Shown piece after piece: positions 1 to 46,174 of a stretch of 46,174 nt of DNA (its first letter is position 1; the number at the start of each line of letters is the position of its first letter). The notes beneath the pieces are model-generated. The model had not been told where the DNA came from. It saw nothing but the letters and a program-made list of their open reading frames with translations, and ran no database searches. The position numbers and the translations under genes are program-made. The DNA is from Candidatus Zixiibacteriota bacterium (GTDB taxonomy: Bacteria > Zixibacteria > MSB-5A5 > SM23-73-2): assembly GCA_030615745.1 (NCBI GenBank), contig JAUWYR010000018.1, forward strand, positions 1 to 46,174, given 5' to 3'.

Positions 1-1
1 C

Positions 2-628
2 CCCAGGGAATTCCATCCAATGCTGAAAAAGATAGCAGAAAAATATGACATACTTTTGGTTATGGATGAGATTCAGTCAGGAATGGGCAGAACCGGTAAG
101 ATGTTGGCTATCGAGCACTGGGGAGTTGTCCCGGATATAATAGCCTTAGCTAAGGCATTAGCTTCAGGGATGCCCTTAGGTGCTTGTGTTGCTCCAAAAG
201 AGCTGATGTCCTGGGAGCCAGGAGCTCATTCAACCACCTTTGGAGGAAATCCCATCTCCTGTGCTGCCTCATTAGCCACGATTAAACTCTTAGAAGGCGG
301 ATTGGTTAATAATGCTGAGAAGATGGGCAAATTCATTTTAAAAAGGCTTAAAACCATCCGGGATAAATCTAAAATTATTGGCGATGTTAGAGGAATTGGT
401 CTGATGATCGGAATCGAGCTGGTCAAAAGTAAAAAGACTAAAGAGCCAGCACCGGAATATGCACACTCTTTGGCACAGGAATGTTTTAGAAACGGTCTTA
501 TGATCTTAGAATGTGGACCTAATTCTGTGAGATTTATTCCCCCTTTGACAATCGATGAGGAGACTGCAGATATAGGTCTAAAGATATTTGAAAAATCCTT
601 AGCCAGAGTGGAAAAATCCAAAAGATAA
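2..628 (+). CDS. Class III aminotransferase, C-terminal part (5' end outside window)
   Basis: The frame is open from base 2, so the N-terminal part of the gene lies upstream of the window. The visible ~208 residues carry the class III (ornithine/4-aminobutyrate type) PLP-enzyme core: the cofactor-binding Asp in VMDEIQSGMGRTGK, the PLP lysine in DIIALAKALASGMPLGA, and the substrate-side motif HSTTFGGNPISCAA. The family moves an amino group from an omega-amine or amino acid to 2-oxoglutarate; archaeal relatives also include broad amino-acid racemases, so the substrate cannot be fixed from this fragment. It precedes sucC on the same strand after a repeat-filled gap of 96 bases; a link between 4-aminobutyrate breakdown and succinyl-CoA is possible but unproven. 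Family call is firm, substrate is not. Confidence 0.85.
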   Translation, partial: PREFHPMLKKIAEKYDILLVMDEIQSGMGRTGKMLAIEHWGVVPDIIALAKALASGMPLGACVAPKELMSWEPGAHSTTFGGNPISCAASLATIKLLEGGLVNNAEKMGKFILKRLKTIRDKSKIIGDVRGIGLMIGIELVKSKKTKEPAPEYAHSLAQECFRNGLMILECGPNSVRFIPPLTIDEETADIGLKIFEKSLARVEKSKR

Positions 629-630
629 AG

Positions 631-689
631 TTCTCTGGAGTATGCGAAGCATCTTGACGATAAAGCTTTAGCTTTATCTTTTCAGAGAA
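631..689. repeat. Composite palindromic element (double-hairpin family, AAAGCT type)
   Basis: An outer inverted repeat (TTCTCTG at 631-637 with CAGAGAA at 683-689) encloses a perfect hairpin, GATAAAGCT / AGCTTTATC (659-667 and 670-678). The stretch TGCGAAGCATCTTGACGATA is also found, reverse-complemented, in the element at 35991-36082. It fills the gap between the aminotransferase and sucC. Confidence 0.7.
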
Positions 690-724
690 AAGTTATGTTC
701 AATTTTTAAAAACGGAGCTCTGCC

Positions 725-1918
725 TTGAGACTTTACGAGTTTGAGGCTAAAAAGATTCTCTCTGAGTTTGGAATTCCTGTTCCACAGGGGAAAGTGATTA
801 CATCATCTGAGCAGGCGAAAAGGTTTGCAGAAGATCTGAAAAAACCTGTGGTCTTGAAATCTCAGATACTCTCCGGCGGAAGGGGTAAAGCTGGCGGGAT
901 AAAATTTGCACAGACTCCGGATGAGGCATATTCATCTGCTAAAGAGCTTTTTTCCTTAAAGATTAAAGGATTCCCAGTTGAGAAGATTCTTTTAGATGAG
1001 AGATTAGAGATAGAGAAAGAGTATTATATTGGAGTGACTTTAGACAGGTTGAATTATAAAATAGTTGTCATCGCAAGTTCAGAAGGTGGAGTTGAAATTG
1101 AGGAGATTGCAAAAAAACATCCTGAGAAGATAAAAAAAATTGGTCTGGATATAGATGAAAAGCTTTTTAGCTTTCAGGCTTTTGGTTTAGCTAAAATGAT
1201 TGGAATCGAAAGCTCTGATATCAGGACAGTAGGTAATATTATTTTGACTTTGTGGAAACTTTACAAAAGATATGATGCGAAATTGGTTGAGATAAATCCT
1301 TTGGTTTTGACTAAGGATAAAAAAATTGTAGCCTGTGATGCCAGGATGAGCGTGGATGATGATTCTTTGTTCCGTCATCCTGAGCTTGAGAAGATGGGCG
1401 TGGAAAAACGCCACGAGGAAGGGGAGATGACCCAGAGGGAAAAGAAAGCTAAAGAGTGGGGTATACCATATCTGGATTTGGATGGAGAGGTTGGTATGTT
1501 TCCCGGAGGAGCGGGATTCGGGATAATGGGTAACGATTTTATCAATTATTTCGGAGGTAAACCTGCTAATTTCATGGATTCAGGAGGAGGACCAACACCT
1601 GAGAGATTAGCCCAGATGCTGGTCTTGTTAGATGAGAATCCCAAGGTGAAGGCGATATTCGGGGCAAGGTTCGGAGGGATCTCAAGGTGCGATGATTTTG
1701 CCAAAGGTGTGGTGATTTTTTTAAAAGAGCACGGTCTTTCCAAACCGATGGTCTTGAGGATGACAGGAAATATGTGGAAACAGGGTCTGGAGATTTTTGA
1801 AAAAGCAAAAAAGGATAATCCTGAGCTATTTAAAAATATAGAGATTCATGGTATCGGTACCCCGATCGAGGATATAGCTAAAAGGGCAGTGGAGCTGGCG
1901 AAGAAGGCGAAAAAGTAG
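725..1918 (+). CDS. sucC: Succinyl-CoA ligase (ADP/GDP-forming) beta subunit
   Basis: Catalyses, with SucD, succinyl-CoA + NDP + Pi to succinate + CoA + NTP in the TCA cycle. The 397-residue product has the family's usual length and layout: an N-terminal ATP-grasp domain starting MRLYEFEAKKIL with the nucleotide-binding stretch KSQILSGGRGKAGG (about residues 44-57), then a C-terminal CoA-ligase domain with GGAGFGIMGNDFINYFGGKP and the MDSGGGP turn. The start is a TTG; it is supported by the conserved first residues and by GGAG at 714-717, about seven bases upstream. sucD follows after a 172-base gap full of repeats, so the two are probably co-transcribed but not tightly coupled. Confidence 0.95.
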   Translation: MRLYEFEAKKILSEFGIPVPQGKVITSSEQAKRFAEDLKKPVVLKSQILSGGRGKAGGIKFAQTPDEAYSSAKELFSLKIKGFPVEKILLDERLEIEKEYYIGVTLDRLNYKIVVIASSEGGVEIEEIAKKHPEKIKKIGLDIDEKLFSFQAFGLAKMIGIESSDIRTVGNIILTLWKLYKRYDAKLVEINPLVLTKDKKIVACDARMSVDDDSLFRHPELEKMGVEKRHEEGEMTQREKKAKEWGIPYLDLDGEVGMFPGGAGFGIMGNDFINYFGGKPANFMDSGGGPTPERLAQMLVLLDENPKVKAIFGARFGGISRCDDFAKGVVIFLKEHGLSKPMVLRMTGNMWKQGLEIFEKAKKDNPELFKNIEIHGIGTPIEDIAKRAVELAKKAKK

Positions 1919-1997
1919 GCAGTAGGCAGTATACAGTAGGCAGACAAAGAAAGAAAGTAGGCAGTATGCAGTAGGCAGTAGGCAGACAAAGAAAGGG
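1915..1997. repeat. Short direct repeats (GTAGGCAG type) after sucC
   Basis: Two imperfect copies of a block built from GTAGGCAG and GTATRCAGTAGGCAG, each followed by ACAAAGAAAG, run from the sucC stop codon (the TAG is part of the first unit). Tandem structure suggests length variation between strains. Confidence 0.75.
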
Positions 1998-2039
1998 ACT
2001 TAGGTTTTGAGAAAAGGGAGCAAAAGAAGCATTTCGGTA

Positions 2040-2063
2040 GCCCACCTTGCCCCCAAGGTGGGC
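2040..2063. repeat. Hairpin GCCCACCTTG / CAAGGTGGGC
   Basis: A perfect 10-bp stem (2040-2049 with 2054-2063) and a CCCC loop lie 27 bases before sucD. Nearly the same sequence, reversed, lies at 40531-40552 next to thpR, so this is a dispersed palindrome, not a sucD-specific signal. Confidence 0.8.
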
Positions 2064-2090
2064 GAAGGCAAAAAGAGTTGAGACAAAGTT

Positions 2091-2957
2091 ATGGCGATCT
2101 TAGTTGACAAAAAAAGCAAGGTGATTGTTCAGGGGATCACCGGGACTTCTGGCAGGTTTCATACTGAGAGGATGCTTAAATACGGGACTAAAATAGTTTC
2201 TGGAACCTCACCAGGAAAAGGAGGTCAAAAAGTCTTTGACCTGCCGGTTTACGATACTGTTGAGGAATGTGTTAAAAATCAAAATGCAGATACCTCAGTG
2301 ATCTTTCTTCCTGCAAAGTTTGTTTTAGAAGCTGCGATTGAGGCTATCTATGCGGGGATAAAATTGGTTGTCGTTGTTCCTGAACATATTCCTATATTCG
2401 ATATGCTTTTGATCAGAAAAGAGGCGAAAAAACATGGTTCAACAGTGATCGGGGGTAACACCGCAGGGATAATAACTCCTGGCGAGACAAATATTGGGAT
2501 TATGCCAGACATAGCCTTTTCTCCGGGAAGGGTTGGAACAGTGTCGCGTTCCGGATCTTTAACTTACTATGTTGCTGATACATTAACCAGAACCGGATAT
2601 GGTGAATCGACCTGTGTGGGATTAGGAGGAGATCCGGTCTTAGGTTCCACATTTAATGAGATTCTGTCTTTGTTCGAAGAGGATGAGAAGACCAAAGCAA
2701 TTGTTCTGGTTGGTGAGATCGGTGGAGTTTATGAGGAGAAGGCAAAGGAGACCATAAAGAAAATGAAAAAGCCTGTTATTGCGATGGTTGGAGGGGTATT
2801 TGCACCCCAGGGCAAAAGGATGGGACATGCTGGAGCAATAGTTGAAGGAGAGATGGGGACTGCTCGGTCGAAACTCAAGGCTTTAGAGCAAGGTGGAGCG
2901 CATATTGCTAAGACTTTTTTGGATATACCGGAGATTTTGAGGAAGTTGAGGATTTAA
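2091..2957 (+). CDS. sucD: Succinyl-CoA ligase alpha subunit
   Basis: The 288-residue partner of SucC. It begins MAILVDKKSKVIVQGITGTSG, the CoA-binding Rossmann fold (GTSPGKGGQ about residues 43-51), and ends in the ligase domain. The phosphorylated catalytic histidine is H246 in the motif GHAGAIVEG; the region SRSGSLTYYVADTLTRTGYG is the conserved substrate loop. Length and domain order are standard. No strong ribosome-binding site precedes the ATG, but upstream starts are not open and the first residues match the family. It follows sucC on the same strand and is followed by three palindromes that probably end or buffer the transcript. Confidence 0.95.
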   Translation: MAILVDKKSKVIVQGITGTSGRFHTERMLKYGTKIVSGTSPGKGGQKVFDLPVYDTVEECVKNQNADTSVIFLPAKFVLEAAIEAIYAGIKLVVVVPEHIPIFDMLLIRKEAKKHGSTVIGGNTAGIITPGETNIGIMPDIAFSPGRVGTVSRSGSLTYYVADTLTRTGYGESTCVGLGGDPVLGSTFNEILSLFEEDEKTKAIVLVGEIGGVYEEKAKETIKKMKKPVIAMVGGVFAPQGKRMGHAGAIVEGEMGTARSKLKALEQGGAHIAKTFLDIPEILRKLRI

Positions 2958-2977
2958 AAGAAAGGTTTTTTATGGTG

Positions 2978-3003
2978 CTTGCCAGGTCCCCTGACCTGGC
3001 AAG
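2978..3003. repeat. Hairpin CTTGCCAGGTC-CCCT-GACCTGGCAAG
   Basis: A perfect 11-bp stem with CCCT loop, 20 bases after the sucD stop. A close relative (same loop, one wobble in the stem) is at 45251-45276, and the core GGTCCCCTGACC recurs at 14610-14623. No T-run follows, so it is a repeat first and a terminator only perhaps. Confidence 0.8.
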
Positions 3004-3014
3004 ATGAAGGTTTT

Positions 3015-3051
3015 CGTCGGGTCAGCCTGCCCGGCCAGGGGGGACCCGACG
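3015..3051. repeat. Inverted repeat CGTCGGGTC / GACCCGACG
   Basis: A 9-bp perfect inverted repeat with a GC-rich 19-base loop. It lies between the hairpin at 2978 and the one at 3072, so three palindromes stand in a row after sucD. The sequence resembles the imperfect inverted repeat at 14564-14620. Confidence 0.7.
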
Positions 3052-3071
3052 GGCACAAAAGGGATTTAGTT

Positions 3072-3102
3072 TGTAGGTCAAGCATCCCGTAGGGTGCTTG
3101 AC
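3072..3102. repeat. GTAGGTCAAGC hairpin, single-arm copy
   Basis: The 31 bases here are identical to 4567-4597. GTCAAGCA pairs with TGCTTGAC, and inside it CCC-GTA-GGG also pairs. It is the left half of the two-hairpin element seen complete at 4567-4644 and 9942-10015; the right half is missing. Confidence 0.85.
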
Positions 3103-3177
3103 AAAGCAAAATAAATATAGATTCTTTATCTCTTAGCTGTTGGAATCGAATTCAGTAAGAACAAGGAGAAAACATCA

Positions 3178-4482
3178 ATGGAGTTGATAGGAATAATCAT
3201 AGGAGCAATTGGATTAATCGTTGCTTTCTATTTCGGTATTAAATCATTGAAGACGAAGGTGCCTCCGGCACTTCAGCGTGACCTTGACAAAATAAAGACC
3301 CAACTGGATAATCTCAGCGTGTATGTGGATGGTCTTCCTCAAACTAAAGACAAAAAGAAGAAGGCTCTGTTTGAGAAGGGAATCTCTTTGATGACTGAGT
3401 ATAAATATGAACAAGCTATCGATTCATTCAGGGAATGCTTGGGGCTGGAGACGGACGGAAGTGCGAGGTCCGCTTTATTCCTCTTGATAGGAAACTGCTT
3501 TTACTCCAAAAGCAAATGGGATCAGGCTATGGGGAGTTACAAAGAAGCCTTAGATCGGGCGAAGCAAGCGCAAGATGAAGAAGGTCAAGCCGCGGCCTTG
3601 GGAAATCTGGGCTTGGTTTATCAGGACAAAGGGGAATGGGAAAAGGCGATAGAGTTTTTTAATAACAGTTTGAAGATTAAAGAGAAAATAGGAGATGAGC
3701 ATGGGATGGCTGGAACTTATCTTAATCTCGCAGTGGTCTATCGGCTTAAAGGTGATTGGGATAGGGCGAAGGAACTTCATGACAGGAGTTTGCAGATGTG
3801 CGAAGAAATTGGCGATGAGTATACGATATCACAGAATCTTATTGGTCTTGGTTTGGTCTATCAGTGTAAAGGGGAATGGGACAAGGCGATAGAGTTTTAT
3901 AATAAGAGCTTGAAGATTAAAGAAAAGATTGGTGATGAGCGTGGGGTAGCTTCCATCTTTAATAATATTGCTGGGGTTTACTTCTCGAAAGGTAAATGGG
4001 ATGAGGCAGGTGAGTTTTATGAGAACAGTTTAAAGATATATGAAAGAATCGGGGATGAATACGGCATATCTCAGAATTTTACCGGTTTGGGTAATGTGTA
4101 CCAAGAGAAAGAGATCTGGGATAAAGCGGTTGAGTTTTATAATAAAAGCTTGAATATAAAAGGGAAGATAGGAGATGAGCATGGGATGGCACAAACTTTT
4201 AATAATCTGGGGTCGATTTATCAGGACAAAGGTGAATGGGCTAAGGCGATTGAGTTTTATAATAAAGATTTAAAGATAAGCAGAAAGATCGGTGATGAGC
4301 ATGGGATGGCACAGACAAAGGCAAATATTGGAATCTTGTATAAGGAGCAAGGCAAAAAAGAGGAGGCAAGAAAATTATTAGAAGAAAGTTTGACAGTATT
4401 GGAGAGAATTGGTGATAGACATAATGCGGAGATTGTGAGAGAGCATTTGGAGGATTTGGAGAAAGAGGGGTCAACGGATTGA
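3178..4482 (+). CDS. Membrane-anchored tetratricopeptide-repeat protein
   Basis: A 434-residue protein with an N-terminal hydrophobic segment (residues about 3-22, ELIGIIIGAIGLIVAFYFGI) that likely anchors it in the inner membrane, a short charged linker, and then about eight TPR units of the 40-residue kinesin-light-chain type (units such as GEWDKAIEFYNKSLKIKEKI). The repeats are also similar at DNA level, roughly every 120 bases, so the array has expanded by duplication. TPR arrays bind partner proteins; no catalytic domain is visible and the partner is unknown. The ATG has AAGGAG (3163-3168) nine bases upstream. The coding end runs into a 16-base tandem repeat. Confidence 0.85.
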   Translation: MELIGIIIGAIGLIVAFYFGIKSLKTKVPPALQRDLDKIKTQLDNLSVYVDGLPQTKDKKKKALFEKGISLMTEYKYEQAIDSFRECLGLETDGSARSALFLLIGNCFYSKSKWDQAMGSYKEALDRAKQAQDEEGQAAALGNLGLVYQDKGEWEKAIEFFNNSLKIKEKIGDEHGMAGTYLNLAVVYRLKGDWDRAKELHDRSLQMCEEIGDEYTISQNLIGLGLVYQCKGEWDKAIEFYNKSLKIKEKIGDERGVASIFNNIAGVYFSKGKWDEAGEFYENSLKIYERIGDEYGISQNFTGLGNVYQEKEIWDKAVEFYNKSLNIKGKIGDEHGMAQTFNNLGSIYQDKGEWAKAIEFYNKDLKISRKIGDEHGMAQTKANIGILYKEQGKKEEARKLLEESLTVLERIGDRHNAEIVREHLEDLEKEGSTD

Positions 4483-4518
4483 ACTGTCAACGGATTGAAC
4501 TGTCAACGGATAGAGCGG
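4471..4518. repeat. 16-bp tandem repeat spanning the TPR gene stop
   Basis: TCAACGGATTGAACTG occurs exactly at 4471-4486 and 4487-4502 and a diverged third unit starts at 4503. The TGA stop of the TPR gene (4480-4482) lies inside unit one. Each unit carries its own TGA in that frame, so copy-number change would move nothing but the 3' UTR. Confidence 0.8.
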
Positions 4519-4531
4519 ATTGAGCGGATTT

Positions 4532-4552
4532 GCAGAGGGGTAAACCCTCTGC
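4532..4552. repeat. Hairpin GCAGAGGG / CCCTCTGC
   Basis: An 8-bp perfect stem (4532-4539 with 4545-4552) and a five-base loop, between the tandem repeat and the next palindrome. Together they make a compact array of non-coding repeats downstream of the TPR gene. Confidence 0.7.
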
Positions 4553-4566
4553 TACGCGGATAGATC

Positions 4567-4644
4567 TGTAGGTCAAGCATCCCGTAGGGTGCTTGACTGA
4601 AAAATAAAATTATGTCAAGTGGTCTGCGATACACTTGACCTACA
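4567..4644. repeat. Complete double-hairpin element (TGTAGGTCAAG family)
   Basis: Outer inverted repeat TGTAGGTCAAG (4567-4577) and CTTGACCTACA (4634-4644) encloses two separate hairpins: GTCAAGCA/TGCTTGAC on the left and GTCAAGTG/CACTTGAC (4614-4621, 4632-4639) on the right. The element ends 11 bases before the asparaginase ATG. The same design is at 9942-10015. Confidence 0.85.
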
Positions 4645-4655
4645 AAAAAATTTCT

Positions 4656-5666
4656 ATGCAGGAGATTTTGGTAAAAGTTTATCGGGGAAAGACGGTTGAA
4701 AGTGTCCATTTTGGCTCTGTAGCTGTTGTTGACTCAAAAGGTAAACTTATCTATTATTTAGGCGACCCTTATTTTGTAACCTATCTCCGCTCATCTGCAA
4801 AACCCTTTCAGGCAATTCCTGTGATAACCTCCGGTGCAGAAAAAGAGTTCGGACTTTTTCAAAAAGAGATAGCAATAATTTCTGGTTCTCATAATGGTCA
4901 GAAAATTCATACAGATATTGTTAAAAGTATCTTAAAGAAAATCGGTCTTTCTGAGAGATATTTGCAATGCGGGACTCATATCCCTCATTATTATACTGCT
5001 AATAACATAAAACCTCCCAAGGACAAAAAATTCACTCAGATTCATCATAATTGTTCTGGAAAACATGCGGGGATTTTGGCTTTGTGTGTATATTATGGCT
5101 GGGATTTAAAGAGTTATTTGAACGAAAAACATCCTGCTCAGAAGCTGATTCTGAAATACATCTCAGAGATATGTGAATATCCAAAGAAAAAAATAAAATT
5201 GGGAGTGGATGGTTGTGGAGTTCCAGTTCATAGTATGCCTTTGTATAATATGGCGCTTGGATTTGCAAATTTGGTCAACTTTAAATCTAATGACAAAAAG
5301 ATATCTTTTGCTTATAAGTTGATAGTTGATTCGATGAAAAAATATCCACAGATAGTCTCAGGTGTAGGAAGGTTAGATTTTGCATTGGCAAAAGCTTCAA
5401 ATAATGTTATATTAGCCAAAGCTGGAGGTGAAGCTTTGAACTGCTCCGGTGTTTTAACAAAAGGATTGGGAATTGCGGTGAAGATATCCGATGGCACGAG
5501 AAGAGCAATTGCGCCTGCTTTGATTCAGGCTTTAAAAGAGATGAAGCTATTAAATAAAACTCAGATACAAAAATTAAAAAATTTTGCACATCCTCAGATT
5601 AGAAATTTCAGAGGAGATAAGATTGGATATATAAAAGCAGATTTCAGATTAAAAAAGAGAGGATAA
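4656..5666 (+). CDS. Asparaginase, type II (PF06089-like) family
   Basis: Predicted to hydrolyse L-asparagine to aspartate and ammonia. The protein (336 residues from this ATG) matches the Rhizobium-type asparaginase family rather than the E. coli AnsA/AnsB fold: RSSAKPFQAIP near residue 50, SGSHNGQ near residue 90, HNCSGKHAG near residue 130, and DGCGVPVHSMPL near residue 185 are its conserved blocks. A TTG at 4635 is in frame but lies inside the palindromic element at 4567-4644, so the ATG at 4656 is preferred even though no clear ribosome-binding site is seen. The HD-domain gene follows after 15 bases with a good RBS, so both are probably one transcript. Confidence 0.85.
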   Translation: MQEILVKVYRGKTVESVHFGSVAVVDSKGKLIYYLGDPYFVTYLRSSAKPFQAIPVITSGAEKEFGLFQKEIAIISGSHNGQKIHTDIVKSILKKIGLSERYLQCGTHIPHYYTANNIKPPKDKKFTQIHHNCSGKHAGILALCVYYGWDLKSYLNEKHPAQKLILKYISEICEYPKKKIKLGVDGCGVPVHSMPLYNMALGFANLVNFKSNDKKISFAYKLIVDSMKKYPQIVSGVGRLDFALAKASNNVILAKAGGEALNCSGVLTKGLGIAVKISDGTRRAIAPALIQALKEMKLLNKTQIQKLKNFAHPQIRNFRGDKIGYIKADFRLKKRG

Positions 5667-5681
5667 TTCGAAGGAGCTTGT

Positions 5682-6221
5682 ATGAAAGATGAAATTTTAA
5701 AGCTTTTGCCAGAGATAAAAAAGATAAAGGATAAAGATTTAAAAGAAAAAGTTATTTTAACCTGGGAGGAGGGAATAAAATTGGGTGGCTGGAAACTTGA
5801 CGATCTTGAAAGAATCCCTTTTACCCTTCTTCTTCCCGATAATAGGATAAATTTAATCCATCACACCAGAGCAGTTACCAGTACCGCTTTGAAGATTGCT
5901 GAGGAGCTTATAGAATTTTATTCACCACAGATCAAGATAGACTTGGATGTTATACTGGCAGGAGGGATTTTGCACGATGTGGGAAAGCTTTTGGAATATA
6001 AAAAGGAAAAAGGAAAGTTTATAAAATCTGAAAGGGGAAAATATTTACGTCATCCCTTCTCAGGAGCTAACTTAGCTTATACCATCGGGATTCCTGCTGA
6101 GGTTATTCATACCATAGCAGCACATTCCAAAGAAGGTGATTATGGAAAAAGAACTATAGAGGGGATTATAATAAACCATTCTGATTTTATCAACTTTGAG
6201 ATATTAGGAGGGAAGACTTAA
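5682..6221 (+). CDS. HD-domain phosphohydrolase-like protein
   Basis: A 179-residue protein with a single HD domain (a metal-dependent phosphohydrolase fold). Visible metal-ligand positions are HHTRAV (about residues 64-69), the signature HD pair in GILHDVGKLLEY (about residues 100-111), and HPFSGANLA followed by HTIAAHSKEGD near residues 128-152. It resembles the small stand-alone HD proteins of archaea and deep-branching bacteria whose substrate is unknown; it has no synthetase or GGDEF domain. The start is well supported: AAGGAG sits eight bases before the ATG. Fifteen bases separate it from the asparaginase gene and trpB follows on the same strand. Confidence 0.8.
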   Translation: MKDEILKLLPEIKKIKDKDLKEKVILTWEEGIKLGGWKLDDLERIPFTLLLPDNRINLIHHTRAVTSTALKIAEELIEFYSPQIKIDLDVILAGGILHDVGKLLEYKKEKGKFIKSERGKYLRHPFSGANLAYTIGIPAEVIHTIAAHSKEGDYGKRTIEGIIINHSDFINFEILGGKT

Positions 6222-6262
6222 AAGAGATTTTTTTCTTTTAAAATAATAGATTGGAGGAGAAG

Positions 6263-7564
6263 ATGGGAACAAAATTCAATCAAGTTATTCTGACCCAAAA
6301 TGAGATGCCTGAAAGGTGGTATAATATCTTGCCAGACCTTCCTGAGCCTTTGCCTCCGCCAAAGGACCCGGAAGAAGGTGAATCGAGAATCAAGGTTTTG
6401 CCTGAGATACTCTTAGGGGAGTGCCTGAAGCAGGAATTCTCCGAGGAGAGGTGGATAGATATTCCTGAGGAGTTGCAGAAGATCTATTTTCAGGCAGGGA
6501 GACCAAGACCCTTATATAGAGCAATAAATCTTGAAAAGAAATTAGATACCCCAGCTCGACTTTACTATAAGTCAGAATTTTACAGCCCAACTGGCTCTCA
6601 TAAGGTCAACACCGCTTTGGCCCAAGCCTTTTATGCTAAAAAAGAGGGGTATGAAAGATTAGCAACTGAGACAGGAGCTGGTCAATGGGGAACTGCTTTG
6701 GCTTATGGAGCAGCTTTGGCTGGATTGAAATGCACGGTCTTTTGGGTCAGGGCAGTGCACAATTGGAAACACGATAGAAGAAATCTCATTGAGCTTTTTG
6801 GCGCTGAGGTTTATGCTTCACCCAGTAACAGGACTGAGTTCGGCAAAACTTTATATGAGAAAGACCCCGATCATCCTGGCTCTTTAGGAATCGCAATCTC
6901 CGAGGGAATCGAGGAGGCTAAAAAAGACCCTAAGGCTGTCTATTGTTTAGGCTCAGTCTTAAACCATGTGTTGATGCACCAGACCATAATAGGTCTTGAA
7001 ACAAAACTTCAGTTCGAGAAATTCGATTGTTATCCCGATATTATGATCTCCTGTTTAGGAGGCGGGTCTAATTTCGGAGGATTTGTCCTCCCCTTTGTGG
7101 GAGATGTCTTGACCCAGGGTAAAAAGATAAAGTTCATCGCAGCTCAGAGCAAAGCTGCTCCTAATCTGCAGGGTGAATACAGGTATGATTTCGCAGACCA
7201 CGCTGAACAGACACCTCTTTTAAAGATGTATACTATAGGTCACCAGACCCAGATGGTGCCGATAATGGGAGATGGGCTCAGGTATCATGGATGCTCACCT
7301 ATCATCAGTCTTTTAAGAGATAAAGGATATATCGATACTATCGCTTACCCGGAGGATGAAAAATATGTTTTTGAGAAGGCAAAGATTTTCATTCAGACCG
7401 AAGGTTACTTGCCTGCTCCTGAATCCGCATATTCTATCGCCACAGCTATTGATGAGGCGATAAAATGCAAAGAGAAAGGCGAAAAGAGGGTTATCGCTTT
7501 TAATGTGAGCGGGCATGGATTTTTGGACATTTACGGATATCGTGAGGTTCTGGGATTGAAATAA
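6263..7564 (+). CDS. trpB: Tryptophan synthase beta chain, TrpB2 type
   Basis: A PLP enzyme that joins indole (or related substrate) and serine to give tryptophan. The 433-residue product is of the TrpB2 class: it has the longer N-terminus (ILPDLPEPLPPPKDP), the PLP lysine K114 in SPTGSHKVNTA, the E-T-G-A-G-Q-W-G loop, and the glycine-rich phosphate site GGGSNFGG. TrpB2 proteins often occur without TrpA, and no trpA or other trp gene is near here, so salvage of indole or serine deamination are alternatives to classical biosynthesis. The ATG at 6263 is chosen over an in-frame TTG at 6251 because the strong GGAGGAG (6253-6259) lies between them. Confidence 0.92.
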   Translation: MGTKFNQVILTQNEMPERWYNILPDLPEPLPPPKDPEEGESRIKVLPEILLGECLKQEFSEERWIDIPEELQKIYFQAGRPRPLYRAINLEKKLDTPARLYYKSEFYSPTGSHKVNTALAQAFYAKKEGYERLATETGAGQWGTALAYGAALAGLKCTVFWVRAVHNWKHDRRNLIELFGAEVYASPSNRTEFGKTLYEKDPDHPGSLGIAISEGIEEAKKDPKAVYCLGSVLNHVLMHQTIIGLETKLQFEKFDCYPDIMISCLGGGSNFGGFVLPFVGDVLTQGKKIKFIAAQSKAAPNLQGEYRYDFADHAEQTPLLKMYTIGHQTQMVPIMGDGLRYHGCSPIISLLRDKGYIDTIAYPEDEKYVFEKAKIFIQTEGYLPAPESAYSIATAIDEAIKCKEKGEKRVIAFNVSGHGFLDIYGYREVLGLK

Positions 7565-7700
7565 AAATTTCTGTGATTGAGTTTTTTAAAGCGATTGTAG
7601 ATAGGTTGATCTCAGAAAGGATAAAGTTTGCGGTGAATATGAATTTGAGAAGTACTATGTTAAAAATGGTTATTACTTTTAAGTAGATTCAGAAATTACT

Positions 7701-8969
7701 ATGGCTGGTAAAACCATAATCGAGAAAATCTTATCAAAAGCATCTGGAAAAGATGTCTATGCAAAAGACCGTGTCTGGACTGAGGTGGATCTGGCTGTTA
7801 TCAGGGATTTTGGTGGTCCCAATGCGGTTTTGGAGTTCGATGAGTTCACCAATAAAGGAAAAGTTAAAAACCCTGATAAGATAGCTATAACTTTCGATTA
7901 TCAAGCACCAGCAAAAGACCTGAAGGTTGCTCAGAATCAGGCATTGTGCAGGGAGTTCGCAAAACGTCAGGGGATAAAAAATCTATTCGATGTCAACTCT
8001 GGAATAGGACAGCATGTCCTTCTGGAAAAAGGTTTGATAAAGCCAGGAACAGTTGTTATTGGAACTGACAGCCATATGAATCTTTTAGGTGCGGTCGGCT
8101 CATTCTCAACAGGTGTTGGAACAACAGATATAGTTGCTTGTTGGTATTCGGGAAAGCTGTGGTTTAGAGTACCTGAGACAATAAAGGTTGTTTTTTTTGG
8201 GAGATATAAAGAACCGACCTCAGTGAAAGATTTAACTTTAAAATTTGTAAAAGAGATAGGACCTGATGAGCCCAATTATAAATCCTTAGAATTTGTTGGA
8301 GAGCCAATAGATAATTTAAGTCTGGCAGGCAGATTGACCTTAGGAAGCATGGTAACAGAGGTTAATGGTAAAATCTGTTTTATCAATCCCACTGATGAAA
8401 CACTGAATTTTCTGAAAGAGAGAGTAAAGGAAAGATTTGAAATAGAGAAAAGTGATGAAGATGCTGAATACATAGAAGAGGTTGAGATTGATGTTGACAA
8501 TCTGGTTCCACAGATAGCCTGTCCTCATTCTCCAGATAATGTTGTTCCAGTTGAGGAAGTCGAAGGAAGGTTTTTTAATCAGGGTTTCATCGGTTCCTGC
8601 ACCAATGGTAGATTCGAGGATTTTGAGATAGCTGCAAGGATTTTAAAAAAAGCTAAAAAAATTCATTCCGATATTAGATTGATAATCGTCCCTGCAACCA
8701 GGGAAGTTGCATCTCAGATGCTCAGGGCAGGACTTTATGAGGTTTTTATGGATGTGGGAGGGATGATAGCCAATCCCGGATGCAGTCTTTGCACCGCCGG
8801 GCACCATGGGGTCTTAGGTAAAGGGGATGTTTTGCTTTCCACCTCCAACAGAAATTTTTTAGGTAAATTGGGTAAAGGGTCAGAAGTATATCTTTGTAGC
8901 CCGGCAACTGTGGCAGCCTCCTGTGTTGAGGGGAAGATTACGGATCCGAGGAAATACTTGAAAGTTTAA
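7701..8969 (+). CDS. leuC: 3-isopropylmalate dehydratase / homoaconitase large subunit
   Basis: Aconitase-superfamily large subunit (422 residues), the short two-subunit kind. It carries the 4Fe-4S ligands C300 (IGSCTNGR), C361 and C364 (NPGCSLC), the substrate motif GTDSHMNLLGAVG and the end block SPATVAASCVEGKITDP. The family isomerises 2- to 3-isopropylmalate (leucine) or acts on homocitrate/citramalate-type acids; sequence alone does not separate these. The small subunit (LeuD) that completes the active site is not beside it: the next gene is a DUF554 membrane protein. So LeuD must lie elsewhere or the enzyme has another role. A 136-base gap without recognisable content separates it from trpB. 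Confidence 0.88.
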   Translation: MAGKTIIEKILSKASGKDVYAKDRVWTEVDLAVIRDFGGPNAVLEFDEFTNKGKVKNPDKIAITFDYQAPAKDLKVAQNQALCREFAKRQGIKNLFDVNSGIGQHVLLEKGLIKPGTVVIGTDSHMNLLGAVGSFSTGVGTTDIVACWYSGKLWFRVPETIKVVFFGRYKEPTSVKDLTLKFVKEIGPDEPNYKSLEFVGEPIDNLSLAGRLTLGSMVTEVNGKICFINPTDETLNFLKERVKERFEIEKSDEDAEYIEEVEIDVDNLVPQIACPHSPDNVVPVEEVEGRFFNQGFIGSCTNGRFEDFEIAARILKKAKKIHSDIRLIIVPATREVASQMLRAGLYEVFMDVGGMIANPGCSLCTAGHHGVLGKGDVLLSTSNRNFLGKLGKGSEVYLCSPATVAASCVEGKITDPRKYLKV

Positions 8970-8996
8970 AGGTTCAAAAGGCAAGAGATTTGAAAG

Positions 8997-9668
8997 ATGA
9001 AAGGAACTCTCTTTAACACAACTACTGTAATCATCGGAAGCCTGTTAGGAGTTTTGATAGGAAAAAGATTTACCGAGAGACTTAATACTATGGTTATGCA
9101 TGCTTTGGGTCTTGTGACTCTTTTGATCGGTTTCAAGATGGCTTTGAAAACTGAGAATATACTTCTGGTCATCGGGAGCTTAGCTTTGGGTGGAATCATA
9201 GGTGAGCTTATAAGATTGGAAGATGGTTTGGAGAGATTAGGAGATTTCATAAAGTCGAAAGTTAAATCTGAGTCGAGCAATTTCGTATTAGGTTTTGTCA
9301 CCTCAAGTTTGGTCTTCTGCGTTGGACCTATGACCATTGTGGGCTCAATAAAGGATGGAATGACAGGTGATGCTTCTATTCTATACGCTAAGTCGATTTT
9401 AGATGGATTTGCCTCCATTGCTTTTGCCTCCGCATTAGGAATAGGTGTCATCTTCTCAGCTTTGACTGTCCTTATATTTCAGGGATTTTTAACTTTGCTG
9501 GGCGCAAAGCTTTCCTTTTTAACAGACCCTAAGATTTTAAATGAGTTGACCGCAACCGGTGGTTTGATTATTGTAGGAATAGGATTCTATTTGCTGGGTA
9601 TTAAGAGGATTAAGATTGGTAATTTTCTACCTGCTTTGGTTTTAGCTGTGATTTTCGCATTGATATAA
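8997..9668 (+). CDS. DUF554 family membrane protein
   Basis: A 223-residue, very hydrophobic protein with about six to seven membrane segments, matching the DUF554 (YdfK/YqgA) family in length and in motifs: the start GTLFNTTTVIIGSLLGVLIG, the central FCVGPMTIVGSIKDG block with DASILYAKSILDG, and the end TGGLIIVGIGFYLLGIKRIK. The family's role is unsettled; a transport function is usually supposed. It starts 27 bases after leuC, so co-transcription is likely, and a small frameshifted gene follows 10 bases later. Confidence 0.88.
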   Translation: MKGTLFNTTTVIIGSLLGVLIGKRFTERLNTMVMHALGLVTLLIGFKMALKTENILLVIGSLALGGIIGELIRLEDGLERLGDFIKSKVKSESSNFVLGFVTSSLVFCVGPMTIVGSIKDGMTGDASILYAKSILDGFASIAFASALGIGVIFSALTVLIFQGFLTLLGAKLSFLTDPKILNELTATGGLIIVGIGFYLLGIKRIKIGNFLPALVLAVIFALI

Positions 9669-9678
9669 GAGGGAGTTT

Positions 9679-9880
9679 ATGATAAAAAAAAGCTTTTCAG
9701 AAAACATTTGAGTTTATCCTATCTTTCAGGGGAACCCCCTTTGACATTTTAGCCAAAGTGCTCCAAAATCAATCAAAGCGGGGGCTACAAGTGAAGTTTA
9801 GAATTATTTCCATAACCGAACGCCCAAGTTTTCCCCTGTGTAAAGATATTCGAGAGCTTGTTGCCCAAATTCAGATATAG
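9679..9880 (+). pseudogene. Small gene with a frameshift in an A8 run (about 66 residues if corrected)
   Basis: An ATG at 9679 with GAGGGAG just upstream opens a frame that stops after ten codons. Removing one A from the eight-A run at 9684-9691 joins it to a second frame that stays open to the TAG at 9878. The joined product would begin MIKKAFQKTFEFILSFRG and include VKFRIISITERPSFPLCKD. Its composition looks like real protein and its position 10 bases after DUF554 fits an operon gene. It may be a true frameshift, a sequencing error in a homopolymer, or a gene read by transcriptional slippage. Family not recognised. Confidence 0.5.
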
Positions 9881-9941
9881 GAAATTGATGTCCCTGGTGC
9901 TTGACCAAAAAATATCTTAAAATCATAGGAAAAATAGGTTT

Positions 9942-10015
9942 TGTAGGTCAACCATCCCGAAGGGTGGTTGACAATTCTTTTTGTCAAGCAGTCCTTAGGA
10001 CATGCTTGACCTACA
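9942..10015. repeat. Complete double-hairpin element (TGTAGGTCAA family)
   Basis: Outer inverted repeat TGTAGGTCAA (9942-9951) and TTGACCTACA (10006-10015) encloses GTCAACCA/TGGTTGAC and GTCAAGCA/TGCTTGAC (9983-9990, 10003-10010). The architecture equals 4567-4644 while stems and loops have co-varied, which argues that pairing is kept. It sits between the convergent DUF554 transcript and the 359-residue unknown gene. Confidence 0.85.
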
Positions 10016-10076
10016 CGACTCAATTCTTCACTCAATGAGGATGTTATCATCCTCGCAGGCTTTTCTTTGCATATTC

Positions 10077-11156
10077 TCATTCCGTTTTGACCCCACTCCA
10101 ACTCTTCAGCAAATTTTCGAGATCCGTAACATTAAGATTGCTCCTTTTAGCCCAAGGCAAGACATACCGTTTGAAGTATTCCAATGTATCGTTTCTGCTT
10201 TCAGTTAAAACCTCATCTATTTCCTCTTGATTTAGAAACTGCTCGAAACACTTAACCAGTTGTATTAATAGTAAATGTATAGTATACAACGCATAACCTT
10301 CTAAGAATAAAACATGATGTTCCACAGGACACCCTCCGAGCCATTGAAGAATTTGGGGATTGCCCTTGAGTGAAAGTTTAGCTTTTCTGAAAGTTTTAGT
10401 TTGAACTGCCTTAAAAGTACCATGTGGACCTAACTCGCTGAAAAAACTATACAGTGGATCATATTTTGGTTTTCCTAATTTCTTCCTTACTTTAGCTGGG
10501 GACAACTCTTCTCTCATCCTTTTCCTATCGTTGCTACACCACAACTCAACCCACTTGGGTTTAATTCTAAAAAGCTCTATTTTGTCTAAGTGCTCAAGAG
10601 CTGTTCTTATATGTGAATATGCTTGGTTTATATATGAGTGTTGTGTTAAGTGAAGAGTTACCAAAAGCTCATCAATACACATACCAAATAAACTAATTTG
10701 CCCAAATGCAATAGCTCCACTTACGGTGTTTTGATGTACATCATACATAAAATCTGTTAAGTTTTGTAGCCTAGCTATAAATATCCTGCGGAACTCTTTC
10801 GAACTGTCTTTTTTCAACTCCGGACGTCCTTCAAGTGTTTTAATCGCTGCTTCAACAAGAAAACGTTCGCCCAAAGAACCAGCGTGCAAACGTTTTAGCA
10901 TTCTTTTCTCTTTACCCTCTGGTAGCTTTTCAAGAACTTCGGCAGCAAAATCTTGACAAGTCTCAGTTAACCTATCAGTGAGCTTTTTTGCATCCGAAGC
11001 CAGATTATCATAGTTTTCTACCGCGAATTTTAAAACATCCATTATTTTTTTATTAACTAGTTGTAAATCTCCTTGTTCTATTGATAATAAAGACTCTCGC
11101 AACCTCTTTTGGAGTTCTTCCTTTGTAATCACAGCTTGCTTCCTCCATCCTTTCAT
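10077..11156 (-). CDS. Unrecognised helical protein, 359 residues
   Basis: I do not recognise this family. The sequence is charged and predicted helical almost throughout, with no signal peptide or membrane segment. Noticeable stretches are a middle region with many His and aromatic residues (LLVTLHLTQHSYINQAYSH then IRTALEHLDKIELFRIKPKW) and a C-terminal FLEGYALYTIHLLLIQLVK helix. The IRTALE-type helix recalls large helical bundles of unknown function found in defence or abortive-infection contexts, but that is only a resemblance. The ATG at 11156 is used; an in-frame GTG eight codons later has a better-placed GGAGG and may be the true start. Neighbours give no clue. Confidence 0.65.
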   Translation of the reverse strand: MKGWRKQAVITKEELQKRLRESLLSIEQGDLQLVNKKIMDVLKFAVENYDNLASDAKKLTDRLTETCQDFAAEVLEKLPEGKEKRMLKRLHAGSLGERFLVEAAIKTLEGRPELKKDSSKEFRRIFIARLQNLTDFMYDVHQNTVSGAIAFGQISLFGMCIDELLVTLHLTQHSYINQAYSHIRTALEHLDKIELFRIKPKWVELWCSNDRKRMREELSPAKVRKKLGKPKYDPLYSFFSELGPHGTFKAVQTKTFRKAKLSLKGNPQILQWLGGCPVEHHVLFLEGYALYTIHLLLIQLVKCFEQFLNQEEIDEVLTESRNDTLEYFKRYVLPWAKRSNLNVTDLENLLKSWSGVKTE

Positions 11157-11301
11157 ATAGATTTCTGCTTGCTCTCCAAATCCACCATCTTCCTTATCGT
11201 CTTAATATACTCTGGTTTTGTTCCGATGCAACCCTTTTGATGTGTTTATCCAACAGTACTATTAGCAATGTTATTGTCATTTACCTCTTGACAACCTGAT
11301 T

Positions 11302-12114
11302 TCAGAATCCCGACACGCTTATATTACCGCTGACCACACTTAAAGAAATCGTTCCTCTTCCATCTCCCAACCTCCCGCTCAGGGAAGTGGGTGTGCTTAC
11401 TTGATTTTGAAGGATAAGATTAGAGATACTGATACTCCCTGACACCACGCTGGCTGAGAATTGAGCTGATGTGCTTTGAGGTATGTCAAGTTCGATACTG
11501 CCGCTCACCACTGACATAGAAATTGTGCCATCCAGAGGCAATGTTACCTCGCCCTCAATCTGACCACTGACCAAACTGGCAAATACGCTGCCTGAGATTT
11601 TGTCTAACCTGATCTGTCCGCTCACATGCCCAATAGAAACAGAATTATTGATCGAATCCAAAGCTACCAATCCACTCACATTAGAAGCTGAAACCTCAAA
11701 GTTTTTCGGCAGAGTGATATTATAATCAACCACATAGCTCCGGCCATAGGCTTTTTCAGGTTGAATGGTTTTCACCGATACCTCGTTTCCTAAATCCTTT
11801 ACACTCACTTCGAGCTTTTGAAGATGTTCCTCAGCATCCTCGGTGCTCTCCGAGCCAACCCGCCTCTCCCCTGTGATAATCACAGAATCAGTATCCGATA
11901 ATCCGGTGATCATAACATCGCCGCTAACCCCTTCCAGCCTTAATCGGGTGTGATCCTTTACCTGGACTCCGAAGAAAAAAGTCTGTTTTGCAACAAAATC
12001 TGTGTTGCTTACATTATCGCCTGAATCCACAGCCTTCTTCTCCATACAGCCAAACAGGAAAATACAAATGGTGAATAAAACTAACGTGATAAATCCAATG
12101 AAAGTGCTTTTCAT
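11302..12114 (-). CDS. DUF4097-like beta-repeat lipoprotein
   Basis: A 270-residue lipoprotein: the signal MKSTFIGFITLVLFTICIFLFGC ends in a lipobox with C23 as the lipidated residue. The mature part is a series of short beta-strand repeats built on VSG (SNVSGLVALDSI, GHVSGQIRLDKI, SVVSGSIELDIP, SVVSGNISVSGF), typical of the DUF4097/putative auto-transporter adhesin (right-handed beta-helix) group. Role unknown; it is likely held at the cell envelope. The start at 12114 is preferred over 12168 because it gives a clean signal peptide and is preceded by AAGGAAGGA. It lies 83 bases after the homocysteine methyltransferase and may be the last gene of that transcript. Confidence 0.75.
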   Translation of the reverse strand: MKSTFIGFITLVLFTICIFLFGCMEKKAVDSGDNVSNTDFVAKQTFFFGVQVKDHTRLRLEGVSGDVMITGLSDTDSVIITGERRVGSESTEDAEEHLQKLEVSVKDLGNEVSVKTIQPEKAYGRSYVVDYNITLPKNFEVSASNVSGLVALDSINNSVSIGHVSGQIRLDKISGSVFASLVSGQIEGEVTLPLDGTISMSVVSGSIELDIPQSTSAQFSASVVSGSISISNLILQNQVSTPTSLSGRLGDGRGTISLSVVSGNISVSGF

Positions 12115-12197
12115 TCCTTCCTTCCTTTCTTTATTAACTGTCCAAGCTTTCATGAAATTAATATACATACCATCAAATTCATTCTATTTTTATGATA

Positions 12198-13088
12198 CTA
12201 AACATGGTATCGGTCCACCACCCTCCTTATCTCCCTTGTATGCTCAGGCGTTGTTCCACAGCAGCCTCCGATGATTGATACACCTGACAAGATTAAATCT
12301 TTCGCTTTCTCTGCCATAAACTCAGGGGTCTCAGGATATACAGGTTTATTATCCTTTATTTCTGGGATACCTGCGTTGGATTGGATGATGAGTGGAAGCC
12401 TGCTGGACTCCCTGAACTCTTTGGCAATTTTTATCATATTCTCAATGCCGTTACCGCAGTTCGAACCTATGATATCTGCTCCTGCTTTTTCAAGTCCTTT
12501 CACAGCATCCTCTATGTTTGTTCCCATTACTGTGTAAAATCCTCTGGGTGTGGGATCAAATGTCATCGTTGCCATAACAGGAGTTGAGGGTGAAACGGTT
12601 TTTGCCGCTTTGACAGCAAGCCTTGCTTCTTTTAAATCGGTCATTGTCTCTACGCATATAATGTCAACGCCAGAACTGATAAGTATATTTATCTGTCTTT
12701 CAAAAGAATTGTATATTTGTTCAGGTTCGGTGTCTCCATATGGTTTTAAGAGTTTACCGCTTGGACCGCAGGAGGCGGAGACAAAGGCTCGATCTCCCAC
12801 AACTTTTCTCACTGAAAGGACAGCATTTCTATTTATTTCCTCTGTTTTATCCTCGAGTGAATAAAATGAAAGTTTTAAAGGCGATGCTCCAAAGGTATTG
12901 GTCTGAATTATATCTGCCCCGGCATCAAGATAAAGACTGGCAATCTCTTCTAAGACCTCAGGATGTGTAAGGTTAAAAGACTCTGGAGGCTCACCTGGTT
13001 TAAAACCAAAATCCATAAGCATCGTTCCCATAGCACCATCAGCAACAAGTACCTCTTCATTTTTTAACCGTTTAAGCAGATTTTTCAT
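12198..13088 (-). CDS. Homocysteine S-methyltransferase (MetH N-domain type)
   Basis: Transfers a methyl group from a methyl-corrinoid protein to L-homocysteine, giving methionine. The 296-residue barrel starts LKNEEVLVADGAMGTMLMDFG and has the three zinc-ligand cysteines of the family: C211 in GSNCGNG and C276-C277 in GGCCGTTPEH. Length corresponds to the first module of MetH standing alone. It begins one base after the end of the corrinoid-protein gene, so the two must be co-translated in close sequence; the reactivation protein and an MttB-type methyltransferase are encoded upstream in the same direction. No methyl-folate-binding module is encoded in the cluster. Confidence 0.9.
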   Translation of the reverse strand: MKNLLKRLKNEEVLVADGAMGTMLMDFGFKPGEPPESFNLTHPEVLEEIASLYLDAGADIIQTNTFGASPLKLSFYSLEDKTEEINRNAVLSVRKVVGDRAFVSASCGPSGKLLKPYGDTEPEQIYNSFERQINILISSGVDIICVETMTDLKEARLAVKAAKTVSPSTPVMATMTFDPTPRGFYTVMGTNIEDAVKGLEKAGADIIGSNCGNGIENMIKIAKEFRESSRLPLIIQSNAGIPEIKDNKPVYPETPEFMAEKAKDLILSGVSIIGGCCGTTPEHTREIRRVVDRYHV

Positions 13089-13089
13089 C

Positions 13090-13728
13090 TTAAGGTTTTT
13101 TTAAAAGTTTTTTTACAGATTCCACTGCGTCAACGCTGTCATAAGCGTATGCATCCGCTCCTATCTTTTGCGCAAATTCTTCTGTGACAGGGGCTCCACC
13201 GATTATTATTTTTATTCTGCCACTGAGTCCTTCTTCTTTCACAAGATCCACAACCCTTTTCATAACCGGCATAGTCGTTGTAAGAAGAGCAGACATACCT
13301 ATAACATAAGCACCCTCTTTTTTTGCAGTCTCTACAAATCTCTCAGGTGGGACATTGTTACCAAGGTCAATAACCTCAAAGCCTGCGCCTTTGAGCATGA
13401 TACCTACGAGATTTTTCCCTAGGTCATGCAAATCACCCTGAACCGTACCTATAACCACCTTTCCAACAGTCGGTATCCCTTCTTTGATAAAGAGTGGTTT
13501 CAAAAGATCCATTCCCGCATACATCGCCTTTGCAGCCATAAGCACGTCCGGAAGGAAAATTTCAAAAGCCCTGTACTTTTCTCCTATTATGTTCATTCCC
13601 CCAATAAGACCGCACTCCAGTATCTCTTTTGGCGGTACCTTTTCTTCTATCGCCTGTTTTGTAAATGCAAATACCTTTTGATCGTCACCTTGCTGTAAAC
13701 ATTCCGAAATCTCTTTTAATATATCCAT
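13090..13728 (-). CDS. Methyltransferase cognate corrinoid protein
   Basis: A 212-residue B12-carrying protein of the MttC/MtbC/MetH-cobalamin-module type. An N-terminal helical cap (residues about 1-85, with IGEKYRAFEIFLPDVLMAAKAM) is followed by the Rossmann domain with the base-off cobalamin motif DLHDLG; H101 is the lower cobalt ligand. The C-terminal GGAPVTEEFAQKIGADAY matches the family's nucleotide-tail pocket. It would shuttle methyl between MttB (donor side) and the homocysteine methyltransferase (acceptor side). Its ATG overlaps the stop of the reactivation gene in TAATG, a sign of translational coupling. Confidence 0.93.
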   Translation of the reverse strand: MDILKEISECLQQGDDQKVFAFTKQAIEEKVPPKEILECGLIGGMNIIGEKYRAFEIFLPDVLMAAKAMYAGMDLLKPLFIKEGIPTVGKVVIGTVQGDLHDLGKNLVGIMLKGAGFEVIDLGNNVPPERFVETAKKEGAYVIGMSALLTTTMPVMKRVVDLVKEEGLSGRIKIIIGGAPVTEEFAQKIGADAYAYDSVDAVESVKKLLKKP

Positions 13729-14471
13729 TATACTACACCTTTTTTGTTGTCAGGTCTCGATTCTCTAAAGAGCGCCCTTATCCTATCTCTGCAGGAGTGC
13801 GTTTTACACTGGTCGCAGAACGGATAAGAGTCCTCAAATTTAAAAATCTCTTTTTCCCCGATAACCATCACACCCGATATCGATTTCAAGGGTTTCATCA
13901 GAAAACTATCCAAAAGTGTAATCCCAATATCTTCTGGATGGGAAAATTCAAATAGTTTTTTCTGCCCACTTACGTGCCACCCACAATAACCTGGGCTGTA
14001 TCTCAGCATCCCTTTGGAGGGGGTAATCTCCCCTTTGTTTGATAGCAGGTTTAAAAAATGGTTTTCAACGATATCGACTGCCTTATCAGTCCCCGCTGAA
14101 GCCACAGAGTCTAACATACTTCCCAGGGCAAACTCATTTTTTTTGAAGAGTTGGTCAATTTTTTTACTTACCTTTTCTCCAATAGTAATAGCAAAGAGAG
14201 CAAGATTATCCGCCTTCTTGAATATTTTATCAAGCGGGTTTTCTTTTTCATTTAACCCTTCACCATGGTAAACAGAGCCAAATTCAGGAATGGATATATC
14301 TGAGACGATGCCCAGAGGTTGAGAAAATTCAAGAAAAAGGTCAATTGCCCTTTTAAGAAGTGTCTTCACTTTTTCAGGTAGATCATTGCCAAAAGGGATA
14401 CCCTGCGTTTTCAAGACATCAAACCTTTCTGGCTTTGCATCGTCGATTGGAATTTCGATAATCTCTCTCAT
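13728..14471 (-). CDS. MetH-activation-like corrinoid reactivation protein
   Basis: A 247-residue protein resembling the vitamin-B12-dependent methionine synthase activation domain, the module that binds S-adenosylmethionine and lets oxidised cob(II)alamin be remethylated. Seen here: ALFAITIGEKVSKKI and DSVASAGTDKAVD in the middle, then RYSPGYCGWHVSGQK, which corresponds to the conserved RxSxGYxxxP-type SAM site, and a C-terminal cysteine cluster CDQCKTHSCRDR that could hold a metal or Fe-S centre and is not part of MetH. Stop overlaps the corrinoid-protein start by one base. Function as a stand-alone activator is inferred from family and coupling. Confidence 0.82.
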   Translation of the reverse strand: MREIIEIPIDDAKPERFDVLKTQGIPFGNDLPEKVKTLLKRAIDLFLEFSQPLGIVSDISIPEFGSVYHGEGLNEKENPLDKIFKKADNLALFAITIGEKVSKKIDQLFKKNEFALGSMLDSVASAGTDKAVDIVENHFLNLLSNKGEITPSKGMLRYSPGYCGWHVSGQKKLFEFSHPEDIGITLLDSFLMKPLKSISGVMVIGEKEIFKFEDSYPFCDQCKTHSCRDRIRALFRESRPDNKKGVV

Positions 14472-14516
14472 AACATCATATCACATGAGGAAGACAATTC
14501 TTCTTGTCCTTTGTCT

Positions 14517-14537
14517 CCTCTCCCCACGGGGGAGAGG
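14517..14537. repeat. Hairpin CCTCTCCCC-ACG-GGGGAGAGG
   Basis: A perfect 9-bp GC-rich stem with three-base loop, in the 341-base gap between mttB and the reactivation gene. It may slow or partly stop transcription between them. Nothing coding is seen in the rest of this gap, which also holds the palindrome at 14564-14623. Confidence 0.7.
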
Positions 14538-14563
14538 GAGATTTTTGGATCGAATCTGCCAGA

Positions 14564-14623
14564 TCAGGGGGACCCGCCATGCACGAAGGATGTTTAATCT
14601 GTGTCAGTCGGGTCCCCTGACCC
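14564..14623. repeat. Imperfect inverted repeat with GGGTC-CCCT-GACCC core
   Basis: TCAGGGGGACCCG at the left pairs with CGGGTCCCCTGA at the right with one base missing; the right arm also folds alone as GGGTC-CCCT-GACCC (14610-14623). The CCCT-loop core is shared with 2978-3003 and 45251-45276. Confidence 0.6.
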
Positions 14624-14812
14624 AACTGGGTCGACCAGAAGTATAATTTCATGAAACCCTATTTAAAGTTACCATGTTTTGAAATTATCTTTGAATCCTG
14701 ATTTGTAATTTTGCATTTTAAATTTTAATTTTTGCATTAGATGCTGAGTTTTTCTCACTTGGGCACTGGTGCTCTTGTGCTCCTACAAACTTATCTTTCT
14801 GCCCACTCCTTA

Positions 14813-16285
14813 CTACTCACAGCTTACTTGAGGTATCGGGGGCAGGCTCTCCATACCATAACGACGAGCTTCCTTCTCCATCAGTTTGGTCAACTCCTTT
14901 TTTGCACTATCCGAAAGTTTTGAGGGAACGTAATCTTTAATCAGTTTTTCCACCTCACTGTGTGCCCTTTCCAAAAGGGTTACGCTACCTTCCTTTTGCC
15001 ATCTGGTTCTGCTTGCCCGGTCAACTGTTGGTCCTGGAAAATAAAATTCTTCCTTGAGATATCTACGGGTATGTTTTGATATAAGCAGGTGTTTTTCTCG
15101 GAGGAGTTCCTCGAATCGCGGAAGTGATGGAAAATCCTCTTTGGGCTCAATGCCTTTTATCATACGAAGGGTCATTCCGCAGATCTCGTTGTCCAGAACA
15201 AGTTTTTCAAGGCTCTGGCAGCTTTCAAAATCGAGCATCCCGGGACCTGATATGTTGTTTATGCCAGAGAGGACTGCCAGGGTTGCTCCCATTGAAGATT
15301 CGAGCCCTGCCTGATAATCGAGCTGTTTCGAATCGCTGAGTGAAATGTAAGCCTGAGTTGGCATCCCCAAAAATTTTCCAATCTCATTATATGCGCAGTC
15401 TGTCATCTGTGTTTCAACTGCACCCATTGGTGTTGTCTCATATCGGACATCAAATATGGCAGGCGAACCACCGTAAAGCAGGGGTGTGCCCGGATTGGTA
15501 AGCTGACTTATCACCACACCGCTTAAGGTCTCAGCAGTATGCTGCACAAGTGTTCCAACAAGGGTAACAGGCGCCATAAATCCTGATAATGGCATGGATA
15601 CAAATTCTACCGGGATTGAGTAATGCGCGCAGTCAACAAGATTTTGAGATGTTACATCGCTCCATTTTACAGGTGAAGTCGGGCAGCAGGAGAATATGGT
15701 AAGGGGTTTTAGAGCAAGCTTTTCTTTTGTCCCCCGAACAGCAAGCTGGAGGTCTTTCATAATATTGAATGCCTCGATGGTAAACGCTCCGGTGACAACG
15801 GGCTTTTCACAAAAAAGAAGGCTGAGGTAAAGCCGGTAACTATCCGAAATCTTTTCAGGGACATCAGCAGGTATTAATGCGGTGCTCTGAGAGGCGATGT
15901 TATTAAGCTGACTTATAACCTTTGCATAACTTATATAATCAGATGTTTTTGGTCTGTGAATCTTTTTAATATCATAATCTAAGATGTTTAATGCAGTGGA
16001 GCCGGGCGTGAAATAGACATTATATCCTGAAAAATTATGGGTTTGGTTACCAAAAACATCATAGAGTTTGAAGAAGCGTGGAACCGTTTCCAATGCCCTA
16101 TCTATAATCTTATCTGTAAGAAGGACATGGTATCTATCTATCTCCACTTTTGCCCCATGGTCTTGTAGCATGGATAAAATATTCTTGTTGTGAATTTCCA
16201 CTCCGAGTTTGCAAAGAACATCTCTTGCTTCTGAAATTATCCTCTCTATAAGTTCACCACTCAAAAATCTCACAACCGGCCTCAC
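14813..16285 (-). CDS. MttB-family (COG5598) methyltransferase, non-pyrrolysine type
   Basis: A 490-residue member of the trimethylamine:corrinoid methyltransferase superfamily. It is read through without any internal amber codon, so it belongs to the non-pyrrolysine branch, whose characterised members demethylate glycine betaine and related quaternary amines. Family blocks visible: FTPGSTALNILDYD (about 90-103), FSCCPTSPVKWS (about 199-210), GVVISQLTNPGTPLLYGG (about 250-267), and the C-terminal KHTRRYLKEEFYFPGPTVDR. The start is GTG with AAAGGAG six bases upstream. A strong sigma-70 promoter lies about 130 bases upstream. Downstream in the same direction are the reactivation, corrinoid and homocysteine-methyltransferase genes, so the methyl acceptor is probably homocysteine. 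The substrate is not determined. Confidence 0.88.
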   Translation of the reverse strand: MRPVVRFLSGELIERIISEARDVLCKLGVEIHNKNILSMLQDHGAKVEIDRYHVLLTDKIIDRALETVPRFFKLYDVFGNQTHNFSGYNVYFTPGSTALNILDYDIKKIHRPKTSDYISYAKVISQLNNIASQSTALIPADVPEKISDSYRLYLSLLFCEKPVVTGAFTIEAFNIMKDLQLAVRGTKEKLALKPLTIFSCCPTSPVKWSDVTSQNLVDCAHYSIPVEFVSMPLSGFMAPVTLVGTLVQHTAETLSGVVISQLTNPGTPLLYGGSPAIFDVRYETTPMGAVETQMTDCAYNEIGKFLGMPTQAYISLSDSKQLDYQAGLESSMGATLAVLSGINNISGPGMLDFESCQSLEKLVLDNEICGMTLRMIKGIEPKEDFPSLPRFEELLREKHLLISKHTRRYLKEEFYFPGPTVDRASRTRWQKEGSVTLLERAHSEVEKLIKDYVPSKLSDSAKKELTKLMEKEARRYGMESLPPIPQVSCE

Positions 16286-16411
16286 TTTGTACTCCTTTCA
16301 AATCCATGTTATATCATATCCAATCCTCAGATATTATTAGGAAATATCATCTGGGATACTGCTTGATTTCGCAAGAATCATTTAACACCATGTTCTTTTG
16401 GCTTCTTCTCA

Positions 16412-16440
16412 ATTATAGAACATTTTTGAATTGATGTCAA
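16412..16440 (-). promoter_or_regulatory. Consensus sigma-70 promoter for mttB
   Basis: Read on the minus strand: TTGACA (16440-16435), a 17-base spacer, then TATAAT (16417-16412). Both hexamers are perfect and spacing is ideal. It points at the mttB GTG 127 bases downstream, leaving a leader of roughly 120 bases with a weak ATGATATTTC/ATAATATCT fold but no cobalamin or SAM riboswitch I can recognise. A decayed copy of this region is at about 18350-18380. Confidence 0.8.
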
Positions 16441-16557
16441 CAATTGTGTGACCTTTGAGTGGGAAAATCTCAAAAACTAATCTTTTTGCTCGCCATAAGG
16501 TCCGCTTGAGCCAGCCTTGGGTTTACCCTTTTTCATAACTTGTGAAAAAATTTACTT

Positions 16558-16581
16558 AACCGGGAACTTTTTACCCCGGTT
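16558..16581. other. Hairpin AACCGGG / CCCGGTT between divergent genes
   Basis: A 7-bp stem (16558-16564 with 16575-16581) in the divergent mttB / S41-peptidase gap, 91 bases before the peptidase start. It could be an operator or leader structure; I see no known motif. The rest of the 386-base gap holds the mttB promoter and nothing else recognised. Confidence 0.4.
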
Positions 16582-16671
16582 AGACGTAAAAAATCTTAGT
16601 AAATGTATGGATATAAATATGGAATTGGTTTTGGAAAAAGACAATTAACCCTTAAGGAAAGGAAGGAGCTT

Positions 16672-18069
16672 ATGTGTTCAATATTAAGAGATATTTTCAA
16701 AAAATCAAACCTGGGAAATATTCAGTCATTGAAATTACCCTGCATTTTGCTGATAGCACTATTGGTGAGTTTGCCCACCAGTGCTGAGAGCCAAACAAAG
16801 TTAGTTCAGGACAAACAGGACAGAACGATCGACTCCAAAACGCAGGCGGAGGTCATCGACAGCGTGACCCAGGCACTCAACGAGGTTTATGTCTTCCCGG
16901 ATGTAGCTAAGAAGATGGAGAAACATCTTCGTAGCCAATACAAGAAGAAAAAATACGAAGACTTAACCAATCTAAGGGAATTTACCCAGAAGCTGAGCGA
17001 AGACCTTCACCAGATAAGTAATGATAAGCATCTCCGGGTAAGGTTTATGTCTGATGAGATGCTTGCCCAGTTTGAAGGTGACACGCTTACTGATGAAGAG
17101 AAACAGCGGCAGCTTGAGCAAAGGCGTCGGGACAACTTCTGCTTCAAAGAGGTAAAGCTTCTGGATGGCAACATTGGCTATATCGATCTTCGCTGTTTTT
17201 CGGAAGCCACGGATGCGGGGCCCACGGCAGTTGCCGCGATGAATTTTTTGGCGTATGCGGATGCTATTATCTTTGACCTGCGCCAAAACGGCGGAGGCTC
17301 GCCGAGTATGATTCAGCTTATCTCCAGTTATTTTTTCGAGGAGCCGGTTCATCTCAACAGCTTTTACATTCGCAAGTCCGATTCGACCAAACAGTTCTGG
17401 ACTCAATCACACGTTCAAGGTCCCCGAATGACCGATGTTGATATTTATGTGCTTACAAGCAACTATACCTTCTCCGGGGCGGAGGAATTTACTTACAATC
17501 TCAAAAACTTAGAGCGGGCAACAATAATCGGAGAAACCACCGGCGGCGGGGCTCACCCCATTGACATAAAAGTCTTTGCTAATCTGAATGTCGGAATGAC
17601 TTTGCCGTTCGGCCGGGCAGTCAATCCGATTACCGGAACCAACTGGGAGGGGACCGGTGTGACTCCTCATATTGAGGTAGCTCAGGAGGAGGCGCTGGAT
17701 GTGGCCCATCTCGAGGCTCTGAACAAGCTATTGGGAAAAGGAAAAGATCCTGATCGGCAAGCCCAGCTTGAATGGACAATAGACGGCATCCAAGTGAAGC
17801 TCAATCCGGTGACAATCGAGGTAAGCGAATTAAAAGCTTATGCTGGCCAATATGGTCCCAGGAAAGTCTGGGTTGAAGGCGGAAATCTGTACTACCAGCG
17901 TGAAAACAGACCAAGATACAAGCTCATACCCATGGGAAACCACAGATTCATGCTGGATGGCCTGGATAATTTTAGGATTCAATTCATCGTAGACGACAAC
18001 GGCGAGGTTACCGAATTGATCGGGCAGTATGACGACGGTCATACCGATAGCCATAAACGCAATCGATAA
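16672..18069 (+). CDS. Exported S41-family peptidase (IRBP/tail-protease-like)
   Basis: A serine protease of family S41 with an N-terminal signal or anchor (LPCILLIALLVSLPTSAES, about residues 22-40), so it works outside the cytoplasm. Order: helical N-terminal domain (about 55-150, with DKHLRVRF), catalytic core with DLRQNGGGSPSMIQLI, then the nucleophile serine in LTSNYTFSGAEEFTYNL and the ATIIGETTGGGAHP loop, and a C-terminal beta domain (DGIQVKLNPVTIEV onward) common on this subgroup. No PDZ domain is obvious. The ATG at 16672 is chosen because AAGGAAGGAG precedes it; an in-frame ATG at 16603 would add 23 residues before the signal and lacks an RBS. Confidence 0.85.
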   Translation: MCSILRDIFKKSNLGNIQSLKLPCILLIALLVSLPTSAESQTKLVQDKQDRTIDSKTQAEVIDSVTQALNEVYVFPDVAKKMEKHLRSQYKKKKYEDLTNLREFTQKLSEDLHQISNDKHLRVRFMSDEMLAQFEGDTLTDEEKQRQLEQRRRDNFCFKEVKLLDGNIGYIDLRCFSEATDAGPTAVAAMNFLAYADAIIFDLRQNGGGSPSMIQLISSYFFEEPVHLNSFYIRKSDSTKQFWTQSHVQGPRMTDVDIYVLTSNYTFSGAEEFTYNLKNLERATIIGETTGGGAHPIDIKVFANLNVGMTLPFGRAVNPITGTNWEGTGVTPHIEVAQEEALDVAHLEALNKLLGKGKDPDRQAQLEWTIDGIQVKLNPVTIEVSELKAYAGQYGPRKVWVEGGNLYYQRENRPRYKLIPMGNHRFMLDGLDNFRIQFIVDDNGEVTELIGQYDDGHTDSHKRNR

Positions 18070-18117
18070 AGCGTTATTCGAAGGGAAAGGTTAAGAAGAA
18101 GAATATCCGAAATCTTC

Positions 18118-18385
18118 TTACCGCACCAGCAGGTATGAATGCTGTGTTCTGAGACGGTCTGAGACTATCTTTTTTTGGTTGATCTCACAATAGCTTCTCA
18201 ACCGACCTCATTACACCCTCCTTTCAAGTCCACGACTAACGTCTTTGTCTTATGCAAAAACAAAAAAATAGTTCAGGAAAATATCGTGGAGGATAGTTCT
18301 TAACTTAATTACACATATTTGCCGCCAGGTTCTCTTGATCGTCACGTCAATTATAGAGCATTTTTAAGTTAATCTCCACAAATGG
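18118..18385 (-). pseudogene. Decayed duplicate of the mttB 5' region and promoter
   Basis: Pieces line up, in the same order and orientation, with the intact mttB start: CAGCAGGTATGAATGC resembles mttB coding near 15866-15890; CAACCGACCTCATTACACCC then TCCTTTCAAGTCCACG resembles the mttB GTG/RBS region near 16270-16298; and the stretch with CAATTATAGAGCATTTTTAAGTT resembles the promoter near 16410-16434. Most of the gene body is deleted and the -35 box is no longer TTGACA, so it is dead. It lies behind the S41 gene. Confidence 0.65.
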
Positions 18386-18519
18386 GTGAGCTGAAATTTT
18401 TAAATCTGAAAGAAAATTCTTTAAGACTTCAAAGAGGCACTGTCCCTAAGTGGACGATTTTAGAGCTTTTTTGATAGCAGAAGCTGAGGTTATGTAGATT
18501 CCTACACTTGATAACGGGG

Positions 18520-18625
18520 CCGACCTCACTCTCAGCAAACTTTTGTGTGTTTCGAGTTTCGCATACGATTGCACCATGCCAGGCTTAGTGTAAGTCGTTG
18601 GAAGATAATAAATTGGATGCCTAAC
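18520..18625. repeat. Dispersed ~105-bp repeat, copy A (pair with 31180-31285)
   Basis: CCGACCTCACTCTCAGCAAA and the following CTTTTGTGTG are identical to 31184-31213, and similarity continues to TCGTTGGAAG at about 18595-18605. The rest has diverged. It lies in the 735-base gap before the kinase, which otherwise holds the mttB remnant and no gene. Confidence 0.65.
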
Positions 18626-18739
18626 TAGATGATGTTAAAACCCGTCTGATGAGTCAAATGGCTTAGTTTTGCTCCAAGCCTGTTCACGCTATCTTTTTTT
18701 ACTTCACGACCTAGACACAGAACATTGAAGAGTTTTCGA

Positions 18740-18768
18740 TTGACAACAAGAATATCTTTCTTTTTATT
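18740..18768 (+). promoter_or_regulatory. Possible promoter of the kinase gene
   Basis: TTGACA (18740-18745), 17-base spacer, TTTATT (18763-18768; four of six consensus bases), 36 bases before the kinase ATG. The -35 is perfect, the -10 is weak. Confidence 0.4.
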
Positions 18769-18804
18769 AGATGTAGAACGATAATCTTTTGTACAAAGGA
18801 TAAA

Positions 18805-21033
18805 ATGATCGGCAAAACTATATCACATTATAAAATCCTTGAAAAACTTGGCGAAGGCGGAATGGGTGTGGTCTATAAAGCAGAGGATATCAAGCTCAAA
18901 CGTATGGTCGCTTTGAAGCTTTTGCCTGCTCATATTTCTGAGAGTTCCGAGGAGAAAGCTCGGTTTCTTCACGAGGCGCAAGCAGCTGCGGCACTGGATC
19001 ATCCCAACATCTGTACCATCTATGAAATTGAAGAGGTAAATGCCCAAATCTTCATTGCCATGGCTTACGTTGACGGGCAGAGCCTGAAGCAGAAGCTCGA
19101 ATCGGGACCGCTTAGATTAGAAGAAGCACTGGAAATTGCAATTCAGATTGCAGAAGGTTTAAAAGAGGCATACGACAAGGGTATTGTTCATCGAGATATC
19201 AAGAGTGCCAATATCATGGTAACCGATAAAGGTCAGGCTAAGATTATGGATTTCGGCGTAGCCAAGATAACCGGAGGTATGCAGGATGCCAAGGCAGGCA
19301 CGACCATGGGTACGGTAGCTTATATGTCTCCAGAACAGGCAAGTGGCGAAGAAGTTAATCATCGAACGGACATCTGGTCACTTGGTGTTGTCTTATACCA
19401 AATGATAACAGGGCAACTACCATTCCAAGGAGCTTATGAGCAAGCGATAGTATACTCTATCCTGAATGAGGAACCTGTACCGATAAAGCATTTGCCTGCT
19501 GAGGTCTCGTCAAGGTTGAATAAAATTCTGAGAAAAGCTCTTGCCAAGAATCTGAATTCGCGTTATCAGAACGCTGCAGAAATTCTGGGAAATTTAAGAA
19601 AGCTAAAAAAAGAGCTTGAATCCATAAGAGAGAGATCTTCTGAAAGAAAACCTCAACCTTCTATTGCTGTCCTACCCTTCACCAATTTGAGTGCCGACCC
19701 AGATCAGGAGTACTTCTGCGACGGTATGGCGGAGGAGATCATTAACGCGCTGACACACATTGAAAGTCTACGTGTAGTCGCTCGTACTTCGTCTTTTGCC
19801 TTCAAAGGGAAAAGTGAGGATATCCGTGAGATTGGCAGGAAATTGAATGTGGAAACATTGCTTGAAGGAAGTGTACGGAAAGTAGGCAACCGATTACGGG
19901 TAACGGCGCAGCTTGTTAATGCTGCTGATGGCTACCATCTCTGGTCTGAGAAATATGACCGAGATATCGAACACATCTTTGCCATACAGGATGAAATCTC
20001 CCTGGCGATCGTAGACAAACTGAAGGTTAAGCTTTTGAAAGAAGAGAAGGCAAGGTTGGTGAAACGTTTTACTGACAACCAGGAAGCCTATAACCTGTAT
20101 TTAAAGGGCCGCTGGTTCTGGAACAAAAGAACAGAGGAGGGGCTGAAGAAAGGGGCCGAATATTTCGAACAGGCGATTGAAAGAGATCCTCTCTATGCGC
20201 TTGCCTACGCAGGAACAGCCGACTGCTATGTTGTGCTGGGACATTATGGTTGGGTGCATCCAAAAGAGGCTTACCCCCGAGCAAGAGCTGCCGCGGAAAG
20301 GGCACTGGAGATAGACGATACGCTTGCCGAGGCTCACGCCTCAATGGGCTGGATCCGGACCTTTTATGATTGGGACTGGGCTGCTGCAGAAAATGAGTTC
20401 AGGCGAGCCCTTGATCTCAATCCAAACTATGCAACAGGTCACGAATGGTATGCCGTACATCTAGGAAATATAGGTCGATTCGATGAGGCGTTTGGGGAGC
20501 TGAAGCGAGCTCTTGAATTAGATCCCCTTTCGCTGATTATAAACGCGGTAGAAGCACATGCTTACACGTGGTTGCGGCAGTACGACAAAACTATAGATAA
20601 GTGCCGCAAAACGCTCGAAATGGACCCGAACTTTCTATTGGCACATCTTTTCCAGGCATGGGCATATGCTGCGAAAGGAATGTGGGAGGAAGCGATCATA
20701 TCTGCCCAGAGGGCCGTCACTCTTTCAGGAGAAAGCCCATTTGCATTATGGACACTTGGAACTGCTTATGCAATGTCAGGCCAAGAGAATCAGGCGCTAA
20801 AAACGCTCGATCGATTGGATGAGCTTTCGAAGCAAAGGTATGTTTCGCCTTACTGCAAAGCTATGATCTACCTGGGACTTGGCGATATGAATCAAGCATT
20901 CGAATATCTGGAAAAGGCTTATTTAGAACACGAATCTTTCCTGGCTACAATCAATACCTTACCCTTTTTTAACAGCGTGCGCTCGGATCCGAGGTTCAAG
21001 GCACTCCTGAAGAAAATGGGATTGGAAAAATGA
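18805..21033 (+). CDS. Ser/Thr protein kinase with TolB/FlgO-like domain and TPR array
   Basis: A 742-residue cytoplasmic Hanks-type kinase. Kinase domain about residues 9-275: glycine loop GEGGMG (16-21), catalytic K38 in VALKLL, HRD 129-131 in VHRDIKSANI, DFG 149-151. All catalytic residues are present, so it should be active. A linker leads to a domain of the FlgO/TolB-N type (about 285-410; PSIAVLPFTNLSADPDQEYF and LLEGSVRKVGNRLRVTAQLV), a fold usually fused to kinases, adenylate cyclases or winged helices in these bacteria. The C-terminal ~310 residues are TPR units (AFGELKRALELDPLSLIINA, AFEYLEKAYLEHE). There is no membrane segment. Target unknown; a convergent TPR lipoprotein gene lies 216 bases beyond. 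Confidence 0.88.
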   Translation: MIGKTISHYKILEKLGEGGMGVVYKAEDIKLKRMVALKLLPAHISESSEEKARFLHEAQAAAALDHPNICTIYEIEEVNAQIFIAMAYVDGQSLKQKLESGPLRLEEALEIAIQIAEGLKEAYDKGIVHRDIKSANIMVTDKGQAKIMDFGVAKITGGMQDAKAGTTMGTVAYMSPEQASGEEVNHRTDIWSLGVVLYQMITGQLPFQGAYEQAIVYSILNEEPVPIKHLPAEVSSRLNKILRKALAKNLNSRYQNAAEILGNLRKLKKELESIRERSSERKPQPSIAVLPFTNLSADPDQEYFCDGMAEEIINALTHIESLRVVARTSSFAFKGKSEDIREIGRKLNVETLLEGSVRKVGNRLRVTAQLVNAADGYHLWSEKYDRDIEHIFAIQDEISLAIVDKLKVKLLKEEKARLVKRFTDNQEAYNLYLKGRWFWNKRTEEGLKKGAEYFEQAIERDPLYALAYAGTADCYVVLGHYGWVHPKEAYPRARAAAERALEIDDTLAEAHASMGWIRTFYDWDWAAAENEFRRALDLNPNYATGHEWYAVHLGNIGRFDEAFGELKRALELDPLSLIINAVEAHAYTWLRQYDKTIDKCRKTLEMDPNFLLAHLFQAWAYAAKGMWEEAIISAQRAVTLSGESPFALWTLGTAYAMSGQENQALKTLDRLDELSKQRYVSPYCKAMIYLGLGDMNQAFEYLEKAYLEHESFLATINTLPFFNSVRSDPRFKALLKKMGLEK

Positions 21034-21249
21034 TTGGCAAGAACGCTCCCTCATCACATGTCCCCAAAAGATTAAGAGAAGTGAGGTAAGATTTCGTCTG
21101 ACTGTACGTGGTCAATAATCGCTTTCAGGTTGACAAGGGCTTTCTTGCACTGCTGTCGAAACGCGTACTATCACCTCAAATCTGCTCAATGTCGTCAATT
21201 GGTTCTTATAGGAAGATACAAATTGACCGGCATTGTTGCACCTAAGCCC

Positions 21250-22581
21250 TTACTGTATCTCTTGCTGTGCTGCTTCTCTGAGTCGTTCGATTTGCTCAGA
21301 GAAAACAGGCCCCAAGTCGGTTTTGTTCTCGAACTGTTTGGCCCAAGTTAGCATCTCGTATGCTTCCGAAGCACGTTTCGACTCTAAGAGTGCTTTGCTG
21401 TAAGCCAAAGCCAGTGCGGTCACGTTTGTAACTATGCGATTCGTAGACATAATCCGCACGGAACTGCGATCTTGAGCGCTCACAAGAGAACCTGCAAAAT
21501 CGTCAGGGTTTATACTACCGAGACTGATGCGCATCATTGACGTATCCTCAGAGCTCTCTGCGGGCTCTGGTAGCCATAACCAGAATGCTCCTGCCCTTTT
21601 GAGATGATCCTGAGTATTTGCGGCAAAGCTCAGGTCGCCTACAGTGACCGATATGGTAATCGGGTGGCTGAGGTCCCCATTTTGCCTATCTTTCAGCCAA
21701 CCTTGCATAATCTGGTTAGCTACAGTGATGAGTTTTCCGTCATCGCCCTGATAGACTCTGAGTGCGTCTAATTCGCTGTCTGTGACGGGGAGCTGTATCC
21801 CGTATTTATCTCGTACAAATCTCGCATACCATGCAGTGTTGAGGAGTGAATAATTTACGACAGCTACGTCCGTACGATAATTCTCAACCTCCTGAAGAGC
21901 TACTGCAGGATAGGTGTCCATATCTCCATTTGTCAGGAGAATTGCATTATCCGGAACATGGCGCAACATCCAACGATTGTAGTTAAGGGCTGATGGTGTA
22001 AAGAATTCGGTCTCGATAAACGAATACAGAGCCTTCTTTTCCAGATTCCGGTCTTCACGACGTATCGCCTCAGGCCAGATTCCAATCCAGGCATTGCCAT
22101 CGGTAGAATCGCATGTCACAGCCTTGAGAAGAAAACGCCAAGCACTGTCTTTGTCCGCCTTCGCCCAAGAACCATACATAGGATTGTATGCAAACCCCAA
22201 TACTGTATGGGCAAAGCTGTGACATGAATCAAGCTCAATGGCTTTATTGGCCATGATAAGTGCTTTATCTTTTAGATCAAGGCGACGATAGGTCTCGGCA
22301 AGCCAGGCGTAAGCATCTGGATTATTTTTATCCTGTTCAACGGCGCGTTCAAAAATGGGCCGCGCTTCTTCAAGCTGATTCTGACGGTAGAAGCTTAGAC
22401 CTTCATTTAGTCCTGAAGTCCGTTCTTTAGCACAGCTCAGTATGGCAAGCGAGCAGAACATAAAAACAAAGATAAGCATCCTGTGGATACCGTTGACTCG
22501 CCGGTTAGTGGCTATGGAGACATCAAACCTGATCATACTCACCTGCATGGTTGGGAAAGAAAATGGATTGAAATAGGTCAC
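21250..22581 (-). CDS. TPR lipoprotein
   Basis: About 443 residues. A hydrophobic stretch MLIFVFMFCSLAILSC ends in a lipobox cysteine followed by AKE, so the mature protein is probably an envelope lipoprotein. TPR units follow (EGLSFYRQNQLEEARPIFERAV, AYAWLAETYRRLDLKDKALI, HTVLGFAYNPMYGSWAKADKD). The middle region has ILLTNGDMDTYPAVALQEVE and VAVVNYSLLNTAWYARFVRD, a pattern I have seen beside O-mannosyl-type membrane proteins in this bacterial group, but no enzyme motif is visible. The GTG at 22581 has AAAGGAGG five bases upstream and is favoured over the ATG at 22626; an in-frame ATG at 22536 is another choice. It converges on the kinase gene. Confidence 0.7.
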   Translation of the reverse strand: MTYFNPFSFPTMQVSMIRFDVSIATNRRVNGIHRMLIFVFMFCSLAILSCAKERTSGLNEGLSFYRQNQLEEARPIFERAVEQDKNNPDAYAWLAETYRRLDLKDKALIMANKAIELDSCHSFAHTVLGFAYNPMYGSWAKADKDSAWRFLLKAVTCDSTDGNAWIGIWPEAIRREDRNLEKKALYSFIETEFFTPSALNYNRWMLRHVPDNAILLTNGDMDTYPAVALQEVENYRTDVAVVNYSLLNTAWYARFVRDKYGIQLPVTDSELDALRVYQGDDGKLITVANQIMQGWLKDRQNGDLSHPITISVTVGDLSFAANTQDHLKRAGAFWLWLPEPAESSEDTSMMRISLGSINPDDFAGSLVSAQDRSSVRIMSTNRIVTNVTALALAYSKALLESKRASEAYEMLTWAKQFENKTDLGPVFSEQIERLREAAQQEIQ

Positions 22582-22880
22582 ATCATCCTCCTTTCTGTTC
22601 ATCTTGAGTTCAAGATACGTCTTCAAAACATCTTGGACGTTTCATCTTACTAAGTTAAAAGATATTTTTTTGGATCGCAAGCTATTTCTTGTGTTGTCAT
22701 CCTATCCAATAGTAGGTATTAAGTGACGGTTACAGATTCTTCTCACGTTTTATGGAGGATGACGTATTACAATTCTTGGGTGTGGAGGAATTTGCTTATG
22801 GGAAAACGTAAGCGAAGAAGCTCTGTGTTTTGTTAAGCCAAGATGGACTAAGACATTGTGGGGTAACTAGATATAAATAT

Positions 22881-22948
22881 GCGGGCCGACGAGACTTGAT
22901 ACTTTCGACCTCCCCGACTTTACTGTCGGGACGTTCTAACCAAATACT
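22881..22948 (-). pseudogene. tRNA-Asp remnant (3' part, altered anticodon arm)
   Basis: Matches the intact tRNA-Asp at 32206-32281 at both ends: the TpsiC arm and 3' acceptor strand (GCCGACGAGAC) and, exactly, the 17 bases CGTTCTAACCAAATACT (22932-22948) from the D-loop side. The anticodon arm is replaced by CCGACTTTACTGTCGG and the 5' acceptor strand is absent, so it cannot make a normal tRNA. Confidence 0.65.
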
Positions 22949-23060
22949 CTATATATTTTTTATTTTTCTCCTTTTTAATCTCTTTTTCTTTTCTCATCGC
23001 TTCAGCCCTTGTGGTTAATTTCTCAAGATAAACTAATTTCCAGTTTCCTTTATACTGTGC
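22920..23060 (-). pseudogene. GIY-YIG endonuclease gene tail, copy 1
   Basis: On the minus strand the frame ending in the TAA at 22922-22920 reads YKGNWKLVYLEKLTTRAEAM then RKEKEIKKEKNKKYIEYLVR, the classic C-terminal half of small GIY-YIG (URI/UvrC-type) proteins. A stop lies just upstream and the catalytic GIY-YIG half is missing. Such genes commonly sit beside tRNA genes in related bacteria. Confidence 0.65.
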
Positions 23061-23141
23061 TCTCTGTTGGTCTTAAGCCAATAGAGAGCACAGAAATTGA
23101 CAGTCGAACATATAAAAAAACTCCTAATTGAATAAAATTGC

Positions 23142-23170
23142 TTGTCTATACGTAATTAAACTATTATAAT
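23142..23170 (+). promoter_or_regulatory. Duplicated sigma-70 promoter, copy 1
   Basis: TTGTCT (23142-23147), 17-base spacer, TATAAT (23165-23170). Identical boxes lie before the intact M16 gene at 27332-27360. Here it faces a truncated M16 start and then tldD, which it may now drive. Confidence 0.65.
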
Positions 23171-23208
23171 AATAAAAGAAAAAAAACTATAAGAGAAAGG
23201 ATGAGACA

Positions 23209-23328
23209 ATGAAAAAAAGATTAAGTATTCTCGGGCTGACGTTAGTTTTTTTTATTGCGTTACTTTGCCGGTCTGGGCCGGAGTCAATTTGGAGAACTGG
23301 GTCTTTTTGTTTTAAAACTGTAAAATAA
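23209..23328 (+). pseudogene. Truncated M16 peptidase gene start
   Basis: Begins MKKRLSILGLTLVFFIA like the intact M16 protease at 27400, then loses one base (ATTGCGTTACTTTGCC against ATTGCGGTTACTTTACC), runs out of frame and stops after 39 codons. Similarity to the M16 gene ends near 23299. It is a leftover of the segment duplication. Confidence 0.75.
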
Positions 23329-23525
23329 AGATTTCAACTTGAAAACCTTTTTGAAACTTTCGCAAAATTCTTAAGTAAAAGATGTTAGATTTTTAATTTT
23401 GTTAATTCTTTTCAGCTTACCTTTAGAAAAGATGGTTTAGATCACAATACCAAGAAAGACCAAGAAAGATAAAGATGGATCGAGTGAAAGTTAATCTTTA
23501 GACAAAATTAATGGAGGTAAAAGAT

Positions 23526-25067
23526 ATGAACAAGATCAAGCGAAGAGAATTCTTAAAAATCGGTGCCAAGGGAGTTGCCTTTGCAACTATTCCGATTATT
23601 TTTAAAGCAAATCCTGTTGCAGCATTTTTAACCCCTCCCAAGGAAGATGCAAAGCTAAGCGATTATTACAAGCATTTCGGCGTGGACGAGAAGGTTATCA
23701 GAGATGTGATGGCTGCTGCACTTGAGCGGGGTGGGGATTATTGCGATATCTTCTTCCAGCACCGGATTTCAAATTGGATCGGCCTTGAGGACAAGGCGGT
23801 CAACAGGGCTTATAGCGATGTCGACTATGGAGTTGGCATACGGGTTATTGAGGAAGAGCAGACCGGCTATTCCTTCACCGAGGAGATTACCCCCAAGGCA
23901 ATGAAGCTTGCTGCCAAAACAGCTGCAAATATTGCCAACCAGAGTAAAACTGCACCACCTGAGGAGCTGAAACTTCACCGCGCTCCGAATTATTATCCTA
24001 TCGAGACTTTGTGGGAAGATGTAGAAATCGATCAAAAAATCCCATATCTTCAAAAGATCAACGACAGGGTCTTTAATAATGATAACAGGGTCATTAAATC
24101 CAAAGTCTGGTTTTCCGACCAAAGTGCCTACATCCTTGTGGCAACCTCTGAAGGAAGAGTGGTTTATGATTACCAGCCGATGACCTATATTTTTGTTACC
24201 TGCAATGCCGAGCAGAACGGAAAAAGGGAACAGAATTATTTCGCTTTGGGAGGTCGTCAAAGCATCGAATACTTCTCTCCAGAGAACGTAAATCGATTAG
24301 CCGATGAGGCTGTTAGCCGCACCGTGGTCTTGTTTGATGCGGTCAAGCCCGAGGCTGGAGAAATGGAGGTGGTCCTTGCAGCCGGCAGCTCGGGAATCCT
24401 TTTGCACGAGGCAATTGGGCACGGCTTGGAAGCGGATTTTAACCGAAAAAAGATCTCGATCTTCTCAGATAAGATGAACCAGAAGGTGGCGGAGAATTTT
24501 GTGACCATAGTTGACGATGGCACCTATCCAAATGCGCGCGGGGCTATCAATGTGGATGATGAAGGCAACGATACCGAGAAAACGGTTTTGGTTGAGAACG
24601 GGATTTTGAGAAGCTACCTGCATGATCATATCAGTGCCAGACATTATAAAGTCAAACCTACCGGAAACGGGAGAAGAGAATCGTTCCGCTATAACCCGAT
24701 TCCCCGAATGAGATGTACCTATATGCTAAATGGCCCTCATACTAAGGAAGAAATAATCAAAAGCGTAAAAAAGGGTTTGTACGCCGAGGCATTTACCAAC
24801 GGGCAGGTTCAAATCGGTGCAGGCGATTTTAGCTTCTATGTCAAGTCCGGTTACATGATCGAGAACGGCAAACTGACCAGGCCGGTCAAGGATGTCAACA
24901 TTATTGGTAATGGACCTAAGGTTTTGAAAGAGATAGTTATGGTAGCCGACGATTTCGAACTCGAGGACGGTGGAGGGACCTGCGGTAAATATGGTCAAGG
25001 AGTGCCGGTCTCAGACGGCCTGCCAACCACTAAGGTTTCCTCGATCACTGTCGCCGGTGTGTCTTAA
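23526..25067 (+). CDS. TldD-family metallopeptidase with Tat signal
   Basis: The catalytic half of the TldD/TldE zinc peptidase pair (513 residues). It starts with a twin-arginine signal, MNKIKRREFLKIGAKG followed by VAFATIPIIF, so the protein is predicted to be exported folded; ordinary TldD is cytoplasmic. The zinc motif HEAIGH (H294, E295, H299) lies in GILLHEAIGHGLEADF, and the late CGKYGQG block supplies the third-ligand region. Ends with VSSITVAG as in the family. The ATG at 23526 has GGAGG eight bases upstream; an ATG at 23511 precedes that RBS and is not used. tldE follows after 62 bases. Confidence 0.9.
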   Translation: MNKIKRREFLKIGAKGVAFATIPIIFKANPVAAFLTPPKEDAKLSDYYKHFGVDEKVIRDVMAAALERGGDYCDIFFQHRISNWIGLEDKAVNRAYSDVDYGVGIRVIEEEQTGYSFTEEITPKAMKLAAKTAANIANQSKTAPPEELKLHRAPNYYPIETLWEDVEIDQKIPYLQKINDRVFNNDNRVIKSKVWFSDQSAYILVATSEGRVVYDYQPMTYIFVTCNAEQNGKREQNYFALGGRQSIEYFSPENVNRLADEAVSRTVVLFDAVKPEAGEMEVVLAAGSSGILLHEAIGHGLEADFNRKKISIFSDKMNQKVAENFVTIVDDGTYPNARGAINVDDEGNDTEKTVLVENGILRSYLHDHISARHYKVKPTGNGRRESFRYNPIPRMRCTYMLNGPHTKEEIIKSVKKGLYAEAFTNGQVQIGAGDFSFYVKSGYMIENGKLTRPVKDVNIIGNGPKVLKEIVMVADDFELEDGGGTCGKYGQGVPVSDGLPTTKVSSITVAGVS

Positions 25068-25129
25068 TAGATGAAGAGATTCATTTGTAGGATTTTAACT
25101 TTGTAAACTTTAAAATTAGGGTTGAAATT

Positions 25130-26473
25130 ATGAATAAAAGACAAAGATTGGAATTAGCCCATTGGGCGGTCTCTCAGGCTCAAAAGAGTGGTGCCGATGA
25201 GGTTGCCGTGGATATCTCAAACAGTCGAGATATTGAAGTAGAATTTCGGGATGGAAAACTTGAGCAACTTAAAGAGTCAACCCAAAACTCTTTAAGTCTC
25301 TCTATTTACGCAAATAAGCGCTATTCAAGTCATTCGACTAACGATATTCGAAAAGAGTCATTAGGCAGGTTCATAGAAGAAGCGGTAGGTATGACAAAGT
25401 ACTTAAATGAGGATCCTTTCCGTTCTCTTCCAGATCCCAAGTATTACCAGGGTCAAAAGGAAATCGATTTACATATCAATGACTCCTATTATGAAAAGAT
25501 AACCTCGGAGAAAAGGGTAAAGATCGCAGGTGAAATCGAAAAGATCGCCTCAGCCCAAAGTGACAAGATCATTTCCTGCACCTCCGGTTACAGTGATACT
25601 TATTTTGAAGCGACCAAGGTAAACAGTAACGGTTTCGAGGGAAACAGGCGGAGCACCTATTTTTCAGCTGGTGCCGAAGTGAGTGTGAAAGACGATATAA
25701 CCGGAGGACGTCCTGAGGGCTGGGATTGGCGAACCGCGCACTTCTACAAAGATCTGCCCTCTGAGGAGACCTTAGCCAAGAAAGCGGTGAAGCGTGCTCT
25801 TCAAAGGATCGGACAGACCAAGCTCGAGTCCGGCTTGTATGATATGATTATCGAAAACCGGTCCGGGTGGAGACTTTTTTACTCCTTATATACTCCCTTG
25901 CAAGGGAGTTCGCTTCAGCAGAAAAGCTCCTTTTTGGAGGGTAAGCTGGGCCAAAAGATAGGCTCGGATAAGCTCACCGTAATCGATGATCCTTTTGTTG
26001 AGTTCGGCTTGGGTTCGAGACTTTTTGACGGCGAAGGTATGGCAACAAAGCGCCGGGTAATACTTGATAAAGGAGTTTTGAAATCCTATTATATTGATAC
26101 CTATTACGGGAAGAAGCTCGGTATGGAACCTACTTCGGGTTCGGCAACCAATGTTGTATTGGATTATGGCAAAAGATCTTTGGATGATATGATTAAGGAT
26201 ATGAAAAAGGGAATTCTGGTAACTGGATTCTTAGGTGGAAATTCCAACTCAACAACCGGCGATTTCTCTTTCGGAATTACAGGCATGTACATAGAGAACG
26301 GAAAAATCGTAAAACCGGTCAGTGAAATGAATATCTCCGGTAATCTGGCAGACCTTTTGAATCAACTGACGGAAGTCGGAGGCGATCCCTATATCTATTC
26401 ATCCTGGCTGCCGAGCATGTACTTTAGGCTGCCGAGCATGTACTTTAAGGATGTGCAGTTTAGTGGGATATAG
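25130..26473 (+). CDS. TldE/PmbA-family partner protein
   Basis: A 447-residue PmbA/TldE-like protein, the non-catalytic-type partner: it keeps the fold (SGADEVAVDISNSRDIEVEF at the N-terminus, GDFSFGITGMYIENGKIVKP near the C-terminus) but has no HExxxH. TldD and TldE form a heterodimer that cleaves unfolded peptides or matures modified peptides. It has no signal peptide, while its TldD has a Tat signal, so co-export as a folded complex is a reasonable inference. The C-terminus carries a seven-residue in-frame duplication (LPSMYFR-LPSMYFK). RBS is weak (TAGGG 16-12 bases upstream). Confidence 0.88.
   Translation: MNKRQRLELAHWAVSQAQKSGADEVAVDISNSRDIEVEFRDGKLEQLKESTQNSLSLSIYANKRYSSHSTNDIRKESLGRFIEEAVGMTKYLNEDPFRSLPDPKYYQGQKEIDLHINDSYYEKITSEKRVKIAGEIEKIASAQSDKIISCTSGYSDTYFEATKVNSNGFEGNRRSTYFSAGAEVSVKDDITGGRPEGWDWRTAHFYKDLPSEETLAKKAVKRALQRIGQTKLESGLYDMIIENRSGWRLFYSLYTPLQGSSLQQKSSFLEGKLGQKIGSDKLTVIDDPFVEFGLGSRLFDGEGMATKRRVILDKGVLKSYYIDTYYGKKLGMEPTSGSATNVVLDYGKRSLDDMIKDMKKGILVTGFLGGNSNSTTGDFSFGITGMYIENGKIVKPVSEMNISGNLADLLNQLTEVGGDPYIYSSWLPSMYFRLPSMYFKDVQFSGI
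26408..26449 (+). repeat. 21-bp in-frame tandem duplication in tldE
   Basis: CTGCCGAGCATGTACTTTA plus two bases occurs twice in a row (26408-26428, 26429-26449), differing at one base. It doubles LPSMYF(R/K) just before the conserved DVQFSGI end. Confidence 0.9.
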
Positions 26474-27070
26474 GTATCGTTTAAATGAGTAATGAAACGG
26501 TATTAAACGGGTTGCTGCAGCTCTATAGTGTATTTCGTTACCTGAAAGTGGAGGGATCGAGGTTAAAGTTCGAAATTTTACATCGTGAATTTTGGTAGTG
26601 GTCAAAGATGCCGGGGACGAGCTCTGAACAGAGATACAGAATTAAGCCTATCGTTAAGGAAATTCATCAAAAGACTAAACAGAAAACTTCACCGGAAGAG
26701 CGATCAGTTGCCAGGAAACCGTGTTCAACGCTCTGTATGACAAATTGAAAGAGGTCACTTCCCCCTAGGACACCGAATGCGGTATCGGTTAAAAAATTCT
26801 CCACTACGATAAATATGAAAATGCCGCCTAAATCACCATCTCAAATGGAGATTTTCCTCACCAGCTTTCTATAACTTCAAGTAGTCCCGCCAGAGAGAGT
26901 GGGTCCACAACCGTACTATTTTCGAACTTTTTATGCAATAGTGAAAGCACTGATAGCAGAAGCCTCTTAGCCATTAGTTCTGTGGAATCTCAATTGAGTT
27001 TAAGCCATACGCTCTGTTTCCCTGCCCTCCTCCTTCAATCTAACCTTATGTGACACAGTAGATTAAACAA
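26474..27070. other. 597-base gap, no intact gene
   Basis: No frame of convincing length or composition is open. Short pieces on the plus strand (for example YRIKPIVKEIHQKTKQKTSP near 26640-26700) look protein-like but are broken by stops and shifts, so a decayed gene is possible. I cannot name a family. Confidence 0.5.
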
Positions 27071-27110
27071 GCGGGGCCGACGAGACTCGCTACTTTCGAC
27101 CTTCCCGACT

Positions 27111-27262
27111 TTACTGTCGGGACTTTTTAACCAGATGCTCTATATATTTTTTATTTTTCTCCTTTTTAATCTCTTTTTCTTTTCTCATCGCCTCAGCCCT
27201 TGTGGTTAATTTCTCAAGATAAACTAATTTCCAGTTTCGTTTATACTGTGCTTTCTGTTGGT
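27111..27262 (-). pseudogene. GIY-YIG endonuclease gene tail, copy 2
   Basis: The minus-strand frame ending at the TAA 27113-27111 reads NWKLVYLEKLTTRAEAMRKE then KEIKKEKNKKYIEHLVKKSR. It is open a little further upstream than copy 1 but still lacks the GIY and YIG motifs. The two copies differ mostly by substitutions, so both descend from one remnant. Confidence 0.65.
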
Positions 27263-27331
27263 CTTGAGCCAACAGAGAGCACAGAAATTGACGTAGAACA
27301 TATCAAAAAACTTCTAATTGAATAAAATTGC

Positions 27332-27360
27332 TTGTCTATAAGTGGTTAAACTATTATAAT
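27332..27360 (+). promoter_or_regulatory. Sigma-70 promoter of the M16 protease gene
   Basis: TTGTCT (27332-27337), 17-base spacer, perfect TATAAT (27355-27360), then AAAGGA near the ATG at 27400, giving a leader of about 33 bases. Confidence 0.75.
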
Positions 27361-27399
27361 ACTAAAAGAAAAAAAACCTAAAAGAGAAAGGATGAAACA

Positions 27400-30300
27400 A
27401 TGAAAAAAAGATTAAGTATTCTCGGGCTGACGTTAGTTTTTTTTATTGCGGTTACTTTACCGATCTGGGCCGGAACTAATCTGGAGAATTTTCAAGAAGG
27501 GCAGAAGATTCATGGCTTTACAGTAATGAATGTATATGAAAACAGTACAGGAAAGGCGATCGGCGCCCGATTTGTCTCCGACAAATTTAGCTTCATAATC
27601 GATTTAATTCAGATTCAATCGGTACCGCAAGCTTTTTACTGGATCAAAACTCTTCCAACATCGAGCAGGGGCGAACCACACGCTTGTGAGCATCTTCTTT
27701 TGGGAAAAGGCAACCGTGGCCGCTATGTTGCTTCCCTTGAGGATATGGCTCTTGGTAATAGCAGCGCCTACACAGCTCAAATAAGAACATGTTACCATTT
27801 TAACACCACTGCTGGAGAAGAAACATTCTATGAGATATTCGAAGCCAAACTGCAAGCTCTACTGCACCCTGATTTTACCGATGAGGAGATCCGTCGGGAA
27901 GTATGCCACCTCGGCGTTGTAGTTGATCAACAGGATGGCACTCTAACAATCGAGGAGAAGGGCACAGTCTATACTGAGATGGTTAGTTCATTTGAAAAGC
28001 CATGGTACTATTTTGTCAGACCGATGAATATAATGATTTTCGGTGATAATCATCCTCTCTCATATATCTCAGGTGGGGATCCGCCGGCAATGCGGAATAT
28101 GGTTCCTGAAGATATGTGGCGTTTCCACAAAAACACTCATCATCTTGCCAATATGGGCGTGATTGTTTCAATTCCTGATGATATTTCAATCGATTCATTC
28201 CTGAAACAAATGGCAAAAATTCTTAATCGATGTCAAAGCTATTCTGACTCCAGCTTCCAGGCAGGTATTGGTGCCTATGAGTTTCCGCCGATTAATATGG
28301 CTTCGCCAGGGACCATGGAGATAACCTCGTTTCCCAGTGAGAATCCAACAGATCCGGGTTACATAATGTATGCCTGGCCTGCTGATCTTGAACTTGATTA
28401 TGCCGAAAAATTTTTGCTCGAACTTTTTTTGGAAAAATTTGCTGCAGGGGAAACCTCGAATTTATATAACCTTTTCATGAACTCCCAGACACGCAAAGTT
28501 GATTTTGGCGGAAACTATATATTTAGCGGTTTAGATTCAGACACATTATTGGGTAATTCAATCTACTTAGGTTTTGTAGGCATTGATAATGTATATATCA
28601 ATGATATGATGGTTGATAGTATCAGGACTTTGATAATCGATGAAATAGAGCGAGTGCACGACTTCAGGGATGGTTCTGGTGAGTTGGCAGAGTTTAATAA
28701 AAGAGTTAAAAACAGACTGACACAGAGAAAAAAGCAGATCGATCATTATCTTAATTCACCTCCGATGTTTGGTTTTCGAAGTAGAGCGGGTAGAGGCTGG
28801 TTGTCGCTTTTAGAAGCTCTGGAAGAGGAAAAGGGGTTCCGCAAATCACTGGTTATGAAAAACCGTTTTGCTTATGCGGAAAGCCTGCTTACTTTTGATA
28901 ATAATTTTTGGAAAGAGTATATCGACCACTGGAGACTTCTAACAATCAAACCATACGCTGTCGGAGCTGTTCCCAATCCTGAATTGCTTGCCCGGGAAGC
29001 TGAAGCCAAAAAAACCCGAATTGTCGGTTATATTGACGATTTCAAGAAGAAGTATAAGGTGGATGACCCACAGAAAGCGGTAGCGAGGTATAAAGATGAG
29101 TTTGATAAAAAAACCGCTCAATTGGAAGCGGTCGCCAGCAAGGATGAGCTTCCCGGGTTTGTTGACAACCCGCCCATGACTCTCGACGATCAGCTTAAAT
29201 ATGAAATCATCACGCTTCCTGGAGGTATCCCCCTGGTGGCCTCGACTTTTGAAAATATGACTTCATCAGAAATCGGGATCGCTCTCCGGCTGGATGTTAT
29301 TCCGGAATCCCTGCTGGTATACTTGCCCTACCTTCCGAGCGTAATGACAGATATTGGTGTTATCAAGGAGGGCCAGGTCGTCAGTTATGATGAAATGATA
29401 GAACATCTGCGCAATGAGGTATTAAATCTGTACGCATATTTTGACCATAGTAATCAGACAGATCGAATTGAAATTATCCTGGTCGGCAGTGGGAATAATT
29501 TTGAAGAATTAAAAAACGCCTTGGGATGGATGGATGCAGCTTTGTATTCGCCTTACTTGAGTACCGATAATCTCCCCAGAATGATCGATTTAATCGACCA
29601 ATCACTGATCTCTTATAGAAATATGATGAAAGGGGCAGAGGAGCGCTGGGTTGATTATCCCGCCAGAGGCTATCGTTATCAGAGAAATCCCCTTTATATG
29701 TCCACAGGATGTTTTTTAACAGAGACTCATCATTATCAGCGTCTCAGGTGGCTTTTGACAGATCCGGGGAATAAAGAAGAACAGAAAGAGCTTGCCGTAT
29801 TTATCAAAGCTTTGGCCGAGTATGGTCAGGGTAGAAATCGTGCGGAGTTGGTTGAACTTATGACAGCGATTGAGAACCTTGATGAATCATCTCATCTGCC
29901 CGTGATTACAAATCTTAAACCGAATATTTTAGATTTTACTGATGTGTCAAAGAAGAATGTCAAAGAAATTGCCAAAGCATTGAAAATCACTTTAGCTGAT
30001 ATTCCCCATGCTAACCTCACTGACGATTGGGTCTACCTCTGTAATCAAACTAATGCCGATATAATGGTTAAACCCAAAGATGCGATCGGTGGGTTCAATG
30101 CTATTCTTGATTTGATTCGCAAAGCAGATAATGCCCGAATGTTCATGATTTCCAATAGTGCTGATAGAAAAGCAACTTTCGATATGATTAAGAAACTCAC
30201 AGGCAAACTTGATTCAAAGCGTCCTTCTATGCGGCAGGATTACCCTTCAATAGATAGGGTTGTCGAACGGCTGAAGAGTCGTCACCCGGATATCGATAAA

Positions 30301-30981
30301 CCGGTCTATGTGGGTCTTGTTCATGAGGGCACCAGAAATGGCGTGCTGATATTTTCGGCCAAACATGCCGGAATTTATGATACCAGCAGTACGGCGGTCC
30401 TTGACTGTCTTTCAGGCAAGCTATATGGCGGTTATGGTCCTCACGGTTTGTTTATGAAAACCTGGGCAGCCGGGCTGGCCTATAGCAATGGTTACAGGTA
30501 TAATCAATCTACCGGCCGAGTTAGATATTATGCCGAGAGATGTCCTGATGTTTCCGAGACAATGCGTTTTGTTGTTAATCAGCTGAGGAGTGCCGAGCCA
30601 GTCACCGGCTTGACTGATTATACGATCGCCCAAGTTTTCGGGAATTCGCGCGCTCCTTCACGTTACGAACGTCGCGGTGAAGCAATGGCTGCCAACTTGG
30701 CTGACAACATTACTCCTGAAGCTGTAAAAACGTTCAGGCAAAAGGTGCTGGCCCAAAAAGAGTGGAAAGATTTATATAAGGAACTGGAATCCCGTATGGA
30801 GACCGTATATGGCTCTGTTTTGATCGGTTACGGTCCACCGTCAGTTAAAAGCGAAGATGGTATTTTCTTTTTGATAGGCCCGGAATCTCAGTTTGAATCG
30901 TTGGAAAACTACATTGAAACCACTGAGGGTAAGCAGACCGTCTATCGTTTGTATCCCCGTGATTTTTGGCTGACATGGTAG
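27400..30981 (+). CDS. Secreted M16 metalloprotease (presequence-protease-like)
   Basis: A 1193-residue zinc protease with a Sec signal peptide (KKRLSILGLTLVFFIAVTLPIWA, cleaved near residue 25), so it acts in the periplasm or outside. The inverted zinc motif HACEH (H94, E97, H98) is in GEPHACEHLLLGKG, and the third ligand glutamate is expected in the stretch EEIRREVCHLG-to-TIEEKGTVYTEM (about 165-195). Length suits the M16C group with two catalytic-type halves plus a linker (charged helix about 515-580). The second half begins near DQLKYEIITLPGGIPLVAST. Members degrade peptides enclosed in a chamber. It follows the TldD/TldE pair and has its own promoter. Confidence 0.87.
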   Translation: MKKRLSILGLTLVFFIAVTLPIWAGTNLENFQEGQKIHGFTVMNVYENSTGKAIGARFVSDKFSFIIDLIQIQSVPQAFYWIKTLPTSSRGEPHACEHLLLGKGNRGRYVASLEDMALGNSSAYTAQIRTCYHFNTTAGEETFYEIFEAKLQALLHPDFTDEEIRREVCHLGVVVDQQDGTLTIEEKGTVYTEMVSSFEKPWYYFVRPMNIMIFGDNHPLSYISGGDPPAMRNMVPEDMWRFHKNTHHLANMGVIVSIPDDISIDSFLKQMAKILNRCQSYSDSSFQAGIGAYEFPPINMASPGTMEITSFPSENPTDPGYIMYAWPADLELDYAEKFLLELFLEKFAAGETSNLYNLFMNSQTRKVDFGGNYIFSGLDSDTLLGNSIYLGFVGIDNVYINDMMVDSIRTLIIDEIERVHDFRDGSGELAEFNKRVKNRLTQRKKQIDHYLNSPPMFGFRSRAGRGWLSLLEALEEEKGFRKSLVMKNRFAYAESLLTFDNNFWKEYIDHWRLLTIKPYAVGAVPNPELLAREAEAKKTRIVGYIDDFKKKYKVDDPQKAVARYKDEFDKKTAQLEAVASKDELPGFVDNPPMTLDDQLKYEIITLPGGIPLVASTFENMTSSEIGIALRLDVIPESLLVYLPYLPSVMTDIGVIKEGQVVSYDEMIEHLRNEVLNLYAYFDHSNQTDRIEIILVGSGNNFEELKNALGWMDAALYSPYLSTDNLPRMIDLIDQSLISYRNMMKGAEERWVDYPARGYRYQRNPLYMSTGCFLTETHHYQRLRWLLTDPGNKEEQKELAVFIKALAEYGQGRNRAELVELMTAIENLDESSHLPVITNLKPNILDFTDVSKKNVKEIAKALKITLADIPHANLTDDWVYLCNQTNADIMVKPKDAIGGFNAILDLIRKADNARMFMISNSADRKATFDMIKKLTGKLDSKRPSMRQDYPSIDRVVERLKSRHPDIDKPVYVGLVHEGTRNGVLIFSAKHAGIYDTSSTAVLDCLSGKLYGGYGPHGLFMKTWAAGLAYSNGYRYNQSTGRVRYYAERCPDVSETMRFVVNQLRSAEPVTGLTDYTIAQVFGNSRAPSRYERRGEAMAANLADNITPEAVKTFRQKVLAQKEWKDLYKELESRMETVYGSVLIGYGPPSVKSEDGIFFLIGPESQFESLENYIETTEGKQTVYRLYPRDFWLTW

Positions 30982-31179
30982 CCTTAAGGACATAAGCGGC
31001 CAAAATCAAGGCAAAGAATAAAACGAATTAGAGATTTACATATCCGTTTCCTTGTTCCTTTGTATTTGTAGGCCTACGAGACGAGTTTAGAACTTTTTTC
31101 GTATCAGAAAGCTTGGATTCAAGCGCTGTGGAAGAAATTGAATCGCTTGCGGCTATGATTAGCATCTAACACGCAGAGA

Positions 31180-31285
31180 GAATCCGACCTCACTCTCAGC
31201 AAACTTTTGTGTGCTTTGAATTTCCCGTCCGATTACACTATGCGAGAATCGGTGGAACTCGTTGGAAGGTAATAGGTTGGGGGTA
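31180..31285. repeat. Dispersed ~105-bp repeat, copy B (pair with 18520-18625)
   Basis: Shares the exact 30-base core beginning CCGACCTCACTCTCAGCAAA with copy A and ends near CTCGTTGGAAGGTAATA. It is just beyond the terminator of the FlgD-tail remnant when read on the minus strand, so it may be the 3' flank of a formerly duplicated gene. Confidence 0.65.
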
Positions 31286-31314
31286 AAAGCACCAATAGTA
31301 GCTTTAATCCCCCT

Positions 31315-31347
31315 AAAAAAAGGACAGGCGGTTTTGTCTGTCCTTTT
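31315..31347 (-). terminator. Intrinsic terminator
   Basis: AAAAGGACAG pairs with CTGTCCTTTT (10-bp stem, 10-base loop) and, read on the minus strand, is followed by a run of six or more T. It would end transcripts coming from ydhR-like gene and the FlgD-tail remnant. Confidence 0.8.
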
Positions 31348-31367
31348 ATAAATACGAATACTTAGCA

Positions 31368-31502
31368 TTACTTCAGCAGCAACATCTTCTTGGTCTGGAC
31401 GAATTCCGCGGCCGTATCCTGTAGAAATATACACCGCTGGCTACTTCTCTCCCGAATTGATCTCTACCATCTGGCTGCCAGTCGGGCAGTTGCACCCTAA
31501 TC
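31368..31502 (-). pseudogene. C-terminal tail of a secreted FlgD-Ig-type protein (frameshifted)
   Basis: The minus strand reads WQPDGRDQFGREVASGVYFY then, after a one-base shift, AEFVQTKKMLLLK and a TAA at 31370-31368. This is the FlgD-like Ig / type-A sorting tail attached to many secreted proteins in Zixibacteria and related phyla. The rest of the gene is gone: the YdhR-like gene abuts it on the upstream side. Confidence 0.75.
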
Positions 31503-31823
31503 TCGGGGACTCTCCTTAACAGGACCACGCGTAATTGCGGTTAAGTCCTCCATCACGTCGAACTGCTTCACACTAAAATCACTCAGGGCTGGGTGACTTT
31601 TCACCTGCGCCACGAGTGACCCTTCGAGAAAGTCCTTCAGCGAAGCCTCATCGTTGAACAGATAAATCCCTCCTGCTTCCCGTTCCACTTCGTTTATCAT
31701 CCAGATCTTCCAGCGGAGACCCGTAACAGTAGCGAAGTCGCTGGCAAGGGAAGATCCGGCCTGTTCGTACTCAGCCCTTGAAACATTAAATCTAAAATTC
31801 AGCTGCAGAATCTTTCCGGACAT
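31497..31823 (-). CDS. YdhR-family putative monooxygenase
   Basis: A 108-residue protein close in length and pattern to YdhR (a small ferredoxin-like-fold protein of the dimeric alpha+beta barrel class, annotated as a possible monooxygenase). Diagnostic stretches are GGIYLFNDEASLKDFLEG and HPALSDFSVKQFDVMEDLTA then ITRGPV. The biological substrate is not known for the family. The start is strong: AAAGGAGG seven bases before the ATG. Its stop overlaps the FlgD-tail remnant by a few bases, so this gene appears to have been joined onto an older gene's end; a nine-codon reading frame with a very strong RBS lies upstream. Confidence 0.8.
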   Translation of the reverse strand: MSGKILQLNFRFNVSRAEYEQAGSSLASDFATVTGLRWKIWMINEVEREAGGIYLFNDEASLKDFLEGSLVAQVKSHPALSDFSVKQFDVMEDLTAITRGPVKESPRD

Positions 31824-31894
31824 AATTGTTCCTCCTTTGTTATGAATGGTAGTTGATTCATCGACAGCAGTGCAGTGAATTCAACGCGTGTCGG

Positions 31895-31924
31895 TTAGAA
31901 TAGTTTTAGCATTGATTTTTTCAA
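31895..31924 (-). CDS. Nine-codon reading frame with perfect Shine-Dalgarno (leader or gene-start remnant)
   Basis: AAGGAGGTGAT (31937-31927 on the minus strand), an almost full anti-16S match, precedes a TTG that opens MKKSMLKLF and stops. The peptide looks like the first residues of a signal peptide. It may be the start of the lost FlgD-tail gene, or a leader peptide for the YdhR-like gene 72 bases on. The remaining 31.9-32.2 kb sequence holds nothing else I recognise. Confidence 0.4.
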   Translation of the reverse strand: MKKSMLKLF

Positions 31925-32205
31925 TTATCACCTCCTTCTATCTACGTTAGCCCTCTTGGCGAAAGAGTGAGTCAATCTCAGTTAACTCATCCCCATCCGA
32001 AGTCCGCAGATTGATCACTCTGTCTTATTTTTCTCCGTTAATGGTTCTTGTCTTCCTCTATTTTATTTATTCCCTTCCAAAAAGTCAAGTATTAAAATTG
32101 TGGTGAAGGTCTGATAACGTGTCTCTTATGCCGAATGTAAGAAAAATAAATGCCTGACCACATGAATTAGGCGCTACCAAAATTGAAAATAGAAAAATCA
32201 CTTGC

Positions 32206-32281
32206 GGGGCCGACGAGACTCGAACTCGCGACCTCTGGCTTGACAGGCCAGCGTTCTAACCAAATACTGAACTACGACCCC
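32206..32281 (-). tRNA. tRNA-Asp (anticodon GTC)
   Basis: A 76-base cloverleaf: acceptor GGGGTCG/CGGCCCC (one G-T pair), D-stem GTTC/GAAC with a slightly long loop, anticodon stem CTGGC/GCCAG with loop CTGTCAA (anticodon GTC), and TpsiC arm GCGAG-TTCGAGT-CTCGT. CCA is not encoded. Partial copies lie at 22881 and 27071. Confidence 0.95.
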
Positions 32282-32289
32282 GGCTTTCT

Positions 32290-32370
32290 TGGTTAACAGT
32301 AAACAGTTCACAGTTCACAGAAAAAAGAAAAAACTCGCTGTTTTCCGTTAACCGTTTACTGTAAGCTAAC
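32290..32370. repeat. AACAGTAAACAGTTCACAG-type short repeats between the tRNAs
   Basis: Low-complexity units of AACAGT/ACAGTTC surround both tRNA genes (also 32448-32480), partly as inverted repeats such as GTTAACAGT and ACTGTTAAC. The style recalls the GTAGGCAG repeats behind sucC. Confidence 0.55.
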
Positions 32371-32372
32371 AT

Positions 32373-32446
32373 GGGCGGTACTGGAGTCGAACCAGTGACC
32401 TTCTGCGTGTAAGGCAGACACTCTAAACCAGCTGAGCTAACCGCCC
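32373..32446 (-). tRNA. tRNA-Val (anticodon TAC)
   Basis: A 74-base cloverleaf: acceptor GGGCGGT/ACCGCCC, D-stem GCTC/GAGT-type arm, anticodon stem TCTGC/GCAGA with loop CTTACAC (anticodon TAC), and TpsiC arm ACTGG-TTCGACT-CCAGT. CCA is not encoded. It lies 91 bases from tRNA-Asp in the same direction. Confidence 0.95.
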
Positions 32447-32544
32447 ACAAAAGTTAACAGTCTACAGTAAACTGTTAACTGAGTCAAGAGTAAACCAAAT
32501 CTATTTTGCCACAGAACCGAAAATTAAAGCTTTTGCTTTCAACT

Positions 32545-32847
32545 TTATCTATCGGTTTTTTTGAGTTTTCGTTTGATTAGATTATTTTTTTCCGGCTTTT
32601 GGTCTGGTTTTCTCTTTTTCTCTCCGATTAAAATGGAGATCGGAATTATCACACAATAACCCAAGACCAAAAGTATCGGAGCTAAGGTGATATCACCCAT
32701 TCCCAAAAAGATATATCCTATTACTATTACAATTATCCCGATCCCAAACCAGAGATAGTTCCTTCTGCTAAATAAGGGAGTAGTTTTAACTTTCTCCTTT
32801 GGTCGGGGCTTTTGTGTTTTCTGTTTTATTTTTTTATCTTTGTTCAT
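32545..32847 (-). CDS. Small two-helix membrane protein (DUF3098-like)
   Basis: A 100-residue protein with a lysine-rich N-terminus, SRRNYLWFGIGIIVIVIGYI as first membrane helix, LAPILLVLGYCVIIPISILI as second, and a lysine-rich tail. This plan, including the R-x-N-Y before helix one, resembles DUF3098 proteins of Bacteroidetes and related phyla, which have no known role. Lys-rich ends suggest both termini stay in the cytoplasm. It lies between the tRNAs and the O-antigen ligase gene, all on the minus strand; the gap towards the ligase holds a palindromic element. Confidence 0.65.
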   Translation of the reverse strand: MNKDKKIKQKTQKPRPKEKVKTTPLFSRRNYLWFGIGIIVIVIGYIFLGMGDITLAPILLVLGYCVIIPISILIGEKKRKPDQKPEKNNLIKRKLKKTDR

Positions 32848-32921
32848 CTTTTAATCCTTTAAAAATAATTTAATAAACAATTCCTTTTAGTCAAGGAAAA
32901 CTTGTTCGATCTTTTGGAGTC

Positions 32922-32972
32922 TGGAGTGTAAAGCTTCAGCTTTACTGGTAAACCTAAAGGTTTACATTCCAA
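32922..32972. repeat. Composite double-hairpin element (AAAGCT type)
   Basis: TGGAGTGT at the left and ACATTCCA at the right (one mismatch) enclose GTAAAGCT/AGCTTTAC and GTAAACCT/AGGTTTAC, each with a two-base loop. Same family as 631-689 and 35991-36082. Confidence 0.8.
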
Positions 32973-33001
32973 AATTTCCTCTTTTGAAATTAAATACTCT
33001 T

Positions 33002-34222
33002 TTAAGTTTTTGTCTTTATTAAATATTTGTCAGAAGCAACAGCTAAGCCGATTATGAAAAAAAGAAGCATATTATCCTCAGCATCTGTATAATAACATTG
33101 AAACTGGGATGCCAAAAGAAAAGCTAAGACACAGATCAATCCTGATAGAAGAAGAGGCCTTACATTCAGGTTTTTCTGTTTTTGATATCTTTTTTTGAAA
33201 AATTTTATCACAACAAACCACATCCACAAAAACGCCGAAAGTCCTATAATTCCCGCATTAAGTGCAACATTTAAGAAGTCATTATGAGCGTGCCCAAAAA
33301 TCTGGGAGGGCTCTTGAAGATATCTTTGGTAAAAATGTTGGAAATTCCCGAAACCGATCCCGGTAATAGGATTGGCTAAAAAGATTCTAAGAGAAGTAGT
33401 CCAAACTATCCATCTTAAGTCCATAGCAGAGATCTTTTCAGCTTTTATTAAAGGCTGATATCTTGAGTAAATATCTGAATCAACAAAATATATGAATATA
33501 AAATAAAAAACAAGCATTGCTATCTCTGTTTTTTTATTTGTTTTTGGGCTGAAGATAAAAAAGATGATGAAGGCAAATACCTGAGCAATCTGAGTGCTGC
33601 GGGTGTAGGTGAAAAGATTTGCCGTCACCAGGATGAGCGAAGCAAAATAATAAAGTAGTTTTTTCTTTTTATTCTCCTCAAAAGAGGCTAAGCAGAAAGA
33701 GACCAAGCTTACAATCATTGCGTGAAATCCATAGGTTAAAGGAATGCTGAAATTTGCAGTTGACCTCCATTTTGTGGTTCCTAAAAGATTATATTCTTCA
33801 GGAAGCCTTTGGTTTAAAAGATCAAAGCCGGTGTAGTGCTGATAGATAGCATAGAACGCAACGACCACAGAAACCAGAATTAAAATATCGAGCAATTTTC
33901 GGCTGAATTTATGGTCATCTAAATTGTTTACCAGAAGGAAAAACATCAGAAGTAACCATTCATTGGAAAAAGCAGCAATACTTGCTTTTACATTGTAAGA
34001 GAAAAGTATGGAGATTATGTATGCTCCCAGATAAAGAAGTATAGGTTTATCCCAGAATGATTTTTCCCAGAAAAATTTTTTCTGAGAAAAAAACTTAAGA
34101 AGCCACCCTAAGATAGCAATACCCAATCCGATTTGGGAACCTGCTATGGAAAAAGGGGAGAAGAAAACAAAAAGAATGAGTCCAGTTTTAAAGAGATTTT
34201 GGGGACTTAATTGATCAGGCAT
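33002..34222 (-). CDS. O-antigen ligase / polymerase (WaaL/Wzy_C family) membrane protein
   Basis: A 406-residue protein with about ten to twelve membrane helices. The large periplasmic loop near residues 265-325 carries the family hallmark: an arginine-rich start (DLRWIVWTTSLRIF), PITGIGFGNFQHFY, and GHAHNDFLNVALNAGIIGL with the conserved His. Such enzymes attach polysaccharide to lipid A-core or polymerise surface glycans from undecaprenyl-linked donors. It starts 35 bases after gmhA, whose product makes heptose precursors, so both probably serve surface-glycan assembly. Exact acceptor unknown. Confidence 0.83.
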   Translation of the reverse strand: MPDQLSPQNLFKTGLILFVFFSPFSIAGSQIGLGIAILGWLLKFFSQKKFFWEKSFWDKPILLYLGAYIISILFSYNVKASIAAFSNEWLLLMFFLLVNNLDDHKFSRKLLDILILVSVVVAFYAIYQHYTGFDLLNQRLPEEYNLLGTTKWRSTANFSIPLTYGFHAMIVSLVSFCLASFEENKKKKLLYYFASLILVTANLFTYTRSTQIAQVFAFIIFFIFSPKTNKKTEIAMLVFYFIFIYFVDSDIYSRYQPLIKAEKISAMDLRWIVWTTSLRIFLANPITGIGFGNFQHFYQRYLQEPSQIFGHAHNDFLNVALNAGIIGLSAFLWMWFVVIKFFKKRYQKQKNLNVRPLLLSGLICVLAFLLASQFQCYYTDAEDNMLLFFIIGLAVASDKYLIKTKT

Positions 34223-34257
34223 GATAAAAGTTGAAAGGCTTTTTTACGGAGTGTGAG

Positions 34258-34857
34258 TTATAAGGTTAGATTTTTTTCGATTAACAAAACAAGAATATGA
34301 CCGATGGTTATATGGACCTCCTGAATTCTCTGGGTATCATCTGAGGGAACAACAAGAGAATAATCTGTTAGATCCATTAATTTTCCACCCCCTTTTCCTA
34401 AAAGAGCAATTGTTTTGATTTTTAAACTCTTAGCTGTTTCTGTAGCTTTCAAAAGATTGGGTGAATTGCCAGAGGTTGAGAATAAGAGCAAAATATCTTT
34501 TTCTTTTCCTAAAGCTTCGATTTGTCTTGAAAAGACAGACTCAAATCCGAAATCGTTAGCCGAAGCGGTGATAACAGATGGATTGGTTGTCAAAGCTATT
34601 GCAGGAAGAGCTTTTCTTTGTGAATCGGAGGTTAATCTGACCACTAATTCACCAGCGATATGCTGGGCATCAGCAGCAGACCCGCCGTTGCCACACAGAA
34701 GAATTTTGCTACCATTTTTTATGCAGTCAGATAAAACATCCGAAACTTCAACAATCTTTTCTAAGAACTCATCCGATTTAATTTTTTCTTTTAGCTTGAT
34801 GCTTTCTTCGATCTGAGTTTTGGCTAAGGACAATTTTTCTTCTTTTTTCTTATCCAT
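34258..34857 (-). CDS. gmhA: Phosphoheptose isomerase (SIS domain)
   Basis: Converts sedoheptulose 7-phosphate to D-glycero-D-manno-heptose 7-phosphate, the first step to ADP-heptose or GDP-heptose. The 199-residue SIS-domain protein shows the GmhA blocks LLCGNGGSAADAQHIAGELV, STSGNSPNLLKATETAK (the phosphate loop) and DTQRIQEVHITIGHILVLLIE with the catalytic His/Glu. Length is normal. The start ATG at 34857 is preceded by a purine-rich stretch. The O-antigen-ligase gene is next in the transcript. No other heptose gene is visible here. Confidence 0.92.
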   Translation of the reverse strand: MDKKKEEKLSLAKTQIEESIKLKEKIKSDEFLEKIVEVSDVLSDCIKNGSKILLCGNGGSAADAQHIAGELVVRLTSDSQRKALPAIALTTNPSVITASANDFGFESVFSRQIEALGKEKDILLLFSTSGNSPNLLKATETAKSLKIKTIALLGKGGGKLMDLTDYSLVVPSDDTQRIQEVHITIGHILVLLIEKNLTL

Positions 34858-34892
34858 TTTAGTGCTAACTTATCCCCTCCTTTCTTTATTGC

Positions 34893-34913
34893 GGGAGACC
34901 ACAAGGGTCTCCC
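34893..34913. repeat. Hairpin GGGAGACC-ACAAG-GGTCTCCC
   Basis: A perfect 8-bp stem upstream of gmhA, followed at 34937-34950 by GAGATT-CC-AATCTC in the context TGTAGGTC, a half copy of the TGTAGGTC family. With the two elements below it fills the 357-base gap between gmhA and the GGGP synthase, which has no gene. Confidence 0.75.
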
Positions 34914-35032
34914 CTACATTGATTATCCTGTAGGTCGAGATTCCAATCTCAATATCAAAAAATTGATTTTGGAAAAACAGCCTACTATTCTTCTATCTGA
35001 TTTTATTTTTTTCTCCTATTTTGGTTCATTTT

Positions 35033-35091
35033 TGTAGGGGAGGGGTTTATCCCCTCCCGACCTTTGGGAGCCCACGAGGGGCTCCCCTACA
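35033..35091. repeat. Complete double-hairpin element (TGTAGGGGAG family)
   Basis: Outer TGTAGGGGAG/CTCCCCTACA encloses GGGAGGGG-TTTAT-CCCCTCCC (35038-35058) and GGGAGCCC-ACGAG-GGGCTCCC (35066-35086). Design and TGTA/TACA ends match 4567-4644 and 9942-10015, the stem sequence does not. Confidence 0.85.
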
Positions 35092-35143
35092 TTTTTTAAT
35101 CTATCTCAATTTAACCATCTTTTTAGTTACGACATAATCTTTG

Positions 35144-35203
35144 TTGGTAACGGACACCCTGTCCGTTACCAAAATCTCGTCACGGACAAGGTGTCCGTGA
35201 CGA
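35144..35203. repeat. Twin hairpins with shared CGGACA/TGTCCG core
   Basis: Two adjacent perfect stems: 13 bp, TTGGTAACGGACA with TGTCCGTTACCAA (35144-35172), and 12 bp, TCGTCACGGACA with TGTCCGTGACGA (35177-35203), each with a three-base loop. They end 12 bases before the GGGP synthase stop codon, so they could act as terminator for that gene. Confidence 0.85.
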
Positions 35204-35214
35204 ACAATGAAATA

Positions 35215-35961
35215 TCATTTTTTCCAATGTATCGCATCCGCAAACTCCTTTAATATAGAATCATTTAAGTTTTTTTCCAAAGCATTTCCAACAACCACAA
35301 AGCTCGCTCCGGCATCAACTTTTGATTTTGCCTGCTCCGGCGTTTTCACTCCTCCCCCTACTATAATGGGGATAGTGATAAAATCTTTCACAGCTTTTAT
35401 TATCTCATCAGGAACCGGGTTCTCTGCACCTGAGCCAGCTTCCAAAAAGATAAATTTCATCCCCAAATACTCCCCGGCTAATGCATGGGCACAGGCTATG
35501 TCCGGCTTATCTTTGGGTATGGGCTGGGTGTTGCTCATATATAGAACTGCGGTTCTTTTTCCTGATTCCATGATTAGATATCCTGTGGGAATGGGCTCAA
35601 CTCCGAAATCTTTTACTAAGGGTGCGGCTTTAACCTGCTCTCCGATCAAAAGTTGAGGATTTCTCCCTGAGATGAGTGAGAGAAAAAGAATGGCATCAGC
35701 GTGTCTGGATACCTGATAAGCATTTCCAGGAAAGATGATAACCGGAACAGATACAGAGCTTTTCAACTCTTTTACAGCCTCATCGAATCTGTTGGTCAAG
35801 AGCAAACTGGAGCCAATTAAAAATCCATCTACCCCTGCTTTTTGAGACTTTAAACCTAACTCTTTGATCTGTTCTGTGCTCAATCTATCAGGGTCTATCA
35901 GAACTAAAAAACCTGCACCTTTTTCTTCTTTGACTTTTAATAATTTTTGATATATGGTCAA
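35215..35961 (-). CDS. Geranylgeranylglyceryl phosphate synthase family protein (PcrB/GGGPS)
   Basis: A TIM-barrel prenyltransferase-like protein, 248 residues from the chosen start. Family blocks: LVLIDPDRLSTEQIKELG at the N-terminus, DGFLIGSSLL, PVIIFPGNAYQVSRHADAIL, GYLIMESGKRTAVLYMSNT, FLEAGSGAENPV and the phosphate site IPIIVGGGVKTPEQAK. It joins a polyprenyl diphosphate to glycerol-1-phosphate, the first step to archaeal-type ether lipids; bacterial members also exist. Group membership (archaeal-like GGGPS against heptaprenyl PcrB) cannot be settled by eye. An in-frame ATG at 36003 lies inside a palindromic repeat, so the TTG at 35961, with GAAGGA upstream, is preferred. Confidence 0.85.
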   Translation of the reverse strand: MTIYQKLLKVKEEKGAGFLVLIDPDRLSTEQIKELGLKSQKAGVDGFLIGSSLLLTNRFDEAVKELKSSVSVPVIIFPGNAYQVSRHADAILFLSLISGRNPQLLIGEQVKAAPLVKDFGVEPIPTGYLIMESGKRTAVLYMSNTQPIPKDKPDIACAHALAGEYLGMKFIFLEAGSGAENPVPDEIIKAVKDFITIPIIVGGGVKTPEQAKSKVDAGASFVVVGNALEKNLNDSILKEFADAIHWKK

Positions 35962-35990
35962 ATCTCTTGATCCTTCAGATGTCCCTCTTT

Positions 35991-36082
35991 TTTTGGAGTG
36001 CAAAGCTTCAGCTTTGCTTGAACGCGAGGACTTGTTTGTAAACCTAAAGGTTTATCGTCAAGATGCTTCGCACACTCCAAAA
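35991..36082. repeat. Composite palindromic element (AAAGCT type, long form)
   Basis: Outer TTTTGGAGTG/CACTCCAAAA (35991-36000, 36073-36082), then GCAAAGCT/AGCTTTGC and GTAAACCT/AGGTTTAT, plus the TCGTCAAGATGCTTCGCA stretch seen reversed at 641-661. It lies between alaS (ending 36092) and the GGGP synthase start. Confidence 0.8.
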
Positions 36083-36091
36083 TCCTTAAAT

Positions 36092-38761
36092 CTATTTCTT
36101 AATCTTCGATTTCAACATCCTTTTTACAATCCTGGGCAATTCTTTTAGTGCTTTATCCAATTTGGAAATATCTTTACCACCTGCTTGGGCTAGATGAGCT
36201 TTTCCTCCACCAGAGCCTCCTACAAGCTTTGCTACCTCTTTTACTACATCCCCTGCTTTTAGCCCTTTTTCCTTTATAAGGTCATCTGTAACCACTGCGA
36301 CCAGAGCGATTTTCTTATCGATTATCCCAGCCAATACACCGATGCTCGATTTCAAATTCTTTCTTATGACATCAGCTAATTCTAAAAGCTCCTCCCTTTT
36401 TTCGATTTCAAATTTATTTGAGATAATTTTAATTCCATCAAGTTCTTCTGCTTTCTCTGCAAGTTTTTCTATCTTTTCTTCAGCTTTTTTAGCAACCTCT
36501 TTTTTTAGTTTTTTCTCCAGAAGTTTATTCGATTTCAAAAGCTGTTGAACTTTATCTAAAATCTCTTGACCCCTAACCCTTAAAATTTCCTCTAAATTAT
36601 CCAAAACCTCTTTTTGTTCTTTGACTAATTTATAAGCCATCTCCCCTGTTACCGCCTCGATCCTTCTTATGCCAGAGGCTATACTTGTCTCAGATATTAT
36701 CTTGAAAAGTCCGATCTCACCGGTTGCTTTCACGTGGGTTCCACCGCAAAGCTCCATTGAATAGTCACCTGTTTTTACCACTCGAACCCTATCTTCATAT
36801 TTTTCTCCGAACAGTGCTACCGCCCCCATTTTTTTTGCTTGTTCAAAAAGGGCGATGAAAGTCTCAACCTTTAAATTTTCCCATATCTTCTGATTTACCT
36901 TATATTCAACAGCCTCCAGTTCAGCAAAGTCTAATGCCTTAAAATGGGTGAAGTCAAATCTCAATCTGTCCGGAGCAACCAAAGAGCCGGATTGATTGAC
37001 ATGCTCGCCCAAGGTCTTCTTTAGTGCTTTGTGTAAGAGATGGGTAACAGTATGGTTACGCATTATCGATTTTCTTCTTTCTACATCGATTCTGGCAATC
37101 ACCTTTTTAATGGGGTACTTAGCAGAGAGTTTACCTTTTTTAATATTTCCAACATGGATAACGAGATCTCCCTCTTTAAATACATTTGTAACTTCAAACT
37201 CGAAATTATCAGCCAAAATCTTTCCCTTGTCGCCGATTTGGCCTCCTGTCTCGACGTAAAAAGGTGTTTTCTCTAAGATAAACGCATTAAAGGGACCATA
37301 AACAACATCTAAAACGTTAGCTTCTACCTCATATGCATCATAAATAAAAACTGTTTTATGATGGAGATGTTTTGCCACATCTATAAGTCCTTTTGCATCT
37401 ATAGGAATAAATTTTGTTTTTTCTTTCGATCGAGCTTGTTGTATTTTCATTTCCCTCTCAAATCCATCTAAATCAAGTTTTAAACCTTTCTCTCGTGCCA
37501 TTACCTGAGTCAAATCAATGGGGAACCCATAAGTATCATAAAGTTTAAAAACCTCCTCACCCGGTATTATTTTTTCTTTTTTCGATTTCACCTTTTCAGC
37601 TACTTTTTCAAAAAGCTCTATGCCTAAATCTAAAGTCTCCTCAAATCTCTCCTCCTCTGATTTTATAACTAAAGCGATGTGCTCTTTTTTTGCTGAAAGC
37701 TCAGGATAGGTTTTACCCATTATGTCTACTACAACGCTTGAAAGCTTATAAAGGAAAGGCTTATGCAAACCTAAAAGTCTACAATGTCTTGATGCTCTCC
37801 TTAAAATCCTTCTCAGAACATAACCTCTCCCCTCATTAGAAGGAATCGCACCATCAGCAATAGCAAAGCTCAAACCCCGGATGTGGTCAGCAATAACTCT
37901 AAAAGACTCCTGATACTTCGATTCTTTTTCGAAGAATCCCTCGGAAGTCTTTTGTCTGCCTACTGTATACTGTTTTCCTGTAATCTCTTCAATTTTATAA
38001 ATAATAGGTTTAAACAAATCAGTATCATAATTTGAATCAACCCCTTGCATAATTGCTACAAGTCTTTCAAATCCCATTCCTGTGTCAACGTTTTTTGCTG
38101 GAAGGTCTGATAAATTTCTGTTTTCATCCCTGTAATACTGCATAAAGACTAAATTCCAGAGCTCTATAAATCTACCGCAACCACAGTTAACCCCGCAATT
38201 CGGTTTTTCACATTTATATTCTTCACCCCGGTCATAATGGATCTCAGTTGAGGGACCACAAGGACCCACCTCTCCCATCTCCCAGAAATTTTCTTTTTCG
38301 TCAAATTTTAAGACCCTTCCCTTGATAATATCAGTGTGCTCATACCACAGTTTTTCTGCTTCATCATCATCTCTGAAAACAGTAGCCCAAAGTCTTTCCT
38401 TTGGCAACTTACAAACCTCAGTTAGATATTCCCAGGCCCAGATTATCGCCTCCTTTTTGAAATAGTCTCCAAAAGACCAGTTTCCTAACATCTCAAAAAA
38501 TGTATGATGATAGGTATCTTTTCCAACTTCCTCTAAGTCATTATGTTTTCCTGATACTCTTATGCATTTCTGTGAGGAAACAGCTCTTTTGAAATCTGCC
38601 TTTTTTTTGCCTGATAAAATGTCTTTGAACTGATTCATTCCAGCATTGGTGAAAAGTAGTGTGGGGTCATCTTCTGGAACAAGAGAGGAACTCGGAACGA
38701 TCTTATGATTTTTCTTTTTAAAAAATTCTAAGAAATTTTTTCTGATCTTTTCGCTTTTCAT
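36092..38761 (-). CDS. alaS: Alanyl-tRNA synthetase
   Basis: Charges tRNA-Ala with alanine. The 889-residue protein has the whole bacterial plan: class II catalytic core from the start (FLEFFKKKNHKIVPSSSLVP, LFTNAGMNQFKDI), tRNA-recognition helices, the editing domain with HTVTH (about 564-568) and CGGTH (about 666-670) zinc residues, and a C-terminal coiled coil and DHHA1-type oligomerisation domain (LVGGSGGGKAHLAQAGGKD). Two extra cysteine-rich motifs (CEKPNCGVNCGC, near residue 180) form a zinc-knuckle-like insertion as in some bacterial and archaeal enzymes. It starts directly after recX with no gap and closes the operon. Confidence 0.97.
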   Translation of the reverse strand: MKSEKIRKNFLEFFKKKNHKIVPSSSLVPEDDPTLLFTNAGMNQFKDILSGKKKADFKRAVSSQKCIRVSGKHNDLEEVGKDTYHHTFFEMLGNWSFGDYFKKEAIIWAWEYLTEVCKLPKERLWATVFRDDDEAEKLWYEHTDIIKGRVLKFDEKENFWEMGEVGPCGPSTEIHYDRGEEYKCEKPNCGVNCGCGRFIELWNLVFMQYYRDENRNLSDLPAKNVDTGMGFERLVAIMQGVDSNYDTDLFKPIIYKIEEITGKQYTVGRQKTSEGFFEKESKYQESFRVIADHIRGLSFAIADGAIPSNEGRGYVLRRILRRASRHCRLLGLHKPFLYKLSSVVVDIMGKTYPELSAKKEHIALVIKSEEERFEETLDLGIELFEKVAEKVKSKKEKIIPGEEVFKLYDTYGFPIDLTQVMAREKGLKLDLDGFEREMKIQQARSKEKTKFIPIDAKGLIDVAKHLHHKTVFIYDAYEVEANVLDVVYGPFNAFILEKTPFYVETGGQIGDKGKILADNFEFEVTNVFKEGDLVIHVGNIKKGKLSAKYPIKKVIARIDVERRKSIMRNHTVTHLLHKALKKTLGEHVNQSGSLVAPDRLRFDFTHFKALDFAELEAVEYKVNQKIWENLKVETFIALFEQAKKMGAVALFGEKYEDRVRVVKTGDYSMELCGGTHVKATGEIGLFKIISETSIASGIRRIEAVTGEMAYKLVKEQKEVLDNLEEILRVRGQEILDKVQQLLKSNKLLEKKLKKEVAKKAEEKIEKLAEKAEELDGIKIISNKFEIEKREELLELADVIRKNLKSSIGVLAGIIDKKIALVAVVTDDLIKEKGLKAGDVVKEVAKLVGGSGGGKAHLAQAGGKDISKLDKALKELPRIVKRMLKSKIKK

Positions 38762-39406
38762 TTAACCCTCAGTCTCAAAAAAACTACCCAAAACCTCCAT
38801 TACCACCTCATACGAAAAACCACGCCTTAGAAGATAGTCTGCCATCCTTTTTTTTGCAAGCCGCTCTTCAAGATTTTCATACCTTTTTTTCCTTTTCTCA
38901 ATCAATCCTTTTGCTATTTCTTTTTCATTTTTTTTAGGATAAATCTCCTCTAATGCTTTCTCAATAAGCTCTTTTTTTATCCCGAATCTATAAAGCTCTA
39001 TTCTTAATAGTTTTTCCCCTCTGGGCTTGTGATCGAGCCGGTCCTTTATCCAGCTTAAGGCGAACTGGTAGTCATTTACCAGGTCCAATCTCTTTAAATC
39101 TGAAATCACTTCATCTGTTATTTTTTTGGAAAACCCCTTCTTTTTAAGTCTATCCCTTATCTCCTTTTCTGTGCGTGCTCTGAATGACAAAAAATTAAAT
39201 GTGAACTGTTTTGCCTTTCTTTTTTTCTCTGAGTCTTTTATCTCATCTATTCTTTCCTTAGTTAAAATATCCCCTTCTTTTAGTCCAAACCTATAAAAAG
39301 TTTCATCATCTATGCCGAAGCTAAACTCTCCATCTAAAAAGATCGATTTTCTTTTAGGATTTTTTTTCTGGGACTCGATCTTAGTGATTTCTCTTTGTTC
39401 TGCCAC
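38762..39406 (-). CDS. recX: RecX, regulator of RecA
   Basis: Binds RecA filaments and modulates recombination. The 214-residue protein has an N-terminal extension (KRKSIFLDGEFSFGIDDETF) and then the repeated three-helix RecX units: FLSFRARTEKEIRDRLKKKG, VNDYQFALSWIKDRLDHKPRG and ADYLLRRGFSYEVVMEVLG. This longer form with an N-terminal beta part is common outside proteobacteria. It lies 5 bases after recA and 0 bases before alaS, so co-expression with RecA is certain. Confidence 0.93.
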   Translation of the reverse strand: MAEQREITKIESQKKNPKRKSIFLDGEFSFGIDDETFYRFGLKEGDILTKERIDEIKDSEKKRKAKQFTFNFLSFRARTEKEIRDRLKKKGFSKKITDEVISDLKRLDLVNDYQFALSWIKDRLDHKPRGEKLLRIELYRFGIKKELIEKALEEIYPKKNEKEIAKGLIEKRKKRYENLEERLAKKRMADYLLRRGFSYEVVMEVLGSFFETEG

Positions 39407-39411
39407 AAACT

Positions 39412-40452
39412 CTATTTTTTCTCTTCAGAAGGCTGTTCTTCTTTAATAGTAAAGGAAAGATTCAGTTTTTCCTTGATCTCCTTTTCAATTTTTTGGGCAA
39501 TATCAGGGTTCTCGATCAAAGACTGCTTGGCATTCTCTTTCCCCTGCCCCATTCTTTCACCCTTATAGGAGAACCAGGTTCCGGACTTTTCGATCACCTT
39601 ATGCTCTGCTCCTAAATCCAAAAGTTCGCCTTCTTTTGAGATTCCTTTTCCGTAAATTATATCAAACTCAGCATTCTTGAAAGGTGGAGCAACCTTACTT
39701 TTGACCACCTTAACTCTATTCCTTGAACCAATTATCTCCTGTCCCTCTTTGATTGAGGCAATTCTACGAATGTCCAGTCTGACAGAGGAATAGAATTTCA
39801 GAGCCATTCCACCGGTGGTGGTCTCAGGATTTCCGAAGATAACTCCGATCTTCATCCTGGTCTGATTGATGAAGACCACACAAGTTTTGGATTTGGAGAT
39901 GGTTGCTGCGAGTTTTCTTAGAGCCTGTGACATAAGCCTTGCCTGAAGACCCATGTGAGAATCACCCATCTCACCCTCTATCTCTGCTCTCGGGACCAGA
40001 GCGGCAACAGAATCGATCACTATCAAATCCACAGCTCCGCTTCTGACTAAGGTGTCTACGATCTCTAATGCTTGTTCTCCGGTATCTGGCTGGGAGAGCA
40101 ATAGGTTATCGATATCCACTCCTAAATTTTTAGCATAAGGTGGATCCATAGCGTGCTCTGCATCGATAAAAGCAGCTACACCTCCCTTTTTCTGAGCCTC
40201 TGCGATAAAATGCAAGGCTAAGGTGGTCTTTCCTGAAGCCTCAGGACCAAATATCTCCACTACCCTTCCTCTGGGCACACCACCTACACCCAGGGCATAA
40301 TCCAAAGCCAAAGAGCCGGTAGGGATAACCGGAATCGAGAGTCCCAAGGATTCGGTGCCCAGTCTCATTATCGAGCCTTTTCCGAACTGCTTTTCGATCT
40401 GGGTTACAGCTTGTTCCAATGCCCTCTTTTTCTCTGGTAACATCTCAGCCAT
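39412..40452 (-). CDS. recA: RecA recombinase
   Basis: ATP-dependent strand-exchange protein, 346 residues. Walker A GPEASGKT is at 69-76, Walker B in [15 protein letters not shown], the L1/L2 DNA-binding loops contain [14 protein letters not shown] and [18 protein letters not shown], and the C-terminal part is acidic-to-basic as usual. AGGAGG lies seven bases before the ATG. I see no LexA-type operator upstream. The 100-base gap towards thpR holds a palindrome, so recA may have its own promoter within the operon. Confidence 0.98.
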
Positions 40453-40530
40453 TTTTTCCTCCTATTGTTTTAAATTTAATTTCCATTTAAATTTTTTGAT
40501 AGCACAGGCTGATATAACCTGTGTTTTGTT

Positions 40531-40552
40531 CCCACCTTGAGGGCAAGGTGGG
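40531..40552. repeat. Hairpin CCCACCTTG-AGGG-CAAGGTGGG
   Basis: A 9-bp perfect stem directly after the thpR stop codon; same palindrome as 2040-2063 (both flanked by GTAG on one side). A second small stem CACAGG/CCTGTG (40503-40523) is beside it. Confidence 0.8.
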
Positions 40553-41113
40553 CTACGAATCTAAAAGTTTTACTTTTTTTAATGGCGTATAAATTGCTCC
40601 CTGTGGATGGAGCTGTGATTTCATCACCACCACTTCATCTATTTTGACCTCCTCTGTTTGAAAATCTGTTTTCTCAATCAATTTTACGAGTTTTTCTATA
40701 TTTTTCGGTGATTTAACTCTTCCAATGGTGAGATGAGGTGAGAAAGCTCTATTTTCTTTAGGGTAGCCAAGTTTTGAAAGCTCTTCCTCGATATTTTTTT
40801 GCAGAAATGAGAGTTCTTCTTTCCCTTTATCAACCCCTACCCAGACTACCCTTGGTCTTCTTAAATTGGGAAAGCATCCGAGATTCTTTAAGCTCAAGCT
40901 AAAGCTTTTTGCACCCTTTAAAGCCTTCTCGGTTCCATAAAAAACATCTTCTATTTTATTCTCCTCAACCTCACCTAAAAATTTCAAGGTCAAATGGACA
41001 TTTCCCGGCTTAACCCATGAGACATAGGTATCTGTCCTTTTTAAGGGATTTTGAACTTCCTCGATTTTTTTCTTAATGTTCTCTGGTAACTCAACTGCGA
41101 TAAAGGTTCTCAT
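40553..41113 (-). CDS. thpR: RNA 2',3'-cyclic phosphodiesterase
   Basis: A two-histidine (2H) phosphoesterase of the LigT/ThpR family, 186 residues. Both catalytic HxT motifs are present: H40-T42 in VHLTLKFLG and H127-T129 in PHLTIGRV. It starts MRTFIAVELPENI as usual. The family opens 2',3'-cyclic phosphates at RNA ends. thpR between cinA and recA is a known bacterial arrangement; here the restriction-modification pair separates it from cinA. Confidence 0.93.
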   Translation of the reverse strand: MRTFIAVELPENIKKKIEEVQNPLKRTDTYVSWVKPGNVHLTLKFLGEVEENKIEDVFYGTEKALKGAKSFSLSLKNLGCFPNLRRPRVVWVGVDKGKEELSFLQKNIEEELSKLGYPKENRAFSPHLTIGRVKSPKNIEKLVKLIEKTDFQTEEVKIDEVVVMKSQLHPQGAIYTPLKKVKLLDS

Positions 41114-41122
41114 TTTTTATAT

Positions 41123-41971
41123 TTATTTTATGATAAAAAGAATTTTTGAATGAGCAATATAAGCTTTATTTTTATAAACAAAATGAACGGTATCAAAATC
41201 TTTCTTTTGGTTAAAGAAGGTATCCACTTTTTGTTTTATTAATTTGAAATCCCGTTTTAGTTTCCAACTATTAGCTTTATTTTTTGTATCTGCTATAATA
41301 AGAAATATCCTGTTATTGTCTCCGAATCGTTGTTGACCCTGTAGTTCATAGAGATACTTTGCTGCAAGGGCAGGGTTCTTTACTGCATCTTCTATAGTAT
41401 AGCCTTCTTTGAACCACTCTTTGGGCAGATTAGTATTTTTCACGTCCCACGGTTGTTGTTGCCAGAAGATATCAACATCTCTCACTTTTTTTACTGTTGG
41501 GATAACTTTTGTGTGTTCTGCAATAATGTCCTCGAGTATTTCAGATGTCCAATGATTATACCAGGTGCACAAAACATACGATTTTACTTCCGGATTTAAA
41601 CTTTTACCAACTGCTTTTAATAAGTCCTTTAACCGAAAGTGCTTGCGCACATAATTTTTTTGTATGTGGCTATCCAATTCTCCTTGAACCATCCCCCAAA
41701 TATGGCTTTTCACTTTCTCAACTTCTCTTATAATTACTTCGTGAGTAATACCTAGTGAATCTCTCTCTTTGTTTCTTTTTGCTTGATATTCAACTTTTAT
41801 AAATGAATCTATTTTCTTTTCTTCGATTTTTGCAAGGCTTATTTGATTTATCAAATCAGGTATTTTACCTTTATCTGGTAGTCCGTGAATTTCACATAAT
41901 TTTTTCAAGGCACTTTTCGGTAAAGTACTTAGCTTAAGAAGATAAACTTTTTTTTGACTAACTAATGCCAT
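41123..41971 (-). CDS. Putative restriction endonuclease (SAP-like + PD-(D/E)XK)
   Basis: A 282-residue protein, not matched to a named enzyme. Its N-terminal 45 residues (LSTLPKSALKKLCEIHG to DLINQI) look like a SAP DNA-binding helix pair. A helical middle follows, then a likely PD-(D/E)XK catalytic core with D167 (RDVDIFW) and D176-V-K178 (PWDVKNT), followed by a beta-rich end (NRIFLIIADTKNKANSWKLK). It starts 3 bases after a DNA methyltransferase, the usual design of a type II restriction-modification pair. Recognition site unknown. Both look inserted into the cinA-thpR interval. Confidence 0.65.
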   Translation of the reverse strand: MALVSQKKVYLLKLSTLPKSALKKLCEIHGLPDKGKIPDLINQISLAKIEEKKIDSFIKVEYQAKRNKERDSLGITHEVIIREVEKVKSHIWGMVQGELDSHIQKNYVRKHFRLKDLLKAVGKSLNPEVKSYVLCTWYNHWTSEILEDIIAEHTKVIPTVKKVRDVDIFWQQQPWDVKNTNLPKEWFKEGYTIEDAVKNPALAAKYLYELQGQQRFGDNNRIFLIIADTKNKANSWKLKRDFKLIKQKVDTFFNQKKDFDTVHFVYKNKAYIAHSKILFIIK

Positions 41972-41974
41972 ATA

Positions 41975-42931
41975 TTACTTAACCTTTTGAAAAAACATAA
42001 TATACTCATGCTTAAAAATATAAAAACCACCTAACAACGCTCGACGGCGCCATAAATGTTCGAGATTTCTTTTGGCTCTATTTCCAACTATATTTTTTAT
42101 TACAATGCTTTTCAATTTATATCCGTTTTCTATCACCTTCTGCATAGTATAGAAACTCAAAGGGACCCACTCACCTTGAGAGTACTTATCTCCGATAACT
42201 AAAACTAAATATCTTTTATTCTCTAAAAGATTATAGGTATTGGATACCACCTCAGAAAATTTATCTAAAAAAGCCTCTTTTGTGGGAGCATTACATAAAT
42301 CATCAGGAAGATCGCTAAACTTTATAATATCGTGATAAGGCGGGTGCATTACTATTAGCTGAACCTTTTGTTTACCAAACTCTTTTTTCAGAACCTCTTG
42401 CACGTTCTTAGCCGTATCCTTTAAACAACTGTTTCCCTGAATTACTACGGTTTTCACTTTATATGGATTTTCCCCCTTGTTTATAAGTGTTCGACTTTTC
42501 TCTACCAATTCTGGAACTAACTCTATTCCTATTCCATGTCTACCTAAATGCTTACATTCAATTAAAGTTGTGCCACTACCTGAGAATGTATCAAGCACTA
42601 CATCTTCTCTTTTGGTGTAACGCAACATCGCTTGGTGAGGAATTTGAGGTATGAAATTACCGTGGAGTTCAGCAGTATGGACGCCACTTTTGTCTCGGCT
42701 TCCTAATAACCACAAACTGTCAGTGATTATGTTGGAATACTCTTTCCATCTGGTAATATCAATATCATTAATTGCAGAAGGTTTTAAAGATATGGGAGTT
42801 TTCACTTTCTCTAAAGAGACTTCTTTCCCTTTTGGTGAGTGGATCTCTAACCCTAACTGATCTCTTAAAAAATCAACATTATTTGAAAGAGTATAAACTA
42901 TATTTTTATCTTTTTTTTTCTTTTTGCTCAT
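41975..42931 (-). CDS. DNA methyltransferase (N4-cytosine/N6-adenine type)
   Basis: A 318-residue SAM-dependent methylase. The SAM site is DTFSGSGTTLIECKHLG (FSGSG at 116-120) with acidic GIGIELVPE after it; the catalytic motif IV is HPPYHD (196-201), an unusual H in place of the D/N/S of (D/N/S)PPY. Motif I precedes motif IV, so the order is not the beta class. N-terminus is lysine-rich (SKKKKKDKN). With the endonuclease gene 3 bases downstream it makes a two-gene restriction-modification cassette. The methylated base cannot be decided. Confidence 0.8.
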   Translation of the reverse strand: MSKKKKKDKNIVYTLSNNVDFLRDQLGLEIHSPKGKEVSLEKVKTPISLKPSAINDIDITRWKEYSNIITDSLWLLGSRDKSGVHTAELHGNFIPQIPHQAMLRYTKREDVVLDTFSGSGTTLIECKHLGRHGIGIELVPELVEKSRTLINKGENPYKVKTVVIQGNSCLKDTAKNVQEVLKKEFGKQKVQLIVMHPPYHDIIKFSDLPDDLCNAPTKEAFLDKFSEVVSNTYNLLENKRYLVLVIGDKYSQGEWVPLSFYTMQKVIENGYKLKSIVIKNIVGNRAKRNLEHLWRRRALLGGFYIFKHEYIMFFQKVK

Positions 42932-42968
42932 TGCACTTTAGATATTCAAAGAAAATATAATATTTTAT

Positions 42969-44189
42969 TTACCTCTCCAAAAACAACCTCACCAAATTCA
43001 AAGCTGCCTGAGCTGTTCTCTCCCGGTTAGTATTCCTGTCCTCGCCGAATAAAAATTTTTCAGCAAAGGAATCGTTCTCATGAGCAAAACCTATAAAGAC
43101 CAATCCTACAGGCTTTTCCGGTGTTCCTCCTGTTGGTCCAGCGATTCCTGTTGCTGAAAGCCCAAAATCTGTTTTAGAGATTTTTCTGATACCTTCAGCC
43201 ATTAAAATCGCCACCTGTTCAGATACTGCGCCATATTTTTCTAACATCTCTTCAGAAACACCCAGAAGCTCGATTTTTGATAGATTGCTATAGCTTATCA
43301 CACCCCTTTCAAACCATTGGGAGCTTCCAGATACATTGGTGAACCTCTTTCCAATCAAACCACCAGTGCAAGATTCAGCTACCGAGATAGTCTTTTTTTT
43401 CTCCAAAAGCAATTTCCCTAAAACCTCCTCTAAGGCGATATCCTCCTCACCATAAATAGTATTCCCTAAGATATTTTTAATTTCTTTTTCAACCTCAATT
43501 AATTTTTCCTCTGATTTCGCAGTAAGCTTTATGTCCACACCCAAAAAGCTCGGCAGAAATGCGATATTTGTATCTCTTTCCCCCTTTATTAATTTCTCAA
43601 CCTTTTCATAGATAATCGATTCAGCAGTCCCGGTGGTTTTTAATCTCTTTTGGAAAAATTTAGTCTTGGTCTTTTTCTGAAGTATTTTTAAGACCTCAGA
43701 TTCCAAAATTGACCTCATCTCTAAGGGAACTCCTGGCAGGGCGAAAAAGAGTTTTTTACTATCCTCTATAAAAATTCCTGGAGCTGTGCCCCAAAGGTTG
43801 TTTAAAGCTTTAGCACCCTGGGGAATCAAAGCCTGATTCTGGTTTATCTTGGGCATTGAAATCCCCCTTTTTCTGAAATTGCTTTCCACCTTTTTCAAAA
43901 TCTCCTCGTGGAACACCAGATTTTTTCTGAATACCTTTACCACAGCTTTTTTGGTCAAATCATCGTTGGTTGGACCAAGACCACCTGTGGTGATAACAAC
44001 ATCAGCACGATTTAAAGCATTATAAATTGCCTCTGAGATGTTTTTAATATTATCACCAATACTGGTTTTGAAAATTATCTCAATACCTAAATGGTTTAGC
44101 TTCTCACCGATGTAGGCTGAATTGGTATCGATGGTCTGACCGGATAAAATCTCATCTCCAATTGTTATTATCTCAGCTTTCATATCCAT
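42969..44189 (-). CDS. cinA: CinA, competence/damage-inducible protein with NMN amidase domain
   Basis: A 406-residue two-domain protein. The N-terminal MoaB/MogA-like domain (GDEILSGQTIDTNSAYIG, VVITTGGLGPTNDDLTKKAV, FALPGVPLEMR) is associated with ADP-ribose pyrophosphatase activity; the C-terminal domain (SVAESCTGGLIGKRFTNVSG, SATGIAGPTGGTPEKPVGLV) is nicotinamide-mononucleotide deamidase. Together they recycle pyridine nucleotides. An internal ATG two codons in (44183) is possible. Four bases separate it from pgpA. In many bacteria cinA is directly before recA; here thpR and the inserted cassette lie between. Confidence 0.94.
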   Translation of the reverse strand: MDMKAEIITIGDEILSGQTIDTNSAYIGEKLNHLGIEIIFKTSIGDNIKNISEAIYNALNRADVVITTGGLGPTNDDLTKKAVVKVFRKNLVFHEEILKKVESNFRKRGISMPKINQNQALIPQGAKALNNLWGTAPGIFIEDSKKLFFALPGVPLEMRSILESEVLKILQKKTKTKFFQKRLKTTGTAESIIYEKVEKLIKGERDTNIAFLPSFLGVDIKLTAKSEEKLIEVEKEIKNILGNTIYGEEDIALEEVLGKLLLEKKKTISVAESCTGGLIGKRFTNVSGSSQWFERGVISYSNLSKIELLGVSEEMLEKYGAVSEQVAILMAEGIRKISKTDFGLSATGIAGPTGGTPEKPVGLVFIGFAHENDSFAEKFLFGEDRNTNRERTAQAALNLVRLFLER

Positions 44190-44193
44190 TATT

Positions 44194-44640
44194 TTAATAA
44201 AAAATTATAATTAGATGTAAAATCAAGTTAGTATAAAATCCTGCGAAAACGTCATCTAAGATTACTCCCCATCCACCACCGAGCTTTTCCAGTTCCCTTA
44301 AGGGGAAGGGCTTTATGATATCTATTCCTCTGAATAAGATAAAAGCTAAAGAGTAAAAAAGCAAACTTTTTTGAATCGATAACAAAGAGATTATCATTCC
44401 CAAAGATTCGTCTAAAACGATTTTTTTCGAGTCCTCTCCAAAAATATTCTCTGCTCTGCCTACCACTAAAATATTTATCACAAACAAAATTATCGCTAAG
44501 GTTAATAAAAGAACAAAATTTCCCGGAACAAAAAACCAGATTAAAGCTATAGTTATTAAGCTTGAGAATGTTCCAGGAGCCTTTGGAAAATATCCTGCAA
44601 AAAAGAAAGTGGAGAAAAGCTTTATTATAAAATCTTTCAA
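44194..44640 (-). CDS. pgpA: Phosphatidylglycerophosphatase A
   Basis: Removes phosphate from phosphatidylglycerol-phosphate to give phosphatidylglycerol. The 148-residue membrane protein has the family start FAGYFPKAPGTFSSLITI, the mid motif KKIVLDESLGMIISLL and the end KPFPLRELEKLGGGWGVILDDVFAG, with the acidic residues (DES, DD) that bind magnesium. It follows pgsA, the previous enzyme of the same pathway, after 3 bases. Confidence 0.93.
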   Translation of the reverse strand: MKDFIIKLFSTFFFAGYFPKAPGTFSSLITIALIWFFVPGNFVLLLTLAIILFVINILVVGRAENIFGEDSKKIVLDESLGMIISLLSIQKSLLFYSLAFILFRGIDIIKPFPLRELEKLGGGWGVILDDVFAGFYTNLILHLIIIFY

Positions 44641-44643
44641 ATT

Positions 44644-45231
44644 CTACCTTAATACCCCTTTTAAGAGTGAAGTGTTTTTGACCAGATAATCAACTCCAGT
44701 TCCAACTGTCAAGACCATTGATATAAATACCATCCCATCGAATGCTTTGAGAACTAATTGTCGGTTAAATAGTCCGGGATTATGCCCTAAGGAGACTAAG
44801 GTCATATCTAAGTTGGTATAAAGTAATATGATGAAAATAATCACCATCTGGGATGCGGTTTTCCACTGTGCCAGAAGTGTTGGCATAATAACTATCCCTT
44901 TATATGCGGCGAGTGTCCTGAGTCCGGTGATCAAAAACTCCCTGACGATAATGGTCAAAATCATCCATGCCTTAACGTATCCTAAAGCAACGAAGGAGAC
45001 AAATGCAGTTGAGGTCAATATTTTATCAGCTAAAGGGTCCATGAATTTGCCGAACCCTGTGATGACTCCTGTTTTTCTTGCTAAATAACCATCGTAGAGG
45101 TCGGTTAAAGCTGCAAAAATAAAGACCAAGATGGCAAAATATCTGGAGTATAGATTATCCACTAAAATCAGCACCATAAAGATCGGTGAAAGCAAAATCC
45201 TCGATATAGTTAGCTTATTGGGCAAATTCAT
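44644..45231 (-). CDS. pgsA: CDP-diacylglycerol-glycerol-3-phosphate 3-phosphatidyltransferase
   Basis: Makes phosphatidylglycerol-phosphate in the inner membrane. The 195-residue protein carries the full CDP-alcohol phosphatidyltransferase signature, D-G-(x2)-A-R-(x8)-G-(x3)-D-(x3)-D, in DLYDGYLARKTGVITGFGK continuing FMDPLAD, and about six membrane helices. It is the first gene of the pgsA-to-alaS operon. No clear promoter is seen; the upstream 150 bases hold a CCCT-loop hairpin. Confidence 0.94.
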   Translation of the reverse strand: MNLPNKLTISRILLSPIFMVLILVDNLYSRYFAILVFIFAALTDLYDGYLARKTGVITGFGKFMDPLADKILTSTAFVSFVALGYVKAWMILTIIVREFLITGLRTLAAYKGIVIMPTLLAQWKTASQMVIIFIILLYTNLDMTLVSLGHNPGLFNRQLVLKAFDGMVFISMVLTVGTGVDYLVKNTSLLKGVLR

Positions 45232-45250
45232 TTTTATTATCTAATCTGTG

Positions 45251-45276
45251 CTTGTCAAGTCCCCTGACTTGGCAAG
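45251..45276. repeat. Hairpin CTTGTCAAGTC-CCCT-GACTTGGCAAG
   Basis: 11-bp stem with one wobble pair, in front of pgsA. Same length and loop as 2978-3003, with co-varied stem positions (CCAGG against TCAAG). Confidence 0.75.
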
Positions 45277-45368
45277 ATATCATATCAGGTCTAACACAAA
45301 AAATTTAACACACAAAAAATCTTAAGTCAACAAAAAAATCCCGACCAAACCAGAGGATAAAATCGGAG

Positions 45369-45388
45369 TGCGAAAACTTGTTTTCGCA
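45369..45388. repeat. Hairpin TGCGAAAAC-TT-GTTTTCGCA
   Basis: A perfect 9-bp stem with two-base loop just left of the inverted-repeat element at 45399. No T-run follows. Confidence 0.7.
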
Positions 45389-45398
45389 GGCAACCCAT

Positions 45399-45524
45399 TG
45401 TGGTGTCTCTAACATTTCTTTATACTGTCATTGCGAGCCCACATGGGCGAAGCAATCTCTTACCGAGATTCCTCGCAAAGCTTGAGAATGACAGGATAGT
45501 AAAGCTATTTGTGAGACACTACAC
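45399..45524. mobile_element. Inverted-repeat (MITE-like) element with IS630-like ends
   Basis: The left arm TGTGGTGTCTCTAACATTTC onward and the reverse complement of the right arm (GTGTAGTGTCTCACAAATAG onward) match for about 40 bases, through CTGTCATT and GCGAG. The ends resemble the end of the IS630 remnant next door (GTGTAATGTCCCATA). It encodes nothing, so it would be a non-autonomous element. Confidence 0.6.
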
Positions 45525-45532
45525 TAGTAAAG

Positions 45533-45655
45533 GCGATACATGAATATATTGAAGAGAATAATAAAAATTCTAAGCCTTTTGCCTGGAAAGCCTTAGTTGA
45601 TAGCATATTGAACAAAATTAATTATTGTAAAGAATTGTATGGGACATTACACTAA
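45533..45655 (+). pseudogene. IS630-family transposase, C-terminal remnant
   Basis: One open frame reads AIHEYIEENNKNSKPFAWKA then LVDSILNKINYCKELYGTLH and stops. N-x-x-P/S-KPF-x-W followed by an I-L-x-K-I helix is the typical end of IS630/Tc1-type transposases. The catalytic DDE part is absent. The stop codon lies at the terminal inverted repeat (GGGACATTACAC). Confidence 0.7.
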
Positions 45656-45920
45656 CCGTGCAAATTTTTTATAGAAAAGACGGTTATTGGACATTAAGAT
45701 GGTGGGTTTTGCCTTTGAATCACCAAAAAATCGCCTAACTTTTTTACATCAAAAAAAACTAAACATAAATCTTTCACCAAGGGTGGGAAAACTACAAAAA
45801 TTTTTAGAAATATCAAATAAATTATAAAAGCAAAAAAGAAACACAGAATAAATCCATGCTTGTAAAAATAGACAAACACAAGTTTTATCCACCTAATCTT
45901 ATCGCGCTCAAAGTCATTTT
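45656..45920. other. Gap without recognisable gene
   Basis: AT-rich sequence between two transposase remnants. A 61-codon minus-strand frame (45694-45879) is rich in Phe/Ile/Leu but has no RBS and no family resemblance; I do not count it as a gene. Confidence 0.5.
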
Positions 45921-46174
45921 TTATTTTACACCGTAGTATAAGCTTTTTTCCCCACCACTGCCTGTGCTTAGGATATTTTTTCTTCCTGATATAAGAACCT
46001 TTTTTAATAAGATCTGCCTCACAGATTCCCTGGAAACTCTTATCTCCTCCTCGCTGTTCAAAAACTCAGTCATATGGGTGAGGTTAAAACCTCTGTATTT
46101 GGTCTTATAAAGATGCTCTATTTTATCTTTTATCTTCTCCCTAAGATGGCGAGGAGCCTTTTCCCCTTGCTCTT
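45921..46174 (-). pseudogene. Helix-turn-helix transposase (ISNCY-like) fragment, frameshifted, runs off the window
   Basis: The minus strand enters reading EQGEKAPRHLREKIKDKIEH, TKYRGFNLTHMTEFLNSEEE and IRVSRESVRQILLKK, a helix-turn-helix region of ISNCY-type transposases. At a run of A the frame shifts: the expected basic linker GSYIRKKKYPKHRQWWGKK is in another frame, and the entering frame stops at 45923-45921. The catalytic domain is not present, so it is broken. Confidence 0.65.

Follow-up and report, generated by a model that had tools for sequence, protein, structure and literature searches.

A four-gene operon on the minus strand at 12198-16285 of the window (the whole 46,174-nucleotide stretch of Candidatus Zixiibacteriota contig JAUWYR010000018.1 that was analysed) probably encodes a four-subunit, folate-independent, B12-dependent methionine synthase. 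Its sequence best supports a direct route, in which the methyl group would travel from a donor to a corrinoid protein and from there to homocysteine. An MttB-family protein would demethylate some small compound and load the methyl group onto Co(I) of the corrinoid protein, and a zinc homocysteine methyltransferase (HMT) would move it from methyl-Co(III) to homocysteine, forming methionine and restoring Co(I). Cobalt oxidised to Co(II) would be restored by a MetH-type reactivator through reductive methylation with S-adenosylmethionine. An MttB-fed, folate-free methionine synthase of this kind was the core claim of a first-pass annotation of the sequence, and it survived attempts at refutation directed at partner protein, copy number and linkage.

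The four open reading frames are co-directional, as that annotation had it, and each is supported by Pfam. The operon begins with the MttB-superfamily methyltransferase, a donor:corrinoid methyltransferase without pyrrolysine (14813..16285, minus strand; GTG start, 490 aa, PF06253 E 7e-69), and continues on the same strand with a stand-alone MetH-type corrinoid reactivation protein (13728..14471; 247 aa, PF02965 E 6e-9), an MtgC/MttC-type corrinoid protein (13090..13728; 212 aa, PF02310 and PF02607, E 6e-29 and 6e-20) and a stand-alone zinc homocysteine S-methyltransferase of the MetH type (12198..13088; 296 aa, PF02574 E 3e-69). The close packing described for the last three genes is exact: base 13728 is common to the reactivator and corrinoid genes, and the corrinoid and HMT genes lie one base apart. 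Between the MttB and reactivator genes are 341 bases (14472..14812) that are absent from most relatives, where the median is an overlap of 4 bases; this gap contains a strong GC hairpin (14516-14538) and matches none of the known RNA families sought in it. A consensus scan alone places a promoter-like TTGACA-17-TATAAT (12/12) at 16412..16440 on the minus strand, 127 bases ahead of the GTG that starts the MttB gene; promoter-like sites in the region are as numerous as in shuffled sequence. Riboswitches for methionine or B12 were found neither in the window region nor in 40 related loci, and were dropped as a sign of methionine control. The only repeated RNA hits (PYLIS_3) sit inside the mttB gene and are explained by conservation of its coding DNA rather than by pyrrolysine insertion.

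The MttB protein matches PF06253 over its full length (residues 3-473 of 490), which places it in the MttB superfamily (PF06253, COG5598), and it also matches structures 7xcl, 9yce and 2qne. It is not a pyrrolysine enzyme, in agreement with the first reading: the frame contains no in-frame UAG, Leu316 occupies the position of Pyl334, and the NCBIfam TIGR02369 score of 342 bits is under the cut-off of 525. Pyrrolysine was likewise rejected for two relatives whose MttB matches were flagged with TAG, one having the TAG outside the gene and the other having it in place of a codon close to the C-terminal end, distant from the Pyl position. Among small methylated compounds, N-methyl and quaternary amines are the likeliest methyl donors. 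The more specific "betaine-type" label given earlier was a guess and is not supported, because the residues proposed by docking to bind glycine betaine in MtgB (Y94, N199, R309, H345 and F/Y353; PMC6855144) are all absent from the window MttB, which is 28% identical to MttB (7xcl) and about as distant from MtgB (29%; 9yce). In their place stand S96, C201, Q311, S346 and E354, and these five are nearly invariant across 127 cluster-type MttB proteins. A conserved neighbour that might indicate the donor was sought and none was found; flanking genes vary, and only the four genes recur.

The remaining three proteins carry key residues that are invariant in 83/83 aligned sequences, with H101 and C211/C276/C277 at the positions first proposed. 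Residues 18-202 of the reactivator match Thermotoga maritima TM0269 (1j6r; E 1e-10), making this, together with PF02965, a MetH reactivation domain; beyond the matched part lies a C-terminal C-x2-C-x4-C motif (C219, C222 and C227), probably an Fe-S or metal site that would serve electron delivery. The PGY of the reactivator is also invariant in the alignments. The protein belongs to the S-adenosylmethionine-using MetH type, which counts in support of the synthase reading. The corrinoid protein, a stand-alone PF02607 plus PF02310 protein of the D-x-H-x-x-G type, has its cobalt-ligand histidine H101 in D-x-H-D-x-G. It is closer to MtgC/MttC than to MetH (NCBIfam MtgC_2 224 bits vs MetH 143 bits, under the strict NCBIfam cut-offs for named MtgC), with PDB matches to 1y80 (E 6e-55) and to 7xcn, the MttC of the MttB-MttC complex (E 2e-44). 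The HMT has the Cys triad C211/C276/C277 of the MetH zinc homocysteine module and matches T. maritima MetH (1q7m) at E 1e-54 vs E 1e-19 for betaine-homocysteine methyltransferase (BHMT).

For the families searched, this operon is the sole recognisable methionine-forming route in the window's genome, which is 98.6% complete. Profile searches of that genome for MTHFR, MetE and core-MetE found none, and the HMT is its only PF02574 match, so that a second homocysteine methyltransferase domain is absent. The methyl-tetrahydrofolate module reported missing from the cluster is missing elsewhere in the genome too: there is no methyl-folate:corrinoid module, MtrH/MtgA were not found, and no methyl-folate partner for the corrinoid protein is encoded at another locus. 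The one PF00809 pterin-binding protein is FolP rather than a MetH methyl-tetrahydrofolate module, and for this reason the cluster is not classed as MetH; neither does the genome contain a match to PF01717 (the MetE catalytic domain), as MesA-MesD would require. A flavin-free MTHFR would escape the PF02219 profile used for MTHFR, but no protein able to use its product was found in the genome.

Conservation of gene order, which the first-pass annotation had suggested examining, is extensive. There are 75 distinct complete four-gene clusters spread over about a dozen bacterial phyla. In 68 of them, the window included, the genes run MttB-reactivator-corrinoid-HMT, and the successive gaps have medians of -4, 18 and 1 bases. 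Five others, with MttBs about 50% identical, have the order corrinoid-HMT-reactivator-MttB, and two have a third order. Because complete clusters occur in three gene orders, the four parts evidently stay linked despite rearrangement. Distance matrices of the four proteins correlate within the main cluster type (r 0.59-0.75), and the window's genome, like nearly all carriers, has a single MttB gene. We found no description of this exact four-gene cluster in the open-access literature.

How often folate-dependent routes are missing alongside the operon depends on the group. Among 33 high-quality MttB-bearing genomes of the phylum, 19 have no MTHFR, MetH or MetE-type protein, and every one of these carries the complete four-gene set; the other 14 have another methionine route. 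No anticorrelation of MttB with MTHFR is seen in the phylum, and mutual exclusion of the two was rejected (Fisher p 0.48 for all genomes, 0.65 for good genomes). Both MttB and MetH/MTHFR are missing from 22 of 79 good genomes of the phylum, none of which has a MetE-type match. Since such genomes exist, absent folate routes alone are no proof that the operon makes methionine. In carriers from other groups an MTHFR-family match is usual (39/46, some matches weak), and the idea that the operon generally takes the place of folate routes in other phyla was not supported. The absence of folate-dependent routes thus holds for the window's genome and for more than half of the good MttB-bearing genomes of its phylum, but not generally beyond it.

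The closest published relative is MtgBCDE of Ruegeria pomeroyi and Phaeobacter, a split methionine synthase and glycine betaine demethylase (PMC12478193). It shares with the window operon an MttB-family donor enzyme, a stand-alone MtgC corrinoid protein and a stand-alone PF02574 HMT, and it works through one corrinoid protein, as the operon is predicted to do. The coupling of an MttB-type demethylase to methionine synthesis through one corrinoid protein, which the first reading took to be new, was therefore already published in 2025; what stands of the claim is its directness, as the published system works with a folate-binding subunit (PMC12478193). Neither activity proceeds there without that pterin subunit, MtgD, the MtgBCDE genes are often scattered, and reactivation is by RamA/DUF1638 (PMC12478193), whereas the window's genome has no pterin subunit, its four genes form one unit across many phyla, and the operon carries its own reactivator gene of the MetH type. 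Desulfitobacterium hafniense MtgB/MtgC/MtgA and Eubacterium limosum MtpB/MtcB/MtyB likewise combine a non-pyrrolysine MttB enzyme with an MtgC/MtqC-type corrinoid protein, but their acceptor is tetrahydrofolate, and the window's genome lacks MtgA/MtrH and MTHFR. With MetH and with the two-protein synthase of T. maritima (TM0268 + TM0269) the operon shares its zinc homocysteine module and a PF02965 reactivation protein that stands apart; unlike these, it lacks a methyl-folate module and has an MtgC-like corrinoid protein, MttB as predicted methyl source and the added Cys cluster. The core synthases MesA-MesD form methionine without methyl-folate, the function predicted for the operon, and MesA-C are fed by a corrinoid protein, but they are MetE-type PF01717 proteins (PMC7857596), while the operon uses a MetH-type PF02574 protein. 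BHMT shares the homocysteine S-methyltransferase family and would share the use of a non-folate donor, but is a single protein without a corrinoid, and the window HMT resembles MetH much more.

The Ruegeria precedent (PMC12478193) makes it natural to ask whether MttB here is chiefly catabolic, passing methyl groups from an amine to a folate acceptor to gain carbon or energy, and methionine is a side branch drawn from a shared corrinoid protein. The MtgC-like corrinoid protein would suit such dual use, and both functions could operate in MTHFR-bearing carriers. We nevertheless consider it quite unlikely: the window's genome lacks an MtgD-type pterin subunit, MtgA/MtrH and any MTHFR that could oxidise methyl-folate, MtrH is above cut-off in 0/133 genomes, the reactivator is of the MetH type, and the usual single MttB differs from the array of donor enzymes expected of a catabolic system. 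Also unlikely is that the operon mainly serves methyl salvage, remethylating homocysteine from spent S-adenosylmethionine or clearing an unwanted methylated by-product, with methionine otherwise imported. In favour of salvage, a methionine synthase could not be recognised in many of the related good genomes, the operon has neither a riboswitch nor another methionine gene nearby, and the conserved, unusual MttB pocket suits one fixed and perhaps endogenous substrate, but the chemistry would be the same as that of the folate-independent synthase.

It is very improbable that a split methionine synthase is made up of the HMT and reactivator, working on a corrinoid protein loaded in some other way, with MttB an unrelated neighbour or the partner of another corrinoid protein. 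MttB does lie far from the reactivator-corrinoid-HMT genes in one genome (G025), and in some Planctomycetes and Acidobacteria the other three genes are not found near MttB (the neighbours tested at these planctomycete and acidobacterial genes proved unrelated). Other clusters without MttB, however, are cut off by a contig edge or an assembly gap. In 63 of 67 main-order relatives the MttB and reactivator genes overlap or are separated by at most 30 bases, linkage persists in the two further gene orders, and the corrinoid protein fits MttC/MtgC better than MetH. The single MttB and single HMT of the genome, and the linkage conserved in 75 clusters, speak against a pairing of MttB with a different corrinoid protein.

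A folate-independent synthase of this kind would matter since methyl-folate is usually taken to be a requirement for making methionine. If the operon works as we infer, folate can be bypassed in about a dozen phyla, with the methyl group coming straight from another compound, and the predicted vitamin and nutrient needs of carriers change. Where one of these uncultured genomes carries the annotation "mttB" or "trimethylamine methyltransferase", it should not be taken as a sign that energy is gained from methylamines, because the gene occurs once, encodes no pyrrolysine and belongs to a probable methionine operon. The conserved, unfamiliar MttB pocket raises a testable question, namely which methyl donor it accepts. 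Tentatively, the operon may be a widespread, previously undescribed folate-independent synthase whose MttB, with a new and strictly conserved pocket, accepts a single fixed donor. That donor might be a common metabolite of the cell itself and not a betaine from the environment, and the synthase could for that reason be all that many uncultured lineages have for forming methionine.

Four minus-strand genes in the window, confirmed where the first-pass annotation placed them, encode in order of transcription an MttB-superfamily methyltransferase (16285-14813, GTG start), a corrinoid reactivation protein (14471-13728), a corrinoid protein (13728-13090) and a homocysteine methyltransferase, HMT (13088-12198). 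Their Pfam matches, in that order, are PF06253, PF02965, PF02607 with PF02310, and PF02574 (E 6e-9 to 3e-69); in relatives, MttB opens with the same MRP. The operon's flanks are unrelated (upstream a divergent S41 peptidase, downstream a DUF4097 protein and one protein of no recognised kind), and no methionine genes were recognised among the remaining window proteins scanned. A 341-base gap separates MttB from the reactivator (14472-14812), holds a strong GC hairpin at 14516-14538, and is missing from most relatives. Elsewhere, adjacent plus-strand genes encode a TldD/PmbA metallopeptidase pair (23511-26473).

Judged by family matches, the donor side is of methylamine type, and both acceptor and reactivator are of methionine synthase type. 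MttB shares 29% identity with MtgB, the methyltransferase for glycine betaine (9yce), and 28% with the pyrrolysine-containing methyltransferase for trimethylamine (7xcl); its residue at the pyrrolysine position is Leu316, in keeping with the pyrrolysine-free enzyme originally proposed. The corrinoid protein scores higher to the MtgC, MtbC and MttC families than to MetH, its second-best PDB match being the MttC partner of an MttB-MttC complex. For HMT the nearest match is the homocysteine module of Thermotoga MetH (E 1e-54), with betaine-homocysteine methyltransferase far more remote (E 1e-19). The stand-alone MetH reactivator of Thermotoga, TM0269, matches the window's reactivator (E 1e-10), whose C-terminal C-x2-C-x4-C motif is an addition outside the aligned region. 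On the simplest reading, MttB would move a donor methyl group to the Co(I) corrinoid and HMT would pass it on to homocysteine, while the reactivator would restore Co(II) corrinoid through reductive methylation with S-adenosylmethionine; past gene identity and residue conservation, this is what we infer. Such S-adenosylmethionine-dependent rescue of Co(II) is established for MetH. Methylotrophic systems employ RamA proteins for reactivation (PMC12478193, PMC6855144); a MetH-type reactivator is a better fit to methionine synthesis than to methylotrophy.

MttB occurs in 55 of 133 genomes from the phylum of the window, apparently Zixibacteria, nearly always as a single copy, and a wider scan of 84,980 species genomes yielded at least 553 confirmed relatives, the best 80 of which spread over some 16 named groups. 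Gene order proved well conserved: complete loci form 75 distinct clusters, 68 of them (the window and 67 others) in the window's order, with median spacings of -4, 18 and 1 bases; five run corrinoid-HMT-reactivator-MttB and carry MttBs of about 50% identity; the remaining two place the reactivator first. By record title (fallible for metagenome bins, three near-identical copies bearing three different titles), complete clusters are present in Stahlbacteria, WOR-3, Zixibacteria, Planctomycetes, Neomarinimicrobia, Bacteroidetes, Cloacimonadota, Fermentibacteria, Eisenbacteria, Acidobacteria, Electryonea, Gemmatimonadota and Aminicenantes. All 83 aligned sequences, a few of them duplicates from one genome, retain the zinc ligands, the cobalt-ligand histidine and the three cysteines of the reactivator. 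Within the main type, mean identity is highest for MttB (69%; 62%, 59% and 44% for the others). A quick tree places the window MttB with Stahlbacteria and WOR-3 sequences and apart from most of those in Zixibacteria, suggesting that the gene has moved between phyla.

Variant loci were also seen. The corrinoid-first sets (L067, L068, L070, L116, L117; genomes G101, G102, G104, G124, G125) keep the three reactivator cysteines, with PGYGGW replacing PGYCGW; L071 and L072 (G105, G106) have this second type of MttB without the other three genes alongside, that of L072 being truncated by the contig end. In L119 (5640-7484, G025) MttB is about 0.4 Mb distant from the other three genes, which follow an activator-ATPase-like gene (DIGSVSSQ motif) and genes for ferredoxin-like proteins that may supply electrons. 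Lone cluster-type HMTs, with no corrinoid protein, reactivator or MttB nearby, occur in L120, L121 and L126 (G012, G040, G011), whose genomes lack MetH, MTHFR and MttB. The MttB of L114 (9400-10905, minus strand, G116) has an in-frame TAG near the C-terminus, at a Glu codon of relatives and away from the pyrrolysine site, reflecting either sequencing error or decay; in L159 (7422-9338) the frame following MttB, which is probably chimeric through misassembly, fuses PriA helicase with a region weakly matching the reactivator.

The window genome (98.55% complete, 0.83% contamination) encodes one PF02574 protein and one PF06253 protein, both from the operon, and lacks PF02219 methyl-folate reductase (MTHFR), PF01717 MetE or core-MetE, and PF02007 MtrH/MtgA. 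A methyl-folate partner encoded elsewhere had been named as one finding that would count against the proposal; among the families searched genome-wide there is none, the single PF00809 protein being FolP by length and sequence. The expected absence of MetH and MetE in carriers extends to 19 of 33 high-quality MttB-bearing phylum genomes, which lack MetH, MTHFR and PF01717 and all hold the four genes (one in two places), but the other 14 possess another route. No anticorrelation between MttB and MTHFR was seen across the phylum. Outside it, the MTHFR family is matched in 39 of 46 carriers; either the operon is usually a supplementary route in these groups, or their MTHFR works in other pathways. 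Moreover, 22 of 79 high-quality phylum genomes lack MttB, MetH and MTHFR, with no PF01717 match among them; some members probably import methionine, which weakens the argument from necessity. Eight high-quality genomes (G001, G052, G057, G076, G078, G079, G090, G091) show no methionine synthase domain among the kinds searched, and have either an unrecognised route or import. A further methionine arrangement within the phylum (G104:C16, G103:C17, G101:C168, G071:C366 and similar) sets an HMT-MTHFR fusion of 610-650 aa beside two tandem MetE-catalytic-domain proteins of about 325 aa.

The suggestion of a betaine-type donor is not supported. Docking proposed Y94, N199, R309, H345 and F/Y353 of MtgB as glycine betaine residues (PMC6855144), and all are replaced in the window MttB, by S96, C201, Q311, S346 and E354. 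Each replacement is nearly invariant among 127 sequences from many phyla (position 311 is His in six), pointing to one kind of pocket, distinct from those of MtgB and the pyrrolysine enzyme, and likely to one conserved donor. That donor may yet be glycine betaine, if bound in another way than docked in MtgB.

Coupling of MttB systems to homocysteine is not in itself new. PMC12478193 showed that in Ruegeria the corrinoid protein MtgC and the pterin protein MtgD both take part in demethylating glycine betaine and in making methionine, MtgE being the homocysteine subunit; a direct MtgB-MtgC-MtgE path without MtgD does not appear among the proposals in the sections consulted, and no description of the four-gene cluster was found in the open-access literature searched. 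The operon is confirmed as an observation, and its interpretation as a betaine-type, folate-free, MttB-fed methionine synthase is partly supported: gene identities, conserved linkage and the missing folate route in the window genome argue for the folate-free, MttB-fed core, and the replaced glycine betaine residues leave the betaine-type donor unsupported. Unlike the MetE-type core methionine synthases it would be MetH-type, and compared with Ruegeria MtgBCDE it would represent, as read from sequence, a direct MtgB-MtgC-MtgE-like path in a self-contained unit.
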